From Lachnospiraceae bacterium (GTDB lineage Bacteria > Bacillota > Clostridia > Lachnospirales > Lachnospiraceae): 40,758 nucleotides of DNA. How positions within the stretch are numbered: the first letter of the stretch is position 1; every line of letters begins with the position of its first letter. The DNA is taken from the NCBI GenBank assembly GCA_022793195.1, contig JAAWCJ010000028.1, positions 1 to 40,758 of the forward strand. Direction: 5' to 3'. A program made the position numbers and the translations under genes. The notes under the pieces are model-generated. The model worked only from the letters and a program-made list of their open reading frames with translations. It was not told the DNA's origin and searched no databases. This document shows positions 1 through 40,758 of the stretch, in pieces.

Positions 1-121
1 CTCTTCCCATAAATGAGATTCCTGCAAAAAGCCGGTTCTCTGAAACTTCTTTTTAAAGAAACTTCAGGGGTTGGAATATACTGTTCAGTTATCAAGGTTC
101 TCTGGCTTTTTTCAAGCCAAA

Positions 122-212
122 CGGAGAAGAAGGGATTCGAACCCTTGCGCCGCTATTAACGACCTACTCCCTTTCCAGGGGAGCCCCTTCAGCCAAACTT
201 GGGTACTTCTCC
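122..212 (-). tRNA. tRNA-Ser (anticodon GGA)
   Basis: Read on the minus strand this is a 91-nt class II tRNA. The acceptor stem GGAGAAG pairs with CTTCTCC next to a G discriminator base. The T arm has GGGTTCGAATCCC-like sequence, the variable arm is long as expected for serine, and the anticodon loop CTGGAAA gives anticodon GGA, reading UCC and UCU. CCA is not encoded. It lies about 195 bp downstream of the tRNA-Ser(TGA) gene in the same direction, so both are probably made from the promoter at 509-537. Confidence 0.95.
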
Positions 213-270
213 ATGCTGTGCCTGAATCACAATTATCCTTATTATATATACTGTTTGTCAACTGCCTGTT

Positions 271-400
271 TTCACCAAGCTGCTTTCGGGTATGTTCCCT
301 CCACTAAATTCATGCTTCACTCACATTCATTAAGGGTCGGGAACCGCTTCGCGCTACGGCTCAAACTTCGCCTCCGGCTTATTTTCGCCAAGCTGCTTTC
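271..400. repeat. 17-nt direct repeat between the tRNA genes
   Basis: The 17 bases at 271-287 recur at 384-400 with one change (TTCaCCAAG versus TTCgCCAAG, followed by CTGCTTTC). The second copy is 6 bp from the 3' end of tRNA-Ser(TGA). The DNA between the copies codes for nothing I recognise. The repeat may be a trace of a local duplication in the tRNA spacer or part of a processing signal; its role is unknown. Confidence 0.5.
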
Positions 401-406
401 AGCGAG

Positions 407-492
407 CGGAGAGGGTGGGATTCGAACCCACGCGCCCTTGCGGACAAACGGTTTTCAAGACCGCCTCGTTATGACCACTTCGATACCTCTCC
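407..492 (-). tRNA. tRNA-Ser (anticodon TGA)
   Basis: On the minus strand this is an 86-nt class II tRNA with acceptor stem GGAGAGG/CCTCTCC, a G discriminator base, a long variable arm and T-loop GGTTCGAATCC. The anticodon loop is CTTGAAA, so the anticodon is TGA, which reads UCA and other UCN codons by wobble. No CCA is encoded. It is the first gene behind the promoter at 509-537 and is followed by tRNA-Ser(GGA). Confidence 0.96.
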
Positions 493-508
493 AAAAGTGT
501 GCTTGAAC

Positions 509-537
509 ATTTTACTACACTGGAAAAATCTTGTCAA
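509..537 (-). promoter_or_regulatory. Sigma-A promoter of the tRNA-Ser pair
   Basis: Minus strand: TTGACA (532-537), a 17-bp spacer, and TAAAAT (509-514), close to consensus. It ends 16 bp before the 5' end of tRNA-Ser(TGA), the right distance for a short tRNA leader. Confidence 0.85.
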
Positions 538-805
538 GCGGCTGTCTTAAATATTTTTGATTATTTTTATAAATCTTTGAATTTTTGCTATTTTCTACAT
601 ATGTTTTCACACACGCAAGAGGTATTTTATCACCAAGAGACTTTCCTGTCAATGGGAAAATCAAAAAAATTTCAATCATTTTCCACCAGACATAGCTTTA
701 TGGAATCGATGCCAGATTTTGCGCAAACTTTGGTGACTTTTTCATAAGTTTGCTTCTCTCAGGAAAAATCCGGTTCCACGCCAGATTCCTTCATCAATAT
801 TCCCC
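538..805. other. AT-rich intergenic region without a recognised gene
   Basis: This stretch lies between the divergent tRNA promoter and the promoter of the PurF-like gene. It is AT-rich. The short open frames in it have no ribosome-binding site or recognisable protein. I found no purine-riboswitch-like core or other conserved RNA motif by eye, and no strong hairpin. Confidence 0.5.
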
Positions 806-834
806 TTGCAGTTTTTAAACGTTTTCTGTATACT
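806..834 (+). promoter_or_regulatory. Sigma-A promoter of the PurF-like gene
   Basis: TTGCAG (806-811), a 17-bp spacer, and TATACT (829-834). The gene starts at 889, leaving a leader of about 45-50 nt, too short for a large riboswitch downstream of this start. Confidence 0.75.
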
Positions 835-888
835 GTTACTGTCACAACATTCGCAGCATCAAACGCATTTTACGGAGGATAATGCATT

Positions 889-2295
889 ATGGGTGGTTTC
901 TTTGGAGTCGCTTCCAAAAACGACTGTGTTTTCGATCTGTTTTTCGGCACTGATTATCATTCTCATCTTGGAACAAGACGCGCCGGCATGGCTACTTATG
1001 ATAAGGAAAAAGGCTTTGACCGGGCAATTCATAACATCGAAAATTCCCCGTTTCGTACAAAATTCGACCGTGATGCCAATTCCATGAAAGGGAATCTGGG
1101 CATTGGCTGCATTTCAGATTATGAACCGCAGCCCCTTTTGATTCGTTCTCATCACGGCACTTATGCCATTACCACTGTTGGAAAAATCAACAATGCCGAT
1201 GCCATTGCAGACAAGCTCCTTCAATCTTCCCATTCTCATTTTTTCGAAATGAGCGGCGGGCTTATCAATGCCACGGAATTGGTGGCAACCATTATTAATC
1301 AGAAAGAAAATTTCATTGAGGGAATTCAATATGCCCAGGAGCTGATCGACGGTTCTTTGACCATGCTGATTATGACACCGCGGGGCATTTTCGCCGCCAG
1401 GGACCGGTTAGGCAGGACGCCCGTAGCCATCGGCCAAAAAGAAGACGCCTTCTGTGCCGCCTTTGAAAGCTTTGCCTATCTCAACTTGGGCTACAGCGAT
1501 TATAAGGAGCTGGGCCCCGGCGAAATTGTCATCATAACCCCGGAGGGTGTGAAAACACTGGTCCAACCGGGAAAAGATATGAAAATCTGCACCTTCCTCT
1601 GGATTTATTACGGATATCCTTCTTCTTCTTATGAGGGCATCAACGTGGAGCAGATGCGCTATAACTGCGGCGCAAAGCTTGCAAAGAGAGACAATGTACA
1701 GCCTGATACGGTAGCTGGTGTCCCTGATTCGGGAACAGCCCATGCCATTGGCTACGCCAATGAATCAGGAATTCCTTTTTCCCGTCCTTTCATTAAATAT
1801 ACGCCCACATGGCCCCGTTCTTTTATGCCCACCATCCAGACTCAGAGGAACCTCATCGCAAAGATGAAACTGATCCCTGTCCATGACCTGATCCAGGGGA
1901 AACGGCTCCTGCTGATCGACGATTCCATTGTCCGCAGTACGCAGATGCGGGAAACCACCCAGTTTCTGTACCGGAGTGGCGCAAAAGAGGTTCATATCCG
2001 TCCTGCATGCCCGCCTCTGCTCTATGGTTGCAAATATTTAAATTTCTCCCGTTCCTCTTCCGAGATGGATTTAATCACCAGAAAAGTTATAAAAGAGATG
2101 GAAGGGAACGACAAATATGCAAGGCTGGAAGCTTATTCCAACCCAGAAACAGCCGAATATCAGGACATGGTAAAAAATATCGGAAAACGGTTGGATTTTA
2201 CTTCCCTGCGATATCACCGGCTGGATGATATGATTGAGTCCGTCGGTCTAAGCAGCGATAAGCTCTGTACTTATTGCTGGAACGGAAAAGAATAA
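889..2295 (+). CDS. Amidophosphoribosyltransferase-like protein lacking the glutaminase cysteine
   Basis: A 468-aa protein with full PurF architecture: an N-terminal Ntn-type glutaminase domain (about 1-230) and a C-terminal type I phosphoribosyltransferase domain with PRPP loop LLIDDSIVRSTQMRE (about 344-358). The cysteines that hold the 4Fe-4S cluster in Bacillus-type PurF appear kept: one in DMKICTFLW, one in LLYGCKYL and the pair LCTYCW at the C terminus. In active PurF the mature protein begins with a catalytic Cys (MCGIFGV-like); here the start reads MGGFFGV, so that nucleophile is Gly. Glutamine hydrolysis should therefore be absent, leaving an ammonia-dependent, regulatory or different PRPP-using activity. 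ACGGAGG sits 10 bp before ATG. Annotating this simply as PurF would be unsafe. The family assignment is firm; the loss is seen directly; function is inferred. Confidence 0.85.
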   Translation: MGGFFGVASKNDCVFDLFFGTDYHSHLGTRRAGMATYDKEKGFDRAIHNIENSPFRTKFDRDANSMKGNLGIGCISDYEPQPLLIRSHHGTYAITTVGKINNADAIADKLLQSSHSHFFEMSGGLINATELVATIINQKENFIEGIQYAQELIDGSLTMLIMTPRGIFAARDRLGRTPVAIGQKEDAFCAAFESFAYLNLGYSDYKELGPGEIVIITPEGVKTLVQPGKDMKICTFLWIYYGYPSSSYEGINVEQMRYNCGAKLAKRDNVQPDTVAGVPDSGTAHAIGYANESGIPFSRPFIKYTPTWPRSFMPTIQTQRNLIAKMKLIPVHDLIQGKRLLLIDDSIVRSTQMRETTQFLYRSGAKEVHIRPACPPLLYGCKYLNFSRSSSEMDLITRKVIKEMEGNDKYARLEAYSNPETAEYQDMVKNIGKRLDFTSLRYHRLDDMIESVGLSSDKLCTYCWNGKE

Positions 2296-3267
2296 TCAAA
2301 CCCTTCCGGTGTTTTCACGAAGTTGATCTAAAATTCCCATTACAATCAGGCTTTCTTTCTGCCAGGAAAGGAAGCTTGATTTGTCTCCGGCCCGGACAGC
2401 CTTCACAAAATCCTCTATCTCAAAAATCATTCTATTGGTATCCGGGTCATATCCCACTGACTTTCTCTCTCTGTTTCTTAAGAAAAGTTCCGCGCTTCCC
2501 CAAATATTTCCCGCTTCCTTCACTAAAATATAGCCCTTTTCCCCTTCGATCACTCCCCTGTTGTCCCCGTCACAGTCTTTTGCACCCATACAAGTACATA
2601 CAGCCCCTTCATAAAACAGCACTGCTGTGCCGGAACAGTCAATGCCGTTAAACCCCCTGTTGGCAAAGTAACACGCTTCCTTCGGCGCCCCAAATAACCC
2701 TGCTGCCGCATGGAGATTGTATACATTAATATCCATCAAAGCCCCTCCGCCAAACTCAGGGTTAAAGACATTGGTGATTTCCCCCTTCAGGTAAGTATCA
2801 TAACGGCTGGAATACTGGCTGTAATTGAAATTTACCATGCGAACCGGCCCGATTTCCAACATCCATTCCCGGATGCATTTGAAATTGGGCATGTGAAGTA
2901 CGGTAATGGCCTCCATTAAGTAGACCCCTTTTTCCTCCGCCAGAGCAAACAGTTCTTCCGCCTCTTTTCTGTTTCCCACAAAAGGCTTCTCACAAATCAC
3001 ATGCTTGCCCGCCATCAGGGCTTTTTTTACATAACCGTAATGAAGGCTATTGGGAGAAGCTACATAAATACAGTCCACATCTTCATCCGCAACCATGGCG
3101 TCCACATCTGAAAACCATTTTGCCGCACCATGCTTTTTTCCGAATTCGTATGCCCGTTCCCTGCTTCGGGAATAAACTGCCGCCAGGGTAACGCCTTCTG
3201 TTTTGGATACCGCATCTAAAAACAAGTCTACAATGCTCCCGCTTCCAATCGTTGCAATCCGTAACAT
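2296..3267 (-). CDS. Gfo/Idh/MocA-family NAD(P)-dependent oxidoreductase
   Basis: A 323-aa protein of the family's usual length. An N-terminal Rossmann fold begins IATIGSGSIV (3-13), and the family motif CEKPF is at about 92-96. The remainder fits the GFO_IDH_MocA C-terminal domain. Such enzymes oxidise or reduce sugars, inositols or related compounds with NAD(P); the substrate cannot be read from the sequence. I chose the ATG at 3267 because AAAAGGAGGAGCT precedes it; the longer open frame upstream runs into the permease gene and has no such site. It lies 50 bp downstream of the ABC permease in the same direction and may be read through from that operon. Its stop codon abuts the stop of the convergent PurF-like gene with no base between them. 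Confidence 0.85.
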   Translation of the reverse strand: MLRIATIGSGSIVDLFLDAVSKTEGVTLAAVYSRSRERAYEFGKKHGAAKWFSDVDAMVADEDVDCIYVASPNSLHYGYVKKALMAGKHVICEKPFVGNRKEAEELFALAEEKGVYLMEAITVLHMPNFKCIREWMLEIGPVRMVNFNYSQYSSRYDTYLKGEITNVFNPEFGGGALMDINVYNLHAAAGLFGAPKEACYFANRGFNGIDCSGTAVLFYEGAVCTCMGAKDCDGDNRGVIEGEKGYILVKEAGNIWGSAELFLRNRERKSVGYDPDTNRMIFEIEDFVKAVRAGDKSSFLSWQKESLIVMGILDQLRENTGRV

Positions 3268-3317
3268 AGCTCCTCCTTTTTTAACATCTAACTGTCCCCA
3301 TTGTCTGCCAAAACAGG

Positions 3318-5660
3318 TTATTCTCCTGCAAGCAGCGCCCGGGGAGCGATTCTTTTTATTTTCAGGGACAACAGGCAGGCCGCCCCAAATGTGAATAGGA
3401 TGAGTCCCGCTCCCGCCATTATGACAAAGCCGACAGGAACAGTAAACGTGCATTTGACAATACCGATTCCGCTTAAGAAAACTGCTGTCAGCGGATTAAT
3501 AATCAACGAACTCAAAGCCAGCCCCAAAATAGTGGAAACCACGACGGCAGGCATAAAACTAATGGCCGTCTGCCGTATAAGTTGCCCGGTGGTAAAGCCC
3601 AGGGCCTTCATAATCCCGTAATTCCTTTTTTTGTTGTTTAACATTGTCCTCACCAGCAGATACAGTACAAATACCACCACAATAAAACCCAGTATAAACA
3701 CAGCAAAAACAATGACCCTCATAAGGGAAACATATACGGAAGCCGCCCCCTGAATTGTCGTTTCTATATTAATTGTAGCGTTTACTCCGTCTCCAAACTG
3801 CTCCTTTATCTCCGAATTAAACTCCTCTATGTCGGCGCCGTCCACAAGGTTAATATAATAACTGGTATTCTGCAGTTCTCCCATCCGTTGGTAACCGGAT
3901 CTTGTAAACAGGCAGTCTCTGCCGAGATTGTTGCTGATCTGCGTATATCCCGATATAATATACTTCGCCTCTTTTCCCCCGGACATTATAGACATCTCAT
4001 CTCCGATGGACAAATTTTTTTCTTTTGCATATTTTGCGGCGACTGCAATTTCATTATCAAATTTAGGAAATCTCCCTTTAAATACAACGCCCTGATTGTT
4101 TACCTTTGAAAAGTCATCACAAACTGTCGCCACAAGCTCCAGGCTCCCTTTATGGCTTACAGCAAGGGAATTATAAAGATATACTTTTTCCACCCGGGCG
4201 TCACGGCTCATTTCCTGTAAAAAATCTTCTTCCGTTTCCACATTAACATTGATGCAGCTGTCTGCCATTTCTCCCACAATAAGATTGAGGAACGGGTCAA
4301 TATCCCTAATCATATTTTCAACCATCAGTCCCGAAAATACCACAACAAGGGAAAGCACAAGCATAGTGATACAAACGGTCACATTATTTTTTACCCCGGA
4401 AAGAGTCGTCTTAAATGCAAGGGCAAAATCAAGGGGCGCCCGCGTTTTTTCAAGGGGAACATGATTCCGTTTAAAATTGTGGGTCCGAATCCCCTGGCGA
4501 AGCGCTGTGATTGGTTCTATCTTTTTAATCCGGCGCGCCGACAGCCATACGGCGGACGCTGATGCCCCGCCCAAAATCAACAGCGAAATCAACATTGGCA
4601 ACGGTAAAAAGTGGATTTCATATGGGATACCGGTCTGCGATATCATCATCTCGTTCAAAGATGGAAACAGGCAGTAGGAAATGCCCGTTCCTGCTATGGC
4701 GGCTGCCAGGGTGATTCCCAAAAACTGTACCTGAAGGGTGACGGTTAACTGGCTGCCGGTATACCCCGCCGCCTTAAGTACTCCCAAATCCCTCATATTT
4801 TCCTGGATGTAGTTGACAATATTGGATGACATAACAGCAAGCGCAATCAACAATATTAAAAAAGCCATTGCCCCCATGACTCCCGCACAAATCATCTGCG
4901 ATATGTAACGTGACTGGGAAACGAGCGCATAAGAATTACTTGCGGCACGGGCCATCGGATACCGGGAAGCCACTTGATTTTTCAGTTCAGTTTCATAGCC
5001 CGCGCTTTCCCCTTTGTCTTTCAGCCGGACAGAACATAACGTAGCCTTTGGCGCATATCCCGTCTCTTCCAGTTCCTTATATTTATCTTCTGTCAAAACC
5101 AGCTCACACAGGCTGCAGTTATGGGAGCCTGCCATAACACTGTTAAAAAATCCACACACCGTATACGAAACGGTATTGCTTCCAATGGAAATAGTCACAG
5201 TTTTCCCTATGGCAATATCCTCCGACTTATATAGGACCGGCATATAGATTCCGCTTTGTATGTCGCTGTCCTCAACGATTTCCACCTTCCCCACCGGGCG
5301 GGAAATGGCTGTTTGTTTTTCAAGGAACACAAGCTCTGAATTCACTTCTCCGCCATTATAATGAAATAAGCCGACCATCTGCATGGCCTGATCCAGGAAA
5401 AATTCCGATGTGCGCCCATCATTTTCAATGGTCTGCGCCAAAAACTCCCGCATCTGCTCACTGTCGTCGTCAACCACAAAGGTAACATGTTCCGCATTCA
5501 TTTTATCATGACAGCGGTCAAAGTTCTGTTTATAGTCTGTGGACAGCATAAGCCACAAATTAAATAACAAAGCCGCCAGGAAGATCAATATGGCAATGGC
5601 TGCTGCCTGGCCTTTTCCTTTTCGCAAATTAGAGTGGATAAGAAGCAGATTTTTTTTCAT
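3318..5660 (-). CDS. FtsX-family ABC transporter permease (780 aa)
   Basis: A large two-half permease. There is one membrane segment near the N terminus (about 18-40), an extracytoplasmic domain of about 200 residues, three clustered segments around 250-380, another segment beginning the second half (about 430), a second extracytoplasmic domain, and three C-terminal segments. This is the duplicated FtsX/MacB-type layout rather than the 10-segment BceB layout. Such permeases work with an ATPase as mechanical transmitters or lipoprotein/peptide exporters. The ATG at 5660 is one base after the ATPase stop and is preceded by GGGGTGG. An upstream in-frame ATG at 5702 would overlap the ATPase by 41 bp and has a poorly spaced site, so I prefer 5660. 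With the two-component genes upstream, a role in antimicrobial-peptide or envelope stress response is likely but inferred. Confidence 0.85.
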   Translation of the reverse strand: MKKNLLLIHSNLRKGKGQAAAIAILIFLAALLFNLWLMLSTDYKQNFDRCHDKMNAEHVTFVVDDDSEQMREFLAQTIENDGRTSEFFLDQAMQMVGLFHYNGGEVNSELVFLEKQTAISRPVGKVEIVEDSDIQSGIYMPVLYKSEDIAIGKTVTISIGSNTVSYTVCGFFNSVMAGSHNCSLCELVLTEDKYKELEETGYAPKATLCSVRLKDKGESAGYETELKNQVASRYPMARAASNSYALVSQSRYISQMICAGVMGAMAFLILLIALAVMSSNIVNYIQENMRDLGVLKAAGYTGSQLTVTLQVQFLGITLAAAIAGTGISYCLFPSLNEMMISQTGIPYEIHFLPLPMLISLLILGGASASAVWLSARRIKKIEPITALRQGIRTHNFKRNHVPLEKTRAPLDFALAFKTTLSGVKNNVTVCITMLVLSLVVVFSGLMVENMIRDIDPFLNLIVGEMADSCINVNVETEEDFLQEMSRDARVEKVYLYNSLAVSHKGSLELVATVCDDFSKVNNQGVVFKGRFPKFDNEIAVAAKYAKEKNLSIGDEMSIMSGGKEAKYIISGYTQISNNLGRDCLFTRSGYQRMGELQNTSYYINLVDGADIEEFNSEIKEQFGDGVNATINIETTIQGAASVYVSLMRVIVFAVFILGFIVVVFVLYLLVRTMLNNKKRNYGIMKALGFTTGQLIRQTAISFMPAVVVSTILGLALSSLIINPLTAVFLSGIGIVKCTFTVPVGFVIMAGAGLILFTFGAACLLSLKIKRIAPRALLAGE

Positions 5661-5661
5661 A

Positions 5662-6420
5662 TTACCACCCCATTTCCGAAAGGAAAGCAGAAAGTTTTTC
5701 ATTCCTTTCCATATCGTCGTCTTTATATGGCCCCAAATTGCACTCTCCCAATATTATACCGTCCTTTAAATACAGGATTCGGTTTCCACGCCGGGCAGAA
5801 CGCATATCGTGAGTCACCATCACCACACTTTGCCCCTCTTCGTTGAATTTTGTAAGTACATCCAGAACGTCAAGCCCTGTTTTTGAATTGAGGGCACCTG
5901 TAGGTTCGTCGGCAAAGAGAATCTTCGGAGAATTGATTAATCCCCGGACAATGCCCACACGTTGTGCTTCGCCGCCGGAAAGCTGGCCGGGAAATTTCTT
6001 CTGTGTCTCTTCAGATATTCCCACTGCCTTAAACAATTCCTCCGCCTGCTTCACAAGCGCCTTTTTATCTTTATTTACAAGAAGCCCCACCGACAGCACA
6101 TTATCCATCACGCTCATGCCGTCAATCAGATAAATCTGCTGAAAGACAAACCCGCAGTGTTCCCGTCTAAATACCGCCAGTTTATCGGAGCTTAAGTCTG
6201 ATATCACCTCATCCTTAAAGGCAATCGTGCCCAGAGAAGGCGTATCCATCCCTGAAAGCGCATACAAAAGCGTGGATTTTCCCGCGCCACTTGCTCCCAT
6301 AATAACTGTAAAATCACCTTTGTAAAGCTGTAAATCAATGTTTTTAAGCACGTGCTGCAATGCCCCGCCGCTTGAATAGGATTTGCTCAGTTTTTCGGTC
6401 TTTAACAATATCTCTTTCAT
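5662..6420 (-). CDS. ABC transporter ATP-binding protein, partner of the FtsX-type permease
   Basis: A 252-aa ATPase of the MacB/LolD/BceA class. It shows Walker [10 protein letters not shown] (about 42-50), signature LSGGEAQR (about 146-153), Walker [12 protein letters not shown], and the switch histidine in MVTHDMRSA. About 30 residues at the C terminus extend beyond the usual core and include an acidic DDDMER stretch. The start is supported by AAAAAGGAGG before the ATG. It is the third gene of the regulator-kinase-ATPase-permease cluster and is separated from the kinase by 83 bp containing its own probable regulated promoter. Confidence 0.92.
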
Positions 6421-6445
6421 AAAAAACCTCCTTTTTACACATCCT

Positions 6446-6490
6446 ATTTTACATTGGTGATTCTTAAATGTCTTTATGGAATCCTTAAAT
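6446..6490 (-). promoter_or_regulatory. Probable response-regulator operator and promoter of the ABC genes
   Basis: Read on the minus strand, ATTTAAGGAT (6481-6490) and ATTTAAGAAT (6460-6469) are direct repeats whose starts are exactly 21 bp apart, two helical turns. A -10-like TAAAAT lies at 6446-6451, but the -35 position holds only AAAGAC. Direct repeats on one DNA face next to a poor -35 are typical of promoters activated by OmpR-family regulators, and the gene for such a regulator is two genes upstream. Assignment to that regulator is inference. Confidence 0.6.
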
Positions 6491-6504
6491 ATCCCCTAAG
6501 GATT
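6480..6504. repeat. 8-bp inverted repeat after the kinase stop
   Basis: AATCCTTA (6480-6487) and TAAGGATT (6497-6504) form a perfect inverted repeat with a 9-nt loop, right at the kinase stop codon and overlapping one operator repeat. No T-run follows on the minus strand, so it is more likely part of the operator or a weak attenuator than a terminator. Confidence 0.45.
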
Positions 6505-7766
6505 CAAGGTTGAAAAAAAGAAATCACAACCGTTACTTTCAATCCCCCCTCTTCATTTTGAACCTTCAGTTCCCCCCGCATCTCATTCATAAAATAATCA
6601 GAAATATAAAGCCCCAAACCTGCACCTTCCATATCCTTTGCATTGCTTCCGCGTCTGTATTTTTCCTTGATCAACGGCAGCTCCTCCATGGCAACGCCGC
6701 CGCCATAGTCCTTGATACCGACAGAGAGGCGGTTACCGCCTGTGGATACAACGACGTCTATATTCGTATTGGCATATTTATAAGAGTTGGCGAAAATGTT
6801 GTCAAAGACCTGCTGTAAACGAAGTTTATCCGCGTATAAAAGGCAAGCCGGAATATCGGGAATCACAGCCCGGCCAAGATAATCGGAATTTGCAAGTAAT
6901 ACTTTCAGTTGGCTGCTCTCCATATTTGAGGGCCTGACAGAAAGCTGCCTGAGTTCCTCCAGCGTAGAAGTGAAGAGATTTGTGATAAGCATATTGATCT
7001 GGTCGGCTTTACGGATGATCTGCCGGTAATTCTCCCTGGTTTTTTCATCTCCCGCAACTGCAGCCCCCACTTCGGAAGCCGCTTTGATGCTTGCCACCGG
7101 CGTTTTAATATCGTGGGAAAGCTTTGCTACCAGCTCTTTTTTTCCTGCATTGGCTTCTGCTTCCGCAATCCGTGCCTTTTTTAACTCACTGCGCATTATA
7201 TCAAAACTTTCTGTAAAGGCGCCAAACAGGTTTTGCCTGTCCATTTCCAGCGGAATATCAAAATTTCCACCGGCCACCCGCTTGGCAAACTCTTTCAATT
7301 TGTGGAACGGTTTGATCACCGTACGGTTTAAATAAGCATTATAGCCAATACAGACACCACACTGCGCCAAAATCAAAGCCGCCAGGCAAAGGGCGGCCAC
7401 ATCTTTTTGTCTCTGTAAAATGAGGGATCCTTCATTATATATAATAATTTTGCCGGCTGTCTTTCCATCAGCCTCTATATCAAGGATGGTATCCCTGTGG
7501 ATCACCGCCTCATTGATACTTTCACTTAACCCCTGGCGTGTTTTAAACAATACTGTCCCGTCGCTGTCAAGAGCCACATAATCAAGGCCCGTATTATCCC
7601 TGTAGTTTTCCATGGCACTCCACTGGGCCTCCACAGATTTCACCACTTCGTTTACCGCAACCGTATCCTGCCGGTTATCTGCATCACCCGCTGCAAAAAC
7701 AGCCAGAACCGCCAGTTCCGCTGCCACCGCCAGTGCCATTATGCTTATAAATACGCGCTTTTTCAC
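6504..7766 (-). CDS. Membrane sensor histidine kinase
   Basis: A 420-aa kinase. Membrane segments lie at about 6-26 and 122-144, with an extracytoplasmic sensor domain of about 95 residues between them. A HAMP domain follows (about 145-200), then a HisKA domain with KLSHDIKTP (phospho-acceptor His at about 218) and an HATPase domain with an N box (FDNIFANSYKYA), the G1-like DYGGG and the G2-like GAGLGLYIS. The real sensor domain separates it from the short intramembrane-sensing BceS kinases. The start is GTG at 7766 with GGAGGGG upstream, overlapping the regulator stop by 4 bp (GTGA), so the two are translationally coupled. Its partner is the regulator at 7763-8443; its probable targets are the ABC genes downstream. 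Confidence 0.92.
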   Translation of the reverse strand: MKKRVFISIMALAVAAELAVLAVFAAGDADNRQDTVAVNEVVKSVEAQWSAMENYRDNTGLDYVALDSDGTVLFKTRQGLSESINEAVIHRDTILDIEADGKTAGKIIIYNEGSLILQRQKDVAALCLAALILAQCGVCIGYNAYLNRTVIKPFHKLKEFAKRVAGGNFDIPLEMDRQNLFGAFTESFDIMRSELKKARIAEAEANAGKKELVAKLSHDIKTPVASIKAASEVGAAVAGDEKTRENYRQIIRKADQINMLITNLFTSTLEELRQLSVRPSNMESSQLKVLLANSDYLGRAVIPDIPACLLYADKLRLQQVFDNIFANSYKYANTNIDVVVSTGGNRLSVGIKDYGGGVAMEELPLIKEKYRRGSNAKDMEGAGLGLYISDYFMNEMRGELKVQNEEGGLKVTVVISFFQP

Positions 7767-8443
7767 AGCTCCCCTCCGTTAAATCTGTAACCATCGCCCC
7801 AAACAGTAACGATATATTCCGGCTTTCCCGGCTCACGCTCAATGGCTTCACGTATTTTGCGGATATGCACATTCAGCGTTCCGTCTCCTGTAAATTTATC
7901 TTCCCATATTTTTTCAAACAATTCCTGTTTTGAAACTGTCCTGTTTTTATTTCGGATAAGATAGGACAACAGCTTAAATTCGAGAGGCGTAAGTTTGACC
8001 GGGTTTCCCTCGACTGCCACCTGCTTTCCGTGAAAATCAACGGCCAGTCTGCCATCGGAGTATTCCCCGTCCGTATTCTGCCCGAACCGCTTTAATACCA
8101 CTTTTACCTTTGCCAACAGTACGCCAAGGGAATACGGTTTCTGCACATAATCATCACCTCCGATATTAAGGGCGATGATTTTATCGTCATCGCTGCTACG
8201 CGCAGAAATAAACAGAATGGGAATTTCCGTTTTTTCGCGAAGTTCCCGGCACAAATCAAAGCCACTGCTGTCGCCCAGATTGATATCAAGAAGCAAAAGC
8301 TTCGCCGTATTCTCCTCAAAAAATTTCCGACATTGGAAAGCATCATATACAACCGCCGTTTTTACCCCAAATAAATTGAAGTATTCCGCCGTACTGTCTG
8401 CAAGCAGTTTTTCATCGTCAATGACCAGACAATCATACTTCAT
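7763..8443 (-). CDS. OmpR-family response regulator
   Basis: A 226-aa regulator. The receiver domain (about 1-115) has acidic IDDE at the N terminus, phospho-acceptor Asp at about 53 (LLLLDINLG), Ser at about 80 and Lys at about 102 (VQKPYS). The C-terminal winged-helix domain (about 130-225) contains LTPLEFKLLSYL and the recognition-region motif VHIRKIREAIE. I chose the ATG at 8443 because GGAGG is 5-7 bases ahead; the in-frame GTG at 8455 overlaps that Shine-Dalgarno sequence. It is the first gene of the two-component/ABC block and likely binds the direct repeats at 6460-6490. Confidence 0.92.
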   Translation of the reverse strand: MKYDCLVIDDEKLLADSTAEYFNLFGVKTAVVYDAFQCRKFFEENTAKLLLLDINLGDSSGFDLCRELREKTEIPILFISARSSDDDKIIALNIGGDDYVQKPYSLGVLLAKVKVVLKRFGQNTDGEYSDGRLAVDFHGKQVAVEGNPVKLTPLEFKLLSYLIRNKNRTVSKQELFEKIWEDKFTGDGTLNVHIRKIREAIEREPGKPEYIVTVWGDGYRFNGGEL

Positions 8444-8463
8444 GGTTTCCTCCACCTGGAAAT

Positions 8464-8494
8464 GCCGGAGGGTTTTTGAGACCCCCTCTACGGC
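8464..8494. repeat. Hairpin at the phosphatase-regulator junction
   Basis: GCCG and GAGGG on one arm pair with CCCTC and CGGC on the other, with a 2-nt bulge and a loop of about 10 nt. It includes the stop codon of the phosphatase-like gene and lies just ahead of the regulator's ribosome-binding site. There is no T-run, so it may dampen coupling or stabilise RNA rather than terminate. Confidence 0.4.
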
Positions 8495-9606
8495 AGTTTA
8501 AAAGTCAGCTTCACCGGATTATGGTCTGAATACCGGAATTCCCCGTCTAAGTTTTCCGCTGTGGCCGTAATTCCGTCAGACACAATGAACCCGTCCACAA
8601 TCACAGTATAAGTAACTCCTTTTTCATAAGGGATATCGGCGCCCCGGCAGGTGGGTGTTTCTTCTGCGTTTTCTGCTTTTACAAAGTGGTATCCTTCTGC
8701 CAACTGGGAATCTTCCAGCTGATAAACCCATCCCGGTACTTTCTGCCCGGAGGGGAAGCTTTCTATGGAACCGGCAATATCATGGTTAAAATCCCCGCCT
8801 GCGATGACATAGTTTCCTTTTTCCCTTTCTTCTGCAAGCACCTGGTTTAAAAGCTCCAGCTGCTTTGCCCGGACTTTCCCGCCTTCATCATAAGCGCTCA
8901 GATGAAGGTTGATCAGCAAAAGCTCCTTTTCGCCTTCCATCGGAACCCGGCTCACCATAAAGCAGCGGTCCAAATCCGTAAACTTCGTAATAAATGAATT
9001 ATCCACCGGAAACTGCCTGCGGACACTTTCCGAAATCTGATATTTTCCAAAAGTCAGCATCCCCGCCCGCACGGCTCCATGTGGCTCATGGAAGGGATAA
9101 AACAGATAGGCACTGTGAAAATTGCAGGCAAAAGCGGAGGCATATTCCGGGAAAGACTCTTTAAGAAGCTCCACTTGATTAATCCCATAGCTTCTGGTGG
9201 CCTTTTCATCTGCCTCCTGCACAAAGATAAAATCCGGGTTCTCTGCCTCCAAAAGCCCAATGCTGCCTTCCGTATTGGCCAGGGCTTCTTCTTTGGATTT
9301 TGCCCGGGCGGACGTTCCGGTAGTTTTTGTCCCGTCCAGCATCTCCCCCGTATCCATGAAAAAGGTATAATCGTCAGAATATGCGCCAAACCCGATATTA
9401 TAAGTCATAACCGTATAAGGTGTACCAGGCTTTATAATTTCCTCCCTGTTGTTTTCTGTGGCAATGGCCTGATTGTCCTCAATCCGGTAATATTGTATCT
9501 GCATATAGGCAATGTAACCGCCCACCAGAAGCACGAGAAAAAGAACCACACATCCAGCGGCAATCCCAATCCTTTTCCACAATTTCCTGCTTTTTCCTCT
9601 TTCCAT
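8488..9606 (-). CDS. Membrane-anchored endonuclease/exonuclease/phosphatase-fold protein
   Basis: A 372-aa protein. A single membrane segment (about 13-36) anchors an extracytoplasmic domain. That domain has the EEP-fold metal and catalytic motifs in order: TYNIGFG (Asn about 70), VQEADE, NLHLSA, GGDFNHD and the C-terminal SDHNPV. The family includes nucleases, sphingomyelinases and inositol-polyphosphate phosphatases. An outward-facing anchored member more likely acts on phospholipid head groups, phosphoesters or extracellular DNA than on the chromosome. The ATG at 9606 is preceded by AGGGG. It ends 44 bp before the response-regulator gene and may be its operon partner. The exact substrate is unknown. 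Confidence 0.85.
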   Translation of the reverse strand: MERGKSRKLWKRIGIAAGCVVLFLVLLVGGYIAYMQIQYYRIEDNQAIATENNREEIIKPGTPYTVMTYNIGFGAYSDDYTFFMDTGEMLDGTKTTGTSARAKSKEEALANTEGSIGLLEAENPDFIFVQEADEKATRSYGINQVELLKESFPEYASAFACNFHSAYLFYPFHEPHGAVRAGMLTFGKYQISESVRRQFPVDNSFITKFTDLDRCFMVSRVPMEGEKELLLINLHLSAYDEGGKVRAKQLELLNQVLAEEREKGNYVIAGGDFNHDIAGSIESFPSGQKVPGWVYQLEDSQLAEGYHFVKAENAEETPTCRGADIPYEKGVTYTVIVDGFIVSDGITATAENLDGEFRYSDHNPVKLTFKLP

Positions 9607-9675
9607 AAATTACCCCTATCTGTAATCCGCCTTTTCGTAATGAGGTTTCCTGTGTCGGCTTTTTCCACAGAAAAC

Positions 9676-10627
9676 TCAGGCTTTTACATTTTCCTGCCTC
9701 CCAATCAGTACTTTTTTCCCCTGAAAAGCGAACCCGTATTTCCGAATCCTTTCTGTGGGAATTCCTTTTGCAGTCAGGGAAGCTTCATACTGCTTTTCTT
9801 CAATCTGCTTTAATGCTGCCTGCACCGTATCAAAAAGTCCTGCTTCTCTGAAACCAGCCAACTACCATAGAACGAAACATGACTTCCACTTCCAGATTTG
9901 TAAGTCCTAATTCATATTTCGGTTCCACAAAAAAATCCCATGTCCCCTTTTTATACCCTTCGTAATCATAGACGCGCAGATAGCCGCTGGCCAGGAGAAG
10001 GCTCCAAATGGCGGCATCATTTCCATCCAACTGCTCATATACGAACTGTTCATCCAAAGGCTCCACCAGATGTTCCCCCGAAAGAAGCCGCTCAAAGTCC
10101 CGTTTAATGCTTCCATTCCCTTCCCGGAGAAGCTTTCCTACCAAGCTGTTGGAGCTGGTATTTGCCCAATAGCATTGAACCGTTTTTTTATCCAGATAGT
10201 TGACGATGGACCATGGGTTATAGATATCTGACCGTTTCCCAAAAGTAAAACCGTCATACCAGCGTTTTACCTCTCCCTTCTCCCCTGACAGGCCGAATTC
10301 ATCCAGCGCCGCAAATACTTCCTCTTCTGTAAAGCCAAAACTGTCATCATACTTCTCAGAAGTCGTTGTCACCACTTCGAGATTGTTTAAATCCGAAAAA
10401 ATAGATTCCTTTCCGACTCTCGTAATCCCCGTCATGATGGCTCGTTCTAAGTATGGATTTGTTTTAAAGGTTGCATTAAACAAGTTTCTGATGAAAGAAA
10501 CCATTTCCTTCCAATATCCGTTTACATAAGCCTCCTGCATGGGAGTGTCATATTCATTATTCCAAAAATATCCATTTTTCCTGATGTCTTCAAAATCCTG
10601 ATGACCGAGTCCAACGCCCCTTGCCAT
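9676..10627 (-). pseudogene. Degraded AAA-ATPase-like / PD-(D/E)XK nuclease-like protein
   Basis: This is a remnant of the large DUF1703-type family (AAA-ATPase-like domain followed by a PD-(D/E)XK-like domain, normally about 500-550 aa), common in Lachnospiraceae. Conserved stretches remain: ITRVGKESIFSDLNNL, WYDGFTFG, DIYNPWSIVNYL, WANTSSNSLVGKL and, near the end, [16 protein letters not shown]. Two losses are visible. After FEDIRKNGYF the sequence jumps straight to EYDTP, so the Walker A region and the start of Walker B are missing. After MFRSMVVGW the frame shifts at about 9840-9861 and continues in another frame at the last helix ([12 protein letters not shown]), so most of the nuclease core is gone. 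The rest is collinear. It is almost surely inactive, though a consensus-like promoter remains upstream. Confidence 0.85.
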
Positions 10628-10715
10628 AGGCCCGCACACTCTCTTTCCTAAACCCTGACAAACACAGTTCCAATCATCTAAAAGGAATATACGCTCACAA
10701 GTATTCCCTGAGTAT

Positions 10716-10744
10716 AGTATATCGGATTTTCATAAATAACACAA
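10716..10744 (-). promoter_or_regulatory. Putative promoter of the AAA/nuclease pseudogene
   Basis: Minus strand: TTGTGT (10739-10744), a 17-bp spacer, TATACT (10716-10721). It lies about 90 bp ahead of the remaining start and may also feed the phosphatase and two-component genes downstream. Confidence 0.55.
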
Positions 10745-10783
10745 ACAGTTCTTCTGGTTCCTCCGGAGAAAATATCCTCATAA

Positions 10784-10833
10784 AAAATGGGCTGTTGCAC
10801 AATATAAAATATCCTGATATTGTGCAACAACCC
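10784..10833 (-). terminator. Rho-independent terminator of the aldolase gene
   Basis: TGTTGCACAATAT (10793-10805) and ATATTGTGCAACA (10817-10829) form a perfect 13-bp stem with an 11-nt loop, extended by GGG/CCC beyond one mismatch. On the minus strand it is followed by a T-run (CCATTTTTTA). It lies just downstream of the aldolase gene. Confidence 0.88.
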
Positions 10834-10864
10834 CTTTTCCTCTGATGTTTTTATTGCAGAGATA

Positions 10865-11710
10865 TTACAGTTTGGAAATCTGCATTTTCACCCGCAAATA
10901 TGCTTTCAGTTTTTCCTGGACAAACATGGGCATGTCCAAAACTTTTCCTTTGTCCCCGTTCTGGCTGCAATATTCCCTTATGCTGTCGTAATAAAGCTGG
11001 AAGTATTCTGTCCCCACGTTAAATTTATTGATGCCGCGGCAAAAAGCCTGTTCCAGCTGATCGTTGGGAATCCCGCTGCCTCCATGGAGCACCAGCGGAG
11101 TCTTCGTGGCCGCGTTGATTTCGTCCAGCCGCTCCAGATCCAGTTTCGGCGTCTCCAGGTAAACCCCGTGGGCGCTTCCAATGGCTACGGCCACAGAGTC
11201 CACATTGGTCTCCTCACAAAATTTCGCCGCCACCTCGGGCCTTGTATACATATCCAGATTGTGCTGGTCGGACTGGGCCGCAAAGCCCACGTGGCCAAGT
11301 TCCGCTTCCACATCCGCCCCCAGCGCATGGGCCGCCTCCACCACACGTTTTGTCAGGGCAATGTTCTCCTCCACCGGAAGCATGGAACCGTCATACATGA
11401 CAGAAGTAAAGCCTCCTTGAATGGCTTTCAAAATATAATCAAAATCACTGCAGTGGTCCAGATGCAGGCCGATGGGAACCTTCGCCTTGTCTGCCAGCTC
11501 CCTTATTGTGGCTGCAAATCCCCTGATATTGCAGCAGTTATTCTGAAAACTGTCTGCCGGATACAGCATGATAATCACCGGTTTCTTCAGTTCTTCTGCC
11601 ACAGATGCCACCGAATAAGCCATCGTGTAATCATTGCAGTTAAAAGCAATCGCAGAGGTATTTGCCTCATCCGCCATTTTTAAAATTGTACTGACCTTCT
11701 CTAATGCCAT
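10865..11710 (-). CDS. Class II (zinc) ketose-bisphosphate aldolase
   Basis: A 281-aa TIM-barrel aldolase of the Fba/GatY/KbaY family. It cleaves a ketose 1,6-bisphosphate or related ketose phosphate into dihydroxyacetone phosphate and an aldehyde. Visible motifs are GLHLDHC, with catalytic Asp about 85 and zinc His about 86, the second zinc His in GSAHGVY (about 181), the third in VLHGGSG (about 209), and the phosphate-binding NVGTE. The exact sugar (fructose, tagatose, or a less common substrate) cannot be decided. ATG follows GGAGGAGAAGAA. It is monocistronic, with a consensus promoter upstream, a terminator downstream and a divergent DeoR regulator gene, so it is probably an inducible catabolic enzyme rather than the housekeeping glycolytic aldolase. 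Confidence 0.88.
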   Translation of the reverse strand: MALEKVSTILKMADEANTSAIAFNCNDYTMAYSVASVAEELKKPVIIMLYPADSFQNNCCNIRGFAATIRELADKAKVPIGLHLDHCSDFDYILKAIQGGFTSVMYDGSMLPVEENIALTKRVVEAAHALGADVEAELGHVGFAAQSDQHNLDMYTRPEVAAKFCEETNVDSVAVAIGSAHGVYLETPKLDLERLDEINAATKTPLVLHGGSGIPNDQLEQAFCRGINKFNVGTEYFQLYYDSIREYCSQNGDKGKVLDMPMFVQEKLKAYLRVKMQISKL

Positions 11711-11727
11711 TTCTTCTCCTCCCTCAG

Positions 11728-11775
11728 GTTCGTTTGTTTGTTTTGTTTCGTTATTTATCTTTTATTATCGTTTTA
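11728..11775. promoter_or_regulatory. Putative DeoR-type operator
   Basis: A T-rich stretch with repeated CGTT words (CGTTTGTTTG, TTTCGTTATT, TATCGTTTT) lies between the aldolase -10 box and its start codon. DeoR-family repressors often bind repeated TTTCGTT-like sites, and the divergent gene encodes such a repressor. The placement downstream of the -10 fits a roadblock. Which repressor binds here is inferred. Confidence 0.45.
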
Positions 11776-11779
11776 GGCC

Positions 11780-11808
11780 ATTATAAAATGATTTTGCCCT
11801 CTTGTCAA
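11780..11808 (-). promoter_or_regulatory. Perfect-consensus sigma-A promoter of the aldolase gene
   Basis: Minus strand: TTGACA (11803-11808), a 17-bp spacer and TATAAT (11780-11785), matching consensus at all 12 positions. Such a strong promoter implies that expression is held by a repressor, consistent with the T-rich repeat tract downstream. Confidence 0.92.
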
Positions 11809-11826
11809 CCAGCGTCCATGATTTAG

Positions 11827-11855
11827 TTGCTATTTTCTCAATTTTCCGATAAACT
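11827..11855 (+). promoter_or_regulatory. Promoter of the DeoR-family gene
   Basis: TTGCTA (11827-11832), a 17-bp spacer and TAAACT (11850-11855), about 40 bp before the ATG. It lies close to the divergent aldolase promoter, allowing joint or autoregulation. Confidence 0.6.
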
Positions 11856-11894
11856 GAAATCACGGGAACTGCCCGGAGAATGTGAGGAATCCCC

Positions 11895-12659
11895 ATGCTT
11901 GCAGAAGAACGAAAAAACAGGATCATCGAAATCATCAAAGAAGAACGTATTGTAAAAGTAACCGATTTAAGTCAGCGTTTTGAAGCCACAGAAGCCACCA
12001 TCCGCCGCGACCTGGAAGAGCTGCAGAGGATGGGTATGGTCCGGCGGATCCACGGCGGTGCAGTCCTGCCCACAAAAATAAGCCGGGATTTCAATTACTC
12101 CGACCTGTCTGTTTTATGTATCGAAGAAAAAAAACGTATCGCCGCAAAAGCTTATGAATTCATCCAGACGGGGGATAACCTGCTTTTGGACGGTTCCACC
12201 ACAGTGTTGGAACTGGGAAAGCTTCTTTTAAAAAACCCTCCCGGCGGCATTTCCATCATTACCAATTCTTTCAATCTGGTGGCCCTGTTCACAGGAAGCA
12301 ATATCAGGGTCATCCATACCGGCGGAGAACTGTGCTCCGGTATGAATTATGCCACCGGAGTCATAGCAGAGCAGATGCTTTCCGGTATACGGGTAGACAA
12401 ATGCTTCCTGGGAGCCAACGGAATTGAACCTTCCTACGGGTATTCTGTCCCCCATTTCCCCGACGCCTCCCTGAAAAAATGGATGCGAAAAGCCTCCGGC
12501 CTCACATTTGTCCTGGCCGACCATACCAAATTCGGTGATTCCTACATGGCCAAATTTGCCGATTTCACTGAAGATGTCGATTATCTGATTACCGACCGCC
12601 TTCCCGATGAGCTGAAAAAACATGAAACGGATTCCACTACCAGGTTCATCACGGCATAA
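11895..12659 (+). CDS. DeoR/GlpR-family transcriptional regulator
   Basis: A 254-aa repressor. The N-terminal helix-turn-helix (about 1-57) contains the family signature TIRRDLEELQRMG and RRIHGGAV; the C-terminal DeoR sensor domain (about 75-235) has LLLDGSTT, the effector-pocket-like FLGANGI and LADHTKFG. Members respond to phosphorylated sugars and usually control a neighbouring sugar operon. The divergent aldolase gene with its consensus promoter and repeat tract is the obvious target. The ATG follows GAGG with 6 bases between. The last codons overlap the left end of the large fold-back element at 12656-12930. Confidence 0.93.
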   Translation: MLAEERKNRIIEIIKEERIVKVTDLSQRFEATEATIRRDLEELQRMGMVRRIHGGAVLPTKISRDFNYSDLSVLCIEEKKRIAAKAYEFIQTGDNLLLDGSTTVLELGKLLLKNPPGGISIITNSFNLVALFTGSNIRVIHTGGELCSGMNYATGVIAEQMLSGIRVDKCFLGANGIEPSYGYSVPHFPDASLKKWMRKASGLTFVLADHTKFGDSYMAKFADFTEDVDYLITDRLPDELKKHETDSTTRFITA

Positions 12660-12930
12660 CAAAAGAGGGCGGCGAGAGATAAGGCAATTCTGATACCTAA
12701 CTGGCGCCCCTGCGTGTCCCTGCTTTTGTCCGATAGGCAGATTTTGCAGGTTTTGTGAGCATAGCGGCGTCTGTCCCGCTGACCAGTTTCTATGGAAGCG
12801 GCGGCAGACGACAAAAAGCGGCGGAGCAAAACCCAAAAATCAACGTGGACAAAAGAAGGGACACGCAGGGGCGATGGATAGGTATAAACATATAAATTGT
12901 CTATATTCCTCGGCCGCCCTCTTTTATTAT
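12656..12930. repeat. Large fold-back element A (MITE-like or structured RNA) between convergent genes
   Basis: Its ends are 18-nt inverted repeats with one mismatch (12656-12673 and 12913-12930, inner part AGAGGGCGGC/GCCGCCCTCT). Inside, a 27-nt arm at 12705-12731 pairs with 12847-12873 with one mismatch. Further matching pairs are ATACCTA/TAGGTAT just outside that arm, GGTTTTG (12749-12755)/CAAAACC (12827-12833), and CGTCTG..CCGCT (12768-12780)/AGCGG..CAGACG (12797-12810). The 275 bp thus fold almost end to end. The left end starts in the deoR stop codon and the right end is 11 bp from the stop of the convergent DUF819 gene. Both ends carry a GC stem followed by T's outward, so it can act as a bidirectional terminator. 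No open frame looks real. No clear target-site duplication is visible. Confidence 0.8.
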
Positions 12931-12941
12931 GTAGGTAACGT

Positions 12942-14114
12942 CTATACCAGCATAGACATGATCCGCGCTGTCAAAATCCCCAGCGGTGTTCCAATGACAT
13001 ACCCCATCAAAGCCATCAGGATTCCGACAGGAACTAAGGAACCGGAATAGGAACCGGCAAGTACCGGCGCAGATGCCGTACCGCCAATATTAGCCAGGGA
13101 AGCAACTGCCCCTGTAAACAAATCCAGTTTCAAAAGCTTGCACAGCAGAACCATCAGCACCGCATGGATAGCCAGAATCAGGAAACCTGTCAGGATCCAC
13201 ATGGGGGCGTCTGCCAGCTCCAGGAGGCTTGCACGGGATGCCAGCAAGACAATTACACTGTAAAGCAGCAGATTGGATACTTCTGAGGAACCTGCCACTT
13301 TTCCGAGAGGAGAAACTGCGCCCACCAGTCCAAGGACTGTGATAAACAAAATGGTCCAGGTGGCTTTATCCAGGAAAGGCATGGCAGAATTAAGCGCCGT
13401 ACCCACATTTCCGCCAACAGCAGAAACCAACAGGGCGACACCTATCAGAAGAATCAGGCTCTGGAAGGTGAGGGGCGTGGTATTGGCTTTTGCATCATCT
13501 GCCAAACGGTTGGAAACCTCATCCAGCGTCTTCGTATTTGCCTTCGTCCACTTGTTAAACCTGGGGGCCAGCTGGATGAACCACAGTAAGAACATGACCC
13601 AAAGAGAATAATCAATGGAATCAATAACCAGCGCATATCCCATATCCGCTTCGCTGATTCCCAGGGCAGCCTGCACCGCAACCATATTTCCGGAGCCGCC
13701 AAGCCAGCTTCCGCAGAGGGCTCCAAGGCCCATCCAGGAATTAGAACCGATGGCGCCTTTCATAATCGCAAAAGCAACGATGAAGCCGATAATGATGGTC
13801 AGTGAAGCAGAGAAAAAGCCAATCAACATCTTGGGCCCAAGCTTAATGATCTTGCGGATGTCACAGCGCAGCAACATGGTAAATACCATTGCATAAGTAA
13901 GGCTGTTTTTAAGGGCGGTATACGCAGGTTTTGTGGATTCCATGTCCCACACCTTAAAGGTGCACAGGATCATGGCAACCAGGTAACAGAGCACAACTGC
14001 CGGCACGAATTTGAAAAATTTCTGTACCACTCCCGTTGTCTTTTTTTCCAGGGTCACAAGCACTGCTGCCATAAACAACAGAACTGCAACGTAAGTAAAG
14101 CCATTGGTAATCAT
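12942..14114 (-). CDS. DUF819-family membrane protein
   Basis: A 390-aa protein with about 10-11 hydrophobic segments and the glycine-rich motif SWLGGSGNMVAVQ (about 139-151), with a second related region ANIGGTASAPVLAGSY near the C terminus. This pseudo-symmetry is typical of transporters built from two inverted repeats. DUF819 (YjcL-like) proteins have no firmly known substrate. ATG follows AAAAAGGAGG. It has its own promoter and is divergent from a dipeptidase and an Ala-Glu epimerase, so it may import cell-wall-derived dipeptides; that is inference from position. Confidence 0.85.
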   Translation of the reverse strand: MITNGFTYVAVLLFMAAVLVTLEKKTTGVVQKFFKFVPAVVLCYLVAMILCTFKVWDMESTKPAYTALKNSLTYAMVFTMLLRCDIRKIIKLGPKMLIGFFSASLTIIIGFIVAFAIMKGAIGSNSWMGLGALCGSWLGGSGNMVAVQAALGISEADMGYALVIDSIDYSLWVMFLLWFIQLAPRFNKWTKANTKTLDEVSNRLADDAKANTTPLTFQSLILLIGVALLVSAVGGNVGTALNSAMPFLDKATWTILFITVLGLVGAVSPLGKVAGSSEVSNLLLYSVIVLLASRASLLELADAPMWILTGFLILAIHAVLMVLLCKLLKLDLFTGAVASLANIGGTASAPVLAGSYSGSLVPVGILMALMGYVIGTPLGILTARIMSMLV

Positions 14115-14161
14115 GAACTTCCTCCTTTTTCTACAATTCTACAACTTTATTAACTGGGTTT

Positions 14162-14190
14162 ATTATAACAATTTAACAATCCCATTACAA
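14162..14190 (-). promoter_or_regulatory. Promoter of the DUF819 gene
   Basis: Minus strand: TTGTAA (14185-14190), a 17-bp spacer and TATAAT (14162-14167). It starts a leader of about 40 nt. Confidence 0.75.
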
Positions 14191-14197
14191 TGATTAT

Positions 14198-14225
14198 TTG
14201 AAGAAAATATAAAAAAGCATAAAAT
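14198..14225 (+). promoter_or_regulatory. Putative promoter of the dipeptidase-epimerase operon
   Basis: TTGAAG (14198-14203), a 16-bp spacer and TAAAAT (14220-14225) in a very AT-rich stretch, back to back with the DUF819 promoter. The region is so AT-rich that other start sites are possible. Confidence 0.45.
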
Positions 14226-14290
14226 TTTTATAAAAATCCATATATTTGTGGTAATATTATTAAAAACGCTTAGAAAGGCAGGGATGAAAA

Positions 14291-15658
14291 ATGAATACGA
14301 TATCGAAACGGCTGGACGACATGCAGCCGGAACTCATAACAGCGCTGAAGCGGTTGGTGGCCATCCGTAGTGTGGAAAATCCCGGGGAAGGAGGAACTCC
14401 CTTCGGCCTGGAGGTGCAAAGATGCCTGGAAGAAGCTTTGCAAATTGGACGGGAACTGGGATTTGAAACCGTCAACATGGACGACATGGTAGGCTGGTGT
14501 GAATATGGCAGTGGAAAAGAAATGGTGGCGGTTCTGGGGCACCTGGATGTGGTGCCGGAGGCAGATGGCTGGAAAACCCCTCCCTATGAAGCGCAAATTG
14601 TGGAGGATCGCATCATCGGACGCGGCGTCATTGATGACAAAGGGCCTGTTGTGGCAAGCCTTTTTGCCCTGAAAGCCATCCATGATGCAAAAATTCCTCT
14701 GAAACGGCGAATCCGTATCCTCCTCGGCACCAATGAAGAAACCGGCGCGGCAGATATGAAATATTATCTGGCCCATGGCGGGGAAATCCCGGTAGCCGGT
14801 TTTACCCCCGATGGGGAATATCCTCTGATCAACGGGGAAAAGGGAATTATCAATGAAACTTATGAGCGTTCTATGGCGCAGTCAGGGGACTTTCGTATAA
14901 TCCGTCTGGAGGGCGGCGTGGCCGGAAATGTGGCGCCGGATTTTGCGATGGCCGAAGTGGCCGGGCCGGAAGGATATGAGCCTCCGGAAGCAGAAAAAAT
15001 CCAGGTGACAAAAATCGCCGGCGGCTGGCGCATCGAGGCCCGGGGCGTATCCGCCCACGGCAGTCATCCTGAGGAAGGGGAAAATGCCATCGGCCGGCTG
15101 GCTCTCTATCTGGATAGCCTCCCTTTTGAAGGAGATGCCGCACAAAGCTTTTCCTTCCTGGCAAACAAGATCGGTATGGACTGCTTTGGAACCAATTTGG
15201 GCGCTTATCTGAAAGATGAAATTTCCGGCAATATGACTTTTAACATGGGAATCCTTTTCGGTGATGGAAAGACCATTGGCGTAAAATTAAACTATCGGTA
15301 TCCGGTCACCTTTGAAGCGGCGGACTGCCAGCCAAAGATTCAGCAGGCTTTTGAAGAGGCCGGCTGGAATCGAACCGCCCATTTACACAAACAAAAGCTT
15401 TATATTCCTGAGGATTCAGGACTGGTGCAGTCTCTCTTAAAAGTCTACCGCCAGGCCACCGGTGATATGTCGGCGCCGAAATCCATTGGAGGCGGCACTT
15501 ATGCAAAAGCGATTCCGGGTATCCTGGCTTTCGGCCCTATTTTCCCCGGAGATGAAGTAACGGAACATCGCCCCAATGAATATATTACCGTCAGCCGTTT
15601 AATGGAAAACGCAAAAATAATCGCAGCAGCCATGGTAGAACTGGCTACGGCAGACTAA
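14291..15658 (+). CDS. pepV: M20 family dipeptidase (PepV type)
   Basis: A 455-aa di-zinc peptidase. The motif GHLDVVP (His about 84, catalytic Asp about 86), the bridging Asp in GVIDDKG (about 115), the general base pair NEETGA (Glu 149 and 150) and the late GGTYAKAI with His in EHRPNEYI match the M20A/PepV group. Members hydrolyse dipeptides with an unblocked N terminus. A lid/dimerisation-like domain is inserted between about 190 and 330. AGGGATGAAAA precedes the ATG. The epimerase gene follows after 63 bp, suggesting that dipeptides such as L-Ala-L-Glu, formed by the epimerase, are split by this enzyme. Confidence 0.9.
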   Translation: MNTISKRLDDMQPELITALKRLVAIRSVENPGEGGTPFGLEVQRCLEEALQIGRELGFETVNMDDMVGWCEYGSGKEMVAVLGHLDVVPEADGWKTPPYEAQIVEDRIIGRGVIDDKGPVVASLFALKAIHDAKIPLKRRIRILLGTNEETGAADMKYYLAHGGEIPVAGFTPDGEYPLINGEKGIINETYERSMAQSGDFRIIRLEGGVAGNVAPDFAMAEVAGPEGYEPPEAEKIQVTKIAGGWRIEARGVSAHGSHPEEGENAIGRLALYLDSLPFEGDAAQSFSFLANKIGMDCFGTNLGAYLKDEISGNMTFNMGILFGDGKTIGVKLNYRYPVTFEAADCQPKIQQAFEEAGWNRTAHLHKQKLYIPEDSGLVQSLLKVYRQATGDMSAPKSIGGGTYAKAIPGILAFGPIFPGDEVTEHRPNEYITVSRLMENAKIIAAAMVELATAD

Positions 15659-15721
15659 GCAGGAATGACAGCGCTTCACACAAAAACAAGAAAAAATCAG
15701 AAAAAAAGATGGAGGCAACAC

Positions 15722-16822
15722 ATGAAAATTACTGAAATCAGATTGGGAAAAATTTCCGTTCCGCTGCGGGTTCCATTTAAAACAGCCTTACGCAGTGTCG
15801 ACAGTGTAGAAGATGTAATTGTGGAGGTCCACACAGATACCGGAGCCATTGGCTATGGAGAGGCGCCGCCCACAGGCGCAATTACCGGAGATACCACAGG
15901 GGCAATCATCGGCGCAATCAAAGACCATATCGCCAAAAGCCTGATTGGCAAAGATGTGGATGATTTTGAGGATGTACTGCAGACAGTGCAGTCCTGTGTG
16001 GTAAAAAATACCAGCGCCAAAGCCGCGGTGGATATGGCCCTGTGGGATTTATACGGGCAACTCTATCATATTCCCGTATATAAGCTGCTGGGAGGCGCCA
16101 GAAAAAGCATTGTCACCGATATCACCATCAGCGTCAATTCCCCCGAGGAAATGGCCCGGGACGCCAAAGACGCTATCCGCCGGGGCTATGACTGCCTGAA
16201 GGTGAAGGTTGGGGTAAATCCGGCCCTGGATGTGGAGCGGCTCCTGGCAGTCCGCCAGGCTGCCGGAAAAGATATCTGTATCCGGATCGATGCCAATCAG
16301 GCCTGGCAACCTAAGGAAGCAGTCCGAATCCTGAATCAGATGCAGGAGCAGGGGCTTCAGATTGAATTTGTGGAGCAGCCTGTGCCTGCCCACGATTTTG
16401 AGGGTTTAAAATACGTGACACAGAACAGTTATGTGCCGGTTCTGGCAGATGAAAGTGTGTTCTCCCCGGAGGATGCCGTAAGGATCATGGAAATGCGGGC
16501 GGCAGATTTAATCAACATCAAACTGATGAAATGCGGCGGCCTGTATAACGCCCTGAAAATCGCCTCCGCGGCAGAAATCTATGGGGTAGAATGTATGATC
16601 GGCTGCATGCTGGAAGCAAAAATCTCCGTCAATGCAGCGGTAGAGCTTGCCTGTGCCAAAAAGATTATCACCAGAATTGACCTGGACGGGCCTGTCCTTT
16701 GCAGCGAAGATCCCATCATCGGCGGCGCAGTGTTTGATGAAAAAGTCATCACCGTATCGGACGCGCCGGGACTTGGGATTCGGGGAATTGAGCCTGGAAA
16801 GCTTACATACATAGATTTTTAA
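15722..16822 (+). CDS. L-Ala-D/L-Glu epimerase (enolase superfamily)
   Basis: A 366-aa member of the muconate-lactonising subgroup of the enolase superfamily. Catalytic features line up with the Bacillus AEE enzyme: the KxK lysines at 160 and 162 (CLKVKVG), metal ligands Asp 190 (RIDANQAW), Glu 218 (FVEQP) and Asp 243 (LADES), and the opposite-face lysine about 267 (NIKLMKCGG). The specificity motif DLDGP near residue 317 is the DxD typical of Ala-Glu epimerases. It interconverts L-Ala-D-Glu from murein with L-Ala-L-Glu, which the neighbouring dipeptidase could cleave. The ATG at 15722 follows ATGGAGGCAACAC; a longer frame upstream lacks a site. A terminator follows at 16842. Confidence 0.9.
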   Translation: MKITEIRLGKISVPLRVPFKTALRSVDSVEDVIVEVHTDTGAIGYGEAPPTGAITGDTTGAIIGAIKDHIAKSLIGKDVDDFEDVLQTVQSCVVKNTSAKAAVDMALWDLYGQLYHIPVYKLLGGARKSIVTDITISVNSPEEMARDAKDAIRRGYDCLKVKVGVNPALDVERLLAVRQAAGKDICIRIDANQAWQPKEAVRILNQMQEQGLQIEFVEQPVPAHDFEGLKYVTQNSYVPVLADESVFSPEDAVRIMEMRAADLINIKLMKCGGLYNALKIASAAEIYGVECMIGCMLEAKISVNAAVELACAKKIITRIDLDGPVLCSEDPIIGGAVFDEKVITVSDAPGLGIRGIEPGKLTYIDF

Positions 16823-16841
16823 CACCTTAATCCCATACGAC

Positions 16842-16870
16842 AAAAAAGAGCTCCTTGCGGAGCTCTTTTT
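16842..16870. terminator. Bidirectional terminator between epimerase and glutamate dehydrogenase
   Basis: AGAGCTCC (16847-16854) and GGAGCTCT (16859-16866) form a perfect 8-bp stem with a 4-nt loop, with A's before and T's after, so it works on both strands between two convergent genes. Confidence 0.9.
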
Positions 16871-16882
16871 ATCTTTTTATTC

Positions 16883-18139
16883 TTACGGCCAGATGCCTCT
16901 CAGCTTCTTGGCGTCAACGTTTCTCTTGATTGCAATCAGGTATGCGCCGATTCTGGGCTCTACGCCTTTTTCCTTCGCAATATCCCATACTGCGTTGAAA
17001 GCGCGATCCATGACTTCTTTCAGTCTCTTGTTGACATCCTCTTCTGTCCAGTACATGGACTGGATGTTCTGTACCCACTCAAAGTAAGATACCACCACGC
17101 CGCCTGCATTGGCCAGGATATCGGGAATCAGGAGGATTCCTCTCTCTTTGAGGATCGCATCTGCCTCCACGGTGGTAGGGCCGTTGGCTGCTTCTACGAT
17201 GATCTTGCAGTTCAGCTTATCGGCATTGTCTTTACGGATCTGGTTTTCCAGAGCTGCAGGCACCAGAACGGTTGTCTCCAGGGTCAGAAGCTCATCATTG
17301 CTGATATGCTCTACGCCGGGAGCGTTGTAATCTTTCAACAATGCCTTGGGCGTTGCCAGATATTCCAGGATACCAGGGATATCCAAGCCGTCTTTGCAGG
17401 TGATTCCGCCGGAAACATCGCTGACACCGATCACCTTCATGCCTTCTGCATGAAGCAGTTTCGCAGAAATGCTTCCCACGTTACCCATGCCCTGTACCAC
17501 TACCGTGGTTCCGGCCATTTCCATACCAAGTTTTTCGAGAGTATTCTTTGTTGTAATCATAACACCGCGGCCAGTTGCCTCGCTGCGGCCTAAAGCTCCG
17601 CCGATCTCAATGGGCTTGCCGGTGACAACGCCAGGTACGCAGTGTCCCTTCAACATGCTGTATGTATCCATCATCCAGCCCATAACTTTGGGATTGGTTC
17701 CTACATCGGGAGCGGGAACGTCCTGATCCGGCCCGATGATGGGAGCGATCATTGCTGTAAATCTTCTGGTAATCCTTCTCATTTCGCCTTCAGATAAGGT
17801 GGTGGGGTCGCAGACCACGCCGCCCTTGGCGCCGCCGTAAGGAATGTTTACTACGGCACATTTAAAGGTCATCCATGCAGCCAGCGCTTTTACCTCATCC
17901 TGGTTTACATTGGGATGGAAACGCACACCGCCCTTGGCCGGTCCGCGGGTAGTGGAATGTTGTACCCGGAAGCCCTCGAATACCTTTACACTTCCGTCGT
18001 CCATCTGTACCGGGACGGCAACTTTCAGTTCTCTCTCCGGATATTTAAGGGCTTCATAATCGGCCTCTTCGTATCCGAGCACTTTCGCAGCGCTTTCCAC
18101 AACTGCCAGTACGTTGTCATAAGGATTATAATTTCCCAT
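16883..18139 (-). CDS. gdhA: Glutamate dehydrogenase (GudB/RocG-type, probably NAD-dependent)
   Basis: A 418-aa enzyme that interconverts glutamate with 2-oxoglutarate and ammonium. The catalytic domain shows RGPAKGGVRFHP, the lysine motif YGGAKGGVVCDP and PAPDVGTN; the Rossmann domain has the fingerprint VQGMGNVGS (about 205-215). The C-terminal region carries ILANAGGVVVSYFEWVQN. Length and motifs fit the catabolic Gram-positive group rather than the longer C. symbiosum-type enzyme. I chose the ATG at 18139 because AAAAAGGAGG precedes it; the upstream extension has no such site. It has its own promoter and is not in an operon. Amino-acid fermentation is a likely role. The cofactor is inferred from family. 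Confidence 0.93.
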   Translation of the reverse strand: MGNYNPYDNVLAVVESAAKVLGYEEADYEALKYPERELKVAVPVQMDDGSVKVFEGFRVQHSTTRGPAKGGVRFHPNVNQDEVKALAAWMTFKCAVVNIPYGGAKGGVVCDPTTLSEGEMRRITRRFTAMIAPIIGPDQDVPAPDVGTNPKVMGWMMDTYSMLKGHCVPGVVTGKPIEIGGALGRSEATGRGVMITTKNTLEKLGMEMAGTTVVVQGMGNVGSISAKLLHAEGMKVIGVSDVSGGITCKDGLDIPGILEYLATPKALLKDYNAPGVEHISNDELLTLETTVLVPAALENQIRKDNADKLNCKIIVEAANGPTTVEADAILKERGILLIPDILANAGGVVVSYFEWVQNIQSMYWTEEDVNKRLKEVMDRAFNAVWDIAKEKGVEPRIGAYLIAIKRNVDAKKLRGIWP

Positions 18140-18218
18140 AACAAAAGTCCTCCTTTTTAAGGAATTTAATAGTATCAGGTATCCTCTACACCCCCATGTA
18201 GCGTCACCATCTACCCTC

Positions 18219-18247
18219 ATTATTTCTCAGGAGCCGCCATCTGTCAA
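18219..18247 (-). promoter_or_regulatory. Promoter of the glutamate dehydrogenase gene
   Basis: Minus strand: perfect TTGACA (18242-18247), a 17-bp spacer and AATAAT (18219-18224). A leader of about 75 nt follows and contains a small inverted repeat (CTACA/TGTAG, 18186-18201). Confidence 0.7.
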
Positions 18248-18303
18248 CACCCAAATTCCATTCAAAAAAAAGCATGTTTTTTGGCGAATCTAACAAAAGA
18301 ATA

Positions 18304-18348
18304 TAAAAAAAGAACCACTTAAACCATAGATTGTTAAGTGGTTCTTTT
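18304..18348 (-). terminator. Terminator of the S1-RelQ-RfbD operon
   Basis: AAAAGAACCACTTAA (18308-18322) and TTAAGTGGTTCTTTT (18334-18348) form a perfect 15-bp stem with an 11-nt loop. On the minus strand it is followed by a T-rich run. It sits 30 bp after the rfbD-like stop. Confidence 0.92.
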
Positions 18349-18378
18349 ACCGTCGCTACCATACATAAATGCTTCCGT

Positions 18379-19239
18379 CTATTTGTGGTTTTTCCTTTCC
18401 CCCATGAAAGCAGCCAGGGATTCTTTCCATTCCGGCATCTGATAAATCCCGGATACCCTCAGCATAAAATTATCCAAAAGCGTATACCTGGGCCTGTTGA
18501 CTATGGACGGATTTTCTCCGGCGGCATGTGGTTCAATGTTTACCTTCCTGCCGGACAGCCTCACAATCTCCTTTGCAAACTCATAACGGCTGCACATTCC
18601 CTCGCAGGAGGCATGATAAATCCCATATTCGTTGGAACCGATCAATTTCACAATGAATTTCGCCAATTCGATGGCGCTGGTGGGCGTACTGATCTGATCC
18701 ACCGGCACGAAAATCGTATCCTCTGTCAAAAGCCCTTCCAGGATATAGCTGACAAAATTATTTTTTGTTTTCCCGTAAATCCAGGAGCTCCTCACAATCA
18801 TGTGCCGCGGCGCCAGTTCCCTGACAAACTCTTCCCCTGCCAGTTTGGACTTTCCGTATACGGTGAGGGGATTCACTTTATCAAATTCCGTCAGCGGGCG
18901 CTTTGCCGTCCCGTCAAATACATCATCAGTGGAAATATGAATCAGTTTCGCATCCGTCCTCCTGGCTGCGACAGAGAGGTTCCGCGCTCCCAGGGCATTG
19001 ACTCTGTAAGCCTGCTCTTCACCGCGCTCGCACTTTGCCAGGTCTGTCATCCCCGCACAGTTAATGATCACATCCGGCTGGTTTTTGTCGGCAAAAGAGA
19101 TCACTGTTTCCAGGTTGGTCACATCCACGTCCAGATCTGAAGCCAGCACCCCCATACCGGCGTCCTGGCACAGGATCTCATAAACAGCAGAACCAAGTTG
19201 CCCGTTTGCCCCCGCTATCCATACATTTAATCCGTTCAT
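18379..19239 (-). CDS. rfbD: dTDP-4-dehydrorhamnose reductase-like protein (RmlD family)
   Basis: A 286-aa short-chain dehydrogenase of the RmlD substrate-binding family. The NAD(P) motif is GANGQLGSA (about 10-18), followed by INCAGMTD and the active-site YGKSKLAGE (Tyr-x-x-x-Lys). The segment usually STDYVFDG reads STDDVFDG here. Members reduce dTDP-4-keto-rhamnose to dTDP-L-rhamnose, although lone copies may act on other nucleotide sugars; no rmlABC genes are in this window. The ATG overlaps the RelQ stop (ATGA), so it is translated with the alarmone synthetase. The family is sure; the exact substrate is less so. Confidence 0.82.
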   Translation of the reverse strand: MNGLNVWIAGANGQLGSAVYEILCQDAGMGVLASDLDVDVTNLETVISFADKNQPDVIINCAGMTDLAKCERGEEQAYRVNALGARNLSVAARRTDAKLIHISTDDVFDGTAKRPLTEFDKVNPLTVYGKSKLAGEEFVRELAPRHMIVRSSWIYGKTKNNFVSYILEGLLTEDTIFVPVDQISTPTSAIELAKFIVKLIGSNEYGIYHASCEGMCSRYEFAKEIVRLSGRKVNIEPHAAGENPSIVNRPRYTLLDNFMLRVSGIYQMPEWKESLAAFMGERKNHK

Positions 19240-19886
19240 CCTTTTTTCTCCTCTCCTGCCGTCTGAAGGGATTCATTGAGAGCCAGCATCCGCTTGTCAA
19301 GGCTCGCCGCCATATCGGCGCACTCTTTTAAATCCTCCCGGATATGTTCAGGAGCCGCCCCCTCAAATTTGTAGTGGATTTTATGCTCCAGGCTGGCCCA
19401 AAAGTCCATGGCAATGGTACGAATCTGAATCTCCACCCTCATCTCCACCTGGCCGCTGGACAAATAAATCGGCATCACAATCACCATATGGTAGCTGCGG
19501 TATCCATTGGGCTTAGGATTTGCAATATAGTCCTTCACCATCTCCACCTTGATGTCATTTTGCCGTGCAATCGCATCCGCCAGGTAATAAATATCCGACG
19601 TAAAAGAGCAGATAATGCGGATACCTGCAATATCGTGAAGCTCCTGGTACATATTATCTATGGTAGCCTCAAACCCCAGACGTTTTAACTTTTTTACAAT
19701 ACTCTCCGGCGTCTTGATTCTGGCCTTTACATGTTCAATGGGATTATAATGGTTAATATGGTGGAATTCATCACTCAGGATGTTCACCCGTGTCTGTACT
19801 TTTTGAAGCGCTGCATTATAGAGAAACATCAGCGTTTTCCATTGATCCAGCTGGTCATATTCCTCCGGTAAGTTTGGTATTGCCAT
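19236..19886 (-). CDS. relQ: Small alarmone synthetase (GTP pyrophosphokinase, RelQ/YjbM type)
   Basis: A 216-aa single-domain (p)ppGpp synthetase that moves pyrophosphate from ATP to GDP or GTP. The RelA/SpoT synthetase motifs are clear: DIAGIRI (85-91), NGYRSYHMV (127-135) and VEIQIRTIAMDFWASLEHK (about 151-169), with a helical C-terminal tail as in RelQ. There is no hydrolase, TGS or ACT domain. GGGGGAAGG precedes the ATG. It is the middle gene of an operon with an S1 RNA-binding protein upstream (24-bp gap) and an RmlD-like gene overlapping downstream. RelQ proteins are known to bind single-stranded RNA, which makes the RNA-binding neighbour notable. Confidence 0.92.
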   Translation of the reverse strand: MAIPNLPEEYDQLDQWKTLMFLYNAALQKVQTRVNILSDEFHHINHYNPIEHVKARIKTPESIVKKLKRLGFEATIDNMYQELHDIAGIRIICSFTSDIYYLADAIARQNDIKVEMVKDYIANPKPNGYRSYHMVIVMPIYLSSGQVEMRVEIQIRTIAMDFWASLEHKIHYKFEGAAPEHIREDLKECADMAASLDKRMLALNESLQTAGEEKKG

Positions 19887-19910
19887 AAATCCTTCCCCCG
19901 ACGTTCAATT

Positions 19911-20822
19911 TCAATCCAGTTTTATTCCCTTTAAAAGAGATCCAAGATTTGTGGACGCCCTGCCTTCTTCCACATACTCTTTATGGCCTTCCGTATCCTG
20001 CGGTTCACTCACATCCAGAAGCGCTTTCATACTGAGGCTCACACGTCCGTCTTTCACCGCGGTGATCTTTACCGTTACCCTCTGGCCCTCGCTCAAAACT
20101 GCCGCCGGCGTTTTGATGCGTTTATCGCTGATCTGGGATACGTGCAGAAGCCCCGTCACGCCGTTGTCCAGCCTTACAAAAGCCCCATAGCTCTGAATGG
20201 TTTCCACTACGCCTTCGCAGACCGCTCCCACTTCACAGGCAGCGATCTTTTTCTGCCGCTCTTCCATCTGCTTTGCATAAGCCAGTTCCTTTGCGGAAAG
20301 CACCAGCTTCTTTGCCTCCCGGTCCACCGTAACCGCCTGTACCGAAAGCTCCCGCCCGAGCCACTCTTCCAGGTTTTCCACATAAGATACATCCAGTTTG
20401 GAAGCCGGAATGAAGCCACGTATACCATCCACATGGGCGACAACTCCACTTTTCACAATCCCATCCACTTTGACCTGAATGGCGCTTTTATCCTCCAGGC
20501 ATTTTTCCATCCTGTCCCAGGCTGCCATGTCATTGGCTTCTTTCCTCGACAAAAGCACATGGCCATGGCCGTCGTCAGCCTGAATAACTGTCGCTGTAAT
20601 CTCATCGCCTTTTTGTATTTCGTCTTTTAAAATACAGTCAGGGTTGTTGCTGAAATGCTCTTTTTTAATGATTCCTTCCGTATAGGACTGTAAATCTACC
20701 GTAATCTCATCGTCCTCGACTCCGATCACTGTCCCTGTCAGCACATCACCTTTTTTCGCCCTGTGAAAGGAAGCTTCCAGCTCCTTTTCATAATCCTCCA
20801 TTGTTTCCACACGCTCTTCCAT
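19911..20822 (-). CDS. S1 RNA-binding domain protein (three S1 repeats)
   Basis: A 303-aa protein with three S1 OB-fold repeats at about 24-93, 110-178 and 195-263. Each begins GDVLTGTV, IQVKVDGIV or GAVCEGVV, and later copies carry GFIPASKLD and GLLHVSQIS. This resembles the shortened ribosomal-protein-S1-like proteins of Firmicutes rather than the six-repeat E. coli protein. It likely binds mRNA and may help translation initiation or decay. ATG follows GGAGGGG. It is first in the operon with the alarmone synthetase. Confidence 0.88.
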   Translation of the reverse strand: MEERVETMEDYEKELEASFHRAKKGDVLTGTVIGVEDDEITVDLQSYTEGIIKKEHFSNNPDCILKDEIQKGDEITATVIQADDGHGHVLLSRKEANDMAAWDRMEKCLEDKSAIQVKVDGIVKSGVVAHVDGIRGFIPASKLDVSYVENLEEWLGRELSVQAVTVDREAKKLVLSAKELAYAKQMEERQKKIAACEVGAVCEGVVETIQSYGAFVRLDNGVTGLLHVSQISDKRIKTPAAVLSEGQRVTVKITAVKDGRVSLSMKALLDVSEPQDTEGHKEYVEEGRASTNLGSLLKGIKLD

Positions 20823-20855
20823 GGGTATCCCCTCCGTTTTCTATAATATGATATT

Positions 20856-20884
20856 ATCATACCATTTTTTCATCATAAAGGCAA
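20856..20884 (-). promoter_or_regulatory. Promoter of the S1-RelQ-RfbD operon
   Basis: Minus strand: TTGCCT (20879-20884), a 17-bp spacer and TATGAT (20856-20861), about 35 bp ahead of the S1 gene start. Confidence 0.65.
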
Positions 20885-20960
20885 TCTTCCCATCTCTCTC
20901 TCCTAACGTTTTCTGTCAAAAAAGAGCGGCATTTTACAAAAATATAAATTTAGTAAAAAA

Positions 20961-21016
20961 TTCTTAAGAATTTATCTGTTTATATATCTGACAATATCTG
21001 TTAAACTAAATATAAC
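20961..21016 (+). promoter_or_regulatory. Promoter and repeated words ahead of the dual-fusion-protein exporter
   Basis: CTGACA (20988-20993), a 17-bp spacer and TATAAC (21011-21016) form the promoter. Around it ATCTG occurs at 20974, 20986 and 20996, with ATCTGTT copies exactly 22 bp apart, and TTCTTAAGAA (20961-20970) is a perfect 10-bp palindrome. These could be sites for a response regulator, but no regulator gene is adjacent. Confidence 0.55.
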
Positions 21017-21039
21017 GTCGAAGAAATTGGAGGGTAACT

Positions 21040-22449
21040 ATGAAGAAAAAAGTAATTGTAGGCATCTGCATCATTCTGGCTGCCGTTGTCATAGGACTAG
21101 TCGTCTGGAAAATTTCCTCATCAGGAGATGACGCCGAAGGTGATGGGGAAATCACTCTCTACGCCGATTCTGTCGGTATGCTGACAGGAACCGGCCTGGG
21201 AACGCAGAACCGCTTTGCCGGCGTGGTTGAGGCGCAAAACACACTGAAAATCCAGCTGGAATCTGACCAGAAAGTGAAAGAAATTTTTGTGGAGAAAGGA
21301 CAGTCTGTGGAAATCGGCACTCCCCTCTTTGAATATGACACTGAGGATTTGAGCCTCAAGCTGGAACAGGCAAATCTGGAACTGGAAAAAATTTCCAACA
21401 GCATTGACACCATAAACGCCCAGATTGATGAACTGGCCAAAGCAAAGAAAAAGGCCCCTTCCAGTGAGCAGCTTTCCTACACCACTCAAATTCAGGAAGC
21501 TCAGATGAATGTCAAACAGGAAGAATATAATTACAAAGTAAAAGAACTGGAAATCGACAGGCTTAAAAAATCCCTGGAATCCTCCCAGATGACCTCCACC
21601 ATCGCGGGAATCGTCCAGGAAATCAACGAAAACCCCTCTTTCGATAATTATACCGGGGAGCAGCAGCCCTTCATGAGTATCCTTGCCGTAGGAAAGTATC
21701 GGGTCAAAGGCACCATCAGTGAGCAAAACATGCAAAATATTTATCCCGGTATGCCGGTTATCGTCCATTCCAGAGTGGACGAAAGCATCGTCTGGTCTGG
21801 TACCATAGAAAGCATAGATACGGAAAAGCCCATTTCCGGGAACAATAACGGCTATGTGATGGCAGAGGGCGGCGGAAGCGAACAGGCTTCCAAATATCCT
21901 TTTTATGTGACTTTAGATTCCAGCGACGGCCTGATGTTAGGGCAGCACGTGTATCTGGAGCCGAACCTGGGCCAGGAGGAAAAAGACGGTATGTGGCTGA
22001 TGTCCTCCTATATCGTCCAGGATGACGGCGAGCCTTATGTGTGGGCTGCCGGAGAGGACGACAAACTGGAAAAACGCACCGTCACTCTCGGAGAACATGA
22101 TGAAGAAATGGATACCTGGGAGATCACGGACGGTTTAAAACCTACTGATTATATTGTATGGCCTAGCGAGGACTGCAAAAAAGGCGCTCCTGTCCAGAAA
22201 AACATCGGCGGCATGATGGGTGGCATGAACAGTGGCATGGATATGATTCCCGCAGACGGTGACGACGGGTTTGGCGGTGAGGACATCATTTCACCGGATG
22301 GCGACGATATCATTTCTCCTGATGGGGAAAATGTTGTTCCCGGAAATGAAGACGGTGTAGTCCCGGAGGGAGAAAACACCCCTATTCCGGAGGGCGCCGG
22401 CATCCCGGAAGACGGCGGTATTTTGCCAGAAACGGAGGCGGCCTCATGA
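21040..22449 (+). CDS. HlyD/MacA-like membrane fusion protein 1, with acidic repetitive tail
   Basis: A 469-aa protein. It has one N-terminal membrane segment (about 5-25), a biotinyl-lipoyl-like half motif FVEKGQSVEIGTPLF (about 86-100), a coiled-coil hairpin (about 105-185), the returning half AGIVQEINENP, and a beta-barrel/membrane-proximal domain. Such proteins link an ABC exporter to the outside. Beyond about residue 390 is a low-complexity acidic tail with repeated SPDGDD/SPDGEN/VPGNED/VPEGEN units and a Gly-Met patch, unusual for the family. GGAGGGTAACT precedes the ATG. The last four bases overlap the ATPase start (ATGA). First gene of a four-gene operon. Confidence 0.86.
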   Translation: MKKKVIVGICIILAAVVIGLVVWKISSSGDDAEGDGEITLYADSVGMLTGTGLGTQNRFAGVVEAQNTLKIQLESDQKVKEIFVEKGQSVEIGTPLFEYDTEDLSLKLEQANLELEKISNSIDTINAQIDELAKAKKKAPSSEQLSYTTQIQEAQMNVKQEEYNYKVKELEIDRLKKSLESSQMTSTIAGIVQEINENPSFDNYTGEQQPFMSILAVGKYRVKGTISEQNMQNIYPGMPVIVHSRVDESIVWSGTIESIDTEKPISGNNNGYVMAEGGGSEQASKYPFYVTLDSSDGLMLGQHVYLEPNLGQEEKDGMWLMSSYIVQDDGEPYVWAAGEDDKLEKRTVTLGEHDEEMDTWEITDGLKPTDYIVWPSEDCKKGAPVQKNIGGMMGGMNSGMDMIPADGDDGFGGEDIISPDGDDIISPDGENVVPGNEDGVVPEGENTPIPEGAGIPEDGGILPETEAAS

Positions 22450-23135
22450 TTTTAGAACTTGATCATATTTTTAAAGATTATTTGCAGGGAAAGATGACGG
22501 TTCCTGTCCTGAAAGACGTGACTTTGCACGTGGAAAAAGGGGAATATGTGGCCATTATGGGGCCTTCCGGTTCCGGAAAAACCACTTTGATGAATATTAT
22601 CGGCTGTCTGGACGTCCCAACCTCCGGCAGCTATAAACTGGGGGGAAATGACCTGCTCCATCACAAGGATAAGGAAATGTCCCGCATACGAAATCGTTCC
22701 ATCGGTTTCGTTTTCCAGAGTTTCAACCTGCTGCCCAGGCAGAGCGCTTTGGATAATGTGGCCCTCCCCCTGCTCTATGCAGGTGTCTCCAGAAAAGACC
22801 GAAGGTCACGCGCCGCCCAGGCTCTGAAAAAAGTGGGATTGGAAGACCGTATGAATTTCAAACCCACTCAGCTTTCCGGCGGACAGAAACAGAGAGTCGC
22901 CATTGCCCGGGCCATTGTCAGTGAGCCGGATATCCTGCTGGCTGATGAGCCCACCGGCGCCTTGGATTCTGCCTCCGGCCTTCAGGTCATGGAGCTTTTC
23001 CGTCAGTTGAATGAAGAAGGAATAACTGTAATCATGATTACCCATGATTCAGAAATCGCTGCCCACGCCAAGCGCACCATATTAATCCGCGACGGTATTT
23101 TAAGCAGTATGAAAGAGGAGGAGGTGCTTTCATGA
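22446..23135 (+). CDS. ABC transporter ATP-binding protein (MacB/LolD class)
   Basis: A 229-aa ATPase with Walker [10 protein letters not shown] (about 39-47), Q-loop [10 protein letters not shown], signature [12 protein letters not shown], Walker [12 protein letters not shown] and switch His in ITHDSE. It powers the permease at 25126-26382. Its start overlaps fusion protein 1 and its stop overlaps fusion protein 2 (ATGA at both ends), so translation of the three is coupled. GGAGG precedes the ATG. Confidence 0.94.
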
Positions 23136-25114
23136 AATCCTCAAAGAAAAAATGGATCATTGCTGCCATAGCCGTGATACTGGTGGTCTCCCTGGCCTCC
23201 GGCGGTATCTTTTATGCCATAAAAAACAGCGGGGATCCTGTCAAAGTGGCCCCTGTCAGCAATATGAACAACGGTGGCTACTGGGGAGATAACAGTGATA
23301 TTGCCCCCTATGGCAATGTCACCACCAACTTAAACCAGGAGATCTTCGACAATGAAAATCTCATTATTACAGATATTTATGTCCAGGAGGGAGATACCGT
23401 CAAAGTCGGAGACCCCTTAATTGCCTATGACACTACCCTTGTTTCCCTGGAACTGGAAATGAAGGAAATGGAAATCGAGGGCATTGGATTAAACATCCAG
23501 AATATAGAAGCAGAGTTAAAACAGCTGAAACAGACGAAACCTGTTGCCATGATTTCTCCCAACGCCCTGGCAGGTATGGCTCTCGCAGCAGGTACTACGC
23601 CGGCTCCCACAAGCTCCGCAGACCCCACAAGCTCCTCAGACCCCTCAAGCTCCTCAGACCCCTCAAGTTCCTCAGACCCCTCAAGTTCCACGGATCCTTC
23701 CACATCAACAGACCCTTCCGGTTCCGATCCGGACAATCCCGGTATTACAGACCCTCCCCCGCTGGAAGGCAGGGTCTATACGGAAATCACGGCAACTTCA
23801 GAAGCTTATAAAGGGAACGGGACAAAAGAGAATCCTTACCGCTATTATATTTATCCTGCCCAGGGAAAAACTTCTGTCACCATAGGGCCGGATTACCTGG
23901 CTGCTGCTTTAGAAGAACGCTCTTACGCAGTTTTCGATACGGTTAATGATCCTGCAAATCCCACTACCATCGTAAGCAGTTTTGAAATGGATTGGAATTA
24001 TATCGCAACTGTCACAGACCGGCCTGTGGGCAAAGAACTTCCTGATGTGCTGAAGGATCAGCCCATTTACAGCTATATCGACGGTACGGTCCTCCCTTAT
24101 AATATGGAAGAACTGCCGGGTATCCCTGTCGGTGACGGAACATCCGAAAACCCTTACCGGATTCTCTGTACGCCCGACGCAAAAGTGGATATCACATTCC
24201 TTGCGGCAGCCCTGAACAGCCAGTATGTATATATACTGGAAGCCGTGGACAGCAGCACATCCCCCGCCAGGATCCTTTCTTCCTGGACGGTAAACGATGT
24301 AAATACAGAAAATCCCGAGGAGCCCGGTTTTGACGATCCCGGTTTCGATGATCCTGGTTTCGATATCCCTTCCGGTCCCACAAAGGAGGAACTTGCCGCC
24401 CAGATCAAAGAAAAAGAAGAAGCTCTTAAAACCCTCGCGTTAAATAAGCGAACGGCAGAGCTGGAGCTGAAACAGCTTCAAAAGCAGGTGGACGATGGTG
24501 TGATTGAAAGTACCGTGGACGGTACTGTAAAATCTGTCCTGGATGCGGAAACCGCAAAGCTGGAAGGCTCCCCCATTATCCGTGTCACAGGGGAAGAGGG
24601 GTTCTACATCACCGGATCCGTATCAGAGGCTGCCTTTGGCAAGATAGAAAAAGGAATGTCTGTTACCGTGACTTCCTGGAATACGGGAATGAGTTATGAT
24701 GCTGTCATTACAAGTATCAGCTCCTCTCCTTCCCCCTCCAATTATTACAGCAGCAATCCCAATATATCTTATTACCCTTTTACTGCAGTGATTAAAGGCG
24801 ATGCGGAACTCTCCAACGGCGAAGGCGTGGATTTATCAATGGAGGGCATGTCTTCCTCCTCTTACAATCCTGACGCCATTTACCTTTCCCAGGCTTTTGT
24901 CCGGGAGGAAGGCTCCCGCTATTATGTATACAAAAAGGGAGAAGATGACCGTCTCACAAAGCAGTATGTGGAAGTGGGGAAAATCGCTTACGGAAGCCTG
25001 GAGATCAAGTCCGGCCTGGAGATGGAAGATGAAATTGCGTTTCCTTACGGGCGGGATGTGAAAGAGGGAGCCAAGACAGAACCTGCCGACACCCTTTATG
25101 ATTACGGATATTAG
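23132..25114 (+). CDS. Membrane fusion protein 2 with a large insert in the coiled-coil hairpin
   Basis: A 660-aa HlyD-like protein, longer than most. An N-terminal membrane segment (about 8-30) is followed by the lipoyl half motif VQEGDTVKVGDPLI (about 84-97) and a first helix (105-135). The expected return helix does not come until about 417-455, followed by the second lipoyl half (STVDGTVKSVL) and the beta-barrel. The insert holds a Ser/Asp/Pro linker (about 156-204), two related modules (about 212-290 and 312-390) that share GTxENPYR, LAAAL and a closing SSxxxxW/SSW, and a GFDDP repeat (399-412). It overlaps the ATPase by ATGA and has GAGGAGG upstream. Fusion-protein identity is firm from the ends; the role of the modules is unknown. 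Confidence 0.82.
   Translation: MKSSKKKWIIAAIAVILVVSLASGGIFYAIKNSGDPVKVAPVSNMNNGGYWGDNSDIAPYGNVTTNLNQEIFDNENLIITDIYVQEGDTVKVGDPLIAYDTTLVSLELEMKEMEIEGIGLNIQNIEAELKQLKQTKPVAMISPNALAGMALAAGTTPAPTSSADPTSSSDPSSSSDPSSSSDPSSSTDPSTSTDPSGSDPDNPGITDPPPLEGRVYTEITATSEAYKGNGTKENPYRYYIYPAQGKTSVTIGPDYLAAALEERSYAVFDTVNDPANPTTIVSSFEMDWNYIATVTDRPVGKELPDVLKDQPIYSYIDGTVLPYNMEELPGIPVGDGTSENPYRILCTPDAKVDITFLAAALNSQYVYILEAVDSSTSPARILSSWTVNDVNTENPEEPGFDDPGFDDPGFDIPSGPTKEELAAQIKEKEEALKTLALNKRTAELELKQLQKQVDDGVIESTVDGTVKSVLDAETAKLEGSPIIRVTGEEGFYITGSVSEAAFGKIEKGMSVTVTSWNTGMSYDAVITSISSSPSPSNYYSSNPNISYYPFTAVIKGDAELSNGEGVDLSMEGMSSSSYNPDAIYLSQAFVREEGSRYYVYKKGEDDRLTKQYVEVGKIAYGSLEIKSGLEMEDEIAFPYGRDVKEGAKTEPADTLYDYGY
23611..23694 (+). 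repeat. 18-bp tandem coding repeat in fusion protein 2
   Basis: About four to five near-identical 18-bp units (TCCTCAGACCCCTCAAGC type) encode repeated SSSDPS hexapeptides. Being in frame, changes in copy number would alter linker length without breaking the gene. Confidence 0.8.
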
Positions 25115-25125
25115 GAGGTGGACTC

Positions 25126-26382
25126 ATGCTTGAAAATATAAGACTGTCCTTTCAGGGAATCTGGGCCCACAAGCTCCGCTCCATTCTGACCATGTTAGGT
25201 ATTATCATCGGTATTGGTTCCATTATCGCCATTGTTTCCACCATCAAGGGAACCAATGAGCAGATCAAACAAAATCTGGTGGGTTCTGGAAACAATGCGG
25301 TAAACATCCAACTTTACCAGGGGGATTGGCCTTTTGAAATGGCTTATCAAAGCCCTCCCGACGGAGTTCCCGTCATAAGCAGTGAAGTTCTGGAGGAAGT
25401 ACAGGCACTTTCCGAGGTGTCGGTGGCTTCCCTCTACTATACCAGAAATGAATATGACGCCGTGTTCAATGGCAATCTAAGTTTAAACGGCGGAAATATC
25501 CTGGGTATTGATAAACATTACCTGGATGTATACGGATACCAGGTCACCATGGGCCGCGGTTTTACCGAGAAAGATTTTACCGGTGGCAGAAAGGTGGCCC
25601 TCCTGGATAAAATCGCTGCCTCCAACTTGTTCCAGGGAGAAGATTCCATCGGAAAAACCATCGAAATCAAGGGGGAACCCTTCACAGTCATCGGGCTGAT
25701 TGCCCAAAAAGCCGGTTTTGAGCCGGTTATCAATTCCCTGGAAGATTATGAACGGTATGCCGCCAGTTATTCCAGCGGCATGGTTTGTGTGCCTGACAGC
25801 ATCTGGCCCATTCTGTACCGTTACGACGAACCGCAGAACCTGGTGGTTCAGGCCGTCACCACAGACGATATGACTGCTGCCGGTGAAAAATCCGCGGATA
25901 TTTTAAACAGTTATCTGATGGTGTCCGATGAAACCATCCGCTACAAAGGGCAGGATCTGTTGGAACAGGCTGCCAAGCTCCAGGAGCTCTCCGCCTCCAC
26001 CAACCGCCAGCTAATCTGGATTGCCAGTATTTCCCTGCTGGTGGGCGGTATCGGCGTTATGAATATTATGTTGGTGTCCGTCACGGAACGGACCCGCGAA
26101 ATCGGCCTGAAAAAAGCCCTTGGGGCCAGAAAAACCCGTATCCTCGGGCAGTTCCTGACGGAGGCCGCCGTGCTGACCGGCATGGGCGGTATCCTGGGAA
26201 TCGGAGGAGGCATTGGGCTGGCATATGTGATTTCCAGCCTGTCCCAGGCCCCGGTGGCCATCAGTATTCCGGCCATTATCATTGCCGTCGTATTTTCCAC
26301 TCTCATCGGAATCATTTTCGGGATTATCCCGTCGGTAAAAGCGGCGAATTTGAACCCCATCGACGCGCTGAGGCACGAGTAA
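25126..26382 (+). CDS. MacB-like ABC transporter permease
   Basis: A 418-aa permease of the MacB/FtsX type without fused ATPase. A first membrane segment (about 20-42) follows the amphipathic MLENIRLSFQGIWAHKLRS. A large extracytoplasmic domain (about 45-280) and three C-terminal segments follow. The family motif GIGVMNIMLVSVTERTREIG, the coupling-helix-like KKALGA and PSVKAANLNPIDALRHE at the end are typical. GGAGGTG precedes the ATG, 11 bp after fusion protein 2. It completes a fusion protein-ATPase-fusion protein-permease operon. The substrate is not evident; peptides, lipids or toxins are typical for this class. Confidence 0.92.
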   Translation: MLENIRLSFQGIWAHKLRSILTMLGIIIGIGSIIAIVSTIKGTNEQIKQNLVGSGNNAVNIQLYQGDWPFEMAYQSPPDGVPVISSEVLEEVQALSEVSVASLYYTRNEYDAVFNGNLSLNGGNILGIDKHYLDVYGYQVTMGRGFTEKDFTGGRKVALLDKIAASNLFQGEDSIGKTIEIKGEPFTVIGLIAQKAGFEPVINSLEDYERYAASYSSGMVCVPDSIWPILYRYDEPQNLVVQAVTTDDMTAAGEKSADILNSYLMVSDETIRYKGQDLLEQAAKLQELSASTNRQLIWIASISLLVGGIGVMNIMLVSVTERTREIGLKKALGARKTRILGQFLTEAAVLTGMGGILGIGGGIGLAYVISSLSQAPVAISIPAIIIAVVFSTLIGIIFGIIPSVKAANLNPIDALRHE

Positions 26383-26395
26383 GCTATCCTTTTTA

Positions 26396-26729
26396 AGCCT
26401 CCCCGCCAGCGCGGCAAAAATGATGCCCCTGGCCCGGGAGCGGCTGTCAAATTTTGTGAAGGTTTCGCGTACTGCGCATTGGCAGGGATATTAGAAGTTC
26501 TTAATGTTCTGTGTAACACCCAGCAATTTCCGGACAGGACGTCCGGAAAAGGCTTATGCCGCCATGGACGGCGGGTCATAAGCCGGTTGCAAGGGAGTTT
26601 CCGAACCAGAGTCAGAACATTTAGAAGTTCAATATCCCTGTCACCGGCGCAGGAAGTGAACCTTCACAAATTTGATAGCCGCTCCCGGGTCAGGGGGATT
26701 TCTTTTTTTGCCGTGTCGGCAGGGAGGCT
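26396..26729. repeat. Large fold-back element B (MITE-like or structured RNA) between convergent genes
   Basis: The 334 bp fold on themselves. Outer arms 26396-26420 and 26705-26729 match at 21 of 25 positions, with two of the differences being G-U pairs. Going inward: CCCGGGAGCGGCT (26433-26445) pairs perfectly with 26677-26689; 26447-26464 pairs with 26659-26675 with one bulge; CAGGGATATT (26483-26492) pairs with 26631-26640; TGTTCTG (26505-26511) with 26613-26619. The apex branches into two hairpins, TTTCCGGAC/GTCCGGAAA (26527-26549) and GGCTTATG.CCGCC/GGCGG..CATAAGCC (26551-26584). The right end overlaps the stop codon of the convergent phosphate transporter gene and the left starts 14 bp after the permease stop. 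No real open frame is present. G-U pairs and changes that keep pairing hint at an RNA-level structure. Confidence 0.8.
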
Positions 26730-28383
26730 ATAGTTCGTCTTTTACGTACCCCGCAATGTTGTAGGCATGGTCTGAAATCCGTTCCAGGTTTCCGATGATA
26801 TCCAGGAATATCACCCCGCTTTCGGGAAGGCACTCATATCTTGCCAGCCTGGCAACGTGTTTATCCCTCAGCTCCTCTTCCGTGCTGTCCACCAAATCTT
26901 CAAACCGGATTACTTCCCGGATATTCTCCACGTCTTCCTGCTTTCTGGCTAAAACCGCATGTTCCACCGCACCGACGGCATAGGAATAAATCAGCTTCAA
27001 GTCCTCCTGGCCCATGGGCGAAAACCGGATTTCCCTCTGAATTTTACTCTCGGCCAGTTCCGCAATATTTTCCGCATGATCTCCAATCCGCTCCAGGTCG
27101 CTTACCGTATAAAGAAGATTCTTTACCTGCTCCGACTGTCTCTCCATCAGTGAAAGGTTGCTGACTTTCACCAGATATCCAGTCAAAGAATTTTCCATCA
27201 AATTGATGGTCTTTTCCTGGGCAAATATCTTCTCTACCGCTTCTCTGCTGCCATCCATCACAGCCTGAAGCCCCAGTTTTACGGTGTCAAGAGCCAACAT
27301 CCCCATACGGACCACCTCCCGTTTAGCCGTTTCGATGGCAAAGGAAGGATTCTCCAGGATACGGTCATCCAGATGAGACAGGATTTCCTGCTCTTTGGTC
27401 TCTTCCGCCTTCACCTTTTTTTCCCGGACAATCTTCTCTGAAAGCGACACCAGTTTTCCTGCAAACGGAAACAAAAGAATGGTATTACTTACATTAAATA
27501 CGGTATGAAAAACAGAAATCTGCGTACTGGTAACAGGAGCCGCCGCCCACCCCCGGTTCACCTGGAACAAAAAGAACATCACTGTGCCGGCAAATGCCGC
27601 TCCGATCACATTGAACAAAAGATGGATGACTGCCGCCCTTCTGGCTGTCCGGTGGGCGCCTGCACCTGCCAGAAGCGCTGTCACGCAGGTGCCGATATTC
27701 TGGCCCAGGGTAATATAAACCGCACAGTTCCAGTTGACGACACCATTCATGGCAAGGGTCTGTAAAATCCCCACCGATGCCGAAGAGCTCTGAATCACCG
27801 CCGTGACCACTATCCCGGCCAGGATTCCAAAGATGGGATTCCTCCCCAGGACGGAAAAAGCTTCCGCAAATACCGGGGCATCCCGGTATGGCTTAACCGC
27901 CCCGGACATAAAACTTAAACCCACGAACAAAAGGCCGAAGCCCACCAAAATGCTTCCGGCCTCCTGTTTCTTCTCCTTTTTTGCAAACAACAGAAAAAAG
28001 GCCCCAACCCCAATCAGCACCGGGGCAAAAAACTCCGGTTTCATGGCCTCTCCCCATTCGCTCATGGAAACAATCCAGGCCGTCACCGTTGTCCCGATAT
28101 TAGCGCCCATGATCACTCCCACTGCCTGGGATAAAGATAAAATTCCAGCATTGACAAAGCCTACCACCATCACCGTAGTGGCGGAACTGCTCTGTATAAT
28201 GGCCGTAATCACCGCTCCCAAAAGAATCCCCAGGATTCGGCTATCCGTCATGTACCCCAGCATCCGCTTCATGCGGCCCCCGGCCGCCTTCTGGAGGCCG
28301 TCTGCCATAATATTCATTCCATATAGGAACATCCCCAGGCCGCCAATAAATTCAAACAGCAGTTTTACATCATTCAGTGTCAT
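26728..28383 (-). CDS. Na+/phosphate cotransporter with C-terminal PhoU domain
   Basis: A 551-aa protein. The N-terminal half has the two inverted Na/Pi cotransport repeats, each with the signature IIQSSSATT (about 63) or VIQSSSASV (about 198), and about eight to nine membrane segments. From about residue 340 the rest is a soluble helical PhoU-like domain, with LLYTVSDLERIGDHAENI and the second EXXXD-type LERISDHAYNIAGY. The protein likely imports phosphate with sodium and senses or tunes this through the PhoU part. GAGGAGAAATCA precedes the ATG. It follows the coiled-coil ABC permease by 109 bp without a clear terminator. The fused form is common in Firmicutes. Confidence 0.92.
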   Translation of the reverse strand: MTLNDVKLLFEFIGGLGMFLYGMNIMADGLQKAAGGRMKRMLGYMTDSRILGILLGAVITAIIQSSSATTVMVVGFVNAGILSLSQAVGVIMGANIGTTVTAWIVSMSEWGEAMKPEFFAPVLIGVGAFFLLFAKKEKKQEAGSILVGFGLLFVGLSFMSGAVKPYRDAPVFAEAFSVLGRNPIFGILAGIVVTAVIQSSSASVGILQTLAMNGVVNWNCAVYITLGQNIGTCVTALLAGAGAHRTARRAAVIHLLFNVIGAAFAGTVMFFLFQVNRGWAAAPVTSTQISVFHTVFNVSNTILLFPFAGKLVSLSEKIVREKKVKAEETKEQEILSHLDDRILENPSFAIETAKREVVRMGMLALDTVKLGLQAVMDGSREAVEKIFAQEKTINLMENSLTGYLVKVSNLSLMERQSEQVKNLLYTVSDLERIGDHAENIAELAESKIQREIRFSPMGQEDLKLIYSYAVGAVEHAVLARKQEDVENIREVIRFEDLVDSTEEELRDKHVARLARYECLPESGVIFLDIIGNLERISDHAYNIAGYVKDEL

Positions 28384-28492
28384 TGATTTCTCCTCTGATC
28401 ACACAATTTCCACTTATAGCATTTCCGCCATACAAACTTTCTATCAGGAAAAATCGCTTCTTCTGTAAAATTTATGTAAAACTGCCGTCCGG

Positions 28493-31400
28493 TTATTCTA
28501 CGCTCTTCAAAGATTCTACCATGTCGATCTGCCTCAGCTTATAGAACATGGTCACATTGACCAGCACTGCAAAAAGCGCTGTCAGCCCTGCCCCCCACAA
28601 ATAGCTCACCGGATGTACCACCCGGCCAAACATGATGAGATCCACCTCCACAGTCTCAATGACAAACCGGTGAAGGATATTCCCAAGGAAGACTCCGGCC
28701 ACAATGCCGATTCCCGTTAAGAGAATATTCTCCCGGTAGACGTACATGGCCAGTTCCATATCGTAAAAACCCAAAAGCCGAATGGTGGCCAGCTCCCGCC
28801 GCCGTTCCGTGATGTTGATGTTATTCAGATTATAAAGTACCACAAACGCCAAAAGCCCTGCTGAAATAATCAACACCCATACAACGGTATCCAGGCTCTC
28901 CAGCATATCCAGGATGGTCTGGTTCATATCGGAAACCAGCACAACTCCAGCCACCGCATCATATTTCAAAAGCCTTCCGGCAAGTTCCCTCTCCTTTTCT
29001 TCCCCATTTTCCCTGAGCCTCACATATTCCGTATTATATTCCGGCTCTCTGCCAAAAATCTCCCGATAATAAACAGGAGACAGATACACATAGTGATATA
29101 CATAATTTTCCGTAATATGTGATACCCTCACAGACACACTTTTTGTATCGCTTTCCTTCAAAACCAGGCTGTCCCCTTCTTTGATTCCAAGAGTCTTTGC
29201 CAGCTTTTCATTGATGACAGCCCCCTGGTCATCCAGGGTATATTCCTCTTTCGTTTTCCGATCCCGCAGCAAAAAGAAATCCGGGAAACAATCCATATCT
29301 TCCGGCACCACCACATTGACCTCCCTGGTGATGTTTCCCACTTGCCCATCCATGGCTTCCGTACAGGCCGTCAGATATTCTTCCACATCCTCATCATTCT
29401 CCAGAGCCTCACAAAGCTCCCTCCGTTCCTCCCTGCCGCTTTCCTCTTCAATGCCTGCCGTAAGGTCATAGTTCCACAGCACCCCGTACTGCGCGTCGGA
29501 CACAGCATAGATGGAATCCCGCAGGCCGAATCCCACAATCAAAAGCGCCATACAGGCCCCAATTCCGAATACCGTCATCAAAAGGCGTTTTTTATAGCGG
29601 AGAAGATTTCGCAGGGTGGATTTCTGACTGAAATTTAAATGCCTCCATAAAGGCCGGACTTTTTCAAGTAAAATTTTCTTTCCTTTTAACGGCGCCGCCG
29701 GGCGCATAAGTTCGGACGGCTGAGCAAGCGTTTCTTTATAGCAGGCGGCAAGTGTGGCCCCCACAGTACAAAAAAGGGCAATGGCCGCAGCCGTCAGGGC
29801 ATATCCCCAATTATATGGAATCCTGACGATGTTTAAATTTCCATACAGAATCTTATAAGCAGTGATAATCACCCAGGGAAGCGCCTTTTCCCCGACAAGA
29901 AATCCCAACACACTTCCGGCCAGCGTGGCGGATAGGGCATAAAAAACATATTTGGAGGCAATGGATAATGTCCCGTACCCCAATGCTTTCATTGTTCCGA
30001 TCTCCGTCCGCTTCTCTTCCACCATCCTGGTCATAGTGGTCAGGCTCACAAGGGCCGCCACCAGAAAAAAGATCACCGGGAAGACCTTGCCAATGGCCCT
30101 GATCCTGTCGGCGTCATTGGCAAACTCCACATAAGACTGGACAGAATCCCGGCCCAGGACATACCACTCCGGTTCTTCCAGTCCATCCACCTCTTCTCTG
30201 GCCTCCTCAAGCTCTTCCTTTGCTTCGGCAATGGCTGTGTCTGCCTCCTCCCTGGCTTCTTCATATGCTTCTTTTGCATCAGCAAGCTCTCTCTCCCCGT
30301 CAGCCAGCTCTTCCTTTGCTTCGGCAATGGCTTCCTCTCCGTCAGCCACCTCTCTTCTGCCGCTTATGAGGTCTGCTTCCCCATCGGAGATTTTCCTTCT
30401 GGCCTCGGCAAGTTCCGCCTCCGCTGCCAAAAGCTCTGCCCGGCCTGTTTGGAGGGCGGCCTCCCCGTCGGTAAGCCCTCTTTCAAACTCCGAAAGCCCC
30501 TCTCTTCCTGCCAAAAGGGTGGCCTCCCCCTGCAAAAGTTCTGCCTCTGCTGCCTCCAAGGTTTCTTCTGCCTGCAAAAGCTCTCTTTCTTTCTCCGAAA
30601 GTTCTGTACATGCCTGTTGGTATTTTGCCTGTCCGGCCTTCCAAAGTTCCTCTCCTTCTGAAAGTTTTTCCAGGCTTCTTTCCAGCTCTTCCCTGGCGGC
30701 CGTCAGGGCTGCCATCCCCTGGACATACTGGGGATTATCTTCCGGGTTCAGGCCGGCTGCAATCAGAGAGTCTGCAAGCTGTGCCAGGGCAGCCCCTTGC
30801 ATATCCAGGGTTTCTTCTGCCTCCGCTGCCTGGGCTTTTCCATTTTCCAGCTCCTCTTTCTGCCTGGAAAGTTCTTCTCCTGACAGGGCAAGCTGCCCTT
30901 TTGCCGCCTCCAGGGCAGCCCTGCCGTTTTGAACCTCGCCCTTTCCTGCCTCATACTCTCTTCTGGCCGCCGCCAGGGCCTCTTCTGCCGCCAAAAGCTC
31001 CTTCTGTTTTTCGGAAAATTGTTCTTTTGCTTCGGCAAGCGCTTTCTCACTGTCTGAAAAGCGTTCTTTTCCCTCCAGAAACTCCTGCTCCCCCTCAGAA
31101 AGCTCCCGCTTTCCTTCCGTAAGCTCCCTTTCGCCGTCGGAAAGCTTTCGTTTTGCGTCGGAAAGCTTCTCTTCATTTTCCCGGATTTCCCTGCGGCCGT
31201 CGGAAAGCTCTTCCTCCCCGTCGGAAATCTTCTGCCACGCATCCCGAAGCTCCTCTTCTGCCTCCAGTTCCTTTTGGTCAAGCTCCTCCTGGGCCTTGGT
31301 AAGCTCTGCCCAGGCTTCGGACTGTATATCAGCCAGCCGAATTTCACAGCGCCCTTTTGCAATGGCTTCCACACGGTTCTGAAGCTTCTCTGCCTCCTCT

Positions 31401-32089
31401 TTATATTCCTTACCGGCAGTGACAAACTCTTTCAGGTCATCAGACACTGCATAAATCTGAGTGTAGACTTCCAGGGCAAAATCCTCTGCCGGTATCACCA
31501 CAAAACCTTTGATATCGCCATTTCCAATATGGGCCGTCCCCTTATTAAAATTCAGGTAATAGGGGCTGGTTCCAATCCCCACAATGGTATAAGTATCCCT
31601 TTTCAGGGTATCAGAAAGGGGGTCTTCCGTGCCGGACGATACCGTGATGGTATCTCCCAGGGCATAATCTTCCGTTATAAGAAGCTGCTCATCAATCAGG
31701 CACTCTCCCGGATTTTCCGGGAGCCTCCCTTGTTTCACCGTCAGTTTATTGACTTCTTTTGTCAAAGAAATCACATGGAGCACCAGCTCCTTTTCTTTCC
31801 TGGAACAAAGCACATCAACGGAATATTCCCCTTCCGCTGCAGTGATTCCTTCTATCTCCCGTATGCCGTCCAGGTCCGCATCCGTAAGCCCCATGGTGGA
31901 AATCACACGGATATCCATAAAATCGGCCTCATCCGCCAATGCATCCACCGAAAGCCGCATATCCGGTTCCGCCGCACGGATGCCTGAAAAAAATGCCACC
32001 CCCAAAGCCACAATAAACAAGATCGAGAGATAGCGGTTTAAGCTTTTCTTTATTTCCACAAAAAAATCTTTGCGCTGCGCTTTTTTCAT
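28493..32089 (-). CDS. FtsX-family ABC permease with a very long coiled-coil hairpin
   Basis: A 1198-aa permease. One N-terminal membrane segment (about 20-40) is followed by an extracytoplasmic MacB-like region (to about 255). Then comes roughly 370 residues (DNA about 30190-31310) of heptad-like repeats such as LSDGERELTEGKREL. A short break with Asn/Pro (AGLNPEDNPQYVQ, DNA about 30722-30760) lies near the middle, so the two arms of about 175-180 residues can fold as an antiparallel hairpin. Three membrane segments, a second extracytoplasmic domain and three more segments complete the FtsX duplication. It pairs with the ATPase 32 bp upstream. ATGAGGCAGA precedes the ATG. Large coiled-coil permeases of this type occur in Firmicutes; the cargo is unknown. 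Confidence 0.9.
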   Translation of the reverse strand: MKKAQRKDFFVEIKKSLNRYLSILFIVALGVAFFSGIRAAEPDMRLSVDALADEADFMDIRVISTMGLTDADLDGIREIEGITAAEGEYSVDVLCSRKEKELVLHVISLTKEVNKLTVKQGRLPENPGECLIDEQLLITEDYALGDTITVSSGTEDPLSDTLKRDTYTIVGIGTSPYYLNFNKGTAHIGNGDIKGFVVIPAEDFALEVYTQIYAVSDDLKEFVTAGKEYKEEAEKLQNRVEAIAKGRCEIRLADIQSEAWAELTKAQEELDQKELEAEEELRDAWQKISDGEEELSDGRREIRENEEKLSDAKRKLSDGERELTEGKRELSEGEQEFLEGKERFSDSEKALAEAKEQFSEKQKELLAAEEALAAARREYEAGKGEVQNGRAALEAAKGQLALSGEELSRQKEELENGKAQAAEAEETLDMQGAALAQLADSLIAAGLNPEDNPQYVQGMAALTAAREELERSLEKLSEGEELWKAGQAKYQQACTELSEKERELLQAEETLEAAEAELLQGEATLLAGREGLSEFERGLTDGEAALQTGRAELLAAEAELAEARRKISDGEADLISGRREVADGEEAIAEAKEELADGERELADAKEAYEEAREEADTAIAEAKEELEEAREEVDGLEEPEWYVLGRDSVQSYVEFANDADRIRAIGKVFPVIFFLVAALVSLTTMTRMVEEKRTEIGTMKALGYGTLSIASKYVFYALSATLAGSVLGFLVGEKALPWVIITAYKILYGNLNIVRIPYNWGYALTAAAIALFCTVGATLAACYKETLAQPSELMRPAAPLKGKKILLEKVRPLWRHLNFSQKSTLRNLLRYKKRLLMTVFGIGACMALLIVGFGLRDSIYAVSDAQYGVLWNYDLTAGIEEESGREERRELCEALENDEDVEEYLTACTEAMDGQVGNITREVNVVVPEDMDCFPDFFLLRDRKTKEEYTLDDQGAVINEKLAKTLGIKEGDSLVLKESDTKSVSVRVSHITENYVYHYVYLSPVYYREIFGREPEYNTEYVRLRENGEEKERELAGRLLKYDAVAGVVLVSDMNQTILDMLESLDTVVWVLIISAGLLAFVVLYNLNNINITERRRELATIRLLGFYDMELAMYVYRENILLTGIGIVAGVFLGNILHRFVIETVEVDLIMFGRVVHPVSYLWGAGLTALFAVLVNVTMFYKLRQIDMVESLKSVE

Positions 32090-32121
32090 TCTGCCTCATC
32101 CTCTGTCTCTTATCTAAAAGC

Positions 32122-32823
32122 CTACCATTCAATTTCTTCCACAGGAATCGGTTTCTCATTGACCTTTACGGAAGAAACCTTCCCGTTTTTGATTTTAAAT
32201 ACCCTGTCCGCCATGGGTGCGAGGGCCGAATTGTGGGTAATGACCACCACGGTCATCCCTTTTTTTCTGCAGGTGTCCTGTAAAAGCTTAAGGATGGCTT
32301 TGCCTGTCTGATAATCCAGGGCGCCCGTCGGCTCATCACATAACAGCAGCTTTGGATTTTTAGCCAAGGCCCTGGCAATGGACACCCTCTGCTGCTCGCC
32401 TCCGGAAAGCTGGGACGGAAAATTATCCATCCTGTCTCCTAACCCCACATCCTTAAGGATTTCTTCCGCATCCAGGTGGTCTTTACAAATCTGGAGGGCC
32501 AACTCCACATTCTCAAGGGCCGTCAGGTTCTGTACCAGGTTATAAAACTGAAAAACGAAGCCAATGTCTTCCCTGCGGTACTTTGTCATACGCCGGTTGT
32601 CAAACTTTGATATGTCTGTGCCGTCCACCAGCACCTGCCCGCCGGAAACACGGTCCATGCCTCCTAAAATATTGAGAACCGTCGTCTTTCCCGCCCCACT
32701 GGGGCCGACGATAACCACAAACTCTCCCTTCTCAATGGAAAAGCTCATATTATCCACCGCTTTAATGACAACCTCACCTGTCCCGTAGGTCTTCTTCACT
32801 TCCCTTAATTCCACAAACGCCAT
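32122..32823 (-). CDS. ABC transporter ATP-binding protein, partner of the coiled-coil permease
   Basis: A 233-aa ATPase. It shows Walker [10 protein letters not shown] (about 40-48), Q-loop FVFQFYNLV, signature [12 protein letters not shown], Walker [12 protein letters not shown] and switch His in VITHNSA. It belongs to the MacB/LolD class. GGTGGAGGAGATATCCC precedes the ATG. The permease gene follows after 32 bp; the HAD gene precedes it by 68 bp. Confidence 0.94.
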
Positions 32824-32891
32824 GGGATATCTCCTCCACCCTTTCCGCCTGTATGACCTGCCATTTTTCGTTTCTATCCCGCCGCCGCTTT

Positions 32892-33710
32892 TCAGCTCCA
32901 GGTTCCGCTTACGATTTTCTCAATGGCTTTTGCCGCCCCGTCTTCCCAGCAGGTATCTGTCTCATAGCGGGCCATGGCCTTCAGGCAATTTTCCCCATTA
33001 CCCATAACAACACTGCAGCCTGCAAATTCAAACATGGAAATATCGTTGATACTGTCGCCCACCACTGCTGTTTCTTCCGCCCTGATTCCCAGCTTTCCGC
33101 ACAATACGGAAAGGCCGCGCCCCTTGGAAGCCGTCTGACTGTTTAATTCCACATTATCCGGGCCGGAGGCCGATACTGCCATGGGAAATTCTGAAGTAAT
33201 CCGCGCCGTCAACTCGGTCTTCCTCTGCGGCTCAAACAGCACGGCGAAAATCTTTTCTACGTCCGTCTTTTGCTCTGCCACATAATCTGCCAGGTTTTCC
33301 ACACTTCCTCTTGTAAAATAATCGGTATTTCCATATCTGGCTATGATCCGCGGATCTGCTGTCTTTAAATTGATACTGCTCCCATTCATATGGACAGAGG
33401 GCTGCGTCCCATATTCTTCTATGATATGGAGCGCCTGCACCGCCTGTTTCCACGGTATCAAATCTGTATAAATGCTGTTCAGGCCCCTGCCATCCAGGAT
33501 ATTGGCCCCATTGGAAGTCAGGAAAAAAGAAAGGCCTGGGATTCCCCTTACTGCATCCGGAATATCTGTATAAGAACGGCCTGTGGCCGGAACCACAAAA
33601 ATACCGGACTCAAGGGCGGCCCACATGGCTTCCCTGGTTCGCTTTGTTACCTCTTTATGACCCCTCAATATGGTTCCGTCCAAATCGAGAGCAATCAGTT
33701 TCACAGCCAT
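32892..33710 (-). CDS. Cof-type HAD-IIB hydrolase (sugar or flavin phosphatase-like)
   Basis: A 272-aa phosphatase. Motif I is LIALDLDGTI (catalytic Asp about 8), motif II is the Thr/Ser-containing VPATGRSY, and motif IV is VVGDSINDISMFEFAG, with a type IIB cap in the middle. It should remove phosphate from small metabolites such as sugar phosphates, pyridoxal phosphate or FMN. I chose the ATG at 33710 because GGGAGGTGGATGT precedes it; the much longer open frame upstream covers the divergent promoter and lacks a start signal. It has its own promoter and could co-express the ABC genes after it. Confidence 0.9.
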   Translation of the reverse strand: MAVKLIALDLDGTILRGHKEVTKRTREAMWAALESGIFVVPATGRSYTDIPDAVRGIPGLSFFLTSNGANILDGRGLNSIYTDLIPWKQAVQALHIIEEYGTQPSVHMNGSSINLKTADPRIIARYGNTDYFTRGSVENLADYVAEQKTDVEKIFAVLFEPQRKTELTARITSEFPMAVSASGPDNVELNSQTASKGRGLSVLCGKLGIRAEETAVVGDSINDISMFEFAGCSVVMGNGENCLKAMARYETDTCWEDGAAKAIEKIVSGTWS

Positions 33711-33741
33711 ACATCCACCTCCCATCCACCTTCCTTGTTCA

Positions 33742-33770
33742 ATCATAACACAGCTTCTATTCAATTTCAA
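33742..33770 (-). promoter_or_regulatory. Promoter of the HAD-phosphatase gene (and probably the ABC genes)
   Basis: Minus strand: TTGAAA (33765-33770), a 17-bp spacer and TATGAT (33742-33747), about 30 bp before the start codon. Confidence 0.7.
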
Positions 33771-33825
33771 TTTCCCAAAATTGTAAAAGCATCTTTGAAT
33801 TGCGCCAGAAGGATTCTCCTGCTTC

Positions 33826-33854
33826 TTGACAGTCCCCTCGCAATATTGTACAAT
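33826..33854 (+). promoter_or_regulatory. Promoter of the CBS-domain membrane protein gene
   Basis: Perfect TTGACA (33826-33831), a 17-bp spacer and TACAAT (33849-33854), about 37 bp before the TTG start. Confidence 0.8.
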
Positions 33855-33891
33855 CATTTCCATATAATAGTTTTTAGGAGAGTGATATTTT

Positions 33892-35178
33892 TTGGACCCA
33901 AGTGACGTCATACAGATTGTCAGCCTCATTACCTTATTGTTTTTATCGGCATTTTTTTCTTCTGCGGAAACAGCGCTTTTAACCATCAGCCAGGTGCGCA
34001 TCCGTACCCTTATCGAAGAGGGAAATAAACGGGCAGTCACCCTGGAGCGGGTGATCAGCAACAAAGGCAAAATGTTAAGCGCCATTTTAATCGGAAATAA
34101 TGTGGTAAATTTAAGTGCCTCCTCCCTGATTACCTCCCTGGTCATCAAGAAGTTCGGCAGCGCTTATGTAGGGATTGCCACCGGTGTTATCACCCTGTTG
34201 ATTTTGATTTTCGGTGAAATCTCCCCGAAAACCATGGCCACTTTAAAAGCTGAATCTGTGGCCCTCAGGATTGCCGGCATTATTTCTGCCCTGATGAAGA
34301 TTCTGACGCCGGTTATTTTTATTGTCAATCTGCTGGCCAGAGGGTTCCTGCGTCTCATGAGAGTAGACCCTGATGCAAAAACCGACACCATTACAGAGCG
34401 GGAACTTCGTACCATTGTGGATGTCAGCCACGAAGAGGGCGTCATTGAAAGTGAAGAGCGGAAAATGATCAACAATGTGGTGGATTTTGGGGACGCCCAG
34501 GCCAAGGACATCATGGTTCCCCGTATTGATATGGTATTCGCCCGTGAAGATGCTTCCTATGATGAGCTTCTGAAAATTTACCGGGAAAGCATGTTTACCC
34601 GTATTCCTGTCTACCGTGACACCACTGATAATGTGGTCGGTATTATCAATATGAAGGATTTGCTGTTTTATAAAGATGAAACTCCTTTCCGGCTTCAAAA
34701 TTATCTGCGGGAAGCCTACTTTACTTATGAATTTAAAAAGACCTCTGAGCTTTTCATGGATATGCGCCAAAATTCCGTAAGTCTTGCCATTGTACTGGAT
34801 GAGTACGGCGCCACTGCCGGCCTTGTGACCCTGGAAGATCTGCTGGAAGAAATTGTAGGGGAAATCCGGGATGAATACGATGCAGATGAATTAAAGAGCC
34901 TTCAAAAGATCAGCGACCTGGAATACCGGGTGGAGGGTTCCATGAAACTGGATGATATCAATGATGCCCTGGAGCTTTCTCTTTCCTCAGAAAACTATGA
35001 TTCTGTGGGCGGCCTCATCATCGGTGAATTGGACCACCTCCCCGTGGCCAGCGAAAGCATCATCAGCCAGAATATCCGCTTTGTGGTGGAATCTATGGAC
35101 AAAAACAGGATTGAATGGGTGAAAATCTATTTGCCTGAACCGGAAGAAGCGGCTGAAGAAGTAAAAGAAACGGTCTGA
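33892..35178 (+). CDS. CNNM/HlyC-CorC family membrane protein with CBS domains
   Basis: A 428-aa protein. An N-terminal DUF21 transmembrane domain (about 1-170) begins with FLSAFFSSAETALLT. A CBS pair follows (about 200-330), with IMVPRIDMV, RIPVYRDT, VGIINMKDLL and IVLDEYGATAGLVTLEDLLEEIVGEI, then the C-terminal CorC_HlyC domain (about 345-420). Members act in magnesium or cobalt export or resistance; the name haemolysin is historical. The start is TTG at 33892, with AGGAG about 11 bases upstream, a little long. No better start is in frame before conserved residues. Confidence 0.9.
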   Translation: MDPSDVIQIVSLITLLFLSAFFSSAETALLTISQVRIRTLIEEGNKRAVTLERVISNKGKMLSAILIGNNVVNLSASSLITSLVIKKFGSAYVGIATGVITLLILIFGEISPKTMATLKAESVALRIAGIISALMKILTPVIFIVNLLARGFLRLMRVDPDAKTDTITERELRTIVDVSHEEGVIESEERKMINNVVDFGDAQAKDIMVPRIDMVFAREDASYDELLKIYRESMFTRIPVYRDTTDNVVGIINMKDLLFYKDETPFRLQNYLREAYFTYEFKKTSELFMDMRQNSVSLAIVLDEYGATAGLVTLEDLLEEIVGEIRDEYDADELKSLQKISDLEYRVEGSMKLDDINDALELSLSSENYDSVGGLIIGELDHLPVASESIISQNIRFVVESMDKNRIEWVKIYLPEPEEAAEEVKETV

Positions 35179-35228
35179 TATCAGAGTGCAAAAGCCCCCG
35201 GCCTTCCGGGGGCTTTTGTCTCTGATAT
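35178..35228. terminator. Stop-to-stop bidirectional terminator
   Basis: The core AAAAGCCCCCGG/CCGGGGGCTTTT (35190-35217) with a CCTT loop is flanked by a second matching pair, ATATCAGAG (35178-35186) and CTCTGATAT (35220-35228). The palindrome begins in the last base of one stop codon and ends in the first base of the convergent one, so the whole gap is hairpin. T's flank the core on both strands. Confidence 0.93.
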
Positions 35229-35797
35229 TATTTCGATTTCACCAGAATCCCGTCCTTTTCCAGTCCCTCGTTCCGTTTCGCCCTCATGACGCAGTAGATA
35301 AAATCTGAAATGTAATAGAGGGCCCCTGCAATCACAAATATTTTTCCCACAGTCATGCTGTAGCTGTCCGACAACCGGGAAATCCATTTGTGGACAAAGG
35401 CAAACAGGCAGATGGCGTAAAGCCCCCATGCCAGGGTACTTTCCAGGCAGAGGATCCCCTGGTAATTGAAAGGTTTGTCTTTATAATCCCACCACACGGC
35501 CCCGAAGACCCGTATCATCACTTTTGCCACCAGAAACTCTAAGGCCGTAGCCGATATACAGCCCAGCACATAAAGTAACGGCCAGTTATGGGAAATGGGC
35601 CGGAACAAAAAATATGCCCCCAGAAACCCCACCCCGTAAATGGGACAGATGGGACCGCGGACAAAGCCGCGGTTGGTCAGCTTTTTATTGCAAAAAGACA
35701 TGTAAATGGACTCCAAAAGCCAGCCCAACATGCTGTATAGCAGGAACCAGTTTACAAAATGGTAAAAATCTGTTGAAAATATCTTTGCACTCCACAT
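35228..35797 (-). CDS. CmpB-like (putative ABC-transporter type IV) membrane protein
   Basis: A 189-aa protein with about five hydrophobic segments. It carries the family-like LLYSMLGWLLESIY (about 19-32), a charged loop with RGFVRGPICPIYGVGF (about 43-58) and VWWDYKDKPFNYQG (about 100-113). These features match the Firmicute family named ABC_trans_CmpB, whose function is not really established. ATG follows AAGGGGAACGAT. It is 40 bp downstream of gatB in the same direction and may be read with gatCAB. Confidence 0.75.
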   Translation of the reverse strand: MWSAKIFSTDFYHFVNWFLLYSMLGWLLESIYMSFCNKKLTNRGFVRGPICPIYGVGFLGAYFLFRPISHNWPLLYVLGCISATALEFLVAKVMIRVFGAVWWDYKDKPFNYQGILCLESTLAWGLYAICLFAFVHKWISRLSDSYSMTVGKIFVIAGALYYISDFIYCVMRAKRNEGLEKDGILVKSK

Positions 35798-35837
35798 ATC
35801 GTTCCCCTTGTTTTCTCTTATGCCAAAACCTAAACTC

Positions 35838-37271
35838 TCACGCCAGCAATTCCAAAAGGATCTTATTGACCATAGCCGGATCTGCCTTACCTTTCATGGC
35901 TTTCATGGTCTGGCCCACCAAAAATCCCATGGCCTTTTTCTTTCCACTCTTATAATCTGACACAGACTGAGGGTTGTTTTTCACAATCTCCTCAATGGTT
36001 GCCCGCAAGGCCCCTTCATCCTGTACCATCACAAGGCCTTTTTCCTCCACATAGGAAACAGGATCCATGTCCTTTTGAAACAGAACCTCAAACACCTCTT
36101 TTGCCACCGTGCGGTTGATCTTTCCCTGCTCCACCAGCCCGATGAGGGCCGCCAGATGAGCCGGGCTGAAACGGATATCGCCGGCGCCCATATCCGCATC
36201 TTTCAGAAGCCTCATGGTTTCCACCATCAGCCAGTTGGACACCTCCTTGGGCCTGCAGCCCAGGGCAATGGTCTCCTCAAAGATATCTGCCAGCCGCTTT
36301 TCTGAGGTCAGAATATCAATATCGTATTCAGGAATCCCATACTCCTCTTTATAGCGGATTCGCTTTTCATCGCGAAGCTCCGGCTGCTGCTGCCTGATTT
36401 TTTCCAGCCATTCATCATCAATGATGACCGGCACCAGATCCGGCTCCGGAAAATACCGGTAGTCCTGGGCATCCTCCTTGGAACGCATGGCATAGGAACA
36501 TTCCTTATTGTCGTCCCAACGCCTTGTCTCCTGAATCACCTGGCCTCCGTCCTCCAGAATATCAATCTGGCGATTTTTCTCCCCTTCTATAGCCCTGGCA
36601 ATGGCCCGGAAAGAATTCAGGTTTTTCATCTCTGTCCTGGTCCCAAAAGTCTCGCTTCCCACTTCCCGGACCGACAGGTTTACATCAGCCCTCATGGAAC
36701 CTTCCTGAAGTTTACAGTCGGACGCCCCCAGATACTGGATGATCAGCCGCAGCTTATCCAGATAAGCAATTACTTCCTCTGCGGAACGCATATCCGGTTC
36801 TGAAACAATCTCAATAAGAGGTACGCCGCTCCTGTTAAAATCCACCAGGGTACAGTCTTCCCATTCGTCATGAATCAGCTTGCCCGCATCCTCTTCCATG
36901 TGGATTTCATGGATCCTGACGGTTTTCTTTCCTGCCTCCGTCTCAATCTCAACGCTTCCGTCCCGGCAGATGGGCAGGTAAAGCTGGGAAATCTGGTAAT
37001 TCTGCGGATTGTCGGGATAAAAATAATTTTTCCTGTCAAACTTGCAGTTTTGTGTAATGGTGCAATTTGTGGCGAGCCCCACTGCCGCCGCATATTCCAC
37101 CACCTGTTTATTGAGGACAGGAAGGGAACCGGGCATCCCGGTACATACCGGACAGGTATGGGTATTCGGTTCTCCGCCAAACTGGGTACTGCATGAACAG
37201 AAAATCTTTGTCTTTGTGGCCAGCTCCACATGAACCTCCAAACCGATGACTGTCTCATACTGTCTGCTCAT
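35838..37271 (-). CDS. gatB: Asp-tRNA(Asn)/Glu-tRNA(Gln) amidotransferase subunit B
   Basis: A 477-aa subunit. It activates the mischarged tRNA's Asp or Glu by phosphorylation, using ammonia passed from GatA. The N terminus has YETVIGLEVHVEL and the cysteine group CSC (25, 27) plus CPVC (40, 43), a probable zinc site. The region PEPDLVP and the C-terminal GatB/YqeY helical domain (about 330-477), ending MGFLVGQTMKAMKGKADP, bind tRNA. Its ATG overlaps the gatA stop (ATGA) and GGAGG lies inside the end of gatA. Presence of gatCAB implies indirect Gln-tRNA and/or Asn-tRNA formation. Confidence 0.97.
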   Translation of the reverse strand: MSRQYETVIGLEVHVELATKTKIFCSCSTQFGGEPNTHTCPVCTGMPGSLPVLNKQVVEYAAAVGLATNCTITQNCKFDRKNYFYPDNPQNYQISQLYLPICRDGSVEIETEAGKKTVRIHEIHMEEDAGKLIHDEWEDCTLVDFNRSGVPLIEIVSEPDMRSAEEVIAYLDKLRLIIQYLGASDCKLQEGSMRADVNLSVREVGSETFGTRTEMKNLNSFRAIARAIEGEKNRQIDILEDGGQVIQETRRWDDNKECSYAMRSKEDAQDYRYFPEPDLVPVIIDDEWLEKIRQQQPELRDEKRIRYKEEYGIPEYDIDILTSEKRLADIFEETIALGCRPKEVSNWLMVETMRLLKDADMGAGDIRFSPAHLAALIGLVEQGKINRTVAKEVFEVLFQKDMDPVSYVEEKGLVMVQDEGALRATIEEIVKNNPQSVSDYKSGKKKAMGFLVGQTMKAMKGKADPAMVNKILLELLA

Positions 37272-38749
37272 TGTTCAGAACCTCCTTTCCGTACCATGGC
37301 ACATCTTTCATAAGCCCTGGTCTGTTCGTAAGCGTAAGCCGCACGAAGCAGCTTTTTCTCCTGGAAACAATCCCCGATCAGCTGCATACCGATGGGCAGA
37401 CCGCCTTTATCCAGGCCGCAGGGTACGCTGATTCCAGGCAGCCCCGCCAGATTCACGGATATGGTATAAATGTCACCCAGATACATTTTGATGGGGTCAC
37501 TTAAGCTTTCCCCAAGCTTCGGCGCCGTGGTGGGCGCCACCGGCCCGAGAATCAGGTCGTATTTTGCAAATGCCTTGTCAAAAGCCTGTTTAATCAGGGC
37601 TTTTGTCCGAAGGGCCTTTAAATAATAAGCGTCATAATAGCCGCTGCTGAGCACAAAGGAACCCAGCATAATCCGCCGTTTCACCTCCGCCCCAAAGCCT
37701 TCGGAGCGTGTCTTTTTATACATCTGGTGAAGTCCCGCAAAGTCTTCGCTGCGGTAGGCGTATTTGACCCCGTCAAACCGGGCCAGGTTGGAGCTGGCCT
37801 CCGCGGACGCGATAACATAATACGCTGGAATGGCATATTCCACCAGGCTTAAATCAAACTCCTCCAGAATAGCTCCTTTTTCTTTCAGGACCGCCGCCGC
37901 CTTCATGACGGCTTCCCTCACTTCATCATCCAGGCCCTTTCCAAAATAATCCCTGGGAATTCCGATTTTCATCCCCTTCACATCATCCACAAGTGCTTCT
38001 GTAAACCTGTAAGATTCCCGCGCCACGCTGGTGCTGTCTTTTTTATCATGGGAAGCAATGGCCTCCAGGATTATGGCGCAGTCGGTCACATCTTTCGCCA
38101 CCGGCCCGATCTGGTCCAATGAGGAACCGTATGCGATCAGCCCATAGCGGGACACCGTTCCATAAGTAGGTTTAATGCCTGTCACTCCGCAAAAGGAACT
38201 GGGTTGGCGGATGGAACCACCCGTATCAGACCCCAGCGAATAAGAACACTCTTCTGCTGCCACGGCTGCACAGGAACCGCCGGAGGAGCCTCCGGGTACA
38301 TGTTCCCTGTTCCAGGGATTCCTTGTCACGCCAAAACAGGACGTCTCTGTGGTGCTTCCCATGGCAAATTCATCCATATTGGTTTTCCCCACAATAACGG
38401 CCCCGGCTTTTTCCAGATTCAAAACAGCCTCCGCCGTATAAGTAGGTTTAAAATTTCCAAGAATTTTAGAACTACAGGTGGTCAAAATCCCTTTTGTGCA
38501 CATATTATCTTTAATGGCCACCGGCACTCCGGCCAAAGGGCTGTCCGTCTCCCCCGCCAAAACCTGCTTCTGCACTTTTTCAGCCCTGGCAAGCACTGCT
38601 TCCTCATCCACCACTGTCACAAAGCTGTGGACATCCGCCTCCCTTGCCCTGATGGCAGCCAGCGAACTTTCCGCAGCCTCTTTCACAGAAACCTCACCGG
38701 ACTTTATCTTTTTTCCCAGCTCTGCAGCTGTCAGACTCATCAAATTCAC
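37268..38749 (-). CDS. gatA: Asp-tRNA(Asn)/Glu-tRNA(Gln) amidotransferase subunit A
   Basis: A 493-aa amidase that hydrolyses glutamine and feeds ammonia to GatB. The amidase-signature triad is present: Lys 80 (PVAIKDN), the cis-Ser about 179 (DTGGSIRQP) and nucleophile Ser at 179/155 region within GGSSGGS (about 153-159). The specific segment TETSCFGVTRNPW matches GatA. The start is GTG at 38749 with GGAGG 7 bases ahead; an ATG nine bases later is too far from it. gatC is 51 bp upstream. Confidence 0.97.
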   Translation of the reverse strand: MNLMSLTAAELGKKIKSGEVSVKEAAESSLAAIRAREADVHSFVTVVDEEAVLARAEKVQKQVLAGETDSPLAGVPVAIKDNMCTKGILTTCSSKILGNFKPTYTAEAVLNLEKAGAVIVGKTNMDEFAMGSTTETSCFGVTRNPWNREHVPGGSSGGSCAAVAAEECSYSLGSDTGGSIRQPSSFCGVTGIKPTYGTVSRYGLIAYGSSLDQIGPVAKDVTDCAIILEAIASHDKKDSTSVARESYRFTEALVDDVKGMKIGIPRDYFGKGLDDEVREAVMKAAAVLKEKGAILEEFDLSLVEYAIPAYYVIASAEASSNLARFDGVKYAYRSEDFAGLHQMYKKTRSEGFGAEVKRRIMLGSFVLSSGYYDAYYLKALRTKALIKQAFDKAFAKYDLILGPVAPTTAPKLGESLSDPIKMYLGDIYTISVNLAGLPGISVPCGLDKGGLPIGMQLIGDCFQEKKLLRAAYAYEQTRAYERCAMVRKGGSEQ

Positions 38750-38800
38750 AGTATTTCCTCCTTTTATGCCCTGCCTGATTCACAGGCCCCTTTTACAGAT

Positions 38801-39097
38801 TTATTCCACTGTCTTCGGCACCTTGTAGCAGCCGTCTTTCCGGTCAGGCGCATTTTCCAGCATATTTTCCCTGTCATCCCCGTTTTCTACGATGTCTTCC
38901 CGAAATACATTGTGTACCGGAAATACATGGGACATGGGTTCCACTCCCTCTGTATCCAGCTCGTTGAGCATGTCAATATAATCCAGCATATTGGCCATGT
39001 CTTCTTTTGCCCGCTCTTTCTCCTCCTCCGACAGCTCAAGCTTGGCCAGGATACCCACATAATCAATGGTTTCATCTGAAATCACATTCTTTGCCAT
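38801..39097 (-). CDS. gatC: Asp-tRNA(Asn)/Glu-tRNA(Gln) amidotransferase subunit C
   Basis: A 98-aa protein that clamps GatA and GatB together. The N-terminal helices contain [16 protein letters not shown], and the C-terminal stretch [19 protein letters not shown] contains the family's NAPD and the KVP motif. AAAGGAGCAGAT precedes the ATG. First gene of the gatCAB operon. Confidence 0.96.
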
Positions 39098-39172
39098 ATC
39101 TGCTCCTTTCCTGATTACAGGACAATTATTCTGTCAAAATCCAGGTACAGGAAGCCTGTGAAATTAAGAAAC

Positions 39173-39202
39173 CCCGGAACATACGCATGCGTATATTCCG
39201 GG
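39173..39202. repeat. 30-bp palindrome in the gatCAB leader region
   Basis: CCCGGAA at one end and TTCCGGG at the other flank a perfect 14-bp palindrome ATACGCATGCGTAT (39181-39194). One base pair is mismatched. It lies about 75 bp upstream of gatC, downstream of the putative promoter at 39277-39305, and 120 bp after the next upstream gene's end. On the minus strand a weak T-rich stretch follows, so it could be an operator, terminator or leader hairpin. Confidence 0.65.
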
Positions 39203-39276
39203 ATGAATCCGCTTTTCGTTCCAGAACCTGCAGTTTCCTTCCAAATCTCATCTCTTTATCCCCGGAAACCGTATTT

Positions 39277-39305
39277 ATCGTATCACAGTTTTTTGGGGTT
39301 GACAA
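39277..39305 (-). promoter_or_regulatory. Putative promoter of gatCAB
   Basis: Minus strand: TTGTCA (39300-39305), a 17-bp spacer and TACGAT (39277-39282). It implies a leader of about 170 nt that includes the 30-bp palindrome. I saw no T-box sequence in that leader. Confidence 0.5.
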
Positions 39306-39321
39306 GGGGAAATCAAAACCT

Positions 39322-39972
39322 TTAACCACGGATGTCTTCGTCGCCAGGATCATTTTCACCAGACGTCGGCTTTTCATCGTCTGAGGACTCACCTGCTGCT
39401 TCGTCTGCAGTTTCTTCTGAAGATTCATCTGTGGCTTCTTCTTCTCCATCGGCTTCTTCTTCCTCATCGTCGTCGGCAGGATTATAGTACACAGACGCCC
39501 TGGACGCCACGGAAGGTTGGCTGACATCCGGCTTCGTAAGCAGGCCGCCAAGCAGACCGCCCTTTACAGGTTCCTCCGGAGTCTCTCCCCGTTCGGCCAT
39601 CTCCGCTGCCAGTTTCTCCGCTTCTTCCTGGTCTTTCGCCTTCAACATATTCCGAAGCCGCCAGCTGGAGATCAGAATCCATATGGCCGCTGCCACAAAA
39701 ATCACAACAAAGGCAATGCTGATGACCGTATCCCGGCCCGGTTTCACCCTGCCGTCAATCAGTTCCTTTGCCGTCATATAAGCCGTATAAAGGAGGTAGA
39801 CGCCGGCCACTCCATAAAGCCCCATGATCATCCTGTCGTTGCGCTCTCTCTTTTTCGCGCCAAACAATCCGCGCCGCTCTTCCGGTTCTCCTCCGGCCTC
39901 CGGCGCAGTCTCTTCCGATTCTGTTTGCTCGTTTAACAGTTCACTTCTGTCTTCTGTTTTCTTTTCTTCCAA
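39322..39972 (-). CDS. Two-span membrane protein with acidic tail, function unknown
   Basis: I do not recognise this 216-aa protein. It has a charged N terminus (about 1-45), two membrane segments (about 48-68 and 82-103), a short charged helix, a Gly-Leu patch GGLLGGLL and then a low-complexity C-terminal third with long runs of Asp, Glu, Ser and Thr. The ends probably face the cytoplasm. The start is a TTG at 39972, preceded by AAGGCGG; the next in-frame Met is at the first membrane segment. It precedes gatCAB in the same direction. Confidence 0.6.
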   Translation of the reverse strand: MEEKKTEDRSELLNEQTESEETAPEAGGEPEERRGLFGAKKRERNDRMIMGLYGVAGVYLLYTAYMTAKELIDGRVKPGRDTVISIAFVVIFVAAAIWILISSWRLRNMLKAKDQEEAEKLAAEMAERGETPEEPVKGGLLGGLLTKPDVSQPSVASRASVYYNPADDDEEEEADGEEEATDESSEETADEAAGESSDDEKPTSGENDPGDEDIRG

Positions 39973-40046
39973 AATTTTTACCGCCTTCCCGGCACATGTG
40001 CCTTTTCCATTCTATCATTAACCGGCGGGAAAAGGCAACGGTTTTA

Positions 40047-40532
40047 TTATTTTTTCACAGAATCAGAAGTTCCTGCCTCCTCTACCTTATGTTTCAGAGC
40101 CGCTATGTAACGCTTAAGCCAGGCCGGCACCGGGGCGCCCATGCGCCCCGCGTTCTCGATCACCGACAGCATTTCGTTGAGCAGATACCAGACCGTAACC
40201 ATCAGGCCAAATATCGCCGTTCCCGGTATTTTTTGTCCCAAAGCTGCCGCCACGCTTACAATCACGTAATCAGCCGTCATGGCCACGGCAATTACGCACA
40301 GATAGCCCACTTTTTTGATGATTCCCCTGACGCCTTTTTTGCTGTCCCATCCACAGGCGGAATTCTCTGGATGATCTACTGCTTCCGCCATTCCCGCCAT
40401 CATTCCGGTGATATAATCTACCGCCATCATGCCCGTTAAGAGAATGAGCGCCGGAAACAGAAGTCCAAGCTTTGCACTGATGTAGGCCAGCACACCAGAT
40501 AAAAATACCTGAATCATTTCTACATATTTCAT
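40047..40532 (-). CDS. Phage holin-type membrane protein (Phage_holin_4 / toxin-secretion family)
   Basis: A 161-aa protein with about three to four hydrophobic segments. The first part contains MMAVDYITGMMAGM, typical of the holin family whose members carry an ALLxxMxxDYxTG-like motif, followed by a loop SKKGVRGIIKKVGYL and two further segments. Such holins permeabilise the membrane for phage lysis or secretion. GAGAGGAGTAAAAG precedes the ATG. With the partial gene upstream it suggests that a prophage or phage-derived cluster continues beyond the right edge; no endolysin is seen here. Confidence 0.8.
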   Translation of the reverse strand: MKYVEMIQVFLSGVLAYISAKLGLLFPALILLTGMMAVDYITGMMAGMAEAVDHPENSACGWDSKKGVRGIIKKVGYLCVIAVAMTADYVIVSVAAALGQKIPGTAIFGLMVTVWYLLNEMLSVIENAGRMGAPVPAWLKRYIAALKHKVEEAGTSDSVKK

Positions 40533-40601
40533 CTTTTACTCCTCTCGTTTTCTTTATAAAAGTGGTGAAACACCTACAGATACAAGTATTTCTACCGTCA
40601 G

Positions 40602-40758
40602 TTAATACCTGATTTTCCTCAACATCTGTTCCAGCGTCTTTTTGATCGTTGAGTCGATCTGACTTTGGATACTGTTCACATTATTGCGGTCAACATTCCC
40701 ATTGATAACAACTTCATTATTATTCACGATATTAATATCATTATTCGTAGGTTTAAAA
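40602..40758 (-). CDS. C-terminal end of an unrecognised protein, cut by the window
   Basis: The minus strand is open from the window edge to a TAA at 40602, giving about 51 residues. The visible end is rich in Asn, Val and Ile (NNDINIVNNNEVV) and closes with a charged helix (KKTLEQMLRKIRY). It may be the C terminus of a phage structural protein, such as a tail or tape-measure protein, because the holin gene follows in the same direction, but I cannot assign it. The 5' end is outside the window. Confidence 0.55.
   Translation of the reverse strand, partial: FKPTNNDINIVNNNEVVINGNVDRNNVNSIQSQIDSTIKKTLEQMLRKIRY

Follow-up and report, generated by a model that had tools for sequence, protein, structure and literature searches.

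What is the large fold-back sequence that separates two convergent genes in a Lachnospiraceae genome, and should it be regarded as an RNA, as a dispersed repeat, or as both? The element occupies positions 26396..26729 (+) of the window, by which we mean the whole 40,758-nucleotide stretch analysed (contig JAAWCJ010000028.1, assembly GCA_022793195.1). It fills the gap between the ORF of a MacB_PCD/FtsX permease, which ends at 26382 (25126..26382, +), and a convergent ORF encoding a Na/Pi cotransporter with a PhoU domain (26728..28383, −). ORFs and Pfam domains thus agree with an earlier, sequence-only reading of the window, which had placed the element between an exporter permease and a phosphate transporter and its right end in a stop codon; the codon is the TAG of the transporter, at 26730-26728. 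The branched fold-back described there is real. Folded end to end, the + strand reaches -216.4 kcal/mol, where shuffled sequences average -112.8 (sd 5.5; z -18.9; 0/100 as good), and the − strand gives a weaker fold (-193.2 kcal/mol, z -16.5). Nested stems with about 115 bases per side, recovered also as inverted repeats I1 and I4, are formed by a left long arm (26396..26511, +) and a right long arm (26613..26729, +), the inner limits of both, taken from the minimum free energy pairing, being approximate. They are topped by two apex hairpins: hairpin 1 (26530..26546, +), with the loop AGGAC and its GGA at 26537-26539, and hairpin 2 (26551..26584, +; inner hairpin 26559-26574), with the loop AUGGAC and its GGA at 26566-26568. 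Elsewhere in the window, two tRNA genes stand at its start (122-212 and 407-492, − strand), and a long inverted repeat with 39-base arms, 87% complementary and 115 bases apart, lies at 12693-12885; this is possibly the other fold-back element of the earlier reading, and no Rfam family matches it at the gathering cut-off.

The earlier reading could match the element to no RNA family that it could name; an Rfam search supplies one. Cmscan places RF01731 (TwoAYGGAY) at 26479..26644 (+) with 93 bits against a cut-off of 43 (E 3.9e-15), spanning model positions 1-168 of 168. The assignment of the window element to the TwoAYGGAY family is firm, and a match over the full model length rules out an unnamed RNA family. 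RF01731 belongs to the same Rfam clan, CL00106, as E. coli CsrB (RF00018). TwoAYGGAY has been rated as a probable RNA, and one that is probably not cis-regulatory, with occurrences in the human gut, gamma-Proteobacteria and Clostridiales (PMC2864571), unlike its Rfam type, which is Cis-reg; CsrA binding was predicted for it in 2014 from motif matches (PMC4333381), additional covarying pairs or a longer helix have been reported (PMC11701678, PMC7657543), and it serves as an example of hairpin stability (PMC11661157). Listed in 2010, it is still without a demonstrated function in the accessible parts of the literature examined. The same parts of the papers that name it describe neither a dispersed palindrome nor a genome-wide link to csrA, the excerpts listed as matches for CsrA and Lachnospiraceae hold nothing on a link between TwoAYGGAY and CsrA, and a search pairing CsrA with miniature inverted repeats or repetitive elements found no paper.

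Covariation among homologues, which had been proposed as the evidence that would support an RNA, is present in apex hairpin 1. With one copy per genome (41 copies tried, 39 genomes with the motif, the first motif being used regardless of pairing), 258 of 273 pairs are Watson-Crick and 3 are G-U; column shuffles average 102 with a maximum of 124, and slid arms give at most 86/234. This strongly covarying apex also bears out the earlier view that the branched structure is something beyond a plain terminator. Apex hairpin 2 is looser, with A-G at the second pair in 9/37 genomes. Of 196 apex hairpins, 167 carry GGA within or at the loop and 3 carry UCC, the matches having been chosen by a model that is itself aware of the loop. 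In the window copy, the GGAs of the two loops (26537 and 26566) are 29 nt apart, within the 10-63 nt over which a CsrA dimer bridges two sites (PMC7652899), and the sequence UACAAGGAUGUA, present in copies of G018, G100 and G210, is near the CsrA SELEX consensus RUACARGGAUGU (PMC4347634). Loops without GGA recur, often in hairpin 1 only; they are mostly of ACGA types (ACGAU in G018, G032, G033 and others), and GGA-less loops are found in L036, L047, L052, L057 and L104 of G018, L039, L056 and L116 of G032, and L040 and L046 of G033. Such loops count against a CsrA decoy because they would be unexplained if CsrA is the ligand. Over the genome the loop motif was counted 547 times and its reversed pattern 345 times, a comparison that is uninterpretable as evidence with coding bias uncontrolled.

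Several differences between the long arms had been seen to keep pairing through G-U, and selection on RNA structure had been suggested on that ground. In the window copy this stands as a tendency (7 G-U vs 3 A-C in 113 aligned arm pairs) and falls as a significant excess (binomial p 0.34). The arms of 68 copies have 263 G-U vs 235 A-C (p 0.23), and those of one copy per genome, chosen by best palindrome score in 40 genomes, 126 vs 152, so that a G-U excess in the arms is unsupported overall as evidence of an RNA. Within the 40-genome set, A-C is in excess in the outer arm (99 G-U vs 132 A-C, p 0.035) and the inner arm has 27 vs 20 (p 0.38); over all 107 copies the inner arm has 83 vs 49 (p 0.004), a figure that related copies may inflate. 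Selection on an RNA would be expected to favour G-U over A-C on the strand that is transcribed. Terminator-like hairpins in the same loci (n=91) show 41 G-U vs 18 A-C (p 0.004), different from the arms (Fisher p = 0.0009), and arm pairing is weak evidence for RNA selection because, unlike these hairpins, the arms have no overall G-U preference. When copies are divided by their neighbouring genes, with p values that are too small because copies within a genome are related, those sense to both neighbours (n=17) have 65 G-U vs 36 A-C (p 0.005), antisense copies 83 vs 71 (p 0.38), all tandem copies, read on the transcribed strand, 136 vs 119 (p 0.32), convergent copies 76 vs 121 (p 0.002) and divergent copies 54 vs 54. 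The step from G-U pairing to RNA selection is mostly unsupported; in its favour are the 17 sense copies, whose excess speaks for RNA selection and against template switching.

Covariation in the arms is nonetheless real: in eight chosen copy pairs, which overlap, 32 double Watson-Crick changes were counted against about 4 expected if the changes were independent, two of the pairs having none. Template switching in replication produces reverse-complement arms and multi-base compensatory changes (PMC8794818); it accounts for the overall pattern in the arms better than RNA selection would by itself, with the sense copies leaving room for both, and the arms are better read as a DNA palindrome than as proof of RNA selection. 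TwoAYGGAY hence offers a case in which strong covariation, commonly accepted as proof of selection on an RNA, occurs in arms whose behaviour is largely that of a DNA palindrome.

The co-occurrence of TwoAYGGAY with csrA is strong. Among the window's genome and 60 relatives, TwoAYGGAY is found in 8/61 genomes, with 1 to 20 matches each; CsrA is found in all 8, and in 39/61 over the cut-off (p 0.04). A sample of the window's family has CsrA in 52/54 TwoAYGGAY genomes vs 184/348 overall (Fisher p 5.5e-14), and a class sample of 371 genomes, of which 15 were assigned to the window's family from listing order, has it in 24/29 vs 107/356 outside that family (p 1.2e-9); these Fisher values ignore ancestry, and the samples share some genomes. 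TwoAYGGAY genomes are counted here at E 0.001 (over curated cut-offs, 52/348 in the family and 26/371 in the class sample), the cross-tables for CsrA and flagellin were compiled by eye from match lists, and copy counts in these large scans are low, at most 7 candidates per genome being scored under stricter filters. Seven positive genomes in total lack CsrA, some of which are not incomplete: G201 and G352 in the family sample, each with a single copy (that of G201 close to the end of a contig, that of G352 in a single-contig genome), and G552, G593 and G631 (80-88% complete), G648 (95%; its TwoAYGGAY match is below the cut-off) and G690 (98%) in the class sample. Four of the latter five belong to one family, f45, in which only 5/9 positives have CsrA. 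Flagellin is found in 53/54 TwoAYGGAY genomes of the family sample and so tracks the element as well as CsrA does, suggesting that the link may be to motile lineages; since CsrA (184/348) and flagellin (185/348) nearly coincide there, the two are inseparable in that sample. Controls with CsrA, namely E. coli, B. subtilis and T. maritima, have no TwoAYGGAY. In the window's genome, csrA (PF02599 at 69 bits) adjoins fliW, and the locus includes the genes for FliS and FliD. FliW is known from B. subtilis as a protein antagonist of CsrA. The same species is reported to have a CsrB-like sRNA (PMC4347634), which would give a precedent for an RNA antagonist alongside FliW. Seen in several families and in two large samples, the csrA link makes the 2014 suggestion of CsrA binding directly testable in FliW-bearing species.

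Dispersal is the second property of the family. The window's genome has 14 RF01731 matches over the cut-off, all 14 on the strand bearing GGA in both loops, and further partial ones by blastn; the outer left arm is absent from blastn matches to other copies, the larger of which start at query 48-81 of 334. Many identical dispersed copies had been held to point to a MITE; the copies are dispersed, they are diverged rather than identical, and RNA family and palindrome both apply. The window copy is also present in the sister genome G007, whose transporter protein is 96% identical; G002, G003 and G008 have no TwoAYGGAY and, by eye, a different sequence after the transporter. The flanks of the 13 other copies were sought in G007 and found on both sides for 10, on one side for 2 and on neither for 1. 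Of 11 comparable sites, the window site included, G007 carries the element at 2 (window, L033) and, at another 2 (L024, L032), a short hairpin whose outer arms are the same; 7 (L020, L022, L023, L025, L026, L027, L030) have no core, differences that may be gains or losses. Some absences may be deletions, because G007 carries another hairpin at L020 and L030 and retains part of an arm at L027. Copies vary also in their make-up. L193 (G000:C55:11450-11779) and L194 (G000:C55:24577-24898) both carry, at one and the same position next to apex hairpin 1, about 120 inserted bases that hold further hairpins, one long hairpin being common to both; against RF01731, L193 reaches no more than 38.5 bits and L194 goes undetected at E 0.01. 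L195 (G000:C5:36950-37009) is a lone two-hairpin apex without long arms.

Some further arrangements were noted among the copies. L033 (G000:C24) contains an inserted hairpin, about 100 bases long, which is missing from its G007 ortholog, L055 (G007:C52), the two being 96% identical over the left 476 bases and 93% over the right part. Homology between L026 (G000:C53) and L029 (G000:C13) reaches 165 bases left of the core, at 87% over 395 bases, and reflects either duplication of a larger unit or another repeat that adjoins the element. In three genomes, two copies face in opposite directions at a distance of about 340-460 bases, at G018:C47:139778(−)/140187(+), G018:C33:53805(−)/54268(+), G071:C123:25808(−)/26152(+) and G241:C69:180277(−)/180638(+).

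An element so dispersed, with its arms as terminal inverted repeats, could be a selfish MITE-like repeat whose apex serves its own movement or replication and has no cellular RNA function, the CsrA link being inherited or due to horizontal spread among motile bacteria. The missing cores at 7 of the 11 sites in G007, the placement of copies without orientation bias relative to genes, the arms without overall G-U preference, and the 94% identity of L025 and L194 in both core and arms, on different contigs, are all as such a repeat would have them. A consistent target-site duplication is absent among 108 copies: direct repeats of at least 4 bases at the ends occur in 24 vs about 18 expected and of at least 6 bases in 2 vs about 1.5, so that plain insertion with target duplication is not supported, and the 7-base direct repeat seen by eye at L194 was picked post hoc. 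Given in addition loops that match the CsrA site and a CsrA association that recurs in other families, we consider a purely selfish repeat unlikely.

The position of the window copy suggests another role, in which a long stem with U-tracts on both sides ends and stabilises the mRNAs of both convergent genes, the apex being incidental. The site lies between convergent genes, and scanning 26300-26820 found two terminator-like GC stems vs 0.7 expected in shuffles, one with a U-rich tail within the outer right arm (26682..26709, +) and one with a U-tract within the outer left arm (26416..26441, −); no sigma-70-like promoter was found in the same interval. Such short GC-rich stems with U-tracts stand on both strands of the outer arms, as parts of the much larger stem. 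Gene orientation was assigned heuristically from ORFs, for 77 copies out of 107 (30 unresolved). In the window's genome 7/13 resolved copies are between convergent genes (10/14 by a looser ORF rule), as a terminator or 3'-end protector would predict, whereas over all genomes only 21/77 are convergent and 15/77 divergent; conserved loops and a covarying apex, moreover, are unnecessary for termination, and as an account of the family this role is distinctly improbable. The same assignments weigh on the decoy: of 41 copies between same-strand genes, 17 have GGA on the sense strand and 24 on the antisense strand (sense in 14/29 by the looser rule), and the lack of a sense bias counts against it because passive co-transcription would need sense placement.

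REP elements and attC sites are single-stranded DNA hairpins that are recognised by protein. A conserved loop recognised likewise in DNA would agree with the near absence of wobble in apex hairpin 1 and with arms whose G-U and A-C are about equal, fitting selection on, or copying of, DNA pairing, but template switching could yield the same pairing (PMC8794818) and the CsrA match would be a coincidence, making this the least probable of the explanations, and a very improbable one.

On balance, and by a modest degree of confidence, we favour the view that the window feature is a copy of TwoAYGGAY, a dispersed palindromic element with a paired predicted CsrA site, whose copies act as a decoy. CsrA binding is the best-supported of the candidate functions of TwoAYGGAY. 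The + strand would be transcribed by read-through from a neighbouring gene, or from a promoter not found in 26300-26820; the two apex loops, 29 nt apart, would hold one CsrA dimer, and the copies would jointly draw off CsrA alongside the protein antagonist FliW. The arms would be a DNA palindrome with complementarity kept largely by template switching, and the outer arms of the window copy may in addition serve both convergent genes as a two-way terminator. More tentatively, and with more doubt than belief, we suggest that CsrA in these bacteria is buffered by a spreading palindrome family, in which each copy supplies one CsrA-dimer site, copy number (1 to 20) sets the decoy dose, persistence is mainly in csrA lineages, stems are kept by template switching and selection acts mainly on the loops.

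Set against known systems, the window copy resembles TwoAYGGAY as modelled in being a full-length covariance-model match with two adjacent hairpins atop a long stem and a second loop AUGGAC; it differs in its first loop, AGGAC, one base short of the AYGGAY consensus by the missing pyrimidine, in pairing that extends past the 168-position model to 334 bases, and in a hairpin 2 that is paired where 9/37 genomes have the mismatched A-G. With bidirectional intrinsic terminators it can be compared for the terminator-like GC-rich stems with U-tracts on both strands of its outer arms and for the convergent genes, but over 200 bases and another two hairpins are enclosed by the stem, and many of the other copies have tandem or divergent neighbours. 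Like MITEs and other small dispersed palindromes, TwoAYGGAY is short, multi-copy and built of inverted repeats, with presence and absence between sister genomes; unlike MITEs, it is without consistent target-site duplication, and its arms vary between copies while the apex is conserved. The CsrB/RsmB sRNA (RF00018) is of the same clan and is likened to it here as a proposed CsrA decoy with GGA loops; the window copy, over 26300-26820, shows no promoter of its own, and whereas E. coli has a single sRNA gene for CsrB, TwoAYGGAY is many copies with two sites each.
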